From the NCBI RefSeq assembly GCF_031312535.1, contig NZ_CP133594.1, forward strand, positions 372,001 through 436,000: a stretch of DNA of 64,000 nucleotides, written 5' to 3'. The position numbers were made by a program, and so were the translations under genes. This document shows positions 1 through 64,000 of this stretch, one piece after another (the first letter of the stretch is position 1; each line of letters begins with the position of its first letter). This DNA is from Methanolobus mangrovi. Its GTDB lineage: Archaea; Halobacteriota; Methanosarcinia; Methanosarcinales; Methanosarcinaceae. Below the pieces are notes generated by a model that worked only from the letters and a program-made list of their open reading frames with translations, did no database searches and was not told where the DNA came from.

Positions 1-1
1 C

Positions 2-616
2 AATGAGAAGGGTGTAAAGACACTGCTATTCTCCTGCCCGGGATGCTTTGCCACCTTCACCGAACAATATGCTGCTGTTGCAGAGATGCTTGGTCTTGAC
101 TGGGATGTTGAGACAAAGCATGTGGTTGTCCTCCTTGATGAACTTATCAGGGATGGAAAGCTAGATATCGAGAAGCCGGTTGATAAGAAGGTAACATACC
201 ACGATGCATGTCATGTATCAAGGTGGTTCGGTGCCTATGAGTATCCAAGGAACGTAATAAATGCCATTCCCGGTGTGAATCTTGTGGAAATGGAACACAA
301 CAGAGAAGATGCTCTCTGTTGTGGTATTGTGACATCTTTCGATGACCTGCCTACGGTTGCCCATTGCGGACAGAAACGTATCTTTGAGGCAATGGACACA
401 GGAGCAGATTACGTCATTACCAATTGTGCGGGTTGTGCATCACAACTCAACCTTACCACCAATATGATGGAAGCACCTGTTAAACAGAAGGATATAACGG
501 ATATATTGTGTGAATCCATGGGAATAGAGGTCACATATGATCCAACGGAAACGATCGGTCAGTTCATGAAGCAGGCGATAGAACTTCTCGGCACAAGTTG
601 TGTTCGCCATAAGTGA
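2..616 (+). CDS. CCG-domain Fe-S oxidoreductase, HdrD/GlpC-like (5' truncated)
   Basis: The reading frame is open from base 2, so this is the C-terminal part of a longer protein cut by the window edge. Before the first internal Met it already reads a CPGC motif, the tail of one cysteine-rich (CCG) domain. A second full domain follows: Cys in the YHDACH segment, then CCG, then NCAGC about 36 residues later, matching the CX31-39CCX35-36CX2C pattern of HdrB/HdrD, GlpC and TfrB. In HdrB/HdrD this domain binds the noncubane [4Fe-4S] clusters that cleave CoM-S-S-CoB. The true partner and substrate are unknown because the N-terminal ferredoxin part is missing. HdrD itself or an HdrD paralogue are both possible; I favour a paralogue because the C-terminal tail is longer than I expect for HdrD. 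A strong hairpin follows the stop. Confidence 0.75.
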   Translation, partial: NEKGVKTLLFSCPGCFATFTEQYAAVAEMLGLDWDVETKHVVVLLDELIRDGKLDIEKPVDKKVTYHDACHVSRWFGAYEYPRNVINAIPGVNLVEMEHNREDALCCGIVTSFDDLPTVAHCGQKRIFEAMDTGADYVITNCAGCASQLNLTTNMMEAPVKQKDITDILCESMGIEVTYDPTETIGQFMKQAIELLGTSCVRHK

Positions 617-631
617 GGTAAATTGTCACAG

Positions 632-680
632 GGAAAAGGCCGATAAGTCGGTCGTTTTCCTCCTTTTTCTTTTCTCTCCT
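632..680. terminator. Bidirectional hairpin terminator between convergent genes
   Basis: Bases 632-643 and 648-660 pair as a 12-bp stem with one bulged G and one G-U pair around a TAAG loop. A pyrimidine-rich T tract follows at 661-680. It sits between the convergent Fe-S protein and LysE genes and could stop transcripts from both. Confidence 0.7.
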
Positions 681-1336
681 CAGAAAAATGCAGAAACATT
701 ATCATAATTAGCAAGGAACCACAGGCCGAAAACAGCCATGAAAGCTCCGCAGAAGTAGAGTATCCTTTCATGTGTTCTTGGTGAGAACAGTTCTTTTCCT
801 CTTGAGAATGAAGATGAGACTGCTACAAGGAATCCAAGGTCTGCGAGCCAGTGTCCCAGAATGAACACGATAACTGCGGAGATGCCTAACAGGTATTCCT
901 GAAGGATAATAGCACTACCTGCTGTCAGCCACCATATGACAAGGGAAGGATTCAATGCAGAGGTTATGACTCCTGTGGATACAGGGCCTGATGACAGTTC
1001 CTTTTTACTGGATGATGAAACAATATCCATTGTTGAAACCTTCTTCGCACTTTTGATGAGCACCATTCCGAAAAGCACCATTACCAGACCGCCTATTATG
1101 GATATGCCTGACATGATACTCTCTCCAAGAAAAGCGGTGGCACCAGCAAGGATAAGCAGGAAAATGGCTGTTTCCACAAGTGCATGTCCAATAAATACCC
1201 AGGGTCCGGTTCTCCATCCGTTCTTCATGGAAATGCCAATGGTCGCGAACATCATGGGTCCGGGAATAATAGCAGCAGATATGCCTACTGTGATTCCCAG
1301 AACAAGAGCTTGTAACAGATCTATAATGTCTATCAC
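680..1336 (-). CDS. LysE/RhtB family amino-acid exporter
   Basis: A 218-residue, strongly hydrophobic protein with about six membrane segments. The N-terminal stretch around residues 20-30 carries the IPGPMM motif, equivalent to the conserved PGP signature of LysE/RhtB exporters. The family exports amino acids or derivatives by proton antiport; the substrate cannot be read from sequence. The frame begins with GTG at 1336; the bases just upstream read GGTTATC, a weak ribosome site. No ATG lies nearby in frame. The gene stands alone, convergent with the Fe-S protein and divergent from the FKBP gene about 180 bases away. Confidence 0.8.
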   Translation of the reverse strand: MIDIIDLLQALVLGITVGISAAIIPGPMMFATIGISMKNGWRTGPWVFIGHALVETAIFLLILAGATAFLGESIMSGISIIGGLVMVLFGMVLIKSAKKVSTMDIVSSSSKKELSSGPVSTGVITSALNPSLVIWWLTAGSAIILQEYLLGISAVIVFILGHWLADLGFLVAVSSSFSRGKELFSPRTHERILYFCGAFMAVFGLWFLANYDNVSAFF

Positions 1337-1513
1337 CTGATAACCAAATTAAATATACAATAATGGCTATATATTTAACAGGTTTGCTGCATAATATCTG
1401 TTGAAGTCTCAGCATTCTGATTTTATAATATTACCAAAACACCTAAGTAATGTCCCCGCCTCCATTGAGCTAAAATGAGTGAGAGCTTGTTTTGTATAAA
1501 CCGAGTTGATATT

Positions 1514-1939
1514 TTGGCAATAAAAGACGGAGATACAATAAAGATAGATTATACCGGCACACTTGATGACGGTACTGTTTTCGATAGTTCTGCAAATCAT
1601 GATGAGCCTCTTGAATTCACAGTAGGTGCCTGTCAGGTAATACCAGGTTTTGAAGAAGCTGTAAGAGGTATGGAAGTAGGGGAAGAGAAGACTTTCAGGA
1701 TCGAGGCTGCTGAAGCATATGGTGAAGTCAATCCTGCTCTTACCGAGACCGTTCCAAGTTCACTTCTTCAGTCTGATGCAGAGATCCATGCTGGAATGAT
1801 GATCATGGTAGGAACTGCTGACGGTAATCAGATGCCTGCAAAAATAACAGAAGTGACTGATGAGACTATCACAGTTGACCTGAATCACCCACTTGCTGGC
1901 ATGGCACTGACTTTTAGTATAAAAGTCGTTGAAGCATAA
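1514..1939 (+). CDS. FKBP-type peptidyl-prolyl cis-trans isomerase (SlyD-like)
   Basis: Catalyses prolyl cis-trans isomerisation in the cytoplasm and probably acts as a chaperone. The protein has the family opening DGDTIKIDYTGTLDDGTVFDSS-like segment and the GFEEAVRGMEVGEEK stretch of the FKBP fold. An insert-in-flap region follows, as in SlyD, but there is no His-rich metal tail. An ATG at 1475 is in frame, but I prefer TTG at 1514. It gives MAIKDGDTI, the usual family N-terminus, and GAGTTGAT at 1503-1510 lies just before it as a ribosome site with one mismatch. This gives 141 residues. A hairpin follows the stop. Confidence 0.87.
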   Translation: MAIKDGDTIKIDYTGTLDDGTVFDSSANHDEPLEFTVGACQVIPGFEEAVRGMEVGEEKTFRIEAAEAYGEVNPALTETVPSSLLQSDAEIHAGMMIMVGTADGNQMPAKITEVTDETITVDLNHPLAGMALTFSIKVVEA

Positions 1940-1948
1940 ATTATTATT

Positions 1949-1971
1949 TTGAACCCATTATTCGGGTTCAA
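1949..1971. terminator. Hairpin between convergent FKBP and helicase genes
   Basis: A perfect 8-bp stem, TTGAACCC paired with GGGTTCAA, encloses a 7-base loop. It lies 10 bases after the FKBP stop and before the end of the convergent helicase gene. The downstream T tract is weak (ATTTTTC). Confidence 0.5.
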
Positions 1972-2025
1972 CATCCAATTTTTCAAACAGAAGCGGAAAT
2001 TTACAAATTCTAAAAATAAGTTTAT

Positions 2026-4830
2026 TCATTTCATTTTACTGATAGTTTTCTCTTTTAGCTCCTTTACTTTAGAATCATCTGGCTTTTCCTTTAAAGCTTC
2101 ATCAAACATCTCAACAGCACCAACATAATCACCAAGCCTGTGAAGGGCTATACCTTTGTGCTTCCAGACAACGCTTTTTCCATAACCCAACCCTATCAAT
2201 TTATTAAAGCATGAAAGAGCCATCTGGTTCTGGCCAAGTTGAAGGCATGTAATACCTTTATTCATAAGGGCAGTGGCATTAGAAGGCTGCAATTGCAAGG
2301 CCGCCTCGAAGCACTCATATGCAAGCTCCTGATCTTTCTGCTCTCTCCCAGCCTTAATTCCTTCCTGTATCCACTCTGCTGTACTTTTTCTGTCACGCTG
2401 GCGGAGTTTCCTTCTTGCTCTGTTAAGTGCAGCATTATGGTCGAATGGCCTGTCCTCAGGTTTTCTCTGTACAGGTTCGACGGTCTCTTTCTGACCCGGC
2501 CTTTCAGTTTTCCTGATAACTTTCCTCTTCTCAGGGATATATGCAGGCTTATTGAGCATCTTTCGGAGTATCATTATCGCCGCATCCTTATCAAGAGGAC
2601 TGTTATTGTTACCACATTTTGGTGACTGGATACAGGAAGGACAACCATCTAAGCATGGGCAGCTCTCAATGGACCGCAGGGTCACTTCCAGCATTTCAAC
2701 TATTTTACCATAGCCACTTTCAGCATAGCCAACTCCACCAGGATGTCCGTCATACACGAATATTCCGCTTTTCCCTGATAGGTCATCGTGCTCCGGTGTG
2801 GATACACCACCAACATCGTTCCTGTCGGCCAGCAGGTGAAGTGGGTACATTGCTATCATAGCATGCTCAATGGCATGTATACCGCCTGCAAGATCCCGGT
2901 CATACTCGCTCACAAGTAGGGTGAACTCGAAGGGCAGTTCAAGCCACAGGGCTTCTGTCTCAAGTCTGAACTCCGGCATATCCAGAGGCAGGTTTCCAAG
3001 TTCTGTATCTGTTCGCTGTTGGAACCTCTTGTAACCGGTCACTTGCTGGGTAACATCAACATCACCAAAACCTACCTTGACATCAGGGTAGGTTCCAAGA
3101 GGCTTCGTATCAACAACCTCTCTGACAACGATGTCAGATGATACCAGGGATCTTGTATAATACCCGTCCTGTGCCTTCTCTACGTGTATCTCTTTCTTGT
3201 TGTGGTCCAGTTTTGTAACGCAGTAAGGAGTTCCTTTGTTGATGTATACTGCGCCCTCGAATGCTTCCCTGTATGCCCGCAGTCTTTCAATATCCTTTTC
3301 CAGAGGTTTTCTGGTAGCTTTGTCTATGATCGTGTAATTATTATCATCTATACTGCGTATGGATAATCTCATGTGCGGGTTCGGATCAAGTGATCTCTTT
3401 TCATTTGTTCCTTCCAGCAGCCCCTCTTCCTCAAGTACCTTCATGATAGTATCGAACTCAGGACCGAAATATTCACTGTCCTTTGCTCTTAATGGAAGTT
3501 CTTTTGCAGCACATACCAGATGGCCTGCCTGTATGTAACGGTTCGAGACATTGACAACAGCTTCTTCACATTTCCTTCTGAAGAAGTCCTGTGGATTTCT
3601 CATGTAATATTGGTCAAGAGCATTGGAATCGGCCACAAGTGCAACTATGCTTTCCCTGCTTCCACGGCCTGCTCTTCCTGCCTGTTGTCTGGCGCTCATG
3701 ATAGTTCCCGGGAAACCATCCATAATACAGGCATCAAGTCCTCCAATATCGATCCCAAGTTCCAGGGCATTTGTGGAGATCACACCATCGATGTTACCTT
3801 TTGCAAGTTCTTTTTCTATGGTTTCACGTTCATCCCCGTGATAACCTCCTCTGTAAGGGCTGATCCTTTCCTCTCCTCCTCTTTCTGCGAGTGTGTTCTT
3901 TGCCTGGACGTACATCCTCTCAACTTTCTGTCTGGACCTTGCGAAGGCTATTGTCTGGAGGTCACTCTGGACGAAGGTGGTGAAAAGGTCAACAGTCTCT
4001 CCGAAACTTGCTTTTCTTCGGGTGATGTTATTTGAACTTGAATATAGGGGAGGGTTCCAGAATATGAATTTCTGTGGCCCCTGGCCTGAACTGTCATTAT
4101 CGATCAGGGTGAGATCCTTTCCGGTAAGAGCAGAACTGTGAGCTACCGGATTACCAATGGTTGCAGTACAGCATATGTACTGTGGGTTTGATCCATAGTG
4201 TTCGCAGACACGGTTCAGTCTTCTCAGGAGATTTCCCATGTGGCTTCCCATGACACCGCTGTATGAGTGGCTCTCGTCAAGGATAATGAAATTCAGATTG
4301 GAAAGGAAATGTTTCCATTGATGTTTCCACTGCAGAAAACTTAAATGAAGCATTTCCGGATTTGTAAAAATTATCTTGGTATTTCCGTATTTCACGCTGT
4401 CCTTTTCAGCCTTGCTCATTGAACCTACAAATCTGTCGATGTTAACATTGAGTCCCATTGTATGACTTAGTTTTCTGAAAGTCTCAAGCTGGTCATTAAC
4501 AAGGGCATTAAGTGGTGATATGTAAAGTGCTGTGGCATGTGGCTCTTCCAGGAGACGCTCAAAAACAGGTAGCATATAGCATAAAGATTTACCACTGGCA
4601 GTGCTGGTGGAAAGAACAATATTCTTCTTTTCCCTTGCGGCTTCAACAGCATCGGCCTGATGAATATAGAGTTGCTTAATTCCGTTTTCATTTAAAGCAT
4701 ATCTGATCAGTGAGTTAAGTTCTATATCCCTGTATTCTGCTTCCCTGGCGGGCACGTCCTCAATGTGAGTGATCTGTCCTTCATATTTTCTGGAAGATTT
4801 TATGTTACTGATCAACTGGGATATTTCCAT
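2026..4830 (-). CDS. DEAD/DEAH-box helicase with Hrq1/YprA-type C-terminus and TPR tail
   Basis: A 934-residue superfamily 2 helicase. Walker A is at residues 76-82 (STASGKS), the DESH box at 185-188, and the QAGRAGRGS motif VI follows in the second RecA domain. Around residues 715-740 a Cys cluster (C-x-C-x3-C-x2-C-x4-C) marks the MZB/DUF1998 region of Hrq1-type helicases, which act in DNA crosslink repair in yeast. After a basic linker, about the last 100 residues form tetratricopeptide repeats, not a usual part of Hrq1. This suggests a protein-docking role added to the helicase. The start is ATG at 4830; the gene is monocistronic. Confidence 0.88.
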   Translation of the reverse strand: MEISQLISNIKSSRKYEGQITHIEDVPAREAEYRDIELNSLIRYALNENGIKQLYIHQADAVEAAREKKNIVLSTSTASGKSLCYMLPVFERLLEEPHATALYISPLNALVNDQLETFRKLSHTMGLNVNIDRFVGSMSKAEKDSVKYGNTKIIFTNPEMLHLSFLQWKHQWKHFLSNLNFIILDESHSYSGVMGSHMGNLLRRLNRVCEHYGSNPQYICCTATIGNPVAHSSALTGKDLTLIDNDSSGQGPQKFIFWNPPLYSSSNNITRRKASFGETVDLFTTFVQSDLQTIAFARSRQKVERMYVQAKNTLAERGGEERISPYRGGYHGDERETIEKELAKGNIDGVISTNALELGIDIGGLDACIMDGFPGTIMSARQQAGRAGRGSRESIVALVADSNALDQYYMRNPQDFFRRKCEEAVVNVSNRYIQAGHLVCAAKELPLRAKDSEYFGPEFDTIMKVLEEEGLLEGTNEKRSLDPNPHMRLSIRSIDDNNYTIIDKATRKPLEKDIERLRAYREAFEGAVYINKGTPYCVTKLDHNKKEIHVEKAQDGYYTRSLVSSDIVVREVVDTKPLGTYPDVKVGFGDVDVTQQVTGYKRFQQRTDTELGNLPLDMPEFRLETEALWLELPFEFTLLVSEYDRDLAGGIHAIEHAMIAMYPLHLLADRNDVGGVSTPEHDDLSGKSGIFVYDGHPGGVGYAESGYGKIVEMLEVTLRSIESCPCLDGCPSCIQSPKCGNNNSPLDKDAAIMILRKMLNKPAYIPEKRKVIRKTERPGQKETVEPVQRKPEDRPFDHNAALNRARRKLRQRDRKSTAEWIQEGIKAGREQKDQELAYECFEAALQLQPSNATALMNKGITCLQLGQNQMALSCFNKLIGLGYGKSVVWKHKGIALHRLGDYVGAVEMFDEALKEKPDDSKVKELKEKTISKMK

Positions 4831-5158
4831 TTTTGGCTAGCTCCGCTGACTATTACGTAGTTCATCATTTAAAGATTATATTCTGGTTTCAAATTCAATT
4901 GATATCATGGGTTGACAATAGTTTCCAATGGAAATAAGCCCGTAATTACCCTTAAATACCCATGCTGACAACGAGATTCCTTTTTTAAATTTCATTGGAC
5001 CCGATACGGAATTTGGTCCACGCATAATGTTCTTATATGAGAATGCAATTTCCTGTCATTATCGTGAAATCGAGAGATCAGTTTATGTGTAAATGCACGG
5101 AAAACGATAAATTTCTGGAAATCCAGATTATAATATAATAAGTAAAGTGATGATTAAA
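4831..5158. other. Intergenic region upstream of divergent helicase and pdaD
   Basis: No gene is supported here. It should hold the divergent promoters. A short inverted repeat, TGGACC (4996-5001) and GGTCCA (5015-5020), is present. A TATA-like ATTATAATATAA sits at about 5128-5138, close to 25 bases before the pdaD ATG at 5159, which would permit a very short or leaderless transcript. Confidence 0.4.
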
Positions 5159-5701
5159 ATGGTTCCAAAAAATTGCTTTTTGACTAAAGGTGTTGGTGTA
5201 CACAAAGACAGGTTAGCATCTTTTGAATTGGCATTGCGCGAGGCGCAAATTGAAAAATACAACCTCGTTACTGTTTCCAGCATACTTCCGCCCAATTGCA
5301 AACTGGTTGCCAGGGAAGAGGGAATCAAGCAACTACCAGCTGGAGAAATTGTGCATTGTGTTCTTGCAAGGAATGATACAAATGAACCACACAGGCTTGT
5401 ATCAGCAGCTGTTGGAACAGCAGTCCCTGTTAATGAGAACAACTATGGTTATATTTCTGAACATCATACGTTTGGTGAGGATGAATCAACAGCAGGAGAA
5501 TATGCTGAAGATCTTGCAGCAACTATGCTTGCAACTACCCTTGGGATTGAATTCGATGCTGACTGTGCATGGCATGAGAGGGAACAGGTCTACAAAACAA
5601 GCGGACACATAATAGATACAACTCATTACTGCCAGACAGCATATGGCGATAAAGACGGTAAGTGGACAACCGTTATAGCAGCAATGGTCTTTGTTGAGTA
5701 A
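5159..5701 (+). CDS. pdaD: Pyruvoyl-dependent arginine decarboxylase
   Basis: Converts arginine to agmatine, the first step of archaeal polyamine synthesis. The proenzyme self-cleaves between two serines to make the pyruvoyl cofactor. The Ser-Ser pair is in VTVSSILPP, residues 40-41 of the 180-residue form, matching the cleavage site of the Methanocaldococcus jannaschii enzyme. Length and the TKGVG N-terminus fit the family. In-frame GTG (5147) and ATG (5150) codons exist, but GTGAT at 5147-5151 is better placed as a ribosome site for ATG 5159. A hairpin with a T tract follows the stop. No other polyamine gene is adjacent. Confidence 0.9.
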   Translation: MVPKNCFLTKGVGVHKDRLASFELALREAQIEKYNLVTVSSILPPNCKLVAREEGIKQLPAGEIVHCVLARNDTNEPHRLVSAAVGTAVPVNENNYGYISEHHTFGEDESTAGEYAEDLAATMLATTLGIEFDADCAWHEREQVYKTSGHIIDTTHYCQTAYGDKDGKWTTVIAAMVFVE

Positions 5702-5733
5702 AAAGGGTTAAAAACCTTTTTTCTTTTTTTAGA
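5700..5733 (+). terminator. Terminator after pdaD
   Basis: An AAAGG/CCTTT stem with an A/T-rich loop is followed by two long T runs (TTTTTTC then TTTTTTT), directly after the pdaD stop. Confidence 0.6.
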
Positions 5734-5774
5734 CGAAACTTTAAGTGCAATTATTCCAGCGGCCTTTAATTCTA

Positions 5775-6200
5775 TCAATTAACCTTTCGGACCATTGATA
5801 TATGTTCGATACCTGCGTCTAAATAGGTATTACCGTATTCCTCAAATCCAAATTTACTATAGAAACCGGTTGCGTAAAGCTGTGAAGACAGATGAACTTC
5901 TTTTGCTCTCATTGAGATTGCCTTTTCAATTAGTTTTTCCATCAGCAAAGTTCCAAGATGCATGCTACGGTACTCTTTGAGAACACATATTCTTCCTATA
6001 ACGAAAGAGTCGCTGTACCCAAACACCCTCCCTGTGGCAACAGGTGTCCTATTGTTGTAAACAACCAGATGAAGGGATATAGCATCATACTCATCGAGTT
6101 CAAGACTTTCATCAATGCTCTGTTCCAGCACAAAAACATTCTTTCGAACATCGTAGGCATCACTGAAATCCTCTGATCCTTTAATCCATTTTAAGTGCAT
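5775..6200 (-). CDS. GNAT family N-acetyltransferase
   Basis: A 141-residue single-domain GNAT protein. The acetyl-CoA binding motif A is visible as VLKEYRSMHLGTLLMEKL (residues about 72-89), and the end reads FYSKFGFEEYG, the usual motif B. These enzymes move an acetyl group from acetyl-CoA to an amine on a small molecule or protein; the acceptor is unknown. It resembles the ElaA/YjcF-like small GNATs. It is transcribed alone, away from the lipoprotein gene on its left-hand promoter side. Confidence 0.8.
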   Translation of the reverse strand: MHLKWIKGSEDFSDAYDVRKNVFVLEQSIDESLELDEYDAISLHLVVYNNRTPVATGRVFGYSDSFVIGRICVLKEYRSMHLGTLLMEKLIEKAISMRAKEVHLSSQLYATGFYSKFGFEEYGNTYLDAGIEHISMVRKVN

Positions 6201-6314
6201 ATTGATATTTTCCCTCTTTCTTAAAAGAAATAATAATATGGACTTAAATAATTTTTCTAATCCATATGCTGATGTTGTTCTAAAAATAATATGCTATCAA
6301 GAAACCTCATAAAT

Positions 6315-6368
6315 CGAAAAACTTAAGTAACTTATAGTTTATCGGTAGACGTCTATAGAATATATAGG
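6315..6368 (+). promoter_or_regulatory. Promoter of the acidic lipoprotein gene
   Basis: GAAAA then ACTTAAGT (6321-6328) looks like a BRE plus TATA box. Thirty bases downstream lies GTCTATA, the start of the partial palindrome CTATA-GAATA-TATAG (6353-6367), placed where transcription should begin. The same arrangement is found before the ABC binding-protein gene at 6909-6960. Confidence 0.5.
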
Positions 6369-6391
6369 CATATAGCAATCGGAGAGTTAAT

Positions 6392-6691
6392 ATGAATAAA
6401 TTTTTAAGCATACTCATGGTTTTCCTGATGGTCGGACTTGTAGCCGTATCAGGTTGTGCAGACACAGCTGAAGAACCAGCTGTTGAAGATGTAGCAGAAG
6501 ATGTTGTTGAAGAAGCAGATGCAGCAGAAGATGTAGCAGAAAATGCAACAGAAGACATGGCAGAAGATGTTGCTGAAGAAACAGATGTAGCAGAAAACGC
6601 AACAGAAGAAGTTGTTGAGGAAGTAGCTGCAACAGAAGATGTTGTTGAAGAAGCAGCAGAAGAAGTTGCTAACGAAACAGCAACAGAATAA
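6392..6691 (+). CDS. Highly acidic low-complexity lipoprotein
   Basis: A 99-residue protein with a clear lipoprotein signal: MNKF, a hydrophobic core, then AVSGC with the lipidated Cys at residue 22. The mature 78 residues contain only A, C, D, E, M, N, P, T and V. There is no Lys, Arg, His or aromatic residue. Short units such as EDVAENATE and EDVVEEA recur, and three N-x-T sequons (NAT, NAT, NET) are candidate N-glycosylation sites. The signal peptide closely resembles that of the ABC binding protein encoded 293 bases downstream, and both promoters look alike. The function is unknown. A surface spacer, cation-binding layer or S-layer-associated protein are possibilities I infer only from composition. 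Confidence 0.7.
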   Translation: MNKFLSILMVFLMVGLVAVSGCADTAEEPAVEDVAEDVVEEADAAEDVAENATEDMAEDVAEETDVAENATEEVVEEVAATEDVVEEAAEEVANETATE

Positions 6692-6908
6692 ATTACTTTA
6701 ACTATATATCCATACCCTGATAGTCTTTTTGAACAGAGGTTTGAAAGGCTATCAGTATGTATGATTCCTCTCTTATTTTCCATCTGACATTATTTATTTC
6801 TCATTTTATTTACTGAATATTCTTTGTCTGATTATCTAATCATTTTTCCAGAAATATAAAAGTCGTCTGTGCCTATTGTTTTTAGTAATACATTTTAAAA
6901 TTTAAAAT

Positions 6909-6962
6909 AGAAAGACTTAAGTGTATTGCAAATTCACGCATATATGTCTATAATTTATAGAG
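6909..6962 (+). promoter_or_regulatory. Promoter of the ABC binding-protein gene
   Basis: ACTTAAGT (6915-6922) after AGAAAG resembles BRE plus TATA. GTCTATA begins 31 bases later, inside the 13-base palindrome CTATAATTTATAG (6948-6960). The spacing and sequence match the promoter of the preceding lipoprotein gene. Confidence 0.5.
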
Positions 6963-6984
6963 GACATTTCAGGGAGGCTTAAAA

Positions 6985-7776
6985 GTGAAAAAATCATTGA
7001 GTTTTTTACTTATGGGAATATTGATTATTGGATTTGTTGCTGTTTCGGGGTGTGCTGATCGCACAGATGAAGCTGCAGCAGAAGAAATCGTGGACGCAGT
7101 GCCAGTATATATTGTAGGGACAGAACCTTATTTCCCACCTTTTGAATATGCAGATGAGAATAACAGTAATGAGATCATAGGTTTTGATGTGGACCTTATA
7201 AATGCAATTGCAGAAGACCAGGGTTTTGAAATTGAATGGAAAGACCTGGAATTTGATGCACTTATACCTGCATTACAGTCCGGTCAGATCGATATGATCG
7301 TTTCCGGTATGACAATTACTGAGGAGAGGGAAGAGTCCGTTGACTTCAGTGAACCATATATTAATGCAGGTCTTTCACTTGCTGTAGCTGCTGATAACGA
7401 GGAGATCAAGAGTCTGGATGATGTTCGGGGTAAGGTTGCTGTGGTCCAGCAAGGTTCCACAGGAGCTATGAAGGCTGATGAACTCAAATCAGAAGGCATA
7501 ATCGAAGAAGTGATCTATCTTGCACACGTCAGTGACATTGTTATGAATATCCATAGCGGACGTGCAGATTTCATGATAAATGACCTGCCGGTTACAAAAT
7601 CCTACATGGTCCAGAATCCGGGTGTAATAAAGATAGTCGATGACGATATACAGAGTGATTCCTATGGTTTTGCAGTAAAGAACGGAAATACTGAGCTTCT
7701 TAATATGCTCAACGCAGGTCTTGTCAATGTTCAGGCAGATGGGACATACGACGAGATTATGGGGAAATATTTCTAA
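6985..7776 (+). CDS. Polar amino-acid ABC transporter, substrate-binding lipoprotein
   Basis: A 263-residue family 3 solute-binding protein. It has a lipoprotein signal ending AVSGC, then TEPYFPPFEYADE and IIGFDVDLINAIAE, hallmarks of the GlnH/HisJ/ArtJ fold. Later segments such as DMIVSGMTITEEREESVDFSEPY are also typical. It should capture a polar or basic amino acid outside the cell and hand it to the permease encoded next. The start is GTG at 6985 with GGGAGG just upstream. The permease and ATPase genes follow on the same strand, the permease after a 164-base gap that may hold a second promoter. Confidence 0.9.
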   Translation: MKKSLSFLLMGILIIGFVAVSGCADRTDEAAAEEIVDAVPVYIVGTEPYFPPFEYADENNSNEIIGFDVDLINAIAEDQGFEIEWKDLEFDALIPALQSGQIDMIVSGMTITEEREESVDFSEPYINAGLSLAVAADNEEIKSLDDVRGKVAVVQQGSTGAMKADELKSEGIIEEVIYLAHVSDIVMNIHSGRADFMINDLPVTKSYMVQNPGVIKIVDDDIQSDSYGFAVKNGNTELLNMLNAGLVNVQADGTYDEIMGKYF

Positions 7777-7864
7777 ATATTCTTATTCTGAATATGCAAT
7801 TTTCATTTGCATATTCTCTATATTATATTTTGTTCAGCTGAAACTGAAATACTGAGTAGCGATA

Positions 7865-7915
7865 AATTTATATGTCGTTCATGTGTGCCTACTTTTAGGA
7901 CATATACAGGTAATT
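7865..7915 (+). promoter_or_regulatory. Possible internal promoter/operator before the permease gene
   Basis: TATATGTC (about 7870) and GACATATA (about 7899) form an 8-bp inverted repeat next to a TATA-like ATTTATATG. The site lies 30-70 bases before the permease start and could allow separate control of permease and ATPase. Confidence 0.35.
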
Positions 7916-7940
7916 TTCACAAAAAATCGAGGTAATACCC

Positions 7941-8633
7941 TTGTCCCTTTTATCTTCATATCTGGAACACATAATCAAAGTTTTACCTGACCTGGTAACA
8001 GGGTCAATGATAACAATTGAGATAACATCTTTCTCTCTGTTTTTCGGAATGATACTTGGTACGATTTCCGGTCTTGGAAAACTATCCCGAAAAAAAATGT
8101 TCAAGTATCCCAGCATTGTTTACATTGATTTTATAAGGGGAACTCCCTTACTGGTTCAGATATTGCTTTTCTACTACGGTATTCCGGGTCTTTATTCCAA
8201 TGCAACGGGAAATCCATTGCAGATAGACCCGATACTTGCCGGTATAATCGTATGCAGTATAAACAGTGGAGCCTACATTGCAGAGATAGTGCGTGCCGGT
8301 ATACAATCCATAGATAGGGGACAGATGGAGGCAGCACGCTCACTTGGTATGAATGAAAGACTGGCAATGAAAGAGATTATCCTTCCACAGGCATTCAAGA
8401 GAATAATCCCGCCTCTTGGAAACGAGTTCATTGCTCTTTTAAAGGATTCGTCACTTCTCGCTGTAATTGGTGTACATGAACTGCTAAAGACGGGTCAGTT
8501 ATATATTTCCAGAACCTTTGCAGCTTTTCCGGTATATATTGCTGTAGCATTGATGTACCTGATACTGACAATTGTAATATCACGCATAGTTGCATATTCT
8601 GAAAGGAGGCTTGGTGTCAGTGATAGAAGTTAA
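7941..8633 (+). CDS. Polar amino-acid ABC transporter, permease
   Basis: A 230-residue membrane protein of the HisM/GlnP class with about five membrane segments. The early GSMITIEIT segment and [10 protein letters not shown] are typical, and the [10 protein letters not shown] coupling loop (EAA motif) contacts the ATPase. It probably works as a homodimer, since only one permease gene is present. The start is TTG at 7941, supported by GAGGTAAT at 7929-7936. Its 3' end overlaps the ATPase gene by 20 bases. Confidence 0.9.
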
Positions 8634-9342
8634 AGGCCTTTACAAGAGATTCGGTGAACTTGAAGTATTAAAAGGTATCACTGTAGACATAAAGAAAAAT
8701 GAAGTGGTTTGTGTCATAGGTCCTTCGGGCTCAGGCAAAAGCACTTTCCTCAGGTGCCTTAATCTTCTGGAAATGCCAACATCCGGTGATATCACCATCG
8801 ACGGTGAAAAGATAACTGATAAAGGTATCAACATTAATAAGATACGTGAGGAAGCTGGCATGGTGTTCCAGCACTTTAACCTGTTTCCCCATAAAACAAC
8901 ACTTCAGAATATTGCCCTTGCTCCCATAAAGGTCAGGAAGCTCACAAATGAGGAAGCTGAAAAACGTGCCCATGACCTGTTGAAAAAAGTGGGACTTGAA
9001 GACAAGGCAAATGTTTATCCTTCTGCACTTTCCGGTGGACAGAAACAAAGGGTTGCAATTGCAAGGGCACTTGCCATGCATCCAAAGGTTATGCTCTTTG
9101 ATGAACCGACATCAGCACTTGATCCTGAAATGGTGGGAGATGTTCTTGATGTTATGAAAGACCTTGCACAGGCGGGTATGACCATGGTAGTTGTCACTCA
9201 TGAAATGGGATTTGCAAGGGAAGTAGGAGATCGGGTACTTTTCATGGATGATGGTGTCATAGTTGAGCAGGGAACTCCCGAAGAGATATTTTCCAATGCT
9301 AAACACGAGAGGACAAAATTGTTCCTCAGTAAAATACTGTGA
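8614..9342 (+). CDS. Polar amino-acid ABC transporter, ATPase (GlnQ type)
   Basis: Powers the uptake system formed with the two preceding genes. Walker A (GPSGSGKST), Q loop ([11 protein letters not shown]), ABC signature ([15 protein letters not shown]), Walker B ([12 protein letters not shown]) and switch His ([10 protein letters not shown]) are all intact. The frame is open from a TTG at 8590, but AGGAGG at 8604-8609 points to GTG at 8614 (MSVIEVKGL), or possibly GTG at 8620. I chose 8614. The start lies inside the end of the permease gene, so the two are probably translationally coupled. Confidence 0.92.
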
Positions 9343-9406
9343 ATGAAGTGGCAAAAACTAAAAGTTGGAAATTAAAAACAGATGGTTTGATGCTGAGATC
9401 ATCTGT

Positions 9407-9907
9407 TCACTTCTTTTCTGCAAGGTCTTTTATGCCTTTCTCGTCCAACCTGTATATTACCCATTCTTTCTGGGCTTCACCACCAAAGTGTTCATAGAAT
9501 TGTTTTGCAGGATTCCAGTCAAGCATACTCCACTCCATTCTCCCACAGTTTCGTTCTTCTGCAATCTGTCCGCAACGGACCATTAGCGCTTTTCCAATAC
9601 CCATTCCGCGGAATTCCGGATGGACAAATATATCTTCAATATACAAACCGGGCTTACCAACGAAGGAAGAGAAGTTATGAAAGAATATTATAAATCCTGC
9701 TGGTTTACCGCCAAGCTCAGCTATTATTGCTTCTGCATACGGTCTTTTTCCAAAGAGTGCTTCTCTAAGACTTTCTTCTGTTGAAAGGACATGGTCGCTA
9801 AGACCCTCGAATTCGGCTAATGACCTTACAAAGTCCATAATGAGGGGAATGTCCTGTTCACCTGTTTCCCGGATAATTATTTCATTTTTCCCTGGATCGT
9901 TTTCCAT
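9407..9907 (-). CDS. GNAT family N-acetyltransferase (diamine acetyltransferase-like)
   Basis: A 166-residue GNAT protein. IRETGEQDIPLIMDFVRSLAEFE opens the fold, and IFVHPEFRGMGIGKALM holds the acetyl-CoA loop. The LDWNPAKQFYEHFGG segment near the end resembles spermidine/spermine and thialysine acetyltransferases, so an amine acceptor is plausible. The frame extends to 9940, but AAGGTGAGATA just before the ATG at 9907 sets that start. Convergent with the ABC operon. Confidence 0.82.
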   Translation of the reverse strand: MENDPGKNEIIIRETGEQDIPLIMDFVRSLAEFEGLSDHVLSTEESLREALFGKRPYAEAIIAELGGKPAGFIIFFHNFSSFVGKPGLYIEDIFVHPEFRGMGIGKALMVRCGQIAEERNCGRMEWSMLDWNPAKQFYEHFGGEAQKEWVIYRLDEKGIKDLAEKK

Positions 9908-10033
9908 TATCTCACCTTTGAGCTGTTGCAAATCAATCAATAAATGCAGGTTTAAAGAGCGTCAACTTCTCATTCTATTAGAATACTAGTATTTTTAATA
10001 AACCAGTGAAAACTGCTAATAAGGAATAAAAAG

Positions 10034-10207
10034 ATGCAAATTGCGAAAATCGTGGTAATAAGTCTTGTTGTTTTTATACTGGTAACTGTACTAGTTACTC
10101 AGGTCCTGCAGGATAAGATCTTCTTCTCGCTGTTTGTCGGCATCCCTTCCGGAATAGTGGCTTTTGCGATAAGCTTTGTTTACCTGTACATGCAAAAGAA
10201 TGAATAG
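10034..10207 (+). CDS. Small two-helix membrane protein (57 aa)
   Basis: A short open frame starting ATG at 10034 with AAGGAAT upstream. It encodes 57 residues with two hydrophobic segments (about residues 5-25 and 29-52) separated by the charged turn QDKI, and ends QKNE. It ends 23 bases before the DUF1638 gene and is probably cotranscribed with it. No family is recognised. Confidence 0.55.
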   Translation: MQIAKIVVISLVVFILVTVLVTQVLQDKIFFSLFVGIPSGIVAFAISFVYLYMQKNE

Positions 10208-10230
10208 GAATTAATGAATAAGGTACTGAT

Positions 10231-11028
10231 ATGCCACTGCTGACAATATTATCGTGCAAAATTCTTCAGGATGAGGTTGTTCACATTCTGGAAAATGATC
10301 CATCAGTAGATGAAATACTGGTTGTTGCCAATGGGCAGGAGGATGACTTTGCCTCCAAACTTCAAAAAACAGGTCTCAAGTTTCGGTTCTTGTCTCCTGA
10401 TAGATTGCCTGATGATACTGAAAGCTACAAGAATGATCCCACTCGTTATTCTGTTATGGTGTATATGGTTGAGCTTGCATTACATGAGTTTCCAAAGATC
10501 CTCAAAACAGAAGTATACAAACTACTGGAAGAACTAAGCAAGTATTCCAGCGGTATCCTCCTCTTTTATGGGCTTTGCGGAAATGTGTTTGACAAGATAG
10601 AAACCGATTTTGAACATCTTGGAACATCATGTCCTGTGAGGATACTAAGGGATGAAACACGAACAGTTGATGATTGTGTAGGTGCTACTCTGGGTGGCTG
10701 TAGTGAATATCTTTCGACTCTCAAGAAATTCAGTGACAAGGGGACATTCCTGTTCACACCTATGTATGCACATGCCTGGCGTGAGATCATGAGAGTCGAC
10801 CCTGAGAAACCTGATAAAACGATTAAGATGCTCAGGAAGGTCAATGAGATCACCGGATACAAACGGGTTGCCAAGATAAAGACCGGATTATCCCATACAG
10901 ATAACTTTGATGAGAAAGTAGCTGAGTTTGCAGAGATTTTTGATTTTGAGGTTCTGGAAATCGAAGGTTGCCAGAATATATTTGAGGACTGCTATACTTC
11001 CATCAAAAAAGAGATAGTCGGTTGCTAG
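10231..11028 (+). CDS. DUF1638 domain protein
   Basis: A 265-residue soluble protein. LLFYGLCGN around residues 111-119 and conserved Cys/His/Arg positions (for example CPVRILRDE and DDCVGATLGG) are characteristic of DUF1638. The family is common in methanogens and in some anaerobic bacteria, often near corrinoid or methylamine genes, and its biochemical role is not established to my knowledge. Several cysteines (residues 9, 116, 132 and near the C-terminal end) could bind metal. It follows a small membrane-protein gene; msrA follows. Confidence 0.78.
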   Translation: MPLLTILSCKILQDEVVHILENDPSVDEILVVANGQEDDFASKLQKTGLKFRFLSPDRLPDDTESYKNDPTRYSVMVYMVELALHEFPKILKTEVYKLLEELSKYSSGILLFYGLCGNVFDKIETDFEHLGTSCPVRILRDETRTVDDCVGATLGGCSEYLSTLKKFSDKGTFLFTPMYAHAWREIMRVDPEKPDKTIKMLRKVNEITGYKRVAKIKTGLSHTDNFDEKVAEFAEIFDFEVLEIEGCQNIFEDCYTSIKKEIVGC

Positions 11029-11123
11029 TGTAAACTTTCCGTATTTAATGGTTGTACGCCATAGTAGAAAGATTTATACCGTATGGAATCCCAGTTTTTA
11101 ACAGGGGAAGGTCTTTATCGCTA

Positions 11124-11750
11124 ATGCAGGATGTAAGAACCAGACATATATTCATATTGTTTTTACTGACCTTTGCTTATGCAGGCATATCATGTGAATC
11201 GCCAAAGATAGTGTCAACCAGTTCTATAGGTGATGAAATGAGATCAAGGGAAGAGTTACTTAATGAAGGTTACGAAATAGCAACATTTGCAGCCGGTTGT
11301 TTCTGGGGTGTGGAATCAACATTTAGAAAAGTAAAGGGTGTGGAATTCACTCAGGTGGGCTATACCGGTGGATCAAAGGAAGATCCAACGTACAAAGAAG
11401 TATGCACAGGAACCACCGGGCATGCAGAAGCTGTAGAGATTGTTTTTAATCCATCGGTTGTGCCTTACGAAAAGTTATTGGAGCTTTTCTGGGAATTGCA
11501 TGATCCTACCAGTCTCAACAGGCAGGGACCGGATATTGGAACACAATATCGTTCTGCTATATTCTATCATAGTGCTGAACAAAGAAACGCTGCCATAGCC
11601 TCAAAGATGAATCGGGAAAAATCAGGGAAATATTCCAGAGAGATCGTAACTCAGATATTACCTGCAGGACCATTCTATCGTGCAGAGGAATACCACCAGC
11701 AATATTTCGATAAAATGGGTAATGATGGCGGATGTATTCTAAAATATTAA
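11124..11750 (+). CDS. msrA: Peptide methionine-S-sulfoxide reductase
   Basis: Reduces methionine S-sulfoxide in proteins. The catalytic GCFWGVE motif is intact, followed by QVGYTGG and the GHAEAVEI and [19 protein letters not shown] segments of MsrA. Start choice matters. ATG 11124 adds a hydrophobic stretch ([16 protein letters not shown]) that would act as a signal or lipoprotein-like anchor and place the enzyme outside the membrane. ATG 11238, with GGTGAT at 11229-11234, would give a cytoplasmic enzyme of standard length. I report the longer form because the hydrophobic segment followed by a Ser/Thr-rich linker looks purposeful. ATG 11238 remains possible. Confidence 0.85.
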
Positions 11751-12054
11751 GGTATTGTGCGGATGTTATGATCAATTTGCGTTTACGATCATAAATATCG
11801 GCTTGCCTTTTTTCTTTATCTGCCTTTAGTAATGGTAATTGTGTATCGACAAATTTAATACTCCTCTGTTTGAAACAGTTACCATACCAATTTTGATTTT
11901 AAATGTAAAGAAAAGACTATTTATAAAGTTATCAAATAATTTAGATCTGACCTTAAAATAAATGCTAAATCTGGAAAGCATCGAACATTTTTAAGAGGAA
12001 ACTTTATATTTCCCAAATAATGCATGAAACAAAACCGCATCTTGGGGTGACAAC
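11751..12054. other. Intergenic region with msrA hairpin
   Basis: TTATGATC (11766-11773) and GATCATAA (11787-11794) form an 8-bp stem 16 bases after the msrA stop, followed by CCTTTTTTC, a likely terminator. The remaining AT-rich sequence should hold the promoter of the sensor kinase. An ATG at 12020 opens a 12-codon frame that ends in a TGA overlapping the CTG at 12055. Confidence 0.4.
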
Positions 12055-13932
12055 CTGAAAGAAAACAGTTCCGAACAAGAAAAACGTATAAACGAAGAGA
12101 GATACCGGTTGTTTTTTGGAAACTTGTCCCATGCTGTTCTTATTCATAGAAAAGGACAGATAATGGATGCCAATATTGAAGCGTGTAAGTTGTTGGGCTA
12201 CACCAGGGAGCAATTGATAACAAAGAATCTGCTTTCATTTGTTGTAGGTAGGGACAATAATACTGAGAAAAGTATCAATGGTGAATTCGCCCAATTTGAA
12301 CTGAAACTTAGAAGAACTGATGGAACAGTAATGGATGTGGAAATTACTTCATCTCCAGTAGATGAAGGGGATAATTCAATTCAGGGAATTATAATATGTG
12401 ACATTACAGAACACAAAAATGCTGATAATAACCTGAAAAACCAGCTTCATTTTGTGGAAACACTATTGGATACCATTCCAAGTCCTATCTTTTATAAAAA
12501 CAAAAATAACGTCTACATTGGTTGTAATAAGGCATTTTCAAAAGAAATAATCGGTGTACCTAAAACAGAGATAATTGGAAAAACACTGTTTGATTTCCCT
12601 TATTCGATACCTTATGAGATGACTTCTGTGTATCACAAGTACGACATGGAACTAATGTTACATGGGGGAACACAGGTATATGAAGGAATTGTCAGGAAGA
12701 CCGATGGTACATCAGGTAATTTCATTTTCAACAAAGCCTCTTTTACTGATTCAAGCGGGAAGATAATTGGGATAGTTGGAGTGATGCTTGAGATAACTGA
12801 ATACAAAAAGGCAGCAAATTCTCTTATTGAAAAGACAACATTACTTGAGGGGTTACTCGAGTCTTTACCGGACATGGTATTTTTCAAGGATATGGATGGT
12901 GTATATCTTGGTTGTAACCCAATTTTATCAGAATTCATGGGCCGTTCTGTGGAGGATATCGTTGGAAAGAATGATTTTGATCTTTTTGATGAAGATACAG
13001 CAAGATTTTTCCGTGAAAAAGATAAAAAAGTAATTGAATCCGATAGCTCTCGTAAAAATGAGGAATGGTTGGATTATCCTGATGGGTATAAAGTACTCTT
13101 TGAGACATTTAAAGCTCCTCTTAAAACACCGGATGGGAAACTTATCGGTTCCCTGGGTGTTAGTCGTGATATCACGGCCCGAAAAAATGCAGAGCAACTA
13201 ATGCTTGAAGCAAAAATAGCGGCAGAGATAGCAAACCGGACAAAGAATGAATTCATAGCGAACATGAGCCATGAACTTCGTACGCCATTGAATTCAATTA
13301 TAGGCTTCTCTGATGTTCTGCTTGAACAAATGTTCGGGGAATTGAATAATGAACAGGAAAAATACCTTGGGCATATATCGGGTAGTGGTAGGCAGCTATT
13401 AGGTATAATCAATAGTATTCTCGATATTTCTAAAATAGAAAATGGGGAAGTTGAGCTTTATTATGAAAATATGAATATTGTTGATCTTATTCATGAAACT
13501 ATAAAAATACTCAAACCGCTTGCAATTCAGAAGCATATCAGTATAGATGTGCAGGATAGGTCTGTCACAGGAACATGTGAACTTGGTAAAACTCAGATAT
13601 CACAGGTTCTTTACAATATTATCGGAAATGCGATAAAGTTCACTCCACAAAATGGATCGATATCTATTTCCATCGTGGAAAATGAAGACACTTTTGAGGT
13701 ATCGGTGAGTGATAGCGGGATTGGTATTCCTGAAGAACGCATGGAAGAAATATTCCTGCCATTCAGGCAACTCGAATCCCATGCAAGCAGACGATATGGG
13801 GGGACAGGACTTGGGCTTGCTCTTGTAAAAGAGTTCATCGAGATGCATGGCGGGGATATATATGTGAAAAGTGAATCCGGAAAAGGAAGCAATTTCATAT
13901 TTACAATACCCAAAAAAGTAAACGGAAAATGA
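12055..13932 (+). CDS. Soluble sensor histidine kinase with three PAS domains
   Basis: A cytoplasmic kinase without membrane segments. Counting from TTG 12109: PAS domains at about 5-105, 115-235 and 245-365, then HisKA with FIANMSHELRTPLN (His about 388), then HATPase with the N box (NIIGNAIKFTP), G1 (DSGIGIP) and G2 (GGTGLGLALVK). Start is a problem. The coding frame continues upstream of TTG 12109 with a kinase-like stretch ending EERYRLFFGN, back to a stop at 12025. No ATG, GTG or TTG lies between. A good ribosome site, GGGGTGA at 12044-12050, precedes CTG at 12055, which I use as the tentative start. TTG 12109 is the conservative alternative. No response regulator is adjacent. Confidence 0.8.
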   Translation: MKENSSEQEKRINEERYRLFFGNLSHAVLIHRKGQIMDANIEACKLLGYTREQLITKNLLSFVVGRDNNTEKSINGEFAQFELKLRRTDGTVMDVEITSSPVDEGDNSIQGIIICDITEHKNADNNLKNQLHFVETLLDTIPSPIFYKNKNNVYIGCNKAFSKEIIGVPKTEIIGKTLFDFPYSIPYEMTSVYHKYDMELMLHGGTQVYEGIVRKTDGTSGNFIFNKASFTDSSGKIIGIVGVMLEITEYKKAANSLIEKTTLLEGLLESLPDMVFFKDMDGVYLGCNPILSEFMGRSVEDIVGKNDFDLFDEDTARFFREKDKKVIESDSSRKNEEWLDYPDGYKVLFETFKAPLKTPDGKLIGSLGVSRDITARKNAEQLMLEAKIAAEIANRTKNEFIANMSHELRTPLNSIIGFSDVLLEQMFGELNNEQEKYLGHISGSGRQLLGIINSILDISKIENGEVELYYENMNIVDLIHETIKILKPLAIQKHISIDVQDRSVTGTCELGKTQISQVLYNIIGNAIKFTPQNGSISISIVENEDTFEVSVSDSGIGIPEERMEEIFLPFRQLESHASRRYGGTGLGLALVKEFIEMHGGDIYVKSESGKGSNFIFTIPKKVNGK

Positions 13933-13986
13933 AAGCAAGACCCAAAAACCTATAAACTTAAAATTAAATGTATAAGTGGTGAGGAT

Positions 13987-14223
13987 ATGCAGGAATTTAC
14001 GATGGAAGAAGTTGCAAAGTATAATGGTAGAGATAATGAAAAAGTGTATGTTGTCTACGATGGCAATGTCTATGATGTAAGTGCCAGTGAGTTCTGGGAC
14101 GGTGGGGAACATATGGGATTACATGAGGCAGGAACAGATCTGACCGAGTCTCTGGATATGGAAGCCCCTCATGAGACTGATGCACTGGAAGGTTACCCTG
14201 TAGTGGGTACGATCAAAAAGTAA
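13987..14223 (+). CDS. Cytochrome b5-like heme-binding protein
   Basis: A 78-residue protein with the cytochrome b5 opening MQEFTMEEVAKYNG, then YVVYDGNVYDVSASEFWDGG, and two His sites, one in EHMGLHEAG and one in APHETDAL, at the usual heme-ligand positions. The classic HPGG is replaced by GLHEAG, as in other short prokaryotic members. It has no signal peptide or anchor, so a soluble cytoplasmic protein is expected. It sits between two histidine kinase genes. A redox or ligand-sensing link is inference. GTGAGGAT before the ATG is a good ribosome site. Confidence 0.82.
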   Translation: MQEFTMEEVAKYNGRDNEKVYVVYDGNVYDVSASEFWDGGEHMGLHEAGTDLTESLDMEAPHETDALEGYPVVGTIKK

Positions 14224-14269
14224 GCAAACAATGTTTTTTAAACAGTTCAGTTTTAGTATTATAGTAGTT

Positions 14270-17194
14270 TTACAGGGGTAGCTCGAATATGAATGATGAA
14301 CCTTTATCAGGTTCACTTTCAACACGAATTTTTCCTCCGTGCATTTCTATATATTTCCTGACAATTGTAAGCCCAAGTCCTGAACCATCATAATTCCGGT
14401 TCAATGCCGACTCTATCTGCCTGAAAGGTTCAAACAGCTTTTTCTGATCATCAGGATGTATGCCTATACCTGAATCCTTTACCTCTATTTCGATATTATT
14501 CAGAACCCTTTTTGCAGATACATGAATGGAACCGTTTTCCATGGTGAATTTTATTGCGTTTCCTATCAGGTTATAGAGTATCTGTTTTAGCTTAAGCCTG
14601 TCAGCAGTTATGGTCCTGATATCATCATCAATATCAAATTCAAGAGAAAGGCCTTTCTTTATTGCAAGGGTTGAAACAGTTTTCTTGACTTCATCAAGTA
14701 CATCATAAATATCGAACTCTTCTGTAACCAGATCCATTTTTCCTGCTTCTATCTTAGATAGGTCCAGAATGTCATTTATAACTTCCAGAAGGTGCTTGCC
14801 ACTGTTTGAGATGTTGGTGAGGTACCTTGTTTGTCGTTCATCAAAAACATCATGTTCATTATAGATCAGCATATCTGAAAAGCCTATAATTGAATTCAAT
14901 GGTGTACGAAGTTCATGACTCATATTGGCAAGGAACTCACTCTTTGCTCTGTCGGAAGCTTCCGCAGCAATTTTTGCTGAAATAAGTGCTTCTTCTACCT
15001 TCTTTCTACTGGATATATCATAAAAACTCTCAACTAGATACTCTTTTCCTTTTAGGTTGACAGAAACCACTGATTTTATGATGGGTATTTTCTTTCCATT
15101 TTTGTCTAAAAGGAATTTTTCAGACAGGTCAACTTTTTGACCAAGGTCTATTATGGGGCATTGTTCTTCCTGGGCAGGACAAACAAATTTATGACAAATA
15201 TTTCCGATGATAGAGTCCCTGGGAAGACCTATCATCTCTGATGCAACTGGATTTACATCGGCTATTGTTTTATTTTCTCTGTCAATGAGTAGTATTCCAC
15301 TGTTTATGTTGTTGATAATAGTTGTCAATCTTTCCAGAAGGTCATGTTCCATATTATCCAGACGTTTACGTTCTGAAATATCACGGATGATGGCAGCGGC
15401 ATTCCATGTTCCATCGGATAGCTGCATTGAGGATAATGAAAGTTCGATTGGGAATTCAGTTCCATCCTTTCTTTTTCCTTCAAGTTCGATTGTGTTACCA
15501 ACAACCGGACCTAACCCTGTTTCTGTAAATTTCTTGAAACCAGACTTATATGCTTCAAGATATCTATCAGGTGAAATAAAACTGTGAATATCTTCACCCA
15601 TTATCTCATTATCAGAATACCCGAACATTCTTGTAGCTGCATCATTCCAGAAGATGGTTTTACTTCCATTGTTGACCATTATTATTGCATCATTGGCAGA
15701 GGTGGCTATTTTTGAGAATTTTTCTTCACTAAGAAGTAATTTATCTTCCGCTTCTTCTCTTCTGACAATCTCTTTTCTAAGTTCATTTTCACGAGACAAC
15801 AATTCTGTAATTTCATTGAAGGTATAAAGTCGCCCGTAAATAGTCTCATTATTTAAAAGAGGCAGTGAATATGCCTCAATGGTCTTTCCATCCTGTAGTT
15901 CTATGAAAGATCTGTGTAGAATTGATGAGAAACCTCTGTCTACAACCCCTTTTTCAAATTCTTCCGGATTTTTGGTCTTTAAGCTGATTGCTTTCAAGAT
16001 CAGTTTTGCATCTTTTTCAGATTCCATTTCAGGCGGTAAATCAAACATCCTGATAAATTCAGGATTAATAAAGAGTATTTCACGATTTGTATCAACTGCA
16101 ATGAGGCCATAAGTAACAGATTCGATTGTGGACCTGAATATAGAACTTGTTTCCTGCAAAGAATTCAGCATGGAATTGATGTTGTCTGCAAGGTCAGATA
16201 ATTCATCATCTCCATTCATGTAAAGGCGGGAGTTGATATCAGCTTTAAAATCAATTGTCTCAATTCCATTTCTTAGTGAAGTTATTCGGGATAACAGATT
16301 CTTTTTCAACAGGAAAGACAAAAGAAGGGCAAATAATACTGATATCAGGAGGGTCATGTAGAATGTTGCTGATATAGCTGCAAGTCCTTCTTTGTAAATG
16401 AGTCTTGACATCTCAGTTTTCGCTATAAATGATGGTTTTCCGTAAATATCTTCAACTAGGAAATAAGCTGAAATAATGTTATTATTATTTGTCTTTATAA
16501 TGTAATTTTCATTCAACAGTTGCTCTTTGATAGATACAAAATCAGAAGGCAAATCTGAATTTTCAAAGGACTGAACATTAATAGGGAGTAATGTTTGTTC
16601 CTCCATTGGTTCTATAAATGAGTCATCAAGAAACCTTCCCATAATAATAGTACCGGCAACAGGACCTGTATAATCGCTTTTTATAATTGGCCTTGAGACA
16701 ACTATGACAGGCGAATTCTCTAGCGTGATGATGCCTGAAAATGATGAGTTAATTGAAGGATGGTGCAGCAGGATGCTACCTTTATAGAAATGTTCAAGAA
16801 AATCAGGGTCTATAGTGATCTCTTTTTCTTCTGTCAGGTCAACAGCTTTTTTGTAAACGAGTTTTCCATCTGTATCGTAGAACATTACTAAATTGATATT
16901 CAGGGTTGTAAAAGTTTCAAGAAAATTAAAATTTGATGTGATGTAATCTGAATTATTTTCCAGCATGAATTCATATGTTGCATCCCATGCAGACCAGTCA
17001 TACAAGGTATCATCCATATGGTATATCTCATTCTGGAATGCTCTCTGGACTCTTTGTGAATTATCTTTCAGCACATCGTTTTCAATTTGTTCCGTATGGC
17101 TCATGAAGACGTAATGGGTAACAGCTGCTGTTAGTAAAAAGAGGAATAAAAAAACTATTCCCAGAGTTATTGTTGTTTTGTTATAGATCTTCAT
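14270..17194 (-). CDS. Membrane sensor histidine kinase: CHASE4-HAMP-PAS(3)-HisKA-HATPase
   Basis: About 974 residues. One membrane helix lies near residues 8-30, then an extracellular CHASE4 domain with the family signature DTLYDWSAWDATYEFM, then a second helix near 280-300 (TLLISVLFALLLSFLL). A HAMP-like linker, a weaker PAS, a clear PAS (FSKIATSANDAIIMV) and a third PAS with Cys residues (CHKFVCPAQEEQC) follow. HisKA has its His near 757 (NMSHELRTPLN), and the ATPase motifs NLIGNAIKFT, DSGIGI and GSGLGLTIV are intact. An upstream ATG at 17278 is in frame, but CACGGTGACAGT before ATG 17194 sets the start. Cys residues in PAS3 might bind a cofactor. Ligand unknown; no adjacent regulator. Confidence 0.9.
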   Translation of the reverse strand: MKIYNKTTITLGIVFLFLFLLTAAVTHYVFMSHTEQIENDVLKDNSQRVQRAFQNEIYHMDDTLYDWSAWDATYEFMLENNSDYITSNFNFLETFTTLNINLVMFYDTDGKLVYKKAVDLTEEKEITIDPDFLEHFYKGSILLHHPSINSSFSGIITLENSPVIVVSRPIIKSDYTGPVAGTIIMGRFLDDSFIEPMEEQTLLPINVQSFENSDLPSDFVSIKEQLLNENYIIKTNNNNIISAYFLVEDIYGKPSFIAKTEMSRLIYKEGLAAISATFYMTLLISVLFALLLSFLLKKNLLSRITSLRNGIETIDFKADINSRLYMNGDDELSDLADNINSMLNSLQETSSIFRSTIESVTYGLIAVDTNREILFINPEFIRMFDLPPEMESEKDAKLILKAISLKTKNPEEFEKGVVDRGFSSILHRSFIELQDGKTIEAYSLPLLNNETIYGRLYTFNEITELLSRENELRKEIVRREEAEDKLLLSEEKFSKIATSANDAIIMVNNGSKTIFWNDAATRMFGYSDNEIMGEDIHSFISPDRYLEAYKSGFKKFTETGLGPVVGNTIELEGKRKDGTEFPIELSLSSMQLSDGTWNAAAIIRDISERKRLDNMEHDLLERLTTIINNINSGILLIDRENKTIADVNPVASEMIGLPRDSIIGNICHKFVCPAQEEQCPIIDLGQKVDLSEKFLLDKNGKKIPIIKSVVSVNLKGKEYLVESFYDISSRKKVEEALISAKIAAEASDRAKSEFLANMSHELRTPLNSIIGFSDMLIYNEHDVFDERQTRYLTNISNSGKHLLEVINDILDLSKIEAGKMDLVTEEFDIYDVLDEVKKTVSTLAIKKGLSLEFDIDDDIRTITADRLKLKQILYNLIGNAIKFTMENGSIHVSAKRVLNNIEIEVKDSGIGIHPDDQKKLFEPFRQIESALNRNYDGSGLGLTIVRKYIEMHGGKIRVESEPDKGSSFIFELPL

Positions 17195-17483
17195 ACTGTC
17201 ACCGTGGCCTGAATGCAAAAAGGCGTACAATCTGCTCAATTTTATGTGCTTTACAGAATGAGCTGAAATATCCATCAATTTTAAATAATCAGGTATACGT
17301 TTTTGATGTGCAACTTATACTCAAAGTATAATTTATGCAATTAGTATACAATAAGATGTATAAATATTATGTGTATTTATATCAAAAGAAATGTTTGCGA
17401 CTTATCGTTATTTAGAGAAGGTTATTTTGGAGCTATCTTTATAATGTATGCTTGTTTATAGGATGCAACACACAGGTGATGTT

Positions 17484-17903
17484 TTGGTAAGAGTACTTGC
17501 AACAGGAACATTTGATCTGCTTCATCCGGGACACATACTCTATCTTAGCGAAGCAAAAAAGATGGGTGATGAACTCTATGTGATAGTTGCCAGGGAATCT
17601 ATGATCAGGCATAAACCAAAACCGATAATTCCGGATGAACAAAGACTGGAAATGGTAAGTTCCCTGAAGATCGTTGATAAGGCCATTCTTGGAAGCGATT
17701 CTGATATTTTTCTACCTATAAAGCAAATACAACCTGATATAATTGCGCTTGGATATGATCAGGGTTTTGATATTCAGCAACTTGAAAAAGATTTATGCGA
17801 TAAAGGTTTTGCCTGTAAGGTGGTACGGGTTGGAGATTCATTATCATGTCCACTTTGCAGTAGCGGGAAGATAATTAAAAAAATACTTGAACGCTACAAG
17901 TAA
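17484..17903 (+). CDS. ribL: Archaeal FAD synthase (FMN adenylyltransferase, RibL)
   Basis: Transfers AMP from ATP (or CMP) to FMN to make FAD. This cytidylyltransferase-fold protein has the TFDLLHPGH motif (HxGH) and the RHKPKPIIPDEQR segment equivalent to the ISTT-like region of archaeal RibL. It ends with SCPLCSSGKI, containing the two C-terminal cysteines conserved in this family. The frame is open from ATG 17448, but GGTGAT at 17475-17480 favours TTG 17484, giving MVRVLATGTFD and 139 residues as in the family. It is convergent with an operon holding ribH and ribC. Confidence 0.88.
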   Translation: MVRVLATGTFDLLHPGHILYLSEAKKMGDELYVIVARESMIRHKPKPIIPDEQRLEMVSSLKIVDKAILGSDSDIFLPIKQIQPDIIALGYDQGFDIQQLEKDLCDKGFACKVVRVGDSLSCPLCSSGKIIKKILERYK

Positions 17904-17951
17904 GCAAAAGTTAAAACCGTATTTTAAAAATGTAAAATAAAAAAGGACATA

Positions 17952-19094
17952 TCAGACAAGTGCTGTTTTTATCCTTTCTAATCCTTCCTGTATTCTTTCC
18001 AGTGATGTAGCATAAGATATTCTTATGAAATCCTTGCCGCTTTCACCGAAGGCAGAGCCCGGAGTGACTGCAACGTGTGCATCCATAAGTAGTCTTTCTG
18101 TAATGGCATCACCATTTCCATACTCGCTCACATCTGCAAAGGCATAGAAGGCACCACCAGGTTTCTGGCATTTTAGACCAATGGCATTAAGGCCGTCTAC
18201 AAGAAGGTCACGTCTCATCTTGAACCTGTCAACCATTTCGGTTACTGGTTCCTGTGGTCCTTCAAGAGCTGCAACGCCACCGTACTGGACAAAGCTTGTT
18301 GCACTGCTGACGGAATGGGATTGTATCTTTAACATACCTTTGATGATATCCGATCTTGCGTGAACATAACCAAGTCTCCACCCGGTCATTGCGTAGGCTT
18401 TGGAAAAACCGTTGACTGTGATGGTTCTGTCCTGCATACCTTCAAAGGAACCAATGCTAAGGTGTTCCCTGTCGTAGATTATCTTCTCATATATCTCATC
18501 GGAGAGCACGAGTATATCATTATCGATAGCTATATCAGCTATATTTTTTAAGGTCTGCTTATCATAAACAGCTCCAGTTGGATTTCCTGGGCTGTTAACA
18601 ACTATAAGCTTTGTTTTGTCAGTGACGTACTCTTCAGGATTCTGAGGCTTAAAGCCATCTTCTGCATCAGTTGGTACCCATACAGTGTTGGCACCTGCAA
18701 ATTTAATGGCAGGATCATATGAGACCCATGCAGGATCAAAAAGTATTGCCTCATCTCCATCGTCAAGTACTGACATCATTATTTCAAAAATGGCCTGCTT
18801 TGCACCGGGTGTGATTATTATATCCGAAGCCTTTGCATCCAGTTTGTTCTCTGTACAAAGCTTGTTGGCAATAGCATCCTTAAGTTCCGGAATTCCGGCA
18901 GAAGGTGTGTAATGCGTTTCACCCCTGTACATTGCATCTGCTGCTGCATCACATATGTGTTTAGGAGTGTTAAAATCAGGTTCACCCAGAGTGAAGCTGA
19001 TTATATCTATACCTTCCTGTCTCATTTTGTTGGCAACATTTGCAGCTTTAATCGTTGCCGATTCTTCCACACGCTCGAGTCTTGATGATGCCAT
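17952..19094 (-). CDS. Class I/II pyridoxal-phosphate aminotransferase (aspartate aminotransferase family)
   Basis: About 380 residues. FTLGEPDFNTP near the N-terminus, NSPGNPTGAVY in the middle, the PLP-lysine segment NGFSKAYAMTGWRLGY and FIRISYATS near the end place it in the AspC/AraT-like Igamma group. It probably transfers amino groups between aspartate or aromatic acids and 2-oxoglutarate; the exact substrate is uncertain. A TTG at 19106 is in frame upstream; ATG at 19094 (MASSRLERV) fits the family better. It is the last gene of a probable four-gene operon after pucG-like, ribC and ribH genes, 33 bases after ribH. Confidence 0.88.
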   Translation of the reverse strand: MASSRLERVEESATIKAANVANKMRQEGIDIISFTLGEPDFNTPKHICDAAADAMYRGETHYTPSAGIPELKDAIANKLCTENKLDAKASDIIITPGAKQAIFEIMMSVLDDGDEAILFDPAWVSYDPAIKFAGANTVWVPTDAEDGFKPQNPEEYVTDKTKLIVVNSPGNPTGAVYDKQTLKNIADIAIDNDILVLSDEIYEKIIYDREHLSIGSFEGMQDRTITVNGFSKAYAMTGWRLGYVHARSDIIKGMLKIQSHSVSSATSFVQYGGVAALEGPQEPVTEMVDRFKMRRDLLVDGLNAIGLKCQKPGGAFYAFADVSEYGNGDAITERLLMDAHVAVTPGSAFGESGKDFIRISYATSLERIQEGLERIKTALV

Positions 19095-19127
19095 GGAACT
19101 ATCCAACCATTTTTTTAGTATGAACCC

Positions 19128-19532
19128 TTAAAGACGTTGTACGAGTTTGACTGCTGCTTCCACAGCACGTTTTGCATAGTCCACACGCTGGTGAGCTTCC
19201 ATTCTGGTCATGCCTGGTCCGGCAATTCCCAGGGTCACAGGTTTGTTATATTCAAGTGAAAGATCGGTAATCTTCCTTGCTGCATGTTGCACAACGATCT
19301 CGTCATGTTTTGTTGCACCTTCAATAACAATTCCTATTGTAACCACTGCATCAATGTCATCGCGCTCACAGAGTTTTTTGATAGCAAGGGGCATATCATA
19401 TACTCCTGGAACCAGGATCTTTTCCACTACCTCTACTCCAAGGAACTTTGCATGCTCCTCACCGAGCAATTCCATCTGGAAAGTAAGGTCTCTGTTAAAT
19501 TCAGCTATTACAAATCCCAATTTTATGGTCAT
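19128..19532 (-). CDS. ribH: 6,7-dimethyl-8-ribityllumazine synthase
   Basis: Condenses 5-amino-6-ribitylaminouracil with dihydroxybutanone phosphate to make lumazine, the penultimate riboflavin step. The 134-residue protein shows [20 protein letters not shown] and [14 protein letters not shown], with the catalytic-region His in KHDE. The C-terminal helix ends in the short archaeal form. GTGAT located 4 bases upstream supports ATG 19532 rather than the in-frame GTG at 19541. Part of an operon with ribC upstream. Confidence 0.92.
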
Positions 19533-19590
19533 GATAATCACTTAAGATTTTTATATTAATTTATATTTTCCATCATTTCTTTATACGACA

Positions 19591-21223
<1,633 letters not shown>

Positions 21224-21397
21224 ATAAATCTCCTGATTATCTTTGACCTGTAAATTATGATTTCATTAATGTTCAATTACGTTAATTAACTGTACTATTA
21301 TCATGGTATGTTACCTGCATGATATACAATTAAGTTAGCCCGAAAGGGCAACTTTTGCCTGATATGCAACCTTCTTATTTAACTTTAGCCAGACACA

Positions 21398-21955
21398 TTA
21401 TTCACTCAGCAATTTCAGTATGTCGTACTTGGTCACGACTCCTGTTACCTGTCCTTTTTCCAGTATCAGGACCGCCGGATTTTTCTCCAGCATGTAGGAT
21501 GCAGTTTTGACATCTGTGTTTGGGGAGAGTGTCGGGAATGAATCACCCATTATATCACCTATTTTCATATGTGATACAACAGAAGTCTTCTTATCCGTCA
21601 TTGATCTGACTATCATATCTTCTGACAGGCTGCCAACAGAAATTCCATCCTGTATGACCGGTATCTGTGATATGTTGTACTTTTCCATGATGTGGACTGC
21701 AGCATCGATGCTTTCATCAGGTGATACGGATATCAGGTCCCGGTTCATTATGTCCCTGACATAGATGTCCTCTCTTTCGATATCATTGAATACATCGATG
21801 ATCTTTCTGAGGGTCGACAGTCTGGGGTCTACATCCCCCGCTTCTATTCTGGCTATAAGCGGTTGACTGACACCTGCCCTTTTTGCAAGATCACTTTGTG
21901 TAAGACCAAGGTCCGTCCTTTTTTGCTTCAATTCATCAGGTGATGGAAGTTGCAT
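21398..21955 (-). CDS. XRE-type regulator with two CBS domains
   Basis: A 185-residue protein. The first 60 residues form a helix-turn-helix (LGLTQSDLAKRAGVSQPLIARIEAGDVDP). Two CBS domains follow, at about residues 68-120 (MNRDLISVSPDESIDAAVHIM) and 130-185 (MGDSFPTLSPNTDVKTASYML). CBS pairs bind adenosyl ligands such as AMP, ATP or S-adenosylmethionine, so this looks like a DNA-binding energy or nucleotide sensor. It is conserved in methanogens. It is encoded alone, with about 170 bases to the neighbouring aminotransferase. Confidence 0.87.
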   Translation of the reverse strand: MQLPSPDELKQKRTDLGLTQSDLAKRAGVSQPLIARIEAGDVDPRLSTLRKIIDVFNDIEREDIYVRDIMNRDLISVSPDESIDAAVHIMEKYNISQIPVIQDGISVGSLSEDMIVRSMTDKKTSVVSHMKIGDIMGDSFPTLSPNTDVKTASYMLEKNPAVLILEKGQVTGVVTKYDILKLLSE

Positions 21956-22060
21956 AGGTATTACTGAAGGTAATTATCCTATTTAAATCCAATTAGGAAA
22001 TAACAATTTTTCGCTTATGAATTAAGCCTGAAAAAAGAAAAATAGTGAAAAGATGAATGA

Positions 22061-22525
22061 TCATTCATCATCAGGGATTTCCATCTCCATTACAACGCCT
22101 TCACTGTCAGACATTGTAATCTTTCCATCCATAGCTTTCATTTCCGAGACCATATTGCCGTCTTCGTCGTAGGCTGTCCACATGAAGGTTTCCTCATTCT
22201 CATTGGACCAGAGATACTCGACTTTGACTATGCCGTTCTCGTCAGCTGTGTCAGTTTCGTAGACTGCCTGACACATCTCTATCCCATTAATAACTTCTTT
22301 ACCTACTATTTCCATGGAAACGACTTCACCCGTGTTTGGATTAGTTGTAGTCCAGACAGATCCTACGGGACAATTTTCATCATCAGTACCTTCCGTATAG
22401 GTGACTTCGTATTCCTGGCCATCTTCATCCTCAATGGTAACGGTTGATGTTTCTTTATCGCTACACCCGGATACTGCAAGTGACAATACCAACAATACAA
22501 GAAATACAATCATTTTCTTTTGCAT
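22061..22525 (-). CDS. Predicted lipoprotein, unknown function
   Basis: 154 residues with a lipoprotein signal ending AVSGCSDKE. The mature domain is acidic and rich in beta-strand patterns (VTIEDEDGQEYEVTYTEG, then EYLWSNENEETFMWTAYDEDGNMVSEM), suggesting a small beta-sandwich or barrel on the cell surface. No family is recognised; similar short lipoproteins are common in Methanosarcinaceae. AAAGGGG lies before the ATG. Confidence 0.65.
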   Translation of the reverse strand: MQKKMIVFLVLLVLSLAVSGCSDKETSTVTIEDEDGQEYEVTYTEGTDDENCPVGSVWTTTNPNTGEVVSMEIVGKEVINGIEMCQAVYETDTADENGIVKVEYLWSNENEETFMWTAYDEDGNMVSEMKAMDGKITMSDSEGVVMEMEIPDDE

Positions 22526-22599
22526 AAATATACCCCTTTTTCTTATAAAGTTAGATTTGTATCACAATTTAAAGGTATCGTTTTATTCAGATGTCGAAT

Positions 22600-23544
22600 T
22601 TAATTATACAGCGTGAACAAGCCCACTACATATCCTAAATAGGCGGCTAGTATAACTCCACCTTCCCATCTTTGTAGCTTTCTTCCTGTGATTCCGAATA
22701 TCACAAGAAGCACCATTATCAGGATCATAAGTGGAAAATCATATGCAAGAGATTGTGGGAGAATGGTCAATGGTCTTATCTGTGAAGACGCACCAAGGAT
22801 AAGGGCAATATCCATTGTGTTTGCACCAAGTATGTTGCCTATGGAAATATCCTGATGTCCCTTTAGTGTTGACGAAACAGCAGTGATCAGCTCAGGGAGT
22901 GAAGTGCCCAGTGCAACCAGTGTGAGGGCAATTATCATCTCAGGAACACCAAGCCATTCTGCAATAGTTATGCCTGCATCAACGAGAATGCGGCTGCCTA
23001 TGACAACAAGCATAGCACCTGCAATAAAAAGGAGAATATCCTTCTTTAGCTGGCTTAACGGTACTTTTTCTCTAACACCCTCATTTCCGTCAAAAATAGC
23101 GCGCTGAAGGCGGAAATTATAATACATGAATCCAAGGAATACCATCAACAACAGAATTCCGTCAAAAGGGGATACTACACCATCGTATGCCACAATTATA
23201 AGAAGTATTGCAGAGCTCAGCATGAACCCGCCTTTACGGGTGAAACTGTGAAGTTCTATCGGTATTGGCTTGATGATAATAACGGCACCTAATACAAGGC
23301 CTATATTGCATATGGCGGAACCGACAGCATTTCCAACTGTCATTTCTACATGGTTGAGGTAAGCTGCCATTGCAGAAACCGTGAATTCAGGTGCAGTAGT
23401 TGCAAAACTTACGATTGTTGCTCCTATAATTATCTTTGGGATACCACTTTTCTCAGAAATGGATACTGCAGATTCTACAAACCAATCAGCACCTTTTGTG
23501 ATCATCCCCAGGCTTACAAGCAATAATACAACTGTCAAAAGCAT
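22600..23544 (-). CDS. Calcium/sodium antiporter (CaCA superfamily, YrbG type)
   Basis: A 314-residue membrane protein with about ten helices and two internally homologous halves. The alpha-1 repeat reads GATIVSFATTAPEF and the alpha-2 repeat reads ALTLVALGTSLPEL followed by GNILGANTMDIA. These form the ion-binding sites of Na+/Ca2+ exchangers. It probably expels Ca2+ in exchange for Na+ or H+. In this organism it would join the Mrp antiporter in sodium cycling, though there is no operon link. Confidence 0.88.
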   Translation of the reverse strand: MLLTVVLLLVSLGMITKGADWFVESAVSISEKSGIPKIIIGATIVSFATTAPEFTVSAMAAYLNHVEMTVGNAVGSAICNIGLVLGAVIIIKPIPIELHSFTRKGGFMLSSAILLIIVAYDGVVSPFDGILLLMVFLGFMYYNFRLQRAIFDGNEGVREKVPLSQLKKDILLFIAGAMLVVIGSRILVDAGITIAEWLGVPEMIIALTLVALGTSLPELITAVSSTLKGHQDISIGNILGANTMDIALILGASSQIRPLTILPQSLAYDFPLMILIMVLLVIFGITGRKLQRWEGGVILAAYLGYVVGLFTLYN

Positions 23545-23644
23545 GAGAGTCCATTATATTCCCATGAGATTTAAAAGTAAGTGCGAACAGAAAACAGAAT
23601 AAAATAAAAAGAAGAAAGGGTTCAGAAAGAACCCTCTTAAGAGT

Positions 23645-24202
23645 TCATTCCAGTCCCAGCATGGTGACAGCTGCAACTATCAGTATGCCAAGACCCACCA
23701 TTCGTACAGAATGCTTAATCATGCTCTGCTTTGCCAGTTTGCCGGAGTACATTCCAAGAATTGATAGAACTGATATGCTGCAAATGATTGCTGCTTCAAG
23801 CATGTGTTCATCAAGAAGTAAGAATGGAAGTATAGGGATAAGTGAACCGAAAAAGCTTGCTCCCCCGTGGAAGAATGAGTCACTCCATATCTTTTTCTTT
23901 GTATTGCGTTCTAGTATTGTGCTATTGAGGCTGCGAAGCAGGGGCTTTTCCAGTTCTGCCAGTTTACCGTATTCTACGGCACTTTCAGCAAGATATGAAC
24001 CGACACCATTGGTAAGTGCCAGAGCAACAGCTCCACCCAGTGCTGCATTCATTACAATAGCGGGATCACTGGAAACATGGGATGTGCCAATTACCACACC
24101 TAATATTGCAAGTATGCCATCGATACTGCCAAGGATTATGTATCTGCCATGCTCAGTTTTAAGTTTAAAGCGTTTTGCCTTATAGCGATATGTTCTATCC
24201 AT
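23645..24202 (-). CDS. VIT1/CCC1-like membrane protein (TIGR00267 type)
   Basis: 185 residues with about five membrane segments. The first helix region, GSIDGILAILGVVIGTSHV, matches the start of the CCC1/VIT1 iron-manganese transporter fold, and ALALTNGVGSYLAESAVEYGKLAELEKPLL resembles the cytosolic helix that follows. The metal-binding Glu cluster of VIT1 is short here. Metal transport is therefore likely but not certain. Confidence 0.7.
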   Translation of the reverse strand: MDRTYRYKAKRFKLKTEHGRYIILGSIDGILAILGVVIGTSHVSSDPAIVMNAALGGAVALALTNGVGSYLAESAVEYGKLAELEKPLLRSLNSTILERNTKKKIWSDSFFHGGASFFGSLIPILPFLLLDEHMLEAAIICSISVLSILGMYSGKLAKQSMIKHSVRMVGLGILIVAAVTMLGLE

Positions 24203-24331
24203 AATTATCTTCTATCCTAAAGTCAATTTAAAGATACACACAAAGCTTATTTTGTTTTCGGATATTACCAAGGTTAAACTTATTGCATATAATAAAAATA
24301 AAGACCCGTCAATCCACAGAGGAATGATCCT

Positions 24332-25207
24332 ATGAAAGTTCACCCAAGATGTTCATATTGCCTGTTATCCAGGGTTCACCTGGAAGCAGAACTGTCAACT
24401 GATGACGAAGAGCTTATGCATAAAGCAATTCTCGGTGGTATAGAAGTATTGAATTCACTCTATCAGCCGGGAATGCCCGCAGCAGAACTGTCTACGCCTA
24501 TGCACAGGAAAGCCTATGAGATTCTGAATGACAATGATCCATATCTTAAAATGAAAGAACTGAGCAGCAAGACCGCAGCCAGGTTCATGCCTGTCATACG
24601 TTCACATGTCTTTAACGGTGATGGTGACGATGTCGCTACATTCAAACGTTCAGTTCTTGCAGCTGTTATAGGTAACTATTTTGATTACGGTGTCATGGGA
24701 CTTGAAGTACCTATTGATGTGTTTGATGAGACGTTTAAGGAACATTTCAAGCGTGGACTGGACATAGATGATACTGAGAAGATGCTGGATAAGCTCAGTA
24801 ATGTTGTATATCTTGCTGATAATTGTGGTGAGATATTAATAGATACTCTTGTGTTTGAGATAATCAAAAAAATGGGCGGAAACATAACTCTTGTTGTCAG
24901 AGGTGCACCAATACTGAATGATGTGACAATGGAAGAGGTCAAAGAGTTCGGCATTGCTGAAAAGGTCGACCGTGTACTTACAACAGGTTCCAATGCTATA
25001 GGAGTTCGTTTTGAGGAAGCGCCACAGGAGCTTAAGGAAGCACTTGAGAATGCTTCACTTATCATAAGTAAGGGAATGGCAAATTACGAGACATTGTCAG
25101 AAGAGAATTATAGACCAATAGCATATTTACTTAAGGTGAAGTGTGATCCTGTGGGAGAGGATATCGGTGCACCTAAAGGCTGCTCAGTAGCCCGGTTACT
25201 TGAATAG
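24332..25207 (+). CDS. DUF89/ARMT1-like metal-dependent phosphatase
   Basis: A 291-residue protein of the damage-control phosphatase family (DUF89, ARMT1-like). The N-terminal RCSYCLLSRV Cys pair is the CxxC typical of prokaryotic members, and DNCGEILIDTLVFE, RGAPILNDVTMEE and SKGMANYETLSE are the active-site segments. The family dephosphorylates reactive or damaged sugar phosphates using Mn, Ni or Co. GAGGAATGATC precedes the ATG. A CooT-like gene starts 11 bases after the stop, so the two are likely one transcript. Confidence 0.85.
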   Translation: MKVHPRCSYCLLSRVHLEAELSTDDEELMHKAILGGIEVLNSLYQPGMPAAELSTPMHRKAYEILNDNDPYLKMKELSSKTAARFMPVIRSHVFNGDGDDVATFKRSVLAAVIGNYFDYGVMGLEVPIDVFDETFKEHFKRGLDIDDTEKMLDKLSNVVYLADNCGEILIDTLVFEIIKKMGGNITLVVRGAPILNDVTMEEVKEFGIAEKVDRVLTTGSNAIGVRFEEAPQELKEALENASLIISKGMANYETLSEENYRPIAYLLKVKCDPVGEDIGAPKGCSVARLLE

Positions 25208-25218
25208 GAGGAACATTT

Positions 25219-25407
25219 ATGTGTGAACTGAAAGTAATTCTTATCAATGGCGAAACCCGTAACATGATAATGGAATCTGTTACGAAGATGGTCGTAGACG
25301 GGGAGAATATCGACCTGTATGGTATACTCGGGGAGAAAGAGACTGTAAAGGGGTCGATAAAAGAGATCAATTTTGGAACCGGGGAAGCTATTATACTTCA
25401 CAAGTGA
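25219..25407 (+). CDS. cooT: CooT-like small nickel-binding protein
   Basis: 62 residues beginning MCELKV, the Met-Cys start that supplies the Ni-binding Cys in CooT of Rhodospirillum rubrum. Alternating beta strands (KMVVDGENIDLYGIL, GSIKEINFGTGEAIIL) match the small SH3-like CooT fold. CooT helps nickel handling for carbon monoxide dehydrogenase in bacteria. A Ni-dependent CODH/ACS operon lies about 6.5 kb downstream, but with unrelated genes between. GGAGGAA precedes the ATG. The gene symbol rests on the fold and N-terminus only. Confidence 0.72.
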   Translation: MCELKVILINGETRNMIMESVTKMVVDGENIDLYGILGEKETVKGSIKEINFGTGEAIILHK

Positions 25408-25480
25408 TTTTTTGCGTTACTAAATATTCATTAATAATTTGAAGTCAAGTACAAATAATATAAGATAGGATGGAATCAAG

Positions 25481-26488
25481 ATGTCAAAAGTAAAAGTTGC
25501 AATAAACGGATATGGTACGATTGGTAAAAGGGTTGCTGATGCTGTTACCGTTCAGGATGATATGGAGATAATCGGTATCGCTAAGACGAGGCCAAACTAC
25601 GAAGCTTTCGTTGCGCATGACAAAGGCTATGATGTTTATACCCTTGCTGACAAGGTCGATGCCATGAACAAGGCCGGCATTCCTGCTGCAGGCACAGTTG
25701 ATGACATGATAGCAAAAGCTGATGTCGTTGTTGACTGTACGCCAGGAGGAATCGGTGAAAAGAACAAGGCACTTTATGAGAAAGCAGGTGTAAAAGCTAT
25801 CTGGCAGGGTGGCGAAGACCATGAACTTGCAGGCTGCTCCTTTAACGCAGAAGCAAATTATACTGAGGCACTCGGAAAGGACTTCGTAAGGGTCGTGTCC
25901 TGTAACACTACAGGCCTGTGCAGAGTGATCTATCCTCTTGACCAGGAATATGGTGTAAAGAAAGTAAGAGTAACACTCATGAGAAGATCAGCTGATCCGA
26001 ACGATGTCAAGAACGGACCTATCAATGCTATCGTGCCAAACCCGATCAAGCTCCCTTCCCACCATGGACCTGATGTAAAGTCCGTTTTACCACACATTAA
26101 CATAGCTTCAACCGCCGTGAAGCTTCCTACAACCCTGATGCACCTGCACACCCTTAACATTGAAATGGAAAAGGAATGCACTGCTGATGATGTCAAGGCA
26201 TTGTTTGCAAAACAGTCACGTGTAAGGATGATAGGTCAGGGAATAGGCTCAACAGCAGAAATTATGGAGCTTGGAAAGGACCTTGGACGTCCAAGGGGCG
26301 ATATGTGGGAGAACTGCGTCTGGGAAGACTCCGTTACAATGTATGAAGGAGAACTTTACTTCTTCCAGGCTATCCACCAGGAATCCGATGTAATTCCTGA
26401 GAACGTCGATGCTATCCGTGCCATGATGGAACTTGAGACCGATGGTGCAAAATCCATAGCAAAGACAAACAAGGCAATGGGACTTTAA
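25481..26488 (+). CDS. gap: Type II glyceraldehyde-3-phosphate dehydrogenase
   Basis: The archaeal NAD(P)-dependent GAPDH, working in gluconeogenesis in methanogens. 335 residues. The Rossmann motif INGYGTIGKRVADAV is at the start and the catalytic SCNTTGLCR (Cys near 139) is intact. GGADDG-like regions seen in bacterial GAPDH are absent, as expected for type II. GGATGG lies upstream of the ATG. It is followed after 16 bases by an inositol-monophosphatase-family gene. Confidence 0.94.
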   Translation: MSKVKVAINGYGTIGKRVADAVTVQDDMEIIGIAKTRPNYEAFVAHDKGYDVYTLADKVDAMNKAGIPAAGTVDDMIAKADVVVDCTPGGIGEKNKALYEKAGVKAIWQGGEDHELAGCSFNAEANYTEALGKDFVRVVSCNTTGLCRVIYPLDQEYGVKKVRVTLMRRSADPNDVKNGPINAIVPNPIKLPSHHGPDVKSVLPHINIASTAVKLPTTLMHLHTLNIEMEKECTADDVKALFAKQSRVRMIGQGIGSTAEIMELGKDLGRPRGDMWENCVWEDSVTMYEGELYFFQAIHQESDVIPENVDAIRAMMELETDGAKSIAKTNKAMGL

Positions 26489-26504
26489 CATAAATTCAAT
26501 CCAT

Positions 26505-27323
26505 ATGCATTGCACAAGTGATTTCCTGAATCTTTGTGATAGGATAGCCGATGCAGTGCATAAATCAATAAAGGGGCTTGTCGGCACACCTGAAGCCGGC
26601 AAGGTCCTTTACATTGGTGCGGATGGAACACCCACCAAACTAATAGATGATGTTTCCGAAAAAGCTATTTTTACATTACTTGAAAAGGAAAAGAACCCTT
26701 TCAGGGTTATCAGTGAAGAGGCAGGAGATAAGATTATAGGGAAGTCTCCAAAGTATACTCTTATCATCGATCCCATAGATGGGACATATAATGCATGTTC
26801 CGGAATTCCGTTTTACAGCCTGTCAATTGCCATTGCAGGAAATGATCTGAATGACCTTTGCTTTGGGTATGTAAAAAACCTGGCAACAGGGGATACATTC
26901 TATGCAGAGGTCGGGGTAGGTGCTTATCTTAATGGGATTAAGCTGAAAACATCAAAGAATTCAGAAGTCAACAGATTTTGCATGAGTATTTATGGCTATA
27001 GGCCTAATATTGAAGAAGCTGCAGTTCTATCAAAAAGTGTCCGCAGGGTAAGGGTACTTGGAAGTGTGGCACTTGAATTATGTTATGTGGCTGCTGGAAG
27101 AATTGATGCATTTACAGATGTCAGGGGTACAATGCGCACGACTGATGTAGCTGCTGGCAAACTCATTATAGAGGAAGCCGGGGGTATTGTTACCGACGGA
27201 TGCGGTGAATCTTTAAAGCTGGAAGACAAAGTAATGAGCAGGGTTAGTGTAATTGCATCTAACGGACATGCACATGACATGATCTTAAAGCTTTCAACAG
27301 GGATAGTACATGAAAGTAAGTAA
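26505..27323 (+). CDS. Inositol monophosphatase-family phosphatase (FBPase/IMPase or NADP phosphatase)
   Basis: 272 residues. The metal-binding sites are complete: EEAGD (first Glu), DPIDGTYN (DPIDGT motif) and TDVAAGKLIIEEAGG. Archaeal members hydrolyse fructose-1,6-bisphosphate, inositol-1-phosphate or NADP. In M. jannaschii MJ0917 a phosphatase of this family is fused to NAD kinase as a bifunctional NADP phosphatase/NAD kinase. Here the two are separate genes overlapping by 14 bases, so NADP phosphatase is a strong possibility. FBPase remains open because the gene also follows GAPDH. Confidence 0.85.
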   Translation: MHCTSDFLNLCDRIADAVHKSIKGLVGTPEAGKVLYIGADGTPTKLIDDVSEKAIFTLLEKEKNPFRVISEEAGDKIIGKSPKYTLIIDPIDGTYNACSGIPFYSLSIAIAGNDLNDLCFGYVKNLATGDTFYAEVGVGAYLNGIKLKTSKNSEVNRFCMSIYGYRPNIEEAAVLSKSVRRVRVLGSVALELCYVAAGRIDAFTDVRGTMRTTDVAAGKLIIEEAGGIVTDGCGESLKLEDKVMSRVSVIASNGHAHDMILKLSTGIVHESK

Positions 27324-28143
27324 AATCGGAATTGTATCGCGTTTTGACCAGCAGGAAGCTCTTGATATGGTCAAAAATATCTATGATACTTTTAGTTCTA
27401 AAGTGGAAATAGTGCTTTCTCCCAAGACCGGGGAATACCTTGGTATTACAAAGAACTTGATTCCCGTTGAGAAAATGCGTGATGAAGGTGTGGAACTGAT
27501 TATCTCTGTTGGGGGGGATGGCACAGTACTCAGGAACATCTCTAAAATGGATGATCCATTACCTCTGCTTGGGATTAACATGGGGACTCTGGGTTTTCTC
27601 GTGGATGTACCACCGGAAGATGCTATCAAGGATATTGAAGATGTGCTTAAAGGCTTCTCATATACCGAGCGCTCCCGGCTCAGTATAAACTTAAATGGAA
27701 AAAAATTGCCTGATGCGACCAACGAAATAGTGCTTATCACAGCACGACCTGCCAAGATACTCACTTTCAGGATATCGGTTGATGATTCACCGATAGAGGA
27801 TATGAGGGCAGATGGTGTTGTATTTGCAACTCCTACAGGTTCAACTGCTTATGCAATGAGTGCCGGAGGGCCATTACTTGATCCAAGGGTTGATGCATCT
27901 ATAATAGTTCCACTGGCTCCATTCAAGCTTTCCGCAAGGCCATGGGTGATACCTGGTGACAGCATCATTAAAGTCGAAATGACGATACCCGAGAAAGAGG
28001 CTGCAATTGTAATTGACGGTCAGCATTCTTACAGCATAAAAGAACATGATGTTGTCACACTTACGAAGGCCAAAAACCCGGCAAGGTTTGTAAGCAGCTC
28101 TATAAATGGTTTTTATGAGAAGGTTCAGAGCAAACTTACCTGA
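27310..28143 (+). CDS. nadK: NAD kinase
   Basis: Phosphorylates NAD to NADP. 277 residues with the ATP/polyphosphate motif SVGGDGTVLRN, the NMGTLGFLVD segment and the ATPTGSTAYAMSAGG stretch that positions NAD. It starts at ATG 27310 within the 3' end of the phosphatase gene, 14 bases of overlap, so translation is probably coupled. The arrangement mirrors the domain order of the fused M. jannaschii enzyme. About 215 bases of AT-rich sequence separate it from the next gene. Confidence 0.93.
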   Translation: MKVSKIGIVSRFDQQEALDMVKNIYDTFSSKVEIVLSPKTGEYLGITKNLIPVEKMRDEGVELIISVGGDGTVLRNISKMDDPLPLLGINMGTLGFLVDVPPEDAIKDIEDVLKGFSYTERSRLSINLNGKKLPDATNEIVLITARPAKILTFRISVDDSPIEDMRADGVVFATPTGSTAYAMSAGGPLLDPRVDASIIVPLAPFKLSARPWVIPGDSIIKVEMTIPEKEAAIVIDGQHSYSIKEHDVVTLTKAKNPARFVSSSINGFYEKVQSKLT

Positions 28144-28360
28144 TAAATAATAAAAGCAATAAATATCGCGCAACTGGTTCCATATATTGTCTTTAGTTAT
28201 CTTTACAGGAAGAATAAATAATGGCTGCATACAACTGCCTTCTATTCACTAGATAAAAGTTACTCTTGGACATCTATATAAAAAATCCAAAATATCTAAA
28301 AATACCTAAATGTTATATAATGGAACTGGAATTTGACCAACAATCACAGGAGTCAATATT

Positions 28361-29533
28361 ATGTCAGAAAGTAAAGATTACTCAAGAAACAAGCTTGTAG
28401 ATTATTTGAATTTGCCACCTCTTGATATTGAGATTTGTGATGTGACACTGCGAGATGGTGAGCAAACGCCGGGAGTGGTCTTTACAAGGGAGGAAAAGAT
28501 TGCCCTTGCTACAAAACTTGACTCTGTTGGCGTGGAAATAATTGAAACTGGTTTCCCTGTGGTATCTGTTTCAGAAAAGGAAACCGTTAAAGAAATCGCC
28601 AATATGGGACTTAATGCACGAACATGTTGCCTTTCAAGATCAAAACTGAGTGATGTTGAAGTCGCTGTTGATTGTGATGTTGATTTTATAAGCATATTCA
28701 TTGCGATGTCCGATCTGCATCTCAAGTACAAATATCATAAGAGTTGTGAAGAGATGTTTTCCTGTGCTATGGAAGCTGTCGAATATGCAAAGGACCACGG
28801 TGTAGGTGTAAGGTTTGCAGCAGAAGATGGTAGCAGGACAGATGTAGAAGTATTGAAAACTGCTTTCAAGGCTGCTGAAGAGTACAAAGTTGATTATGTG
28901 AGTATTGCGGATACTATAGGTATTCTTACTCCGAGTACTACTCACTATCTTGTCAGTGAGATCAGAAAGACAGTAAAGACTCCTATTTGCATTCACTGCC
29001 ATGACGACCTTGGTCTGGCAACAGCAAATACAATTGCTGCAGCAGAGGCAGGTGCCAAACAGCTGCACACCACTGTTAACGGCATAGGTGAGCGCGCAGG
29101 TAATGCTTCACTTGAAGAATTGCTTGTTTTGTTGAGGATACAATATGGTATCGACAGGTATGATACCACAAAACTGACTGATCTTTCGGCAATGGTAAAT
29201 GAATTCTCCGGACTCAAACCTGCAGTCAACAAGGCGATTGTCGGGGAACATGCTTTTTCTCACGAATCGGGTATCCATGTATGTGCGATACTTGAAGAAC
29301 CGCGTACATATGAATTGTTCAGCCCGGAAATGGTGGGTGGCAAACGTCATCTTATCGTGGGTAAACACACAGGTATGAAAGCTCTGAAAGGAATAGTAGG
29401 GAATATGGGCTATGAGCTTTCAAAGGAAGAACTTGGCACACTCCTTGACAGGATAAAGAACTGTACCGAGACTAAACATGGCATATCGCCATCAAAACTT
29501 GAATCGATGGTAATTGAAACAAAGAAGCATTAA
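28361..29533 (+). CDS. aksA: Homocitrate synthase, AksA type (coenzyme B biosynthesis)
   Basis: Condenses acetyl-CoA with 2-oxoglutarate and its longer homologues towards 2-oxosuberate, precursor of coenzyme B. 390 residues of the DRE-TIM metallolyase family: CDVTLRDGEQTPGV at the start, SIADTIGILTP, CIHCHDDLGLATANT with the metal HxH, and the NGIGERAGNASLEEL loop. The C-terminal domain is short and lacks the LeuA regulatory ACT-like extension, which favours AksA/NifV over LeuA or CimA. AGGAGT lies before the ATG. Its stop overlaps the stop of the convergent NYN gene by 4 bases. Confidence 0.87.
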   Translation: MSESKDYSRNKLVDYLNLPPLDIEICDVTLRDGEQTPGVVFTREEKIALATKLDSVGVEIIETGFPVVSVSEKETVKEIANMGLNARTCCLSRSKLSDVEVAVDCDVDFISIFIAMSDLHLKYKYHKSCEEMFSCAMEAVEYAKDHGVGVRFAAEDGSRTDVEVLKTAFKAAEEYKVDYVSIADTIGILTPSTTHYLVSEIRKTVKTPICIHCHDDLGLATANTIAAAEAGAKQLHTTVNGIGERAGNASLEELLVLLRIQYGIDRYDTTKLTDLSAMVNEFSGLKPAVNKAIVGEHAFSHESGIHVCAILEEPRTYELFSPEMVGGKRHLIVGKHTGMKALKGIVGNMGYELSKEELGTLLDRIKNCTETKHGISPSKLESMVIETKKH

Positions 29534-30120
29534 TAATCTATTAATGCATCTTTTTTGTTTCGTGAACTGCGCACGAATTCACCATCTTTAGCACCATTTC
29601 CGCTCTCTTCCTGTGGGTGCATATCATCATAGTAATTCATTTCATCGTTGTCGAGTATAATGACATAATCTGCTGAGTTTCTCAGGGCTGTTGAAAAACC
29701 AGGCTCGACACCAAAGATAATAGTCTCTTTGCCATGTTCGTTCGCTTTATTTAACAATGGTTTGAAATCTGCATCCCTCGTGACAAGTGCCATTGTATCA
29801 ATAGTGGGATTGTAAACAAGCTCCATTCCTTCTACAGCAAGTCTGACATCAACATCACTGGAGCATATTATAGGTTCAAATCCATTATTCTCAATGGCTT
29901 CTACAAGTTTATCGGATGCATACTGGTTCAGGAATACTCTTCCGATCTTGACATTACCATATTCTTTCAGAACATCCCTGATCTCTTCAAGATTTACATT
30001 GAACTCTTTGCGCAATACATTTGGACCATCTACAAGAAGGCCAATGCTTCTTCTTCCTGTTTCTTTTTTAGTACTAAGATATTTGACAATAGAATTAAGT
30101 CCGGTTTTCACGTTAGCCAT
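29530..30120 (-). CDS. NYN-domain protein (TIGR00288 family)
   Basis: 196 residues. The opening GLLVDGPNVLRKEF, then LALVTRDADFKPLLNKANEHGKETIIFG (as MALVTRDADF) supply the Asp residues of the NYN/PIN-like nuclease fold, also seen in LabA proteins. It probably cleaves or binds RNA; the target is unknown. The C-terminal about 40 residues are charged and look disordered. The family is widespread in methanogens. Convergent with aksA. Confidence 0.82.
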   Translation of the reverse strand: MANVKTGLNSIVKYLSTKKETGRRSIGLLVDGPNVLRKEFNVNLEEIRDVLKEYGNVKIGRVFLNQYASDKLVEAIENNGFEPIICSSDVDVRLAVEGMELVYNPTIDTMALVTRDADFKPLLNKANEHGKETIIFGVEPGFSTALRNSADYVIILDNDEMNYYDDMHPQEESGNGAKDGEFVRSSRNKKDALIDY

Positions 30121-30307
30121 GATGCCTCACTATAATTATAATAATAATAAGATCGACTTTAATAGTCGTGTTCAATAATTTCTATAAGTGCAATATACGT
30201 TATAAATATTATTATGCAGGTTTCTAATATAATTTATTACAAAAACCCACTATCTCAATGATAGCTGCATAGCTTCAATTCAGTTCCGGTCACACTTTCC
30301 CATGCAT

Positions 30308-30733
30308 TCAGTGTTCCAGAATTTCCGCTAGCGATTTCCTTGTTATGTTCGTTCTTGATATTGGGTTATCATCCAATATGAAATAGTTTACAAACCTCCC
30401 ACTAATTCTCTTTCTTGTAAAAAGAATTTCTCCGCCATGTTTTATAAACGTATCCATTATTTCTTCAAACTGGATTTTCTCCATATCTGAAAGTTCTATC
30501 AGGCTTTCCCCATCAAGTATCCAGTTATAGACTTTAAGAAGTGTCACTTCACGTACCCTTTTGAGTTCCTCTGTATCCTTGAAATCATCAACGTATACTG
30601 AGCGTTTAAGTTGTGGTGACCAGCCTGCCAGCTTCTCCTGCATATCAATGAACTGGATCGGGATAACTTCATCTTCTTCCGGTCTTGGAAAAAGTCTTGC
30701 AAGATGATTTGCAGCTCCTGCCAGCAAGATCAC
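30308..30733 (-). CDS. Hypothetical protein coupled to the rhomboid gene
   Basis: 141 residues, soluble, mixed alpha/beta, not assigned to a family. It is rich in charged residues (TEELKRVREV, FEEIMDTFIKHGGEILFTRKRISG). It starts at GTG 30733, overlapping the TGA stop of the rhomboid gene as GTGA, so it is almost certainly translated after it. A role with the rhomboid protease is inferred from this coupling only. Confidence 0.62.
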   Translation of the reverse strand: MILLAGAANHLARLFPRPEEDEVIPIQFIDMQEKLAGWSPQLKRSVYVDDFKDTEELKRVREVTLLKVYNWILDGESLIELSDMEKIQFEEIMDTFIKHGGEILFTRKRISGRFVNYFILDDNPISRTNITRKSLAEILEH

Positions 30734-31599
30734 CTTCTATAATATGTGTCGTTATATGATCCGTATCTTGCCTGCGCCCTTTTGATCCGGGATCCCATAA
30801 GCAAACCTATGAGAATTCCACTCAGGTGGGCAGTGTGGGCTATCATGTCATTTGAACCCAGCAGGACAAAATCAAACAATGCAAAGAGAATCAACGCATG
30901 AGTGATCTGCATTGGAATGAAGTATACATATACTCTGATATCAGGGGCAATTATTGCAAGGGCTGCAAAGACACCCATAATGGCACCACTGGCACCGACT
31001 ACGGGAGTAAATGGTGTGCTGCTGGTCATTGAATATGCGATGGCAGCAACAAGACCTGCTGTAAAGTATACATATAGGAATACTTTTTTTCCAGCCCTTC
31101 TTTCAAGTTCAGGACCAAAGAAAAAGAGTACAAGCATATTAAAAAATATGTGTGTGAAATCTGCATGGATGAACATATGTGTTACTAATGTCCACGGATG
31201 TGACAGTATCAATGCAGGGACCAATTGGAAAGCCTGCTGATAACCGGGTATGATTATTTGCAATATAAAAGAAAATATGCAAAGATAGATGATTGCCATT
31301 GAAGGACTATTTTTCATGGAATAACTGATATTTCGGCCAACGCCTTTTACAGCACTTTTTGCTGCATATTTAGCAGTATTTTTCAAGGCATCCTTAAACA
31401 CATCATCGGTTCCTGTGCTTCCATATCCGGGGCTACCGCTATAGGTCCTGTCCTGTTTGATCTGTTCCAGTCCTACGCAGGCATGTTGCTCAGGAAGTCT
31501 GTGCCTCGAACAAAAGTTTTTTCCACAAAAACGGCATTTAAAAGGTATATTTTCTTCTTTACCGCATATCCAGCATTTTTTGTCCAAATAGTTCACCAT
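30730..31599 (-). CDS. Rhomboid protease with N-terminal AN1-type zinc finger
   Basis: 289 residues. Residues 9-41 match the AN1 zinc-finger spacing exactly: C9-x2-C12-x9-C22-x2-C25-x4-C30-x2-H33-x5-H39-x1-C41. After a basic, Gly-rich linker come six membrane helices of a rhomboid. The active-site Ser is in VVGASGAIMG and the catalytic His in HTAHLSGILIG, with HIFFNM in helix 2. It should cleave membrane proteins within the bilayer. The finger, on the cytoplasmic side, may recognise a partner. It is divergent from cdhA across a 372-base spacer. Confidence 0.9.
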   Translation of the reverse strand: MVNYLDKKCWICGKEENIPFKCRFCGKNFCSRHRLPEQHACVGLEQIKQDRTYSGSPGYGSTGTDDVFKDALKNTAKYAAKSAVKGVGRNISYSMKNSPSMAIIYLCIFSFILQIIIPGYQQAFQLVPALILSHPWTLVTHMFIHADFTHIFFNMLVLFFFGPELERRAGKKVFLYVYFTAGLVAAIAYSMTSSTPFTPVVGASGAIMGVFAALAIIAPDIRVYVYFIPMQITHALILFALFDFVLLGSNDMIAHTAHLSGILIGLLMGSRIKRAQARYGSYNDTYYRR

Positions 31600-31683
31600 G
31601 ATAATAATGCTTCTCTATGGTATACTGGCATCAAATAAAACTATTTCCAAGAAACATACAAAAAGAGAAAATATATTAACAAG

Positions 31684-31715
31684 AATAATCGTGACAGATA
31701 TCGGAAAACTTATAT
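31684..31715 (+). promoter_or_regulatory. Upstream copy of duplicated cdh promoter element
   Basis: The element starts AATAATCGTGA, continues AGAT, then GGAAAAC (BRE-like) and CTTATAT (TATA-like, centred near 31712). It is repeated imperfectly at 31807-31841. A transcript from here would start near 31738 and carry a leader of about 235 bases before cdhA. Confidence 0.55.
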
Positions 31716-31806
31716 GTGAAAATTGTATATTCATTTCATTCATTTACTCTAATTATATACTCTTTTTTGACAGAACCGTTATGTGAAACACTCTATATTA
31801 ATCACC

Positions 31807-31841
31807 AATAATCGTGATAGATTCTGGAAACTTTTTTATAT
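31807..31841 (+). promoter_or_regulatory. Downstream copy of duplicated cdh promoter element
   Basis: Second copy: AATAATCGTGA, AGAT, GGAAAC and then TTTTTTATAT with a TATA box centred near 31839. A start near 31865 would give a leader of about 107 bases. One or both copies should drive the cdh operon. Confidence 0.6.
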
Positions 31842-31971
31842 AGGGTGGTGTTATTAGAACATCTTACACAACAGTTTCAAAAATGTTACTAAATCAAAAA
31901 GACGTATTAATTAGTTATAATTTAGTGTTTTTTCGTAGCACTTCCACGCCTAAAAAGGAGGACAAAAAAAT

Positions 31972-34383
31972 ATGAGCGACATATCAACTGGACAATTTTC
32001 CATTGACGAACTGGAAAACGTTCAGATCACAATTGGCAAGATCGTAGGTGCCATTGAGAAAAAAGCGAAAGAAGAGGGAGTTGAAGTAGGACCTACTCCA
32101 AAGCCAGGTATCTCTGGCCTTAGGGACTGGGACCACAAGTTGCTGTCACGTTACCAGCCCGTTTATACTCCAGTCTGTGACCAGTGTTGTTACTGTACCT
32201 TTGGTAAATGTGACCTTACCGGCAACAAGGAAGGTGCATGTGGTATCAACATGGAAGCTCATCAGGCTCGTGAAACTCTTCTGAGGGTTATTACCGGTGC
32301 TGCTGCACACTCTGCACATGGACGTCACATCCTTCATCACCTTATCGATATTTATGGCCGGGATAAAGCTATAGATGTAGGTCCCTCAAACCTGATTGCA
32401 CCAAACACTCAGGCAGTAACAGGTATCAAGCCGGAAACCCTTGGCGATCTGGAAGAAGTCATGAGCTATGTTGAGGAACAGATCAATCAGCTGCTTGCTA
32501 CTATCCATGCAGGGCAGGAAGGGGCAGCTATTGACTTCGAGTCAAAGATCCTCCATGGCGGTATGCTTGACCATGTAGGTATGGAAGTATCTGACCTTGC
32601 TCAGATGTCATGTCTTGGGATGCCAAAGGCAGATACTGAAGCACCTCTTGTAGAGATCGGAATGGGTTGCATCGATGCAAAAAAGCCTGTACTTCTTGTA
32701 ATTGGTCATAATGTTTCTGGTGTAACATACATTATGGATTACATACATGACCACAACCTTGATGATAAGATCGAGCTCGGCGGCCTTTGCTGTACTGCCA
32801 TTGATATGACACGTTACAAGGTAGAGAACGGTGGCCAGCCAAGGGCCAAAGTAATCGGTACCCTTGCAAAGGAACTCAAGATGATCAGGTCTGGTGTACC
32901 AGATGTTATCGTTGTGGATGAACAGTGTGTCAGGGCCGATGTCCTTGAAGAGGCAAAGAAGCTCTCTATTCCTGTTATCACAACAAATGAGAAGATCATG
33001 TATGGTCTCCCAAACAGGTCGAATGACAGTGCAGCAGAGATCATTGAAGACCTTTCAACCTTCAAGGACCCGGGAGCACTTATCCTTAATTACGATACCC
33101 TCGGAGAGGTAGCCCCTGAACTTGCTATCAAGATGTCAAAGATCCGTGATGACATGGGTATCACTGCACTTCCAAGTGATGAAGAACTTCAGGAACTTTC
33201 CGAGAAATGTGTCCAGTGTGGTGCCTGTGAACTTGATTGTCCTGTCAACCTCCCGATAATGGCAGCCATGAAAGATGGTGTTGACAAGGACTTCCGTAAG
33301 TTCGAGGAACTCCATGACATCTGTATCGGTTGTGGAAGATGTGATCAGGCATGTCCAAAGGATATCCCTGTTCTCAACATGATCGAACAGGCTTCAAAGA
33401 AGCTCATCATTGAGGAGAAGGGATTGATGAGAGCCGGAAGAGGTCAGATAAGTGACCCTGAGATCCGTGAGGAAGGTGTCAACCTTGTTCTCGGTACAAC
33501 ACCAGGTATCATCGCAATGGTAGGATGTTCAAACTATCCGAACGGTACAAAGGATCTCTACAAGGTTGCAGATGAGATGCTCAAGAGGAACTACATCGTT
33601 GTTATGTCCGGATGTTCAGCAATGGACCTCGGTATGTACAAGAACGAAGATGGTCAGACCCTCTATGAGAAATATCCTGCAAAGTTCCTTGCCGGTAACC
33701 TCATCAATGTAGGTTCATGTGTATCCAACTCACACATCACAGGAACAGCTATTAAGGTAGCTGCAATTTTCGCTCAGAGAAATGTTACAGGTAACTACGA
33801 GGAGATTGCAGACTACATCACCAACCGTATCGGTGCTGTTGGTGTAGCATGGGGAGCATACTCACAGAAGGCTATCGCGATTGGTTCCGGATGTAACAGG
33901 CTCGGTATCCCCGTAGTTGTCGGACCACACGGTTCCAAGTATAGAAGGGCACTCATCGGTAAGCCTTATGATGAGGCAGCCTGGAAGGTATACGATGCAA
34001 GGGACGGATCAGAAATGCCTATCCCTTCCGCACCTGAGTTCCTGCTCACAACAGCTGAATCCATTGAGGAACTCTTCCCGATGCTTGCAAAGAACTGTAT
34101 CCGTCCATCTGACAACAGTATGGGAAGGATGATCAAACTAACCCACTACATGGAACTCAGCCAGAAATATCTCGGTCACATGCCAGAGGACTGGTACAAG
34201 TTCGTAAGAACGGAGACAGACCTTCCACTTGCAAAGCGTGAGGAGCTTCTCAAGATCCTCGAGGCAGAGCATGGATGGGAGATTGACTGGAAGCGTAAGA
34301 AGATTATTTCAGGTCCTACAATGAAGGCAGATGTTTCCGCTCAGCCTACAAACGTAAAGAGACTCTGCAAGGGGGAATGTTAA
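31972..34383 (+). CDS. cdhA: CODH/ACS complex subunit alpha (carbon monoxide dehydrogenase)
   Basis: The Ni-Fe-S CO dehydrogenase subunit of the acetyl-CoA decarbonylase/synthase complex; it interconverts CO2 and CO. 803 residues, full length. [14 protein letters not shown] near residue 68 supplies the B/D-cluster cysteines. [12 protein letters not shown] and [12 protein letters not shown] form the ferredoxin-like 4Fe-4S domain found only in the archaeal type. [17 protein letters not shown] and [10 protein letters not shown] contain C-cluster ligands. AGGAGGA at 31956-31962 lies 10 bases before the ATG. The stop touches the ATG of cdhB with no gap. Confidence 0.97.
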
Positions 34384-34896
34384 ATGGTAGATACAACCAA
34401 GAACACACTGATCTACTCCACTTATGGCAGAAAGATGGCAAAACCTGTAAACCCCAATGTTGCAGGCAAGATGCTTTCAAAGGCAAAAAGACCACTTCTA
34501 GTCGTAGGTTCTGAGATAGTGGACAATGAACAGCTTATTGAGAAAGTTGTTGCAATTGCAAAGAAGGGAATTCCGGTAGCAGCTACCGGACATTCCATTA
34601 CAGCACTTGTGAACAAGGACATAGGTGCAAAGTACATCAATGTCCACTCACTGGGTCATTTCCTTGGTGATAAGAAGTGGACAGGTCTTGACGGGCAGGG
34701 TCCCTATGATACGGTTATTTTCATAGGGCACAAGAAATATTATCTTGACCAGGTTCTTTCAGGAATCAAGAACTTTACAGACCTCAAATCGGTTGCAATC
34801 GAAAGACATTATATGCAGAACGCTACACTGTCCTTTGGTAATCTCAAACCAGAGGTACACCTTGAGGCGCTTGACGAATTAATTGAGAATATTTAA
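34384..34896 (+). CDS. cdhB: CODH/ACS complex subunit epsilon
   Basis: The small partner of CdhA in the alpha2-epsilon2 component. 170 residues with a Rossmann-like fold ([37 protein letters not shown]). It has been proposed to bind a flavin, but that role is not proven. Zero gap to cdhA implies coupled translation and equal stoichiometry. Confidence 0.96.
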
Positions 34897-34925
34897 TTTT
34901 TTGGTGACAATACGGAGAACTAATC

Positions 34926-36344
34926 ATGGCAGATGAATTCCCTTTTGAAATCTCCCCTATGTTTGAGGGTGAGAGAATTAGAAAAGATGGTATGTATGTA
35001 GAACTCGCAGGTCCGAAGTCAAAAGGCTTTGAACTTGTAAGGGCAGCAGACATGGGCGATGTGGAAGACGGTAAGTTCACCCTGATAGGTCCTGATCTTT
35101 CAGATATGGAAGAAGGTTCCAGATATCCTCTTGCAATGATCTACAAGATCGCAGGAGAACTTGTAGAAGCTGACCTTGAGTCCATTGTGGAAAGAAGGAA
35201 CCACGAATTCCAGAACTACATACAGGGCTTTATGCACCTGAACCAGAGAGACGATGTCTGGATGAGGGTAAGTAAGGATGCAGTTGCAAAAGGTCTGACT
35301 TCCTTTGAGCCTGTTGCAAAGGCAATTATGATGCTTTTCAAGAACGAACTTCCATTCATAGAGGGTGTCGAAGCTATCTATATCACAGATATGGATGAGA
35401 TCGAGAAAGAGATCGAGAATGCAAGGGGAGTTTATAAGGCAAGGGATGAGAGGACTCGTGACCTTCATGATGAGGATGTTGACACATTCTACGGATGTAC
35501 TCTTTGTGCATCATTCGCTCCAACCAATGTTTGTGTGGTAACACCAGACAGGATCTCACTTTGTGGTGCTATCAACTGGTTCGATGGAAGGGCAGCAGCA
35601 AAGGTAGACCCTGAGGGTCCACAGTTCGCAATTCCAAAAGGAGATGTAATTGATGCAGCATCCGGAGAATATACCGGTGTCAATGAAGCAGCAAAGAGGC
35701 TTTCAAGTGGTGAATATGACCGTATCAAGCTCCACTCATTCTTTGAGTACCCACACACATCCTGTGGTTGTTTCGAGGTAGTAGGTTTCTACATCCCTGA
35801 AGTCGATGGTATCGGATGGGTAGACAGGGACTTCGCAGGTACAGCTCCAAACGGACTTCAGTTCTCAACTATGGCAGGACAGACAGGTGGAGGTAAGCAG
35901 GTTGTTGGTTTCCTTGGAATCGGTGTCAATTACTTCCGTTCACCAAAGTTCATCGAATCTGATGGTGGATGGGACAGAGTCGTATGGATGCCAAAGATGC
36001 TCAAGGACAAGGTAATGGGCGATATTCCTGAGGAGATTCGTGATAAGATTGCAACCGAAGAGGAAGCAGCAGATGTCGAGAGTCTCAGAACTTTCCTCAA
36101 GGACAAGGAACACCCAATTCTTGAGAGGTGGGTAGAGGAAGAAGAGGAAGCACCAGAAGAGGAAGAAGCACCTGCAGCAGCAGCTCCACAGGGAGGATTC
36201 GCTGCTCCACAGATGATGCAGATGCCTTCAAACTTCATGCCATCCATGCCAATGATGAGTGGCGGTGGATCCGGTGGTGTGAAGATCATATTGAAGAATG
36301 CAAAGGTCAGCATCGAAAAGGTAATCATTAAGAAACAGGACTAA
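34926..36344 (+). CDS. cdhC: CODH/ACS complex subunit beta (acetyl-CoA synthase)
   Basis: Forms or cleaves acetyl-CoA at the Ni-Ni-[4Fe-4S] A cluster. 472 residues. The A-cluster ligands are in YGCTLCASFAPTNVC and HTSCGCFEVVG. Unlike bacterial AcsB it lacks the N-terminal CODH-binding domain, as in other archaea. Near residue 400 a Glu-rich then Ala/Pro/Met-rich linker leads to a C-terminal KIILKNAKVSIEKVIIKK strand pair that probably docks to other subunits. GGAGAAC is upstream of the ATG. Confidence 0.97.
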   Translation: MADEFPFEISPMFEGERIRKDGMYVELAGPKSKGFELVRAADMGDVEDGKFTLIGPDLSDMEEGSRYPLAMIYKIAGELVEADLESIVERRNHEFQNYIQGFMHLNQRDDVWMRVSKDAVAKGLTSFEPVAKAIMMLFKNELPFIEGVEAIYITDMDEIEKEIENARGVYKARDERTRDLHDEDVDTFYGCTLCASFAPTNVCVVTPDRISLCGAINWFDGRAAAKVDPEGPQFAIPKGDVIDAASGEYTGVNEAAKRLSSGEYDRIKLHSFFEYPHTSCGCFEVVGFYIPEVDGIGWVDRDFAGTAPNGLQFSTMAGQTGGGKQVVGFLGIGVNYFRSPKFIESDGGWDRVVWMPKMLKDKVMGDIPEEIRDKIATEEEAADVESLRTFLKDKEHPILERWVEEEEEAPEEEEAPAAAAPQGGFAAPQMMQMPSNFMPSMPMMSGGGSGGVKIILKNAKVSIEKVIIKKQD

Positions 36345-36355
36345 AGAGGTCTTCT

Positions 36356-37108
36356 GTGGCTAAGATTATTGCAGTAACAGGTAAAGGTGGAACAGGGAAG
36401 ACTGCAACTACCAGTCTTCTCATCCGCCACCTTACGAAAGGTGACAAGGTTGTCCTTGCCGTTGATGCGGACCCTGATACCAACCTTCCCGAAACACTGG
36501 GATGTGAAACCAATAAGACAATTGGTGATATCAAGGAGTTCATGCATGATGAGCGTGATAATCTTCCTCCTGATGTCAACAAGGAATCTATATTGGAAGG
36601 AAAGCTCTATGAGGTCCTTGAAGAGATGCCGGGATATGACTTGCTTGTTATGGGCAGGCCTGAAGGTTCAGGATGTTACTGTTATGTTAACAACCTGCTT
36701 CGCGGTATCATGAACAAGCTTGTGGCCAATTACGATGTACTTATCATCGATGCGGAAGCAGGTCTGGAACATTTCAGCAGGAAGATCTTCAGGAACGTTG
36801 ATGATCTTGTAGTTGTCACCGACGGCTCACGCAGAGGTTTAAGGACGGCCGAGCGTATCCGGGAACTTGTGGGTGAGTTGGAGACTGACGTCTCTAACAT
36901 CTATGTTATTGCAAACAAGGTCACAGATGCAAACCGTGAGAGGATCGCCATTACTGCTGAAGAACTTGGTCTTGAACTGATAGGAATGATCCCTGTGGAC
37001 GAGATGATAATTGAAAGAGATCTCGCCGGGGAACCTTTATTTGATCTTCCTGATAATTCCGCAGCAGTGCAGGAAATTGAGAAGATCGCTCAGAAACTTG
37101 GTTTGTAA
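36356..37108 (+). CDS. cooC: CooC-type nickel-insertion ATPase
   Basis: A MinD/ParA-family ATPase of 250 residues that matures the Ni sites of CODH or ACS. The deviant Walker A reads GKGGTGKT, and the YCYVNN stretch near residue 105 (GSGCYCYVNNLLRG) has the Cys pair that binds Ni or Zn in CooC dimers. Starts GTG at 36356 with AGAGGTC upstream. It lies between cdhC and cdhD, its usual place in Methanosarcinales. Confidence 0.93.
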   Translation: MAKIIAVTGKGGTGKTATTSLLIRHLTKGDKVVLAVDADPDTNLPETLGCETNKTIGDIKEFMHDERDNLPPDVNKESILEGKLYEVLEEMPGYDLLVMGRPEGSGCYCYVNNLLRGIMNKLVANYDVLIIDAEAGLEHFSRKIFRNVDDLVVVTDGSRRGLRTAERIRELVGELETDVSNIYVIANKVTDANRERIAITAEELGLELIGMIPVDEMIIERDLAGEPLFDLPDNSAAVQEIEKIAQKLGL

Positions 37109-37135
37109 CAAATATTATCATATGGTGGAATGCAC

Positions 37136-38461
37136 ATGACAAAGAAAATGAAATTATCGCAACTTAGCGATATGTTGCAGGACCTCAATGTGGAATCACT
37201 GGAAGGAGTGACCATCGAAGGTGACATTGAGCTCAATATTACAGGTGGTGGCGGACTCAATCCTGCACTTGCCTATGCACTTGGAAGTGAGATATCCCAA
37301 ATATCCCTTCACATGGCTAACATCGGAAGGATCCTTGGATTCCCTGCTGAACAATTGTTCGCATCTGCTTTTGGAATGGGTGAAATGCCCCAGCCTCAGG
37401 CACTTCCAACTTCTCCGAAGATACAGGAACTACTCGCTTCCAAATTTGAGGTTGCAAAGGTTGACAACTGGAAGAATCCTATCCAGGAAGTTACACTTGG
37501 TGCAACATCAGGTGACGGTGGCTCAAGGAAGAGCACTGTAACCCTTGGTGGCGAAAATGCGCTCCCATATTACTTTGATGCAGAGATGCCTCACAGAAAC
37601 TACGTCACAATGGATGTCTTCGACATGCCAATAGGAATGGCAAAGTCAGTTAAGGGCAACTATGAGGATGTTATCAACGACCCGGCCGAATGGGCAAAGA
37701 AGGTCGTACGTGAGTTCAATGCTGACATGGTAACTATTCACTTAATTTCAACAGATCCGCTCATCAACGATACCTCTGCAAAGGAAGCAGCAAAGGTCGT
37801 AGAAGATGTTCTGCAGGCAGTTGACGTACCTATTGTTATCGGTGGTTCAGGAAACCCTGAGAAAGACCCTGAAGTTCTTGAGAAGGCAGCTGAGGTCGCA
37901 GAGGGTGAGAGAGTACTCCTGGCATCTGCCAGCCTTAACCTTGACTATGAGAGAATAGCAAAAGCTGCCATGGATTATGGACATGTTGTCCTTTCATGGA
38001 CACAGCTTGAGATCAATGCTCAGAAGGAACTTAACAGGAAACTGATGAAGCAGTGTAATGTCCCAAGGGACCGCATAATAATGGACCCTACAACCGCAGC
38101 ACTGGGATATGGTCTTGACTATGCTTACACTAACATGGAGCGCATAAGGCTTGCCGGTCTTATGGGCGACGATGAACTCACATTCCCAATGTCATCAGGT
38201 ACTACCAATGCATGGGGTGCCCGTGAGGCATGGATGGTCTCATCCCCACTTAACCAGGATTCTGACTGGGGACCAAGGGAATACCGTGGACCTATCTGGG
38301 AAATTGTCACAGGTCTTGCACTCTCACTTGCAGGTAACGATATGTTCATGATGATGCATCCAACATCAGTTCAGGTGCTCAAGGAAATCACACAGACACT
38401 TTACGGATCAATTGAGTCCGAAGAGATAGACATCACCAACTGGATTGGAGCGGAGGTGTGA
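37136..38461 (+). CDS. cdhD: CODH/ACS complex subunit delta (corrinoid protein)
   Basis: The small corrinoid iron-sulfur subunit that, with CdhE, carries the methyl group between tetrahydrosarcinapterin and CdhC. 441 residues with an N-terminal region ([19 protein letters not shown]) and a TIM-barrel ([38 protein letters not shown]). GGTGGA six bases upstream favours ATG 37136 over the in-frame ATG 37130. The end carries the GGAGGTG ribosome site of cdhE. Confidence 0.95.
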
Positions 38462-38464
38462 TAA

Positions 38465-39874
38465 ATGAAGATTAACAGTCCACTCGAAGCTTACAAGTTC
38501 CTGCCAGCCACTAACTGTGGTGAATGTGGTGAAGCTACATGTATGGCTTTTGCAGCACACCTTATTGACAGGTCCCATAAACTCACAGATTGTACTCCAA
38601 TACTCGAGCCAAAATTCAAGAAGAAGTATGAAGAGCTTGATGCACTTCTGGCTCCTGAGATAAGGGAAGTTGAAATCGGTGTTGGTGACAAGATCGCAAA
38701 GATCGGCGGAGACGATGTACTCTATAGGCACAAGCTTACATTCTTCAACCAGACACAGTTAGCATACGATGTATGGGACACAATGGATGAGAAAGCTCTC
38801 GTTGAGAGAGTAAAATACATACAGGACTTCAAGAAGTTCTATGTAGGCAACTTCCTCACCGTGGATATGGTAGCAGTACGCTGTACATCCAATGACCCTG
38901 CTAAGTTTGCATCAGCTGTGAAGAAGGTTGTTGAAACAACAGATCTGCCTATCATTCTCTGTTCATTCGACCCTGCAGTCCTTAAAGCAGGTCTCGAAGC
39001 ATCTAAGGGTAGAAATCCACTTCTCTACGCTGCAAACAAGGACAACTGGAAGGAAGTCGGAGAACTTGCACTGGAGTACGACGTGCCTGTAACACTCTTT
39101 GCACCAAATGACCTTGACCTTCTCAAGTCACTGGCAAAGACCTTTGCAGCAATGGGTACTGAGAAACTTGTACTTGATCCGGGAACATTCCCGACCGGCA
39201 AACAGCTCAAACAGACCTTCACCAATTTCGTAAAGGTACGCAGGGCTGGTATTGACGGTGACCGTGAGATCGCCTATCCGATAATGGCAGTGCCATTTAC
39301 AGCATGGATGGCTCATGATGATCCTGTAAGTGCATCTTACTGGGAAACCGTGGTCGCATCAGTGTTCACCATCAGATACGGTGATATAATGATCCTCCAC
39401 AGTACAGAGCCTTATGCTGTCTTACCTGAACTGCACATTCGTGATACTATCTATACAGATCCGAGGAAGCCTGTTTCTGTTGATCCGGGAATGTACAAGG
39501 TAGGAGAGCCAACAGCGGATTCACCTGTACTGGTCACAACAAACTTCGCTCTCACATACTACACAGTAGAGAGTGATATCGCATCCAACAAGATTGACTG
39601 TTTCCTCTGGGCAATTGATACCGATGGTATTGGTGTAGAGGCTGCAGTGGCTGGTGGACAGCTTACCGCCGCCAAGATCAAGAAGGGAATCGAAGAATCA
39701 GGATTTGACCTCAAGAAAGATACAACACACAACACCATCATTCTTCCGGGACTTGCAGCACGTCTGCAGGGTGACGTGGAAGATGAGACTGGTGCCAATG
39801 TTATGATCGGTCCTGCAGATTCCGGTAGGATCCCTGGCTGGATGGAAAAGAACTGGCCGCCACAGAAGAAATAA
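38465..39874 (+). CDS. cdhE: CODH/ACS complex subunit gamma (corrinoid/iron-sulfur methyltransferase)
   Basis: The large corrinoid subunit that takes methyl from methyl-tetrahydrosarcinapterin. 469 residues. TNCGECGEATCMAFA near residue 17 begins the 4Fe-4S site, with a fourth Cys at DCTPI. The TIM-barrel and C-terminal corrinoid domain (NFALTYYTVESDI, then LPGLAARLQGDVEDE) follow. The ribosome site GGAGGTG is inside the end of cdhD. A strong hairpin follows 9 bases after the stop and should end the operon. Confidence 0.96.
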   Translation: MKINSPLEAYKFLPATNCGECGEATCMAFAAHLIDRSHKLTDCTPILEPKFKKKYEELDALLAPEIREVEIGVGDKIAKIGGDDVLYRHKLTFFNQTQLAYDVWDTMDEKALVERVKYIQDFKKFYVGNFLTVDMVAVRCTSNDPAKFASAVKKVVETTDLPIILCSFDPAVLKAGLEASKGRNPLLYAANKDNWKEVGELALEYDVPVTLFAPNDLDLLKSLAKTFAAMGTEKLVLDPGTFPTGKQLKQTFTNFVKVRRAGIDGDREIAYPIMAVPFTAWMAHDDPVSASYWETVVASVFTIRYGDIMILHSTEPYAVLPELHIRDTIYTDPRKPVSVDPGMYKVGEPTADSPVLVTTNFALTYYTVESDIASNKIDCFLWAIDTDGIGVEAAVAGGQLTAAKIKKGIEESGFDLKKDTTHNTIILPGLAARLQGDVEDETGANVMIGPADSGRIPGWMEKNWPPQKK

Positions 39875-39883
39875 GACTGCTTT

Positions 39884-39922
39884 GAAAGGTGTTATGCCGT
39901 TCACATGGCACCTTTCTTTAAA
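39884..39922 (+). terminator. Terminator of the cdh operon
   Basis: GAAAGG (39884-39889) pairs with CCTTTC (39911-39916), and an inner TGCC pairs with GGCA around an 8-base loop. A T-rich stretch follows. It lies just after cdhE. Confidence 0.65.
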
Positions 39923-40032
39923 ATTTTAAAATTTGTACATGGTTTTGATTAACACTTTTATGTCCAAACCAAAGCTATTTTTTGAACACAAAATTATTAT
40001 ACTATTTACATGTGGTTTTACGTTGGGATAAA

Positions 40033-40380
40033 ATGGATATGATCATACGTCGTCACAATAGCATAGAACTGACAAAAAACGGGATGCACTGCGTCATTAT
40101 TGGTGATGTTAAAGATGTAAGGGATGAGCATATTGAAAAAATGGCTGAGTGGGCAAAGTGCTTATGGGATTATGATAAGATCACCATGTGGAAAAAATCC
40201 GATTCAATGAGTCCTGGATATTTTATACGTGACAGTGAAGACGGTAGGTACAAAGTACATGTCCTTGATCTCGATCAAAAAGCAGAACTTTTCGGAGCCA
40301 CGCGAAAAGATAGTCCGGCAAAGCTGGATAATTGGGATAAAAAAGAATTACTTGCTTATGTGGACTGGTTTATTGAATAG
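40033..40380 (+). CDS. Hypothetical soluble protein downstream of cdh
   Basis: 115 residues from ATG 40033 (an upstream frame from 39982 is open, but the first 17 residues look noncoding). It has several Trp (WAKCLW, MWKKSD, NWDKKELLAYVDWF) and a compact alpha/beta pattern. No family is recognised. It lies 150 bases after the cdh terminator and has no partner on its strand. Confidence 0.5.
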   Translation: MDMIIRRHNSIELTKNGMHCVIIGDVKDVRDEHIEKMAEWAKCLWDYDKITMWKKSDSMSPGYFIRDSEDGRYKVHVLDLDQKAELFGATRKDSPAKLDNWDKKELLAYVDWFIE

Positions 40381-40452
40381 GCATATTTTAACGATATATT
40401 TAAAGTAAAATGTGGGGATTATCGGCGAAAGCTCAATACCCACAATCATCGA

Positions 40453-40611
40453 TCAGCATTTCCTGGATACAATCCTGTTCAAATCAACAGAAACATTTGA
40501 TTCAAGATATTTCAAAAACTCACATTTTCCAGTTTTCACAAAGATGATGCACTTTTGACAGTAAAGCTTTTTGTTTTTTTCTGAATAACCCAGCTCTTCT
40601 ATCAGACACAT
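40453..40611 (-). CDS. Small Cys-rich protein (52 aa)
   Basis: A short frame of 52 residues starting MCLIEELGY, with a YCQKC pair, another Cys in TGKCEF and a C-terminal Cys. It overlaps the stop of the zinc-ribbon gene by 10 bases, and GGAGTGA stands four bases before its ATG. The overlap and ribosome site suggest a real gene cotranscribed with the zinc ribbon. The Cys residues could bind one metal. Confidence 0.42.
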   Translation of the reverse strand: MCLIEELGYSEKNKKLYCQKCIIFVKTGKCEFLKYLESNVSVDLNRIVSRKC

Positions 40612-40769
40612 ACGTTCACTCCACCACTATTGATGGTAACTGTTACCATGTCTTTTGCGGAAGTTATTCTTCCGCAGTCTTTGCAATAATAGAATACATT
40701 AGATCCTAGCAACTGTCTCTTAAGTTCAGTGCTACAATGTTTGCAACACAAGTTTTCTTCTTTTCCCAT
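40602..40769 (-). CDS. Small zinc-ribbon protein (55 aa)
   Basis: 55 residues from ATG 40769, with GGAGAT six bases upstream. It has two CxxC knuckles, CKHC and CKDC, about 20 residues apart, a typical zinc ribbon. The frame also opens at GTG 40784. Function unknown; it overlaps the next small Cys-rich frame. Confidence 0.6.
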   Translation of the reverse strand: MGKEENLCCKHCSTELKRQLLGSNVFYYCKDCGRITSAKDMVTVTINSGGVNVCV

Positions 40770-40806
40770 ATGATAATCTCCCACAGATTCCCAAATGCAA
40801 AGCTAT

Positions 40807-40959
40807 TTATTTAGCACCCATTCCGCCAATCATGAAGCGCATGAATTCCAGATCTTCTTTATCGATTGTTTCTTTGAATTGTCCGTTGATAACTAATTGC
40901 AGATTGCAATCAGTTACATTATTTAGACATGTGTTCACATGTTTTTTAATATTACGCAT
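40807..40959 (-). CDS. Small hypothetical protein (50 aa)
   Basis: From ATG 40959 (GAGGGAAAATT upstream) it encodes 50 residues with two Cys (NTCLNNVTDCN) and a C-terminal GGMGAK. It may be the first of three small genes on this strand. No family recognised; a frame from 41022 extends it by 21 residues. Confidence 0.42.
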   Translation of the reverse strand: MRNIKKHVNTCLNNVTDCNLQLVINGQFKETIDKEDLEFMRFMIGGMGAK

Positions 40960-41421
40960 AATTTTCCCTCTTTTGTTACTATCAATCTCTAATTGACATG
41001 CACAAATATATACACGATGCATATAATCTATATATTTTGAAGCTTAGTATGTATTTTGTAAAACTTAATTTATTTTGTGTGCATGGGTTGTGGTTATAAT
41101 TTGTTGCATTTTTCATCACATGGGGATTCCAAGTCTGATATCCCTGGAATTCCAATAATCAATTATTGCCATCATATATTGTGAGTTTATTATATTTAAA
41201 TCATTATAGTTATTAATGTTATTTTCGATAGGTTCTGATAGAGTTCCAGGGGTGGTTTAGATCTTCAAACCTCTTCGAAATAAAAAAGTCCTACTTACAA
41301 TGCATATATCGAGATTCTGTATAATGAACACTAAGAATCTCTTTTTTAGGTGGTAATTCAACGGTATGCTGAAACATGTATAAATACTGATATAACAAAT
41401 TGTATAAGCAGAGGTATTGGC
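40960..41421. other. AT-rich intergenic region
   Basis: No gene is supported. It should hold the promoters of the small genes (left) and the DUF362 gene (right). ATTCCA (41126-41131) and TGGAAT (41145-41150) form a short inverted repeat, and GGTTTAGATCTTCAAACC near 41255 is a second imperfect palindrome. Several TATA-like tracts are present. Confidence 0.35.
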
Positions 41422-42483
41422 ATGAGTGAAGTCTTTTTTAGATCAGCAGAAGAAATTGGGCCTGAAAACACCCAGATTGACCAGATAATCGATATTTTTC
41501 CAAAAATATCACCTGTCAGGAAAGGCGATATTGTCGCAATAAAAATACATCCGGGAGAATTGGGAAACACTACGTATGTACGTCCTGTTATTGTAAAGAC
41601 AGTGGTGGATCTTGTAAAAGAGGCAGGTGGTATTCCTTTTGTTACGGATACGACCGTACTTTATAGTGGAAAACGTTTCAATGGTGCAGATCTGCTATGT
41701 ACGGCTGCTACAAATGGTTTTACTCACGGGAGTATGGGCGCCCCCATTATTTGTGCCGACGGGCTCTGTGGTGATGATTTTGTACCAGTGAATATTGGAG
41801 GGGAAGTATTAAGCGAGACCACCGTGGCATCAGCTATCGCAAAAGCTGACTCGATGATTATGATATCGCACTGCAAAGGCCATCCTGCATCAGGATTCGG
41901 AGGGGCGGTGAAAAACCTTGGAATGGGGTGTCTGGATAAAGCAGGCAAAACAGCTGTTCACAAAGTTGGGATGCCTGACATTGACCTCGATAAATGTGTA
42001 GGATGCAAAAAGTGTCTCAAAACTTGTCCGTGGAATGCATTGACAATCGAGGGTGGGAAAGCCGTTGTGAATAAGGATCAGTGTAGAGGTGAACTCTCCT
42101 GCCTTGGAAGCTGTGCTTATCATGCTATTGTTCCTCCTGCTGATGCTCCTTTGAAAATGCAGCAACTTCTGGGGGAAGCCGCCATGGGGCCCATTAAACT
42201 TCTCCCCGGGAAGATCGGGTACATTAACTGGATATTTGATCTTACGCCAGGCTGTGATTGTTTCAACTTCTCGGCACCAACTTTTACAGGCGATATCGGT
42301 ATCACAGCTTCAAAAGATGCGGTGGCAATCGACAGGGCAAGTCTTGATCTCATAAACGAGAAGATGAATCATGAAAACAGGGGCTGCATCAACAATATCT
42401 GGGGCGTGGATCCGATGGTACATCTTGAATATGCGAGAAAGATTGGTGCTGGCAGTATGGAGTATGAATTAATACGCCAGTAG
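41422..42483 (+). CDS. DUF362 protein with 4Fe-4S ferredoxin motif
   Basis: 353 residues. The N-terminal DUF362 part has VAIKIHPGELGNTTYVRP and SHCKGHPASGFGGAVKNLGMG. A ferredoxin insertion follows: CVGCKKCLKTCPWNA and then CRGELSCLGSC, an unusual second motif in place of CxxCxxC. DUF362 proteins are Fe-S proteins of unsettled function, frequent in methanogens. AGAGGTATT upstream supports ATG 41422; the frame opens at 41350. Confidence 0.85.
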   Translation: MSEVFFRSAEEIGPENTQIDQIIDIFPKISPVRKGDIVAIKIHPGELGNTTYVRPVIVKTVVDLVKEAGGIPFVTDTTVLYSGKRFNGADLLCTAATNGFTHGSMGAPIICADGLCGDDFVPVNIGGEVLSETTVASAIAKADSMIMISHCKGHPASGFGGAVKNLGMGCLDKAGKTAVHKVGMPDIDLDKCVGCKKCLKTCPWNALTIEGGKAVVNKDQCRGELSCLGSCAYHAIVPPADAPLKMQQLLGEAAMGPIKLLPGKIGYINWIFDLTPGCDCFNFSAPTFTGDIGITASKDAVAIDRASLDLINEKMNHENRGCINNIWGVDPMVHLEYARKIGAGSMEYELIRQ

Positions 42484-42526
42484 ACAGGCGGTTTTATTGC
42501 TGAGCGAAAACAATATCTAATAAACT

Positions 42527-43594
42527 ATGATATCAAATCCAATGAACAGTACTGTATGCCCAAAATGTGGGAATGAAACACCTAAATTATTTCAGGGGCG
42601 TTGCAAGGACTGCTTTTTAGAGAATTTTACCCTTGCAGAAATAGCTCCAGTGCTGCACGCAAAGATATGCGCCAGTTGTGGAGCACGTAATATTAGGAAT
42701 AAATGGATCAATTATGGTAATCTTGAGGATATAGTCATCCAGACGGCGGAAGATGCACTTTTTGTACATGAGATAGCTGAGGATATTGAGATATATGTAA
42801 ATCCCAGAGAACTTACTCCTCACCTCTACAGGGTGCATATTGAAGTGGATGCAATGTTGCTTGATGAGATATTTCATCAGGAACTTGATACCGAGATACG
42901 TATAGTCCGTGAGTCATGTGATATGTGTAGCCGTATATCCGGCGGATATTTTGAAGCTATTCTGCAGATAAGAGCAACCAACCGAATTCCTGCTGAAGAA
43001 GAGATGAAAGAGTGTATCAATATCGCTAATGATGTAATGGCAAGAATGCGCAGCAAGGGTGACAGACTTGCTTTTATAACTCATTCTCTGGATATTAAAG
43101 AAGGTGCTGATCTTTATATCGGTTCCTCAAATGTGTGCAGACACATCTGTAAAGAGATTGTTTCCCGGGTGGGGGGCAGTTTTAATGAATCGGAATCCTT
43201 ACAGGGAAGAAAGGATGGCAAAGATATCTATCGTATTACTTTTTCACTGAGGCTGCCTGAATTTATGCCCCATGATATTATTGAACATAAGGGAAGGGTA
43301 ATAGAGGTTAGGAAGTTCGGTAAAAATGTCACAGGTGTTGACGTTGAAACCGGGGCACGTTTTATTGGTACGTCTGATGAACTAGAAGGAGCAACACTCA
43401 TTGCAAAAAGAAAGGATCTCCAAAAAACAATGCTTGTGGCAATTGAGAACAATGACCTTCTTGTACTTGATCCTGACACCTACGAGACAGTAACTATCAA
43501 AAAACCGGTTATGTTCACTGCAGAAGCAGGTACAGAGATACCAGTTATTAAAACAGAAAAGGGACTTCTTGCTGTTGCGGATAAATCAAAATAA
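42527..43594 (+). CDS. nmd3: Archaeal NMD3-family protein
   Basis: 355 residues. The N-terminus has two CxxC pairs, CPKCG and CKDC, then CASCG, in the NMD3 zinc region. In eukaryotes NMD3 exports the large ribosomal subunit; archaeal homologues probably act in 50S maturation or as anti-association factors. The middle holds SCDMCSRISGGYFEAILQIR, a family hallmark. ATG 42527 or 42542 could be the start. The ATP-grasp gene follows after 16 bases. Confidence 0.87.
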   Translation: MISNPMNSTVCPKCGNETPKLFQGRCKDCFLENFTLAEIAPVLHAKICASCGARNIRNKWINYGNLEDIVIQTAEDALFVHEIAEDIEIYVNPRELTPHLYRVHIEVDAMLLDEIFHQELDTEIRIVRESCDMCSRISGGYFEAILQIRATNRIPAEEEMKECINIANDVMARMRSKGDRLAFITHSLDIKEGADLYIGSSNVCRHICKEIVSRVGGSFNESESLQGRKDGKDIYRITFSLRLPEFMPHDIIEHKGRVIEVRKFGKNVTGVDVETGARFIGTSDELEGATLIAKRKDLQKTMLVAIENNDLLVLDPDTYETVTIKKPVMFTAEAGTEIPVIKTEKGLLAVADKSK

Positions 43595-43610
43595 AAAGGT
43601 CCGTATAGCT

Positions 43611-44780
43611 ATGAAAAATATACTGGTTATAGGTTTTAGTACTCGCAATATAGTTTGTTCCGGCAAGAGGGCCGGATACAATATGTATTCTATCGATGCT
43701 TTCTGTGATTATGACCTTTTACAGTGTTCTGCAGGTGCAAAGAAACTGGACATCGGGGAAACATTTGACGTTGATAACATCTGCCTTGAAGAGCTGGCAG
43801 GAATCATTGAAAGTTTTAATGTGGCTTTCGATGCTATTATACCAGGTTCGGGTTTTGAGACAATTGGTCTGGAAAGGCTACCATACAGGGTACTCGGTAA
43901 TGAACCCGAACTCATGAAGGAAGTATCGGATAAATACCGCTTTTCCACATTACTAAAAAGATTGAACATAGCTCATCCAAAGACAGTCCTTCTTTCTGAG
44001 ATCGACAAATTGCAGTTGCCTGCAATGGTAAAACCTGCATGTTCCGGTGGAGGTATATTCAACACAAAAGTTGAAAATGAGGATGATCTAAAGGCTCTTC
44101 ATGAAAAATCACGAAACACTAATATCCCGGCCTGTAAGAGCATTATGATTGCCCAGGAATATATTGATGGTACTCCTGCGAGTGTTTCAGTAATATCCAC
44201 GAAGGAAAAAGCAATTGCTATTGCCGTCAATGAGCAGCTTATCGGGATACCCTGGCTCACAAAAACCCCATTTGCGTATTGTGGTAATATAACACCTTAT
44301 GTTACACCTTATGCCTCAGAAATGAAAAAAATATCTGAAGAATTAATACTTGAGCTTGGCCTGGTAGGTTCAAATGGTGTTGATTTCATTATAAGTGAAA
44401 ACGGACCGGTAGTCATTGAGGTAAATGCCCGGTTCCAGGGCAGTCTGGATAGCGTCGAAATGGCGACCGGAATAAACTTGCTAGATGCTCATATGAAGGC
44501 TTTTGAAGGAAATATCAATATAGCGGAAATCTCTGAAATTCAGTATGCAGGTCGTGCAATAGTTTATGCCGGACGGGAAATGATGGTAAATGAAGCCGTT
44601 CAGAAGAAGCTACTTGAAATGAACGTGTGTGACATTCCCAATGTTGGACAGGTTATAAATCCCGAAGAACCCGTGATCTCAGTCTTATGCTCTGGAAAAG
44701 GTCGTGAGGGTATTTTGGCTGGTATTGAAGAAAGCGTTATCTTTATAGGTGAATCATTGAATCTACTTGATTCCAGATAA
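43611..44780 (+). CDS. ATP-grasp family ligase (COG2232-like)
   Basis: About 389 residues. An N-terminal preATP-grasp domain begins NILVIGFSTRNIVCSGKRAG; the ATP-binding region has PAMVKPACSGGG and the metal-binding end VIEVNARFQGS. The family joins a carboxylate to an amine via an acylphosphate. The specific substrate in methanogens is not known to me; related ligases act in methanofuran and pyrrolysine synthesis. The frame opens at 43569, but ATG 43611 follows the nmd3 stop and matches the fold. Neighbours are ribosome and transcription genes. Confidence 0.78.
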   Translation: MKNILVIGFSTRNIVCSGKRAGYNMYSIDAFCDYDLLQCSAGAKKLDIGETFDVDNICLEELAGIIESFNVAFDAIIPGSGFETIGLERLPYRVLGNEPELMKEVSDKYRFSTLLKRLNIAHPKTVLLSEIDKLQLPAMVKPACSGGGIFNTKVENEDDLKALHEKSRNTNIPACKSIMIAQEYIDGTPASVSVISTKEKAIAIAVNEQLIGIPWLTKTPFAYCGNITPYVTPYASEMKKISEELILELGLVGSNGVDFIISENGPVVIEVNARFQGSLDSVEMATGINLLDAHMKAFEGNINIAEISEIQYAGRAIVYAGREMMVNEAVQKKLLEMNVCDIPNVGQVINPEEPVISVLCSGKGREGILAGIEESVIFIGESLNLLDSR

Positions 44781-44885
44781 TAATTTGAAATGGACTGGTA
44801 ATGTTAAAAACCAGTCAAGACTTGCAAGCAAAGATTAATATTTGAATACACTGCATTAAGCATGTACATCATGAGGTGAAATTTT

Positions 44886-45383
44886 TTGATAGATTTGAAT
44901 GATCTGGTTGTCAGAGGTTATCTAGTTCGGCTGGTGGGTGAAGAAGGGCTCCAGATGATAGAGAACATGCCCGAAGGAGAAGTTACTGACGAACAAATAG
45001 CAGAAGCAACGGGTATCCTATTAAATATAGTTCGAAGAACTCTTTTTATTCTTAATGAGAACAAACTCGCAGTATGCAGGCGCGAACGTGACTCCAGCAG
45101 TGGATGGCTCACTTACCTTTGGACGCTCGATATGACGGACATAGGCCCACAATTGATGAAGGAGAAAAAAAGGCTCGTAAAAAACCTTCGAAACAGAGTT
45201 AAGTTCGAGGAAGACAATGTCTTCTATAATTGTCCTGAAGGCTGTATCCGTATGAACTTCAATGAAGCTACAGAATGCGAGTTTCTTTGTCCTGACTGTG
45301 GTGAGGACATGATGTATGAGGATAATTCCGAATTCATCCATAAAATAGAAAAGCGCCTGGCTTTCCTTGATAAAGATAAATAG
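44886..45383 (+). CDS. tfe: Transcription initiation factor TFE alpha
   Basis: Helps RNA polymerase open the promoter. 165 residues with a winged helix (VRGYLVRLVGEEGLQMIE, then TGILLNIVRRTLFILNENKLA) and a C-terminal zinc ribbon (NCPEGC, then CPDCGEDM; the first pair is CxxxC). The start is TTG 44886, after GAGGTGA. An HD-domain gene follows after one base. Confidence 0.92.
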   Translation: MIDLNDLVVRGYLVRLVGEEGLQMIENMPEGEVTDEQIAEATGILLNIVRRTLFILNENKLAVCRRERDSSSGWLTYLWTLDMTDIGPQLMKEKKRLVKNLRNRVKFEEDNVFYNCPEGCIRMNFNEATECEFLCPDCGEDMMYEDNSEFIHKIEKRLAFLDKDK

Positions 45384-45384
45384 A

Positions 45385-45891
45385 ATGTTATCACGTGAAG
45401 ATGCTCTTGATATCCTAAAGGTTTCGGGTTGCAGCGATAAAGTTATAGCTCATTGCATAACTGTTGCTGACCTTGCTCTTGAAATTGCTACAAAACTGCG
45501 GGATAAAGGCAAGGATGTAGACCTTGAAATTGTCGAGATTGGCGGGCTGCTGCATGATCTTGGAAGGGCCAGAACTCATGGGATAGACCATGCCATTATG
45601 GGTGTGGATATTGCAAAAGAAAATAACATTGCGCCTGCAGTTCTGGAGATCATTAAGCGTCATATCGGTGCCGGGATTACAAGGGAAGAAGCAGAAGCTA
45701 TGGGACTTCCAAATGATGATTACATTCCCGTGACGCTGGAGCAGAAAATTGTAGCCCATGCAGACAATCTTGTTATGGGGACTGAAAGGATATCTCTTGA
45801 CCGCCGCATTTTGAAAATGCAGGAAAAGCAGATCGATAAAAAGAGCATTGAGCGCGTGAAAGCACTTGCCGAAGAAATAGGTCTTTGTTAA
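45385..45891 (+). CDS. HD-domain hydrolase (TIGR00295 family)
   Basis: 168 residues. H-HD-H-D metal residues are visible: HCITVADLAL, GGLLHDLGRARTHGIDHAIMG and HADNL. It should be a metal-dependent phosphohydrolase acting on a nucleotide or similar; the substrate is unknown. ATG 45385 comes one base after the tfe stop, so the genes are coupled; a TTG at 45367 inside tfe is less likely. Confidence 0.85.
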   Translation: MLSREDALDILKVSGCSDKVIAHCITVADLALEIATKLRDKGKDVDLEIVEIGGLLHDLGRARTHGIDHAIMGVDIAKENNIAPAVLEIIKRHIGAGITREEAEAMGLPNDDYIPVTLEQKIVAHADNLVMGTERISLDRRILKMQEKQIDKKSIERVKALAEEIGLC

Positions 45892-46002
45892 GCAAGGGAT
45901 AAATATATATATAAAAATTGCTTATGAGTAACTGATTAATGCATTAAGATGCATAGCACATTTTTCAAATTTATTTTCTCATTTTTGTATGAGGTATAAT
46001 TA

Positions 46003-46632
46003 ATGGTTAATGATAAACATTACAAGGGTACAACCACTGTAGGTATAGTTTGCAATGACGGTGTTGTTCTTGCAACCGAGCAGCGTGCAACAATGGGGAA
46101 TTTCATTGCAAGTAAAACTGCAAAGAAGGTATATCAGATCGATGATCTGGTTGCAATGACCATTGCAGGTTCTGTGGGCGATGCGCAGCAGATTGTAAGG
46201 GTAATGAGTGTGGAATCCAAATTATACAAAATGAGACGTAAGGAGTCCATGACCATTAAAGGTCTTACAACTCTGTTGTCAAATATGCTCAGTGGGCAGA
46301 GATATTATCCACTTATGGTACAGCTTCTTGTTGGAGGATATGACAAGAATGGACCTTCAATTTATTCACTTGATGCTCTTGGTGGAAGTATTGAAGAGAC
46401 AAAAGCAGTTTCTACAGGTTCAGGTTCTCCCTTTGCATACGGTGTACTTGAAGACCGCTACAAGGAAGATATGAATACCGATGAAGGTGTTGAGCTGGCT
46501 GTCAGGGCACTTCACAATGCAATGAAGAGAGACTCTGCATCCGGTGAGAATATAGATGTTGTGGTTATTAAGAAGGACTCATATACCAGACTTGATATGG
46601 AAGACGTCAAAAAAATGAGGGAAGAATTTTAA
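46003..46632 (+). CDS. psmB: Proteasome subunit beta
   Basis: The proteolytic subunit of the 20S proteasome. 209 residues with a nine-residue propeptide ending KG, then the catalytic Thr10 ([12 protein letters not shown]). Asp and Lys catalytic partners ([21 protein letters not shown]) and the [12 protein letters not shown] loop are intact. GAGGTATAATT precedes the ATG. It lies before fttA, an arrangement common in methanogens. Confidence 0.95.
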
Positions 46633-46745
46633 CTTTGTATAACAATTCCTTAATTTCTTTCATTTGAACTAGCATCTATAGCATTTTGAATATAGTTTTT
46701 TAACTATATCATATTTTTCACTTTTTTATAAGGAAGGCTGTTTTA

Positions 46746-48656
46746 ATGGCGGTAGAAGAAGTACTATCTGATCTGAAGAAGAAAATAGAAGAAAAACTAC
46801 CAATTGGTACTACTATTTCTAGTGTTGAGTTTGAAGGCCCACAGCTTGTTGTTTACACAGAAGAGCCTAAAAAGTTTGCAGATAACGGCAATATTGTCAG
46901 GAATCTGGCAAAAGCACTGAGGACACGTATTGTTGTGCGTCCCGATCCAAGAGTGCTTATGCCACCAGAGGAATCAATTGAAAAAATAATACAAACCGTT
47001 CCAGAAGAGTCTGGTGTATCCAATTATCACTTCGATCCCGATGTAGGTGAGGTCATTATAGAGGCTGAGAAACCGGGACTTGTAATAGGAAAACACGGAG
47101 AGACTCTCAGGGAAATTACAAAAAAGATAGGATGGACACCAAAGGTAGTGAGGACTCCTCCTATTAAGTCACGTACTGTTAAGAACATACGTGAATTCAT
47201 GCGTACCAATCACAAAGAGAGAAAAGATATCCTCAAATCTGTAGGGAGAAAGATACACAGAGGATGTACTTCAAAGGATGAGTGGGTAAGGATTACATCA
47301 CTGGGTGGTGCAAAAGAAGTCGGAAGAAGTTGTTTTATTATTTCAACTCCTGAATCACGTATCATGATAGATTGTGGTGTCAATGTCGGTTCCGATGACA
47401 ACATGACTCCTTACCTCTATGTTCCTGAGGCATACCCTATTAACCAGATAGATGCTGTTGTTCTAACACACGCCCATCTTGATCACCAGGGTCTTGTGCC
47501 ACTTCTCTATAAATATGGTTTTGAAGGCCCTATTTATTGTACTCCCCCAACAAGGGACTTGATGGCACTGTTGCAGCTTGACTACATCGATGTGGCTGCA
47601 AAGGAAGGCAAAAGACCTCCTTACAGTTCAGCGGAGGTAAGGGAAGGACTCAAGCACACAATTGTTCTTGATTACGAGGAAGTAACTGATATAGCACCTG
47701 ATATAAAGCTCACATTCCATAATGCAGGACATATTATCGGCTCTGCAGTATCTCATTTCCATATTGGGGACGGACTTCATAATGTGGTTTTCACAGGTGA
47801 CTTCAAGTATGAGAAGACAAGGCTCTTTGATGCTGCAGTTAATAAATTCCCTCGTGTTGAAAGTGTAATCATGGAATCCACATATGGAAACTCCAATGCT
47901 ATACAGCCAACCCTTCAGGAAGCGGAAAAGAATCTCCAGAACATCGTTAATGCAACGCTTGCAAATGATGGTGTCGTACTGATACCTGCTTTTGCGGTGG
48001 GAAGAAGTCAGGAAGTAATGATCGTACTGGAAGATGCTATACGCAAAGGCATTATACCAAACGTCCCGGTCTATCTTGATGGTATGATATGGGAGGCAAC
48101 AGCCATCCATGCAACATATCCTGAGTACCTCAACAACGACCTGCGCAAGCTTATTTTCCAGAAGGGCCAGAACCCATTCCTTGCAGAATGCTTCAAGCCT
48201 GTTGACTCCAATGAACTGCGTCAGAAGATCATCAATGAGCCACATCCATGTGTGATACTGGCAACATCAGGTATGATGAATGCAGGTCCTGTAGTAGAAT
48301 ATTTCAAGGCGTTTGCAGAGAACGAGAATAACACTCTTGTTTTTGTAGGTTACCAGGCAGACGGAACTATGGGTAGAAGGATCCAGAAGGGCTGGAAAGA
48401 GATACCCCTGTCAAGCAGCAATGGAACCCATGTTGTCAAAATGAACATGAAGGCAGAGGTAGTCGATGGTTTCTCCGGTCACTCTGACAGGAGACAACTG
48501 ATGGACTACATCAAGAAGATGAAGCCACGCCCGGAAAGAGTCTATACCGAGCACGGAGATGAGCGTTCATGTGTTGACCTTGCAAGCTCTATCCACAAGA
48601 GAAACAAGATGGAGACTAAAGCGCTTACCAATCTTGAAACAGTACGGTTGGTCTGA
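46746..48656 (+). CDS. fttA: aCPSF1 beta-CASP ribonuclease, transcription termination factor FttA
   Basis: A 636-residue archaeal CPSF73-type nuclease that ends transcription at U tracts by cleaving the transcript. KH domains occupy about residues 1-140 ([14 protein letters not shown]). The metallo-beta-lactamase part has [10 protein letters not shown] and [12 protein letters not shown], and the beta-CASP part has [15 protein letters not shown] and [19 protein letters not shown] precedes the ATG. The end of the gene itself forms a hairpin terminator. Confidence 0.96.
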
Positions 48657-48680
48657 CCGTACTTTTTTGTTTTTTTATTA
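48641..48680 (+). terminator. Hairpin terminator overlapping the end of fttA
   Basis: AGTACGGT (48641-48648) pairs with ACCGTACT (48656-48663), eight base pairs with a seven-base loop. T6 and then T7 runs follow. The stem contains the fttA stop codon. Confidence 0.7.
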
Positions 48681-48715
48681 TGTTTTGCTTTTTTTAGTGG
48701 TTTATTCTGTTTCTA

Positions 48716-49369
48716 CTAACTCTGTTTTTCTTCAAGACCTTTAAGATAATCAATAAGTTCTTTGTGATCTTTAACTATCAGGTCAGCTTCCTGAAGTTTT
48801 CCCGCATCAAGATATGTCGGTATTCCTACGCAGAACATGCCTGCATTCTTAGCAGATTCTATTCCAAGAGGTGCATTCTCTACAACAAAACATTCATTTT
48901 TGTCCAGTCCCAGCAGTTCAACTGCCCGGTTATATGGTTCAGGGTCAGGTTTTCCTTTTTTGACATCCTCTCCGGAAATTATAGCATCGAATATTCCTGG
49001 ATAGAACTTTTCCATAAGTGATGTTACAATTGTCCTGTCTGCACCGGATGCAACGGCAAGTTTGAATTTAGGTTTAAGGGAATTCAGGCACTCGTACATG
49101 CCTTCAAATGTCTCTGCGCGGTTCTTCTCAAGAAAATGTGCTCTTTTCATTTCCAGTATCCTGTCATACATGTCCGGTTCAGGAACCCTGCCGGCTTTTT
49201 CAAAAAAGATATTGATAACACCAACATGGTTTGACCCCTCGATGTCATATATCTCTTCTTCAGTGACATTGATACCGAACTGCGCAAAAACATCAACCCA
49301 TGCTTTTGCATGATATGGCATTGAGTTAACTAGAACTCCGTCAGAGTCAAAAATTATCCCTTTGAACAT
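48716..49369 (-). CDS. HAD-family phosphatase, beta-phosphoglucomutase-like
   Basis: 217 residues. Motif I is FDSDGVLVNSMPYHAKAW, motif II VASGADRT, motif III GKPDPEPY and motif IV VVENAPLGIESAKNAG. The layout is that of the beta-phosphoglucomutase/GS1 class, with a helical cap at residues 17-80. The substrate is probably a sugar phosphate. AAGGAAC precedes ATG 49369; an upstream frame to 49444 is open but not needed. Confidence 0.86.
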   Translation of the reverse strand: MFKGIIFDSDGVLVNSMPYHAKAWVDVFAQFGINVTEEEIYDIEGSNHVGVINIFFEKAGRVPEPDMYDRILEMKRAHFLEKNRAETFEGMYECLNSLKPKFKLAVASGADRTIVTSLMEKFYPGIFDAIISGEDVKKGKPDPEPYNRAVELLGLDKNECFVVENAPLGIESAKNAGMFCVGIPTYLDAGKLQEADLIVKDHKELIDYLKGLEEKQS

Positions 49370-49381
49370 ATGTGTTCCTTG

Positions 49382-49408
49382 CCGGTATTTTCTGATAAAC
49401 GTTGTGGA
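49382..49408. repeat. 27-base dispersed repeat, copy 1
   Basis: Starts CCGGTA and contains TCTGATAAACGTTGTGGA, identical over 18 bases to the copy at 54030-54057. It lies just upstream of the HAD gene's start codon. Confidence 0.45.
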
Positions 49409-49512
49409 TGTACACATTCTCTTTTTAATAGATATGGAAATCATTGTTTACTCCAAAGATGCAGTTAATATGATCTCTACAGGGCCGAAAAAAACGTGAT
49501 CTTCTGGTGACT

Positions 49513-50445
49513 TCACCAGAACATTATGATAAAAGCCACGATCGCGACCATTATACCGTTCTGCATCATCAGGGATACGAACATGATTTTCACTCCAAGC
49601 CTGGGGCTGAATATACCTGCATAATATGGCAGCATACTCTTGATCCTGGGAACACTGGCCAGTATCCTTCCAACAATAAGGGCAAGTATGACATCTTTTG
49701 GTGTAAGCATTTCTGCCGTTAGAAGATTACCGGCTATGGTGTAAGCAGCTATATTGCTGGCAAACCATCCGGCCACAATGGGCAGACCCTCGGCAGGAAC
49801 ATATCTGATCAGAAAAGAGTTGCTCATCAAGGATGATGCCCAGTCAAATATACCGGTCTCCATGAGCTGGAAAACAATTATAGATACCACTGCCATGGTT
49901 AGGACTATTTTTTTCAGTGATCTCCCTGATTTTTTAGAGGCCCTTCGAAGTGCTTGCCCGAAAGGGATCTTCTCGATGTTTGCATGAATCTCTCCGTGGG
50001 GTTTAGGTTCAAGGAGAACACGTGCAGCAGCCAGAGCTATCAATGTCTTCAGAAAACCGATAAGTACCACTATACCCAGATAGATAAGGCCGGTGGTACC
50101 AAGTAGTACGACAACAACAGGCAGCAGATCCCTTGAGAGCACTATGCTTGATGGGAACGAGTTGACCATTGTAGCGATGATGGTCTCTTTTCTATCGATG
50201 TAGTTATCATCATGCAGCTTTGCTATCATGGAATTTCCCGCAGCAGATGAGCCAAAGGATGTGAGAAAACTCACACCTAGCTCCTCTCTGAGATTGCCAA
50301 AACGCATCACAGGGGATGCAAGGAAACCCAGTTTTTTGACCCATCCCATTTCCACGAGAATATCCATTATAATGGTCCCTATTACGATGGGAGGGATAAC
50401 CTTAATGAGATAATCAAAAGATGAGTAAAGAGCATCGATCCACAT
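49513..50445 (-). CDS. Membrane protein with nucleoside-recognition (Gate) domain
   Basis: About 310 residues with roughly eight membrane helices. Segments FLASPVMRFGNLREELGVSFLTSFGSSAAGNSMIA and GLPIVAGWFASNIAAYTIAGN are typical of Gate-domain proteins, relatives of SpmA/SpmB and of the FeoB core. A transported substrate is not known. GGGAG five bases upstream supports ATG 50445; ATG 50466 is the alternative. Confidence 0.72.
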   Translation of the reverse strand: MWIDALYSSFDYLIKVIPPIVIGTIIMDILVEMGWVKKLGFLASPVMRFGNLREELGVSFLTSFGSSAAGNSMIAKLHDDNYIDRKETIIATMVNSFPSSIVLSRDLLPVVVVLLGTTGLIYLGIVVLIGFLKTLIALAAARVLLEPKPHGEIHANIEKIPFGQALRRASKKSGRSLKKIVLTMAVVSIIVFQLMETGIFDWASSLMSNSFLIRYVPAEGLPIVAGWFASNIAAYTIAGNLLTAEMLTPKDVILALIVGRILASVPRIKSMLPYYAGIFSPRLGVKIMFVSLMMQNGIMVAIVAFIIMFW

Positions 50446-50674
50446 TTGACTCCCATATTCTCCCATACAAGATAAGAGTTTTAGTAGAGACGATCTATTA
50501 GTGGAGTTATGCTCTGTTATTAAAGACTAGAACTTGGTCAATAAAGGAACATACGACAGAAAATTACTCAGTATTTCTTATTCAGATCAGAAAAAGCCAG
50601 ATTTTTCAAAGGAAACTTTGTATTATATGAAGAAAAAACAGTATAAAGCCACACTTTATACTGCAATTAAATCA

Positions 50675-51898
50675 TTATCTTCGCATTCCTCCCCCAGGTC
50701 CTCCTGGCCTGTTTCCGCCGCCCATCATTTCTGCTTGTATCTCATATATCTGCACGCCATTTACAATCACAGTTCCTCCATTTATGTAAGATTCTTCATC
50801 TACATCAATTCCGGAATTACAAGTGATCGTTATGTAACCATCATTAATGGTTACCGAGCCATTTGCATCAATCCCATCAGTGTCACCACTGGCCATCTCT
50901 ATATTAATGGTCCCGCCATTAATAATGATTTCAACATCATAGCTCGTACTTTTCCTGGCAGCATTGATCCCATCATCGGTTGCGTAAATATCAATATCAA
51001 CATCATTGATCACTATGTAAGTAGCTTCAATTCCTTCAGAAGCTCTTATAATTGTGATATTTCCGCCATCGATCTGTATAAAGCCGGCAGCGGTTATCCC
51101 GTCATCAGCTGCATAGATCTCAAACGTTCCATTGTAGATGTAAATGTTCCCTAAACTATCGTCTTCATCATTTTCACAATGGAAGGCATCTTTTGAAGAA
51201 TCAACATCAAATGTTCCATCGTAGATCATAATCCTATCATTAGCCTCAAAAGAATCCAGTTCTGAAGTTACGTAATAAGTTCCTCCGGTTATTTTCAGAT
51301 CATCTTTACTGCTAATTCCGTTTTCTGACGAAACTATTTCTAAAGAACCTACACCATTGAAGACCAGGTCATCTTTTGAAAATATGACTGCATCGAGATT
51401 CGTATCTCCCTCGCTAACAAAAGCTCCGGTTGTTTCCATATAATTCTCACTATCTGTGGTAGTAATGAAAACTTTGTCTGCTGACTTAACGTAAACAACT
51501 GGCATATCTTCATTAACGATATTCACACCATCTAGAACGATCTGGACCTTGCTTTCATCCGGTGCATCTACATAAATAGTAACTTCAGTAGCATCTCCAC
51601 TTATTACATAAACTCCTTCTTCGGAAATTATAATATCAGTGTCTGACTCAGCTTCTATATATGTTGCATCTTCCAGGTCTGCTTCCTGTTCTAAGTCCCT
51701 GTCAGTAAATTCTGAGCTTGCTGCATATATGGAAATATCTTCATTAGTTTCTCCTGTAATTGTGGAGACAATACTTCCTTCACTACTCAGGTCATTATTA
51801 TTTTCTTCTGTAGTTGCAGGGACAATACTTCCTCCAACACTTAAAAAAATAAGTAATAGGGCTAGTAAAGTTCCCCCTATCAAAATATACTTTTTCAT
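50675..51898 (-). CDS. Cthe_2159-like carbohydrate-binding beta-helix protein, secreted
   Basis: 407 residues. A signal or anchor helix (ILIGGTLLALLLIFLSVGGSIV) is followed by an Asp/Ser-rich linker and then the right-handed beta-helix of the Cthe_2159 family (for example GVYVISGDATEVTIYVD, DDLVFNGVGSLEI, GISSKDDLKITGGTY, DSSKDAFHCEND, GINAARKS). Clostridial Cthe_2159 binds cellulose and acidic sugars and calcium. It ends MGGGNRPGGPGGGMRR, a Gly-rich tail. Third gene after VTC and DUF4956; 20-base gap to the latter. Confidence 0.82.
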   Translation of the reverse strand: MKKYILIGGTLLALLLIFLSVGGSIVPATTEENNNDLSSEGSIVSTITGETNEDISIYAASSEFTDRDLEQEADLEDATYIEAESDTDIIISEEGVYVISGDATEVTIYVDAPDESKVQIVLDGVNIVNEDMPVVYVKSADKVFITTTDSENYMETTGAFVSEGDTNLDAVIFSKDDLVFNGVGSLEIVSSENGISSKDDLKITGGTYYVTSELDSFEANDRIMIYDGTFDVDSSKDAFHCENDEDDSLGNIYIYNGTFEIYAADDGITAAGFIQIDGGNITIIRASEGIEATYIVINDVDIDIYATDDGINAARKSTSYDVEIIINGGTINIEMASGDTDGIDANGSVTINDGYITITCNSGIDVDEESYINGGTVIVNGVQIYEIQAEMMGGGNRPGGPGGGMRR

Positions 51899-51918
51899 TT
51901 TAGTTCCCTCTTATAATT

Positions 51919-52614
51919 TCATAGGTCTGTGGTGTTGTAACCGGTTATCAGGAACACTTTCTGATTTCCGTTCTGACTTTTGATGGATTGGATGAACTCA
52001 TGCTTGTTGGCGTTTTTCTTGAGTATTATGCTGTAGACGAGTTCTGTCACTGTTCCTGAGCGGACTGAATCTATTCCTATAAGTTCTGCTGATTGTGTGT
52101 ATTTGACGAATGTCCTGTCAAATAGTTCTTCAAAATCAACATCCTTGTCAAGCTGGATTTTCAGTATCTGGCTCATGGCAGGTCTTGCAAACCAGTCAAA
52201 TTCAAACATTATAAAGATAAGAGCACCGATGACACCGGTTGCGATGATTGCCAGCATGTAGAATTTTGTACCCGTTGCCATACCGATCGCCATAGCGAAG
52301 AATATGAAACCAATATCACGGATCTCTTTCACTGCATTCCTGAAACGTATGATGGACAATGCACCTACAAGTGAGAATGCGCGTGCAATGTTCGAGCCAA
52401 CTATGAGCATGATGATATCTACGACCAGTCCCATCATGATCAGAGTGTGAACGTAACTCTGGGTGTAAGATGTTCCTTTATGCGTGCGTTTGTACAGCCA
52501 TCCGATAGCTGATAACAATATGAAACCTAAAACAAGACCAACAAAAATGTCGGTGGCTGTGAAGGTTCCGCTTAAGTCTTCGAAATCCAATAGACTTTCA
52601 ATATCTACTGCCAT
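51919..52614 (-). CDS. DUF4956 membrane protein
   Basis: 231 residues with about four membrane helices (IFVGLVLGFILLSAIGWLY, TLIMMGLVVDIIMLIVG, FIFFAMAIGMATGT, MLAIIATGVIGALIFIMFE) and a cytosolic C-terminal alpha/beta domain. RAFSLVGALSIIRFRNAVKEIRD is the family signature. Function unknown, but it is regularly coupled to VTC-domain proteins. Its ATG directly follows the VTC stop with no gap. Confidence 0.85.
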   Translation of the reverse strand: MAVDIESLLDFEDLSGTFTATDIFVGLVLGFILLSAIGWLYKRTHKGTSYTQSYVHTLIMMGLVVDIIMLIVGSNIARAFSLVGALSIIRFRNAVKEIRDIGFIFFAMAIGMATGTKFYMLAIIATGVIGALIFIMFEFDWFARPAMSQILKIQLDKDVDFEELFDRTFVKYTQSAELIGIDSVRSGTVTELVYSIILKKNANKHEFIQSIKSQNGNQKVFLITGYNTTDL

Positions 52615-53361
52615 TTAATAAACCTCGATCTTTCGGGGGAACTCGTTCTCCATATCCAGCCCTGTACAGTATTTGCTAATTCTAATGAGTCTGTAATTGT
52701 TCTGAGCGATGAGGTCTGTAAGCCAGTAAGGTACCTTCTCATTGGCTTTAATCTCCAGGATCACCCGGTCGGGCGATACTATATATTTTCCAAGATTCTT
52801 GGAGGCCAGGTCCAGGTCATTAATCCTGTATCTGATGTTCGAGTCAAAGGTTATCCTCAGACCGTTGTCATAATCCGTTCCTGTATATGCATGTCTGAAA
52901 TAACTTGTAATAAGTGTTGGCTGGAGGTTTCTTTCCTCGATCATTGCGAGAACCTCTTCCATGACCGGCCTATCCTTTTCATCATATTCATCGGGTAGGC
53001 GACGCTCATCGCAGAGTGTCATGGCATCCCTGTAAGGTATTGCAATCCTGCGCTTCTGTATTGTTTTGTCGTATCGTTGTTTGATCTCGACGAAAACAAT
53101 GGAAGCTTCTGTTATGTTCTCTTCGGTTTCGTATATACGAACTCTGAGCTTTTTCCGGAATTTCAGCCCATCAATCTTTTCCCAATAACATTGAAGATCC
53201 GGACTATCATAGTACAGACTTGATATCACATAGTCCCCTGAATCCCATGCATACTGGTCAGGAAGCATGTAAGCCGCTATCTGCTGTTTTAATTTGCGTG
53301 CCTGTTCCATTGAGAGCAGATACTTTAATTCGAACCGATTGAACTTTCGAATTGGTTCCAT
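52615..53361 (-). CDS. VTC-domain protein (triphosphate tunnel, polyphosphate polymerase-like)
   Basis: 248 residues. FNRFELKYLLS, FRKKLRVRIYE, VFVEIKQRYDKTIQKRR and VILEIKANEKVP supply the alternating Glu, Lys and Arg of the triphosphate tunnel seen in VTC4, the yeast polyphosphate polymerase. It lacks SPX and membrane parts, as in the prokaryotic versions; making polyphosphate is possible but not proven. GGGAGG precedes the ATG. It leads an operon with DUF4956 and the beta-helix gene. Confidence 0.85.
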   Translation of the reverse strand: MEPIRKFNRFELKYLLSMEQARKLKQQIAAYMLPDQYAWDSGDYVISSLYYDSPDLQCYWEKIDGLKFRKKLRVRIYETEENITEASIVFVEIKQRYDKTIQKRRIAIPYRDAMTLCDERRLPDEYDEKDRPVMEEVLAMIEERNLQPTLITSYFRHAYTGTDYDNGLRITFDSNIRYRINDLDLASKNLGKYIVSPDRVILEIKANEKVPYWLTDLIAQNNYRLIRISKYCTGLDMENEFPRKIEVY

Positions 53362-53700
53362 TCTTTTCCTCCCTATAATTTGATCGTCTTAAATTATCCC
53401 TTGCTGTTGTTTTGTAGGTAATTTTTTGGTAGTATGCGATATGAATTTGTTATTATTGTTAGAAAGATCACATGTTATTTGGTGTACGATATGTATGGTG
53501 GTACATTGTTGGTGGTTGGTGATGATGGTGGTTGGTGTTACGCTAACATGTGATCTTACAATTCGAGGATTCTCAAATGCAAATATAAAGATACTTATGG
53601 TAAAAAAGAAGAAATAAAGCATTAATTTCAGATTAAAAGAAGATAAAGTTTTGAAATATAAATAAAGCTATGATAATTGTTATTTAATTGATTAAATGCA
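53362..53700. other. Leader and promoter region of the VTC operon
   Basis: No convincing gene. On the minus strand a TATA-like CTTTATATTT covers about 53581-53590, predicting a start near 53558. A perfect 14-base inverted repeat (53464-53477 and 53544-53557) lies immediately downstream of that start, and a GT-rich stretch (GGTGG, TTGGTGG, GGTGG) fills the loop. Confidence 0.5.
53464..53557. repeat. 14-bp perfect inverted repeat with 66-base loop
   Basis: AAGATCACATGTTA at 53464-53477 and TAACATGTGATCTT at 53544-53557 are exact reverse complements. The intervening 66 bases are strongly G/T-rich on the plus strand. Confidence 0.8.
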
Positions 53701-54141
53701 CTATAAAGCTTCATTTTGGATAATCGTCTTAAAAATCAAATCTAGTAGTCTATTTATAATCCATAATTTCATGTGGGCTGCAATATGCAGATAAAATTGA
53801 AAGTATTTTTTTACAGAGCCAACTATATCATTTTTACCTTGTAGATTAAAAAGTAGCTCACTTTTAACTATCTTCTTCAAAATCAACCGTGAATCGTCAA
53901 TATATACTAATGTAGATTTTACTTGTGGAACTGCTGATATAAGGAATAATATTTTATATCTAACTATTTCATATGAAAATAGCCAGTGGATAATTTGGCA
54001 CATTTCTATAAAATTAAGAGCAGAAACATCCGGTAATTCTCTGATAAACGTTGTGGACAAACATATCAGGATTAGCTGATATCGACAATGATTTATTCCA
54101 GCATATTGAATTTTAATTATGGATTCAAAAGATACTGACAA
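53701..54141 (-). CDS. Possible hypothetical protein, low confidence
   Basis: A 146-codon frame with no recognised family. It contains several hydrophobic stretches and a Lys-rich middle, and a dispersed repeat lies within its early codons. The 5' end overlaps the zinc-ribbon gene on the other strand. It might instead start at an internal ATG near 54003, be a decayed gene, or be chance open frame in AT-rich DNA. Confidence 0.3.
   Translation of the reverse strand: MSVSFESIIKIQYAGINHCRYQLILICLSTTFIRELPDVSALNFIEMCQIIHWLFSYEIVRYKILFLISAVPQVKSTLVYIDDSRLILKKIVKSELLFNLQGKNDIVGSVKKYFQFYLHIAAHMKLWIINRLLDLIFKTIIQNEAL
54030..54057. repeat. 28-base dispersed repeat, copy 2
   Basis: Matches 49382-49408 across CCGGTA-TCTGATAAACGTTGTGGA with one inserted base and one or two changes. 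It lies about 60-90 bases before the zinc-ribbon ATG. Confidence 0.45.
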
Positions 54142-54337
54142 CTCCTTTCGCGTCTGTCTCAGTTGTGGATATCAGCGTGGTTTCCATGTTCACTTTAAAG
54201 CTGTCTCTGAAGGAAAAGCAAGATTGGGACTAATATGTCCAAATTGTGGCCAGAGTTATGATATTGGCTGGCTCACTGCGGATGTAGCAGGTCTGGAGCC
54301 AAAAAAAGAAGATGTATATGGGGAAATGGACCATTAG
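54119..54337 (+). CDS. Small zinc-ribbon protein (72 aa)
   Basis: 72 residues with CLSCGYQRGFHVHF and CPNCGQSYD, two CxxC knuckles about 27 residues apart. The short protein ends in a charged tail (EPKKEDVYGEMDH). It may bind nucleic acid or a protein partner; no family is recognised. The stop overlaps the convergent membrane-protein gene by 4 bases. Confidence 0.65.
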   Translation: MDSKDTDNSFRVCLSCGYQRGFHVHFKAVSEGKARLGLICPNCGQSYDIGWLTADVAGLEPKKEDVYGEMDH

Positions 54338-55326
54338 GTCTTTTTCAGTTTCTCCATTTTATTTTTGATCTTTAAGGCACTATCACTGTGTTTCTTGTGA
54401 AGATTCTCAAACTCTTCCTCGCTGAGTTTCTTCTTTTTCCTGTCTTCCTTTATTTGTGCAAGGACTGCAAGTTCTGCTTCGTAAAGGTCTTCAAGGTCAC
54501 TTATACTGCCCGAATCATTCTTTTTGTAGAACAATGCAGCAGCTACCACAATAATCAGTAATACAATTCCCACAATGAGGCTATAATTGTCCCACATTCC
54601 TGTTTTTGTGCCGGAATTCTGGTTTATGAGGGTGATACTAAACTCATTGAACTGCGGAGAAGACCATGCATAGGATGTGTAATTCATCTCACTGATGACT
54701 TCGTCAGCTACAAGTTGCAAGCCTGATACTGAAGTAATTGCAGGAATCTCGCTTTCTTCATGATGGACAATTATTATGAGTCTTGACACGGGATAATCAA
54801 ATATTCCATCTTCACTGATGACTTTTCTGAAAGTCTGTTCTTCCTCGTGGCTTTGTACCACATACCTGATACCATAAAGAAGTGGCATTCCACTGGAACT
54901 GGTGTCTCCATAGGATGGGAAAGAAACGAAATCTCCTGTCCTTGAGTAGTTGACAGAAGTGGCAGTGGTGCTGGCAATCATGTCAGTTACCTGAAACTGC
55001 ATTATCTCCGCATTCTCCGGAATCCATAATACAAGTTCCTGACTGTTATTTGCTGAACTCGCAGAATAAACAATGGATTCACTTGCAACCAGGTAATTAT
55101 CATCCTCAAAATATACCTCTATCAGATGACTGAATTCTGAGACGCCCGCTTGTTCAGAATCTGTAGAAATTGCAGATGGATTACTTATATTGTCTGAGTC
55201 ATTGGATAATGCCAGGGCAGGGCCCTGCAAGAATATACAAAAAATACATAACATCAGGAATACTGATGCATATCGCGCTATGTATTTTCTGGAATTTATG
55301 TCCTTATTAGATGGTTGTTTTTTCAT
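54334..55326 (-). CDS. Exported membrane-anchored protein, unknown function
   Basis: 330 residues. A signal peptide (YASVFLMLCIFCIFLQGPALA) leads to an extracellular domain of about 215 residues with beta-sandwich-like pattern, then a membrane helix (YSLIVGIVLLIIVVAAALFY) and a cytoplasmic charged helix pair (LEDLYEAELAVLAQIKEDRKKKKLSEEEFENLHKK). The final part resembles short coiled-coil tails that assemble complexes. No family is recognised. Confidence 0.7.
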   Translation of the reverse strand: MKKQPSNKDINSRKYIARYASVFLMLCIFCIFLQGPALALSNDSDNISNPSAISTDSEQAGVSEFSHLIEVYFEDDNYLVASESIVYSASSANNSQELVLWIPENAEIMQFQVTDMIASTTATSVNYSRTGDFVSFPSYGDTSSSGMPLLYGIRYVVQSHEEEQTFRKVISEDGIFDYPVSRLIIIVHHEESEIPAITSVSGLQLVADEVISEMNYTSYAWSSPQFNEFSITLINQNSGTKTGMWDNYSLIVGIVLLIIVVAAALFYKKNDSGSISDLEDLYEAELAVLAQIKEDRKKKKLSEEEFENLHKKHSDSALKIKNKMEKLKKT

Positions 55327-55553
55327 TTTATCACAAAATAATTAGATAGAAACTAATAAAGTACACTATATATCTCTATTATCCTGTCATTTTTCAGGTC
55401 GACGGACATCGAACTATTCTATATAAAGGTTTCGTGTTTTTCTTCGGAATTGACTTTTATAACAACGCATTTGATTCAAATATGCGTATATTCATCATAA
55501 ATAATAATTCACATTAATAAACGTTAAATATAGGTAATGGAATCTAAGGTTTC

Positions 55554-57923
55554 ATGGATTCGTTTACAGCAATTACGTTAGCGGTTTTTTTGCCATTTAT
55601 TTTGGCCGGTATATTGCCTGCCATTGAAAAACTTCTAAAGGATAAAATAGGATGGTACGCGTCCGCAGTTGCATTCCTGAGTTTGTTGTTGGTTGCTCAG
55701 GCGGCACCGGAAATAATACACGGGGAGACTATTCAGAGATCTATAGAATGGCTTCCTTCACTGGGTATAAACCTCTCTTTCTATGCCGATGGCCTGAGTG
55801 TCATGTTCGGTTTCATTGTATCCGGCATTGGTGTGATAATCATGTCATATTCCAACGGATACATGTCAAAGAAAGAGGATCTTCCCAGATACTACCAGCA
55901 ACTCCTCTTCTTCATGGGATCAATGCTTGGTATGGTATTCTCGGCTAACACTATTCAGTTGTTCATTTTCTGGGAACTTACCAGTATCACATCTTTTATG
56001 CTTATCGGATACTGGCGAAACAGGCCTATGTCAGTATACGGCGCAACGAAATCATTACTCATAACCGCAACAGGTGGTCTGTTCATGCTTGCCGGATTCC
56101 TTGTATTGCATGCTATTACCGGCACGTTTGATATTCCTACTATATTACATAACGAATCCATGAGGGAAATGATACACGGCCATGAACTTTTCCTCGCTGC
56201 GCTAATCCTCATATTCATTGGAGCTGCTTCTAAATCAGCACAGGGTCCATTTTACATATGGCTTCCAAATGCAATGGAAGCACCAACACCTGTCAGCGCA
56301 TTCCTGCATTCGGCAACAATGGTCAAGGCCGGTATCTATCTTATAGCAAGGATACACCCAATATTCTCAGGAACAGATGCCTGGTTCTTCCTTGTAAGCG
56401 GCATCGGTATATTTACAATGCTTCTGGCAGGTTTCCTTGCTTTCCGCCAGACTGACATCAAAGGAATACTTGCATATTCTACCATAAGCCAGCTCGCCTA
56501 TCTTATGACAATGTATGGTTACACCACATACCACGAACCCGGAATTGGTGTTGCCGCTGCAACTTTCCATCTTCTCAACCACGCAACCTTCAAAGCATGT
56601 CTTTTCCTCGTAGCAGGTATAGTTGCTCATGAGACTGCCACAAGGGACATTACGAAAATGGGAGGTTTACGAAAGGAGATGCCCATCACCTTTATTGTAG
56701 CTACCATTGGAGCACTCTCCATGGCAGGTATACCGCCTCTGAATGGTTTCCTCAGTAAGGAGATGTTCTATGAGGCATCTGTTGAGATGGGTGCATTGCT
56801 CGGCTCACCATATAATATACTCATCCCTGCACTGGCAGTGCTTGGTGGTGTGTTCACATTTGCATATTCCATCAAACTCATTGATGGTATATTCCTTGGA
56901 AAAAGACCTTCAAAAGGATTGCCTGAGCACATACACGACCCATCAATGGTAATGCTCGCACCTGCTATCTTCCTTGCAGGACTTATAATACTATTCGGAC
57001 TTGTTCCTTCAATACCAGTCCATTATTTCATAGACCCTACTGTTTCAGGAATATTGCTTGAGGAAACACAACTTCATGTAAAACTATGGCACGGATTCAC
57101 AACATCACTTATGATGACAATTGTCACTTTTGCACTGGGGATCCTCACATACACACAATACGGAAAGATCGCAGAATGGCAGAACAGGTTCAACGCACGT
57201 TTCCCATGGATAAGTGTCAACTATTATTATGATGCAACCGTGGAGAATGCAAAGAAGGTAACATCAAAGTTCTCCAACAGGATGCAGCCAGGTCCTGTTA
57301 AGACATACGTGCTTGCTCTGTTGTTACTTACCATCGCAATGTTTGCAATACCTGCAATATTGCTGGCATCAAGCCTGATACCACAGAATCTTAATTTTGA
57401 TATTCCACTATATGAAGGTCTTATCTTCATGTTTATGATAATCGCAGCATTTGGAGCTGCATTATTGCCAAGATATATACCTGCGATACTAGCTCTCTCC
57501 GGATTGGGGTATCTGGTAAGTCTTCTGTTCATATACCTGCAGGCTCCTGATCTGGCGCTAACGCAGGTATTGGTAGAGACACTTTCAACCATAATCTTCC
57601 TGCTGGCAATCGTGAAGATCCCGCAGAAGTTCAAGGAGCATGTCCCAGCAACAACTCTTACAAGGGATCTACTCATTGCCGTGACGGTGGCTTCAATGGT
57701 ATTCATTCTGCTGATAAATGCCAACCAGGGAATAATTCCTCCATTTGAATCTCTCTCACACTATTTCATCGAGAAGAGTCTTCCACTTGCAGGCGGGCAC
57801 AATATAGTCAATGTGATTATAGTGGATTTCAGGGGATATGATACTCTTGGAGAAATATCCGTTCTCTGTCTTGCAGCATTTGGTGTCTATAACCTGATAC
57901 ACAGCAGGGGTGATGACGAATGA
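55554..57923 (+). CDS. mrpA: Mrp Na+/H+ antiporter subunit A
   Basis: 789 residues, the largest membrane subunit. The N-terminal about 500 residues are NuoL/MrpA-like (FWELTSITSFMLIGYWRN, then PTPVSAFLHSATMVKAGIY with the conserved Lys). The C-terminal part, from about 610, has the MbhD/DUF4040-like YLQAPDLALTQVLVETL and an MrpB-like end. The complex exchanges Na+ for H+; in Methanosarcina acetivorans it supports growth on acetate. The ATG at 55554 has AAGG upstream. Its stop overlaps mrpB by 4 bases. Confidence 0.94.
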   Translation: MDSFTAITLAVFLPFILAGILPAIEKLLKDKIGWYASAVAFLSLLLVAQAAPEIIHGETIQRSIEWLPSLGINLSFYADGLSVMFGFIVSGIGVIIMSYSNGYMSKKEDLPRYYQQLLFFMGSMLGMVFSANTIQLFIFWELTSITSFMLIGYWRNRPMSVYGATKSLLITATGGLFMLAGFLVLHAITGTFDIPTILHNESMREMIHGHELFLAALILIFIGAASKSAQGPFYIWLPNAMEAPTPVSAFLHSATMVKAGIYLIARIHPIFSGTDAWFFLVSGIGIFTMLLAGFLAFRQTDIKGILAYSTISQLAYLMTMYGYTTYHEPGIGVAAATFHLLNHATFKACLFLVAGIVAHETATRDITKMGGLRKEMPITFIVATIGALSMAGIPPLNGFLSKEMFYEASVEMGALLGSPYNILIPALAVLGGVFTFAYSIKLIDGIFLGKRPSKGLPEHIHDPSMVMLAPAIFLAGLIILFGLVPSIPVHYFIDPTVSGILLEETQLHVKLWHGFTTSLMMTIVTFALGILTYTQYGKIAEWQNRFNARFPWISVNYYYDATVENAKKVTSKFSNRMQPGPVKTYVLALLLLTIAMFAIPAILLASSLIPQNLNFDIPLYEGLIFMFMIIAAFGAALLPRYIPAILALSGLGYLVSLLFIYLQAPDLALTQVLVETLSTIIFLLAIVKIPQKFKEHVPATTLTRDLLIAVTVASMVFILLINANQGIIPPFESLSHYFIEKSLPLAGGHNIVNVIIVDFRGYDTLGEISVLCLAAFGVYNLIHSRGDDE

Positions 57924-58336
57924 CAACCTTGATAACAAAAACAATAACAAAGATATGTTTGCCTTTAGTCATCCTCTTTTCAATATCCCTCTTACTTGCG
58001 GGACACAACAATCCCGGAGGCGGATTTATAGGGGGTGTCATGTTCGCGTCAGTTATTGCACTGACGTACGTGGTATATGGTCTGGATCACATCAAATCAT
58101 TCTTCAATCCTGATTGGGGTAACTGGTTTGGATTCGGGTTACTATTGGCCTCGTTCACAGCCTTTTCAGCAATCGCATTTTCACATAACTTCTTCAGAAG
58201 TGCTGTGGAATTTGTCCACCTGCCATTTTTCGGAGAGGTGGAACTGGTATCTGCCGGATTGTTCGACATCGGAGTCTACTTTGTCGTAATTGGCGGGCTG
58301 CTTTCTATTTTCAAAAACGTAGGTGACGACAAATGA
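57920..58336 (+). CDS. mrpB: Mrp antiporter subunit B
   Basis: 138 residues, four membrane helices. GHNNPGGGFIGGVMFASVIALTYVVYG is the MnhB/MbhF-like hallmark. It starts at an ATG overlapping the TGA of mrpA (ATGA) and so is likely coupled. Confidence 0.93.
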   Translation: MTTLITKTITKICLPLVILFSISLLLAGHNNPGGGFIGGVMFASVIALTYVVYGLDHIKSFFNPDWGNWFGFGLLLASFTAFSAIAFSHNFFRSAVEFVHLPFFGEVELVSAGLFDIGVYFVVIGGLLSIFKNVGDDK

Positions 58337-58761
58337 ACAATACACTGCTTTCTCTTACGATAGCTATACTGTTCGGTATCGGTACATTCCTTATCCTGCG
58401 CCGTGATATTGTCAGGGTGATCATTGGGCTTGGTGTACTTTCACATGCAGTCAACCTCCTGATCGTATCAACCGGAGTGTTTGCAGGAACAAAGGTCCCG
58501 ATCATTACAGATGATGGCGGACATGGAGCTGCCGAAGCCACAGGAACTATATTCACAGACTCATTGTCTCAGGGTATTCTCGCACCTGTACTTGCTGCAG
58601 GCAATCATGTGGATTTTGTGGATCCTCTGGTACAGGCGCTGGTACTTACAGCAATCGTAATCAGTCTGGCAACGACTGCATTCATATTGATACTTGCATA
58701 TCGTATCTATGAGGAATACGGGACAACTGATATCAAAGAACTCAGGAGGCTCTGGGGATGA
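58333..58761 (+). CDS. mrpC: Mrp antiporter subunit C (NuoK-like)
   Basis: 142 residues, three membrane helices, homologous to NuoK. VIIGLGVLSHAVNLLIV and DPLVQALVLTAIVISLATTAFILIL are conserved. A roughly 30-residue loop after the second helix (DDGGHGAAEATG) is longer than in NuoK. Overlaps mrpB and mrpD by 4 bases each. Confidence 0.93.
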   Translation: MNNTLLSLTIAILFGIGTFLILRRDIVRVIIGLGVLSHAVNLLIVSTGVFAGTKVPIITDDGGHGAAEATGTIFTDSLSQGILAPVLAAGNHVDFVDPLVQALVLTAIVISLATTAFILILAYRIYEEYGTTDIKELRRLWG

Positions 58762-60299
58762 TATCATTGGATACTCACTTACCAATTATACTGATAGCTA
58801 CGCCAATATTGCTGGCGTCTCTCATGGTGCTTTTGAGAAAACAACCGGGAATTCAGAAGATCCTGAGTGTTTCAGTTTCATTTGTTATGTTCATAGTAAG
58901 TATACTCCTGCTCCTGCAGGTCTGGTCCGGTGGGATACAGGTATATGAGGTAGGAGAATGGGGTAAATACGGTATCATGCTGGTTGCCGATCTGCTCAGT
59001 TCCGGTATGGTCGTCCTGACATCATTTGTGTCATTCTTAGCACTTATTTACTCACTTGATTATATCGAGGAAAAGTCATTGAGTGCATCCTACTATCCGC
59101 TCTTCAGTTTGCTGGTGGCAGGACTTAACGGTTCCTTCCTTACTGGGGATATATTTAATCTCTTCGTATTCTTTGAGATACTTCTGCTCTCTTCATGCGG
59201 ACTTGTAATCGCCAATGAAAAAGGAGGAGTTACAAAAAGTTCAGACAAGATGGAGGCAACTTTCAAGTATCTTGTACTTAACATGCTCAGTTCCATTGTA
59301 ATGCTGATAGCAGTAGCTTCCCTTTATGCAACAACAGGTACACTGAACATGGCAGATATCTCCGTTAAGCTCAGTGCAATGAGTGCAGCCGGAACGCTTC
59401 CATGGTATGTGTTTGCCATAGCATTGATGTTTGTGGTGGTTTTTGGTAACAAGGCCGCAATATTTCCGCTTCATTACTGGCTTCCGGATGTGCATCCTAC
59501 AGCACCATCACCCATAAGCGCAATGCTTAGTGGTGTGTTGATAAAAGTTGGTGCCTACGGAATGCTGAGGGTATTCTTCCTTATATTCATCGATACGCTC
59601 TACATATTCAAACCTGTGATAATCTATCTCGCACTTGCAACCATTGTGGTCGGAGCCATATCAGCTGTTGCCCAGACAGATGTTAAGCGCCTGCTTGCGT
59701 ATTCAAGTGTCAGTCAGATAGGTTACGTGTTCCTTGGGATTGGTTTTGGCAGTGTTTACGGACTCACAGCAGCTCTTGTGTATCTTGTGAACCATGCATT
59801 TGCAAAGTCCATGCTTTTCCTTACCTCTGGTGGTATTATCCATCATGCAGGTACAAGAGATATGAGAAAAATGGGAGGCATGGTCGATAGTGCCCCACTT
59901 ATGTCAATGATGTTCCTTGTAGGTGCAATGTCCATTGCAGGGCTGCCCCCTATGGGCGGATTCATTGCAAAGTTCCAATTATTCGATGCGGGAATCACTG
60001 AGAAATATTACTTTGAGATCGCAATAGCACTTATATTTGCAGTATTCACCCTTTTCTACATGTTCAGGGCAATGTTGCTGATGTTCTGGGGTGAGAAAAG
60101 AGATGTTAATGAACATGGTGAATATTCCACACATGGCACATCCCCGTTGATCGCTCTGCCAATAATCATGCTTGCACTTGGAGTTGTAGTATTCGGACTT
60201 TATGCAGAACCGCTGATAGCTTTTGCAAATGCTACCGCTAATCAGATACTTGACCCGCAGCTCTATATTGATGCTGTAATGACGAGGGTGGTAAGATGA
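58758..60299 (+). CDS. mrpD: Mrp antiporter subunit D (NuoN/NuoM-like)
   Basis: 513 residues with about fourteen helices. FVFFEILLLSSCGL has the conserved Glu, and APSPISAMLSGVLIKVGAYGMLRV and NHAFAKSMLFLTSG have the lysines and His of the proton path. Together with MrpA it forms the two antiporter-like modules. Confidence 0.94.
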   Translation: MISLDTHLPIILIATPILLASLMVLLRKQPGIQKILSVSVSFVMFIVSILLLLQVWSGGIQVYEVGEWGKYGIMLVADLLSSGMVVLTSFVSFLALIYSLDYIEEKSLSASYYPLFSLLVAGLNGSFLTGDIFNLFVFFEILLLSSCGLVIANEKGGVTKSSDKMEATFKYLVLNMLSSIVMLIAVASLYATTGTLNMADISVKLSAMSAAGTLPWYVFAIALMFVVVFGNKAAIFPLHYWLPDVHPTAPSPISAMLSGVLIKVGAYGMLRVFFLIFIDTLYIFKPVIIYLALATIVVGAISAVAQTDVKRLLAYSSVSQIGYVFLGIGFGSVYGLTAALVYLVNHAFAKSMLFLTSGGIIHHAGTRDMRKMGGMVDSAPLMSMMFLVGAMSIAGLPPMGGFIAKFQLFDAGITEKYYFEIAIALIFAVFTLFYMFRAMLLMFWGEKRDVNEHGEYSTHGTSPLIALPIIMLALGVVVFGLYAEPLIAFANATANQILDPQLYIDAVMTRVVR

Positions 60300-60790
60300 A
60301 AAGATACATCGCCTATTCAGCTATACTTGGTCTTGTATGGTGTTTTGTCCACGGTACTGTAAATGTTAATAATTTCGTGCTGGGGGTGCTAATTGCACCA
60401 TTTATCATAAGGCCATTCAAACCCCTGTTCAATTTTGATATGGAGTTTTCATTCGGCAATGCCATTAAGAAGATTCCGGCACAGGTTACATACCTGTATG
60501 TGCTTATCAAGGAGATAATAAAAGCAAACGTAATGGTTGCAAAAATAGTGCTTCAGCCAAAGATAGACATAAAACCGGGTATAATTGCAGTACCTATCAG
60601 GACCAAAACAGATCTTGGGATAACTGCTATTGCAAACACTATCACGCTTACGCCAGGTACACTGACAATTGATATGTCAGATGACAGGTCCATTCTCTAT
60701 GTTCATGCAATAGATGCAACCGATCCTGAAGGTGTAGCCCAATCCATACGGGATGATCTGGAAAAATACGTATTGGAGGCATTCGAATGA
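60296..60790 (+). CDS. mrpE: Mrp antiporter subunit E
   Basis: 164 residues. Two or three N-terminal helices (IAYSAILGLVWCFVHG, FVLGVLIAPFIIRP) precede the soluble MrpE domain (IANTITLTPGTLTIDMSDD and LYVHAID), the family signature. Overlaps mrpD and mrpF by 4 bases each. Confidence 0.93.
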   Translation: MKRYIAYSAILGLVWCFVHGTVNVNNFVLGVLIAPFIIRPFKPLFNFDMEFSFGNAIKKIPAQVTYLYVLIKEIIKANVMVAKIVLQPKIDIKPGIIAVPIRTKTDLGITAIANTITLTPGTLTIDMSDDRSILYVHAIDATDPEGVAQSIRDDLEKYVLEAFE

Positions 60791-61053
60791 ATACAATGTT
60801 ACTTGAATATTCACTTCTGTTCATGGTTATTGCAATTATACCATGCATGTACAGGATCATCAAAGGACCGACTATCCCTGACAGGGTTGTGGCCCTTGAT
60901 GCAATGACAACGGTAATTGTGGTGATGCTTGGTATCTACTCATTTGTAAAAGGGTCCGCTTTCTTCATGGATGTGGCACTTGTACTTGCCATCATATCCT
61001 TTGTGGGAACAGTCACAGTTGCAAAGTACCTTGATGAAGGGGTGGTATTTTGA
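60787..61053 (+). CDS. mrpF: Mrp antiporter subunit F
   Basis: 88 residues with three helices. RIIKGPTIPDRVVALDAMTT is the MrpF/MbhB signature with a conserved Asp in the second helix. Four-base overlaps on both sides. Confidence 0.93.
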   Translation: MNTMLLEYSLLFMVIAIIPCMYRIIKGPTIPDRVVALDAMTTVIVVMLGIYSFVKGSAFFMDVALVLAIISFVGTVTVAKYLDEGVVF

Positions 61054-61421
61054 GTACCGTTTCAATGGTTTTGGAAATGCTTAGCAATGTTGTCCTGGTA
61101 ATCGGATTATTCTTCGTGTTCCTTGCAATGCTAGGACTTGCCAGACTTCCTGATGTGTATAACAGGTTGCATGCAACTACAAAGATAGGAACTCTCGGTG
61201 CTTTTGGAGTTATGCTTAGTATACTACTGAAGGTGGGCTTTTCCCCTATAGGTGTTAAGGCAATTACAGTAGCTCTTTTCATCCTGGTGACTTCGCCCAT
61301 AGCAGCCCATATGATAAGCCGTGCAGCTCACCGACATGGAGTAGGTCTTTGTAAGGAATCTGTAATTGATGAATATGGAAAAGCATGTTCATCTGCATGC
61401 TCAATAAATGACAATGAGTGA
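61050..61421 (+). CDS. mrpG: Mrp antiporter subunit G
   Basis: 123 residues, three helices. LGLARLPDVYNRLHATTKIGTLG is the MrpG/MbhC hallmark. It starts TTG at 61050, overlapping the TGA of mrpF, with GGGGTGG upstream. A Cys-containing hydrophilic tail (CKESVIDEYGKACSSACS) extends past the core family length and is unusual. Confidence 0.91.
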   Translation: MSTVSMVLEMLSNVVLVIGLFFVFLAMLGLARLPDVYNRLHATTKIGTLGAFGVMLSILLKVGFSPIGVKAITVALFILVTSPIAAHMISRAAHRHGVGLCKESVIDEYGKACSSACSINDNE

Positions 61422-61432
61422 ATAATAGCAGC

Positions 61433-61463
61433 TTCTGGCGTAATGCCAGAACAATTCTTTTTT
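61433..61463 (+). terminator. Terminator of the mrp operon
   Basis: TTCTGGC (61433-61439) and GCCAGAA (61445-61451) form a perfect 7-bp stem with a GTAAT loop, followed by a T tract at 61455-61463. Confidence 0.8.
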
Positions 61464-61573
61464 ATATCGTGCTTTAAACTTTAATTGTTTTGAATATATT
61501 CAGATCTTGCATTTTTGCAGTAACATCTGAAATGCCCAACAAAAACCAATATTAAACTTCCCAATTATTTATC

Positions 61574-61635
61574 GTGAGCGGGTTGGGGAGTGGGGGGTTA
61601 GTGTGGGAGTGGGGTTAAAAAATGTACCCGCTCAC
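61574..61635 (+). other. Hairpin enclosing a G-quadruplex motif
   Basis: GTGAGCGGGT (61574-61583) and ACCCGCTCAC (61626-61635) are perfect inverted repeats. Between them lie four G runs at 61585-61588, 61592-61597, 61605-61607 and 61611-61614, with loops of 3, 7 and 3 bases, fitting the canonical quadruplex pattern. The surrounding DNA is AT-rich. Confidence 0.75.
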
Positions 61636-61679
61636 AGCGTGACTAGATGAAATAATCATATATAAGTATTACCTTTTAC

Positions 61680-61821
61680 TAGACTGCAACCTGCATAAAT
61701 GTCACAATTGGATAAAATAGACTGATTGATGTCATAATTGTCATCTTAAAGTTATAATGATTCTTGGGGAAGATGAACAAAAAACTTATGAGCCTTATCA
61801 CCTAATAATGGCTGCAGTCTA
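61680..61821. repeat. Imperfect inverted repeat pair upstream of tsaC
   Basis: TAGACTGCA (61680-61688) and TGCAGTCTA (61813-61821) are exact complements, extending with one mismatch. Inside are near-direct repeats GTCACAATTG and GTCATAATTG (the second near 61734). No gene lies between. Confidence 0.4.
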
Positions 61822-61886
61822 TTGAATAGTCTAAAATAAAAAGGCACTTCTAAAATGAAGTCGATTTTTTAATATAATACCGAATT

Positions 61887-62939
61887 ATGAAAAAGAACAC
61901 AAAGGTATTCTACATAAGTGAAGAAGATCGGGAAGCTTCTATTGTGGAAGCAGCAAGAATTCTGAAAGAAGGTGGAACTGTTGCTTTCCCCACCGAGACT
62001 GTCTATGGACTTGGAGCTGATGCTCTCAATGAAAAAGCAGTACTGCAGATATTTGAAGCAAAAGGCAGACCGGCAGATAACCCACTTATAGTTCATGTGG
62101 ATTCAAAGGAAAGCTGTCTGAAACTTGTCAGGAGTATACCTGATAAAGCATCCCTCCTTATGGATAAATTCTGGCCGGGTCCATTGACTCTTATTATGGA
62201 AAGGAAGCCGATAGTTCCTGATGTAACAACAGGAGGTTTAGATACCGTAGCTGTCAGAATGCCTGAAAACCTGATCGCTCTGGAACTGATAAAACGTTCG
62301 GGAATACCTATAGCTGCACCAAGTGCTAACCTTTCAGGAAAACCAAGTCCTACAACTGCAGAACATGTTTTGTGTGACCTTTCCGGAAGGATAGATGCAC
62401 TTATAGATGGCGGGGAAGTTTCCATTGGACTTGAGTCGACGGTAGTTGATATGACCTCCGAGATCCCTGCGATATTAAGACCTGGTAAAATAAGCAAAGA
62501 AGAACTTGAAGAGTGCATAGGTGAGGTCAAAGTTGCTTATGATGACAAAGTGCATCCGGAAAGCGAGACCGTCCGTTCTCCGGGAATGAAATATACGCAT
62601 TATTCTCCGGAGTCAAGTGTTATCCTAGTTGAAGGAGAACATGAACATGTAGTTTCCAGGATAAAAGAGCTTATTGTTGATCTTAGTCTGAGGAATGCAA
62701 AAATAGGATTGTTGCTTACAGAAGAATCACATAATAATTTTTCAGAATATCTTTCATATTCCATGGGTAAGAAAGACAAACCTGAACAAGCTGCAAAGAA
62801 TTTATTTTTTGGACTTCGTTACCTCGATGAAAGAAACATAGATATAATAATAGTGGATGGTTCTTTTAGGCCGGATGGAATAGGAATGGCTGTTTTTAAC
62901 AGAATTCGCAAGGCTGCAGATATGATAATCAAAGTGTAG
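61887..62939 (+). CDS. tsaC: L-threonylcarbamoyladenylate synthase (Sua5 type)
   Basis: Makes threonylcarbamoyl-AMP for t6A37 of tRNA. 350 residues. The YrdC domain reads GGTVAFPTETVYGLGADALN, KGRPADNPLIVHV and SANLSGKPSPTTAEHV; GLESTVVDMTSE, then RPGKISKEELEE, complete it. The Sua5 domain follows after a linker with PGMKYTHYSP, and runs to the end. ATG 61887 fits the family. A small membrane protein is encoded 7 bases after its stop. Confidence 0.93.
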   Translation: MKKNTKVFYISEEDREASIVEAARILKEGGTVAFPTETVYGLGADALNEKAVLQIFEAKGRPADNPLIVHVDSKESCLKLVRSIPDKASLLMDKFWPGPLTLIMERKPIVPDVTTGGLDTVAVRMPENLIALELIKRSGIPIAAPSANLSGKPSPTTAEHVLCDLSGRIDALIDGGEVSIGLESTVVDMTSEIPAILRPGKISKEELEECIGEVKVAYDDKVHPESETVRSPGMKYTHYSPESSVILVEGEHEHVVSRIKELIVDLSLRNAKIGLLLTEESHNNFSEYLSYSMGKKDKPEQAAKNLFFGLRYLDERNIDIIIVDGSFRPDGIGMAVFNRIRKAADMIIKV

Positions 62940-62946
62940 TGGTTCT

Positions 62947-63174
62947 ATGAATGAAGAAAAAAAGCATATTATCCATGAAAAGCAAAGGTATGTCAGTATC
63001 ATCTATCGTAATCGAAAATTGCTTAAGGTCAATGTACTGATACTCAGTATAGGTCTTGCACTTTCATATCTTGGACATGAAGGCATAGGGGAACCTATAA
63101 TCTGGTTGGGCATAATAATATTCGGATATGCGACAGTGTCCATTCTTATGGCAAAAAAACAACTAAAACAGTAA
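62947..63174 (+). CDS. Small two-helix membrane protein (75 aa)
   Basis: 75 residues with a charged N-terminus, then two helices (VNVLILSIGLALSYLG and IIWLGIIIFGYATVSILMA). It lies directly after tsaC, probably in the same transcript. No family is recognised. Confidence 0.6.
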   Translation: MNEEKKHIIHEKQRYVSIIYRNRKLLKVNVLILSIGLALSYLGHEGIGEPIIWLGIIIFGYATVSILMAKKQLKQ

Positions 63175-63929
63175 TTTCGAAGTGTGCAGATTTTACTTAT
63201 AAGAACTACTAATCAATCCTTCTCAAAACAGTTTCTATAAGCTTTATTTTGTTTGGAAACCAAAAGGAGTATGGTGGTCGTAATTTGTCTCCGTATCCCC
63301 CGCTATTAAGGGAACATTTCGCTTTCGTACCACTACAGATACCACCAAACAAGCAAATAGAAGGAGATAGAGGCAGGGCTTTCTTAACCTGTCTCTTATA
63401 TTTATATCATTGTTTTTGCTATTTCAGGATTCTTTCAATTTAAAATATTTTTGATTTTGATTATATCTTTATTGCAGATATAGCAATTTCAACAATTCCA
63501 ATTTAATGATGAAAAAGCTCAATAATGAAGGGGAATACTCACTGTCCTGTAAAAATGAAAATATTCTAATCCTTAATAATTATCCATAATACAGTTTCCT
63601 CTCTATTTATTTCCTGTAAACGCAAATATATGGATTGTAATCATGATTTTGTCTCCATTTTTTATTGTATAAGGCATAGTCTGATTAAGAAATAGTATCA
63701 ACGTACCCCCACCGTACCACCATAAACGGAATCAGGGGAATAGATGGTCTATATGACCATTTATTTCCCACAATTCTTTTTTGATATGTTCTCTTTTTAT
63801 GTTTATATTTGCTCAGTATGTTTCTTTGTAAACAAATCGGAACCTATATATCTTCATAATTGAAAAACGGATATTAATTACTGAACAAATAGGCCGTTGT
63901 GCCTATAAAACCGTAACGGGGGTTACATA
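63175..63929. other. Long AT-rich intergenic region
   Basis: Nothing convincing was found in 755 bases: no tRNA, repeat array or coding pattern. The 64-codon frame at 63249-63443 has no ribosome site and no protein-like composition. TATA-like CCTATATAT near 63846 may be part of the promoter of the next gene. Confidence 0.4.
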
Positions 63930-64000
63930 ATGTGGGGTATTAACAACATTGTCAAATATACTGTCATGACTCTATTGGTCCTGATGATAGCCATTGGGAA
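63930..64000 (+). CDS. N-terminus of a membrane protein (3' truncated)
   Basis: A frame starting ATG 63930, after GGGGGTT, reads MWGINNIVKYT and then a hydrophobic segment (LLVLMIAIG) before the window ends. A membrane anchor or signal peptide is indicated; many sensory or chemoreceptor proteins begin this way, but the family cannot be determined. Confidence 0.5.
   Translation, partial: MWGINNIVKYTVMTLLVLMIAIG

Follow-up and report, generated by a model that had tools for sequence, protein, structure and literature searches.

What does a G-rich stretch enclosed in a perfect inverted repeat do between an antiporter gene and tsaC, and which of its two strands matters? The window considered here, a 64 kb stretch of a 2.62-Mb single-contig genome (G000:C1:372001-436000), contains one such arrangement. 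A first-pass annotation had read it as a G-quadruplex (G4) motif held inside the repeat and had suggested an untranslated RNA, a replication or recombination element, or a regulator of tsaC. We analysed the locus and its relatives with respect to distribution, strand, structure and possible partners, and we propose that it is a minus-strand gene encoding a small non-coding RNA. Several redundant copies of it would exist, and its family is confined to a single archaeal class.

The hairpin locus and its neighbours

The arms GTGAGCGGGT (61574-61583) and ACCCGCTCAC (61626-61635) are perfectly complementary over 10 bp and enclose, on the G-rich strand, G runs of 4, 6, 3 and 4 with loops of 3, 7 and 3 at 61585-61614, so that the arms, positions, run lengths and loop lengths first described are all borne out. 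Neither strand of the window has another canonical G4 motif, and the hairpin is likewise the single one in the window that combines 10-bp perfect arms of at least 50% G+C with a loop of 20-60 nt. The joint occurrence of motif and arms had been called very unlikely by chance, and rightly so: dinucleotide shuffles of the window contained on average 0.22 G4 motifs, and a G4 enclosed by 10-bp arms appeared in 0/100 of them.

The RNA gene is intergenic. On one side lies mrpG (61050-61421, plus strand; PF03334), which encodes a Na+/H+ antiporter subunit and is followed by a terminator-like hairpin (61433-61451, plus strand); on the other side lies tsaC/sua5 (61887-62939, plus strand; PF01300 and PF03481). 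The Pfam matches agree with the gene identities assigned from the sequence, and the mrpG stop at 61421, the terminator-like hairpin and the tsaC start at 61887 reproduce the distances given for them. Read on the minus strand (61574-61635), the hairpin is convergent with mrpG and divergent from tsaC and comprises a 5′ arm (61626-61635), a loop (61584-61625) and a 3′ arm (61574-61583). A U-tract of six U (61617-61622) lies on the 5′ side of the loop, and the C-rich part CCCCACUCCCACACUAACCCCCCACUCCCC (61585-61614) is the complement of the four-run G4 motif. The minus-strand architecture is thus a 10-bp stem around an unpaired, almost G-free loop, in which the U-tract is followed by AACCCCACUCCC..CUAACCCCCACUCCCC.

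Distribution and placement of the copies

A DNA search found the element in 27/27 genomes of the genus, where about 60 nt are nearly identical between diverging flanks. In 26/27 congeners the best copy is a few hundred bases away from tsaC, and the copy in G016 is on another contig than tsaC. Alignment with MAFFT across all paralogue types misaligned the stems, and the first covariance model was thus built from 12 members with comparable loops. This 12-member model detected the RNA in 101/112 genomes of the family (E up to 0.01) and in 170/186 genomes of the order. Within the class, 220/238 genomes were positive (E up to 0.001), including 149/151 good-quality genomes and 36/39 genera. A wider model recovered five of the 15 negative genomes that were retested, which brings the class to 225/238; still negative with this model were 4/6 genomes of genus g6, both of g8, G186 (family f6) and three incomplete genomes.

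Of 393 genomes sampled across the phylum, 84 matched, all of them within the class, and about 309 genomes of other classes of the phylum gave 0 matches. An exact-pattern scan of named genomes returned Methanolobus, Methanosarcina, Methanomethylovorans, Methanohalophilus, Methanococcoides, Methanothrix, Ca. Methanoperedens and ANME-2 records, and from these named genera we take the class to be Methanosarcinia; the same scan also returned high-GC bacteria, with matches that look like chance. The exact 62-mer had no match in named genomes.

Genomes of the class carry 1 to 10 copies (three in G005, for example), some of them in tandem (L197, L207, L208, L217). In the genus, the copies differ in their stems: GTGAGCGGGT defines type A, beside tsaC, TTGCRCGGGTGG type B and ATGAGCGGGTT type C, and the window genome holds two further copies with TGCGGGGGA stems. 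Type A also lies between mrp genes and tsaC in a different genus (L150). Type B adjoins hppA in the genus and at loci of three other genera (L156, L157, L158, L162), and type C adjoins rfcL in the genus and at loci of several other genera, including two of another family (L205, L206). No family member was found in plasmids.

The RNA appears to have been lost in two small-genome genera, g6 and g8. Their genomes measure 1.3-1.8 Mb, we suspect that they represent reduced, host-associated lineages, and genes lost there along with the RNA could point to its targets.

On one contig of a virus collection (L437:2053-3512; IMGVR_UViG_3300037264_009246) we found a family member whose stem is of the Methanoperedens type and which has a TATA box. 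An integrase-like ORF, whose PF00589 match is weak and below the cut-off, ends 14 bp from the 3′ end of the RNA, and the RNA gene on this contig may be a provirus attachment site. As the main function of the element, replication or recombination found no support; this single contig hints at use as an integration site.

Strand and promoter

All copies were oriented to the C-rich strand before their promoters were compared. On that strand, most copies have a TATA box whose first base lies at -33 to -30 relative to the stem, and A or T occupies positions -30 to -26 in about 90-97% of the sequences, with A-rich bases preceding. TATA scores of at least 7 of 8 were reached by 90/101 sequences on the C-rich strand versus 28/101 on the other strand and 34/101 for shuffles, and the matches on the other strand neither clustered nor exceeded the frequency in shuffles. 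At the window locus, the TATA box CTTATATA (61659-61666, minus strand) lies 31 nt upstream of the stem and is preceded by A-rich, BRE-like bases (61667-61673), and covariance model R2 gives the minus strand 75.6 bits versus 21.9 bits for the plus strand.

Because of the TATA position and the strand scores of the model, the expected transcript is the C-rich strand, which would begin with the stem or slightly ahead of it, and transcription of the G-rich strand is very improbable. With its positioned TATA box and intergenic place, the locus shows one mark of a trans-acting archaeal sRNA, that of an independent intergenic gene with its own promoter. The untranslated RNA considered at first is therefore strongly supported as an RNA, with the correction that it would be read from the opposite strand, on which the loop is C-rich. 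That the minus-strand hairpin represents an RNA gene is, from this comparative evidence, a reading of which we are close to certain.

Upstream of the TATA box, many type C copies (e.g. L103, L105, L110, L197) contain a CATCATNATGATGA-like palindromic stretch, which could be a regulator site.

Stem and loop

Folded alone, the window RNA reaches -17.3 kcal/mol (z -6.1) with its loop fully open, and among eight members folded alone the stem formed in 8/8 and the loop was fully open in 7/8. In the stem alignment of 95 distinct members, which was fitted to the model so that its pairing counts lean towards structure, 94.0% of the stem cells are in standard pairs versus a mean of 85.2% after shuffling (0/500 as high), and 9/10 stem pairs show compensatory changes, with both sides changed in 99 cells. 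In slid controls, 31-55% of the stem cells were paired. Covariation of paralogous stems is also seen in a model-free search for pairing arms on either side of the core, a search that itself leans towards structure.

The hairpins measure about 47-95 nt and have a single stem. Across the 95 distinct members the loop is 27-71 nt long (median 36) and consists of 43% C, 29% A, 27% U and 1.5% G. At least four consecutive U occur in 94/95 loops, the U run precedes the C runs in 92, and CUCCC is present in 88/95 members. Because it is without G, such a loop is expected to stay open. Stem sequences change between copies and the loop core is constant; because changes in the stem are compensated and the loop core is kept, the loop is probably the part that meets a partner, and the same loop on varied stems is what would be expected if it meets one shared kind of partner. 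Taken from sequence comparison, an own archaeal promoter, a stem selected for pairing and an unpaired, almost G-free loop with a U-tract and then CCCCACUCCC-type units are strongly supported. In one member (L028:1101-1178; genome G026), an 18-nt tandem duplication in the loop has produced three CACUCCC units.

Two structural candidates were rejected. The loops, with 1.5% G, contain no conserved C or D box, there is one single stem, and no Rfam snoRNA match was obtained, which speaks against a C/D or H/ACA guide RNA. An intramolecular triplex had been considered because the loop segment CACUCCCC resembles a mirror of the 3′ arm, but the loop is unchanged when the stem changes, for example in members with GGGCAGG stems.

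Proposed mode of action and target searches

We consider it probable that the RNA acts in trans through its loop, for which a G-rich RNA site would be the most economical partner. The stem would protect both ends and hold the loop open, and the loop would most likely pair, via CUCCCC or CACUCCC, with G-rich ribosome-binding sites (GGGGAGUG, GGGAGU), which would lower the translation or alter the stability of the target mRNAs. An Lsm/SmAP-type protein may land on the U-tract; Lsm proteins gave no help to another M. mazei sRNA in vitro (PMC3510493). That ribosome-binding sites of mRNAs are the partner of the loop is a proposition to which we give slightly less than even odds. It leads by precedent rather than proof, the precedents being sRNA162 (PMC3510493) and sRNA41 and sRNA154 (PMC5867862), with a protein partner close behind. 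For the full proposal, a small RNA gene in redundant copies whose trans-acting loop pairs with ribosome-binding sites, we estimate a probability of roughly 0.45.

The 9-mer GGGGAGTGG occurs at 17 sites in the window genome versus 5 for its reverse. Five of the 17 are family loci, another serves a short lipoprotein-like gene as its ribosome-binding site (GGGGAGTGGGCTATG, a perfect 9-mer complement), and the other sites examined lie in or near coding frames. Partial loop complements were found in the start regions of a flavodoxin, an FrhB-type F420 oxidoreductase subunit and a pyridine nucleotide-disulphide oxidoreductase. Over 703 start regions (864 kb of the window genome), loop complements were no commoner than for shuffled loops. 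With block-shuffles, two of four settings gave a high ratio of start regions to gene interiors (1 and 2 of 150) and the other two did not, and the start-region counts themselves showed no excess. Across the genus, the pattern GGGGAGTG-N2-8-ATG was roughly twice as frequent as its reversed control, an excess that any purine-rich ribosome-binding site would give; the genus-wide search returned no start-region site in most congeners, and the sites listed are clade-specific. Complementarity of the loop core to 16S rRNA was no better than that of shuffles.

Alternative explanations

The same RNA could work through a protein instead, the C-rich loop and U-tract binding or titrating a single-strand RNA-binding protein as a decoy or scaffold. 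A loop core that is nearly invariant class-wide with no conserved RNA partner found, the openness of the loop, and the repeated units of some members, one of them arisen by the duplication in L028, all agree with this; however, the RNA is not known to have a protein partner, and the near-absence of G suits an antisense loop equally. We judge a protein partner unlikely, if the least so of the alternatives. A coding function, in the form of a short leaderless mRNA that starts at a stem GUG or AUG and yields a small peptide, draws on the AUG, GUG or UUG found at the first stem position in 68/95 distinct members. Of these 68, 44 have an in-frame stop inside the hairpin, the frame lengths are scattered from 3 to 30 codons, and the stem carries compensatory changes, which leaves a peptide very improbable.

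The remaining alternatives concern the DNA or the neighbouring genes. A plus-strand G-quadruplex, in DNA or RNA, was the feature that had drawn attention to the locus, and four canonically spaced G runs within a hairpin do exceed chance in the window. When the arrangement is sought in relatives, however, what persists class-wide is the stem pairing with the C-rich loop, and a canonical G4 is present in only 21/95 distinct members; in addition, the promoter is on the opposite strand and the model scores the C strand far higher. A functional quadruplex is thus just as improbable as a peptide, and the quadruplex at the hairpin is incidental. A cis element, either a terminator or a regulator of tsaC or mrp, would fit the proximity to tsaC in 26/27 congeners and is marginally less improbable than these two, at long odds nonetheless. 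Yet a terminator-like hairpin already follows mrpG, the RNA is divergent from tsaC and its promoter faces away from that gene, the G016 copy is separated from tsaC by contig, and most members elsewhere in the class have other genes as neighbours, with copies at hppA, rfcL and further places in other genera, so that the suggested regulation of tsaC finds no support. The lowest probability of all goes to a mobile REP- or MITE-like repeat. Several copies per genome and inverted-repeat ends would suit one, but the copies number only 1 to 10, keep their places across genera and families, each have a positioned TATA box, differ among paralogues in the stem with the loop common to all, and do not occur in plasmids. 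To judge by these features, the copies are stable genes, not a repeat.

Relation to known small RNAs

Rfam 15 gave no family match in the window above the gathering score, nor any at the locus when E values as high as 1 were allowed, and at 12 loci with other members it matched nothing but tRNA. A literature search, whose coverage excluded dRNA-seq supplementary tables and several key papers, found no description of the family. The dRNA-seq tables of M. mazei or M. psychrophilus may well contain transcripts from some copies already, and sRNA41 is itself a possible member.

An archaeal small RNA is a known kind of molecule; the class-wide family is the new part. Like sRNA162/171, sRNA154 and sRNA41 of M. 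mazei, the RNA proposed here is an intergenic archaeal sRNA with an unpaired region, which in theirs masks ribosome-binding sites (sRNA162, PMC3510493; sRNA41 and sRNA154, reviewed in PMC5867862). sRNA162 also has a homologous copy, sRNA171 (PMC3510493; PMC5867862). It is, however, a 191-nt RNA of three stem-loops whose known occurrence was limited to three Methanosarcina species (PMC3510493), whereas the C-rich hairpin family is about 50-90 nt long, has one stem and is class-wide. dRNA-seq of Methanolobus psychrophilus R15 revealed 195 sRNAs, of which nine were both cold-induced and highly conserved (PMC5378194), and the window genome probably belongs to that genus too.

Few archaeal small RNAs are known outside single genera. 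Here, sequence, structure and genome position are kept throughout a class that comprises methane producers and related ANME-2 archaea, typically with multiple copies, so that a central task is likely. We tentatively suggest, with somewhat less confidence than for the pairing proposal, an unrecognised class-wide RNA without a counterpart in RNA catalogues, whose redundant copies would display a conserved C-rich loop as a general, ancestral post-transcriptional regulator at the translational or protein level. Methanosarcina offers a genetic system in which the task of the RNA could be found.

Bacterial C-rich sRNAs of the RsaE type pair with Shine-Dalgarno sites through an unpaired UCCC-type motif; the sequence and structure of the archaeal RNA are unrelated to theirs, and its target step is putative. 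In design, the hairpin resembles the artificial paired-termini antisense RNAs that Nakashima et al. reportedly made in E. coli in 2006, in which a stem joins both ends and an antisense-type stretch is exposed in the loop. Unlike those man-made molecules, the C-rich hairpin RNA is natural and comes in several redundant copies; in it, nature would have used paired termini to present a G-free loop.

On the minus strand of the window, positions 63290-63360 hold another conserved element, GGTGGTAYTTG..GTGGTA..GACCACCA, which ten other loci of the genus also have near the small ORF that follows tsaC.
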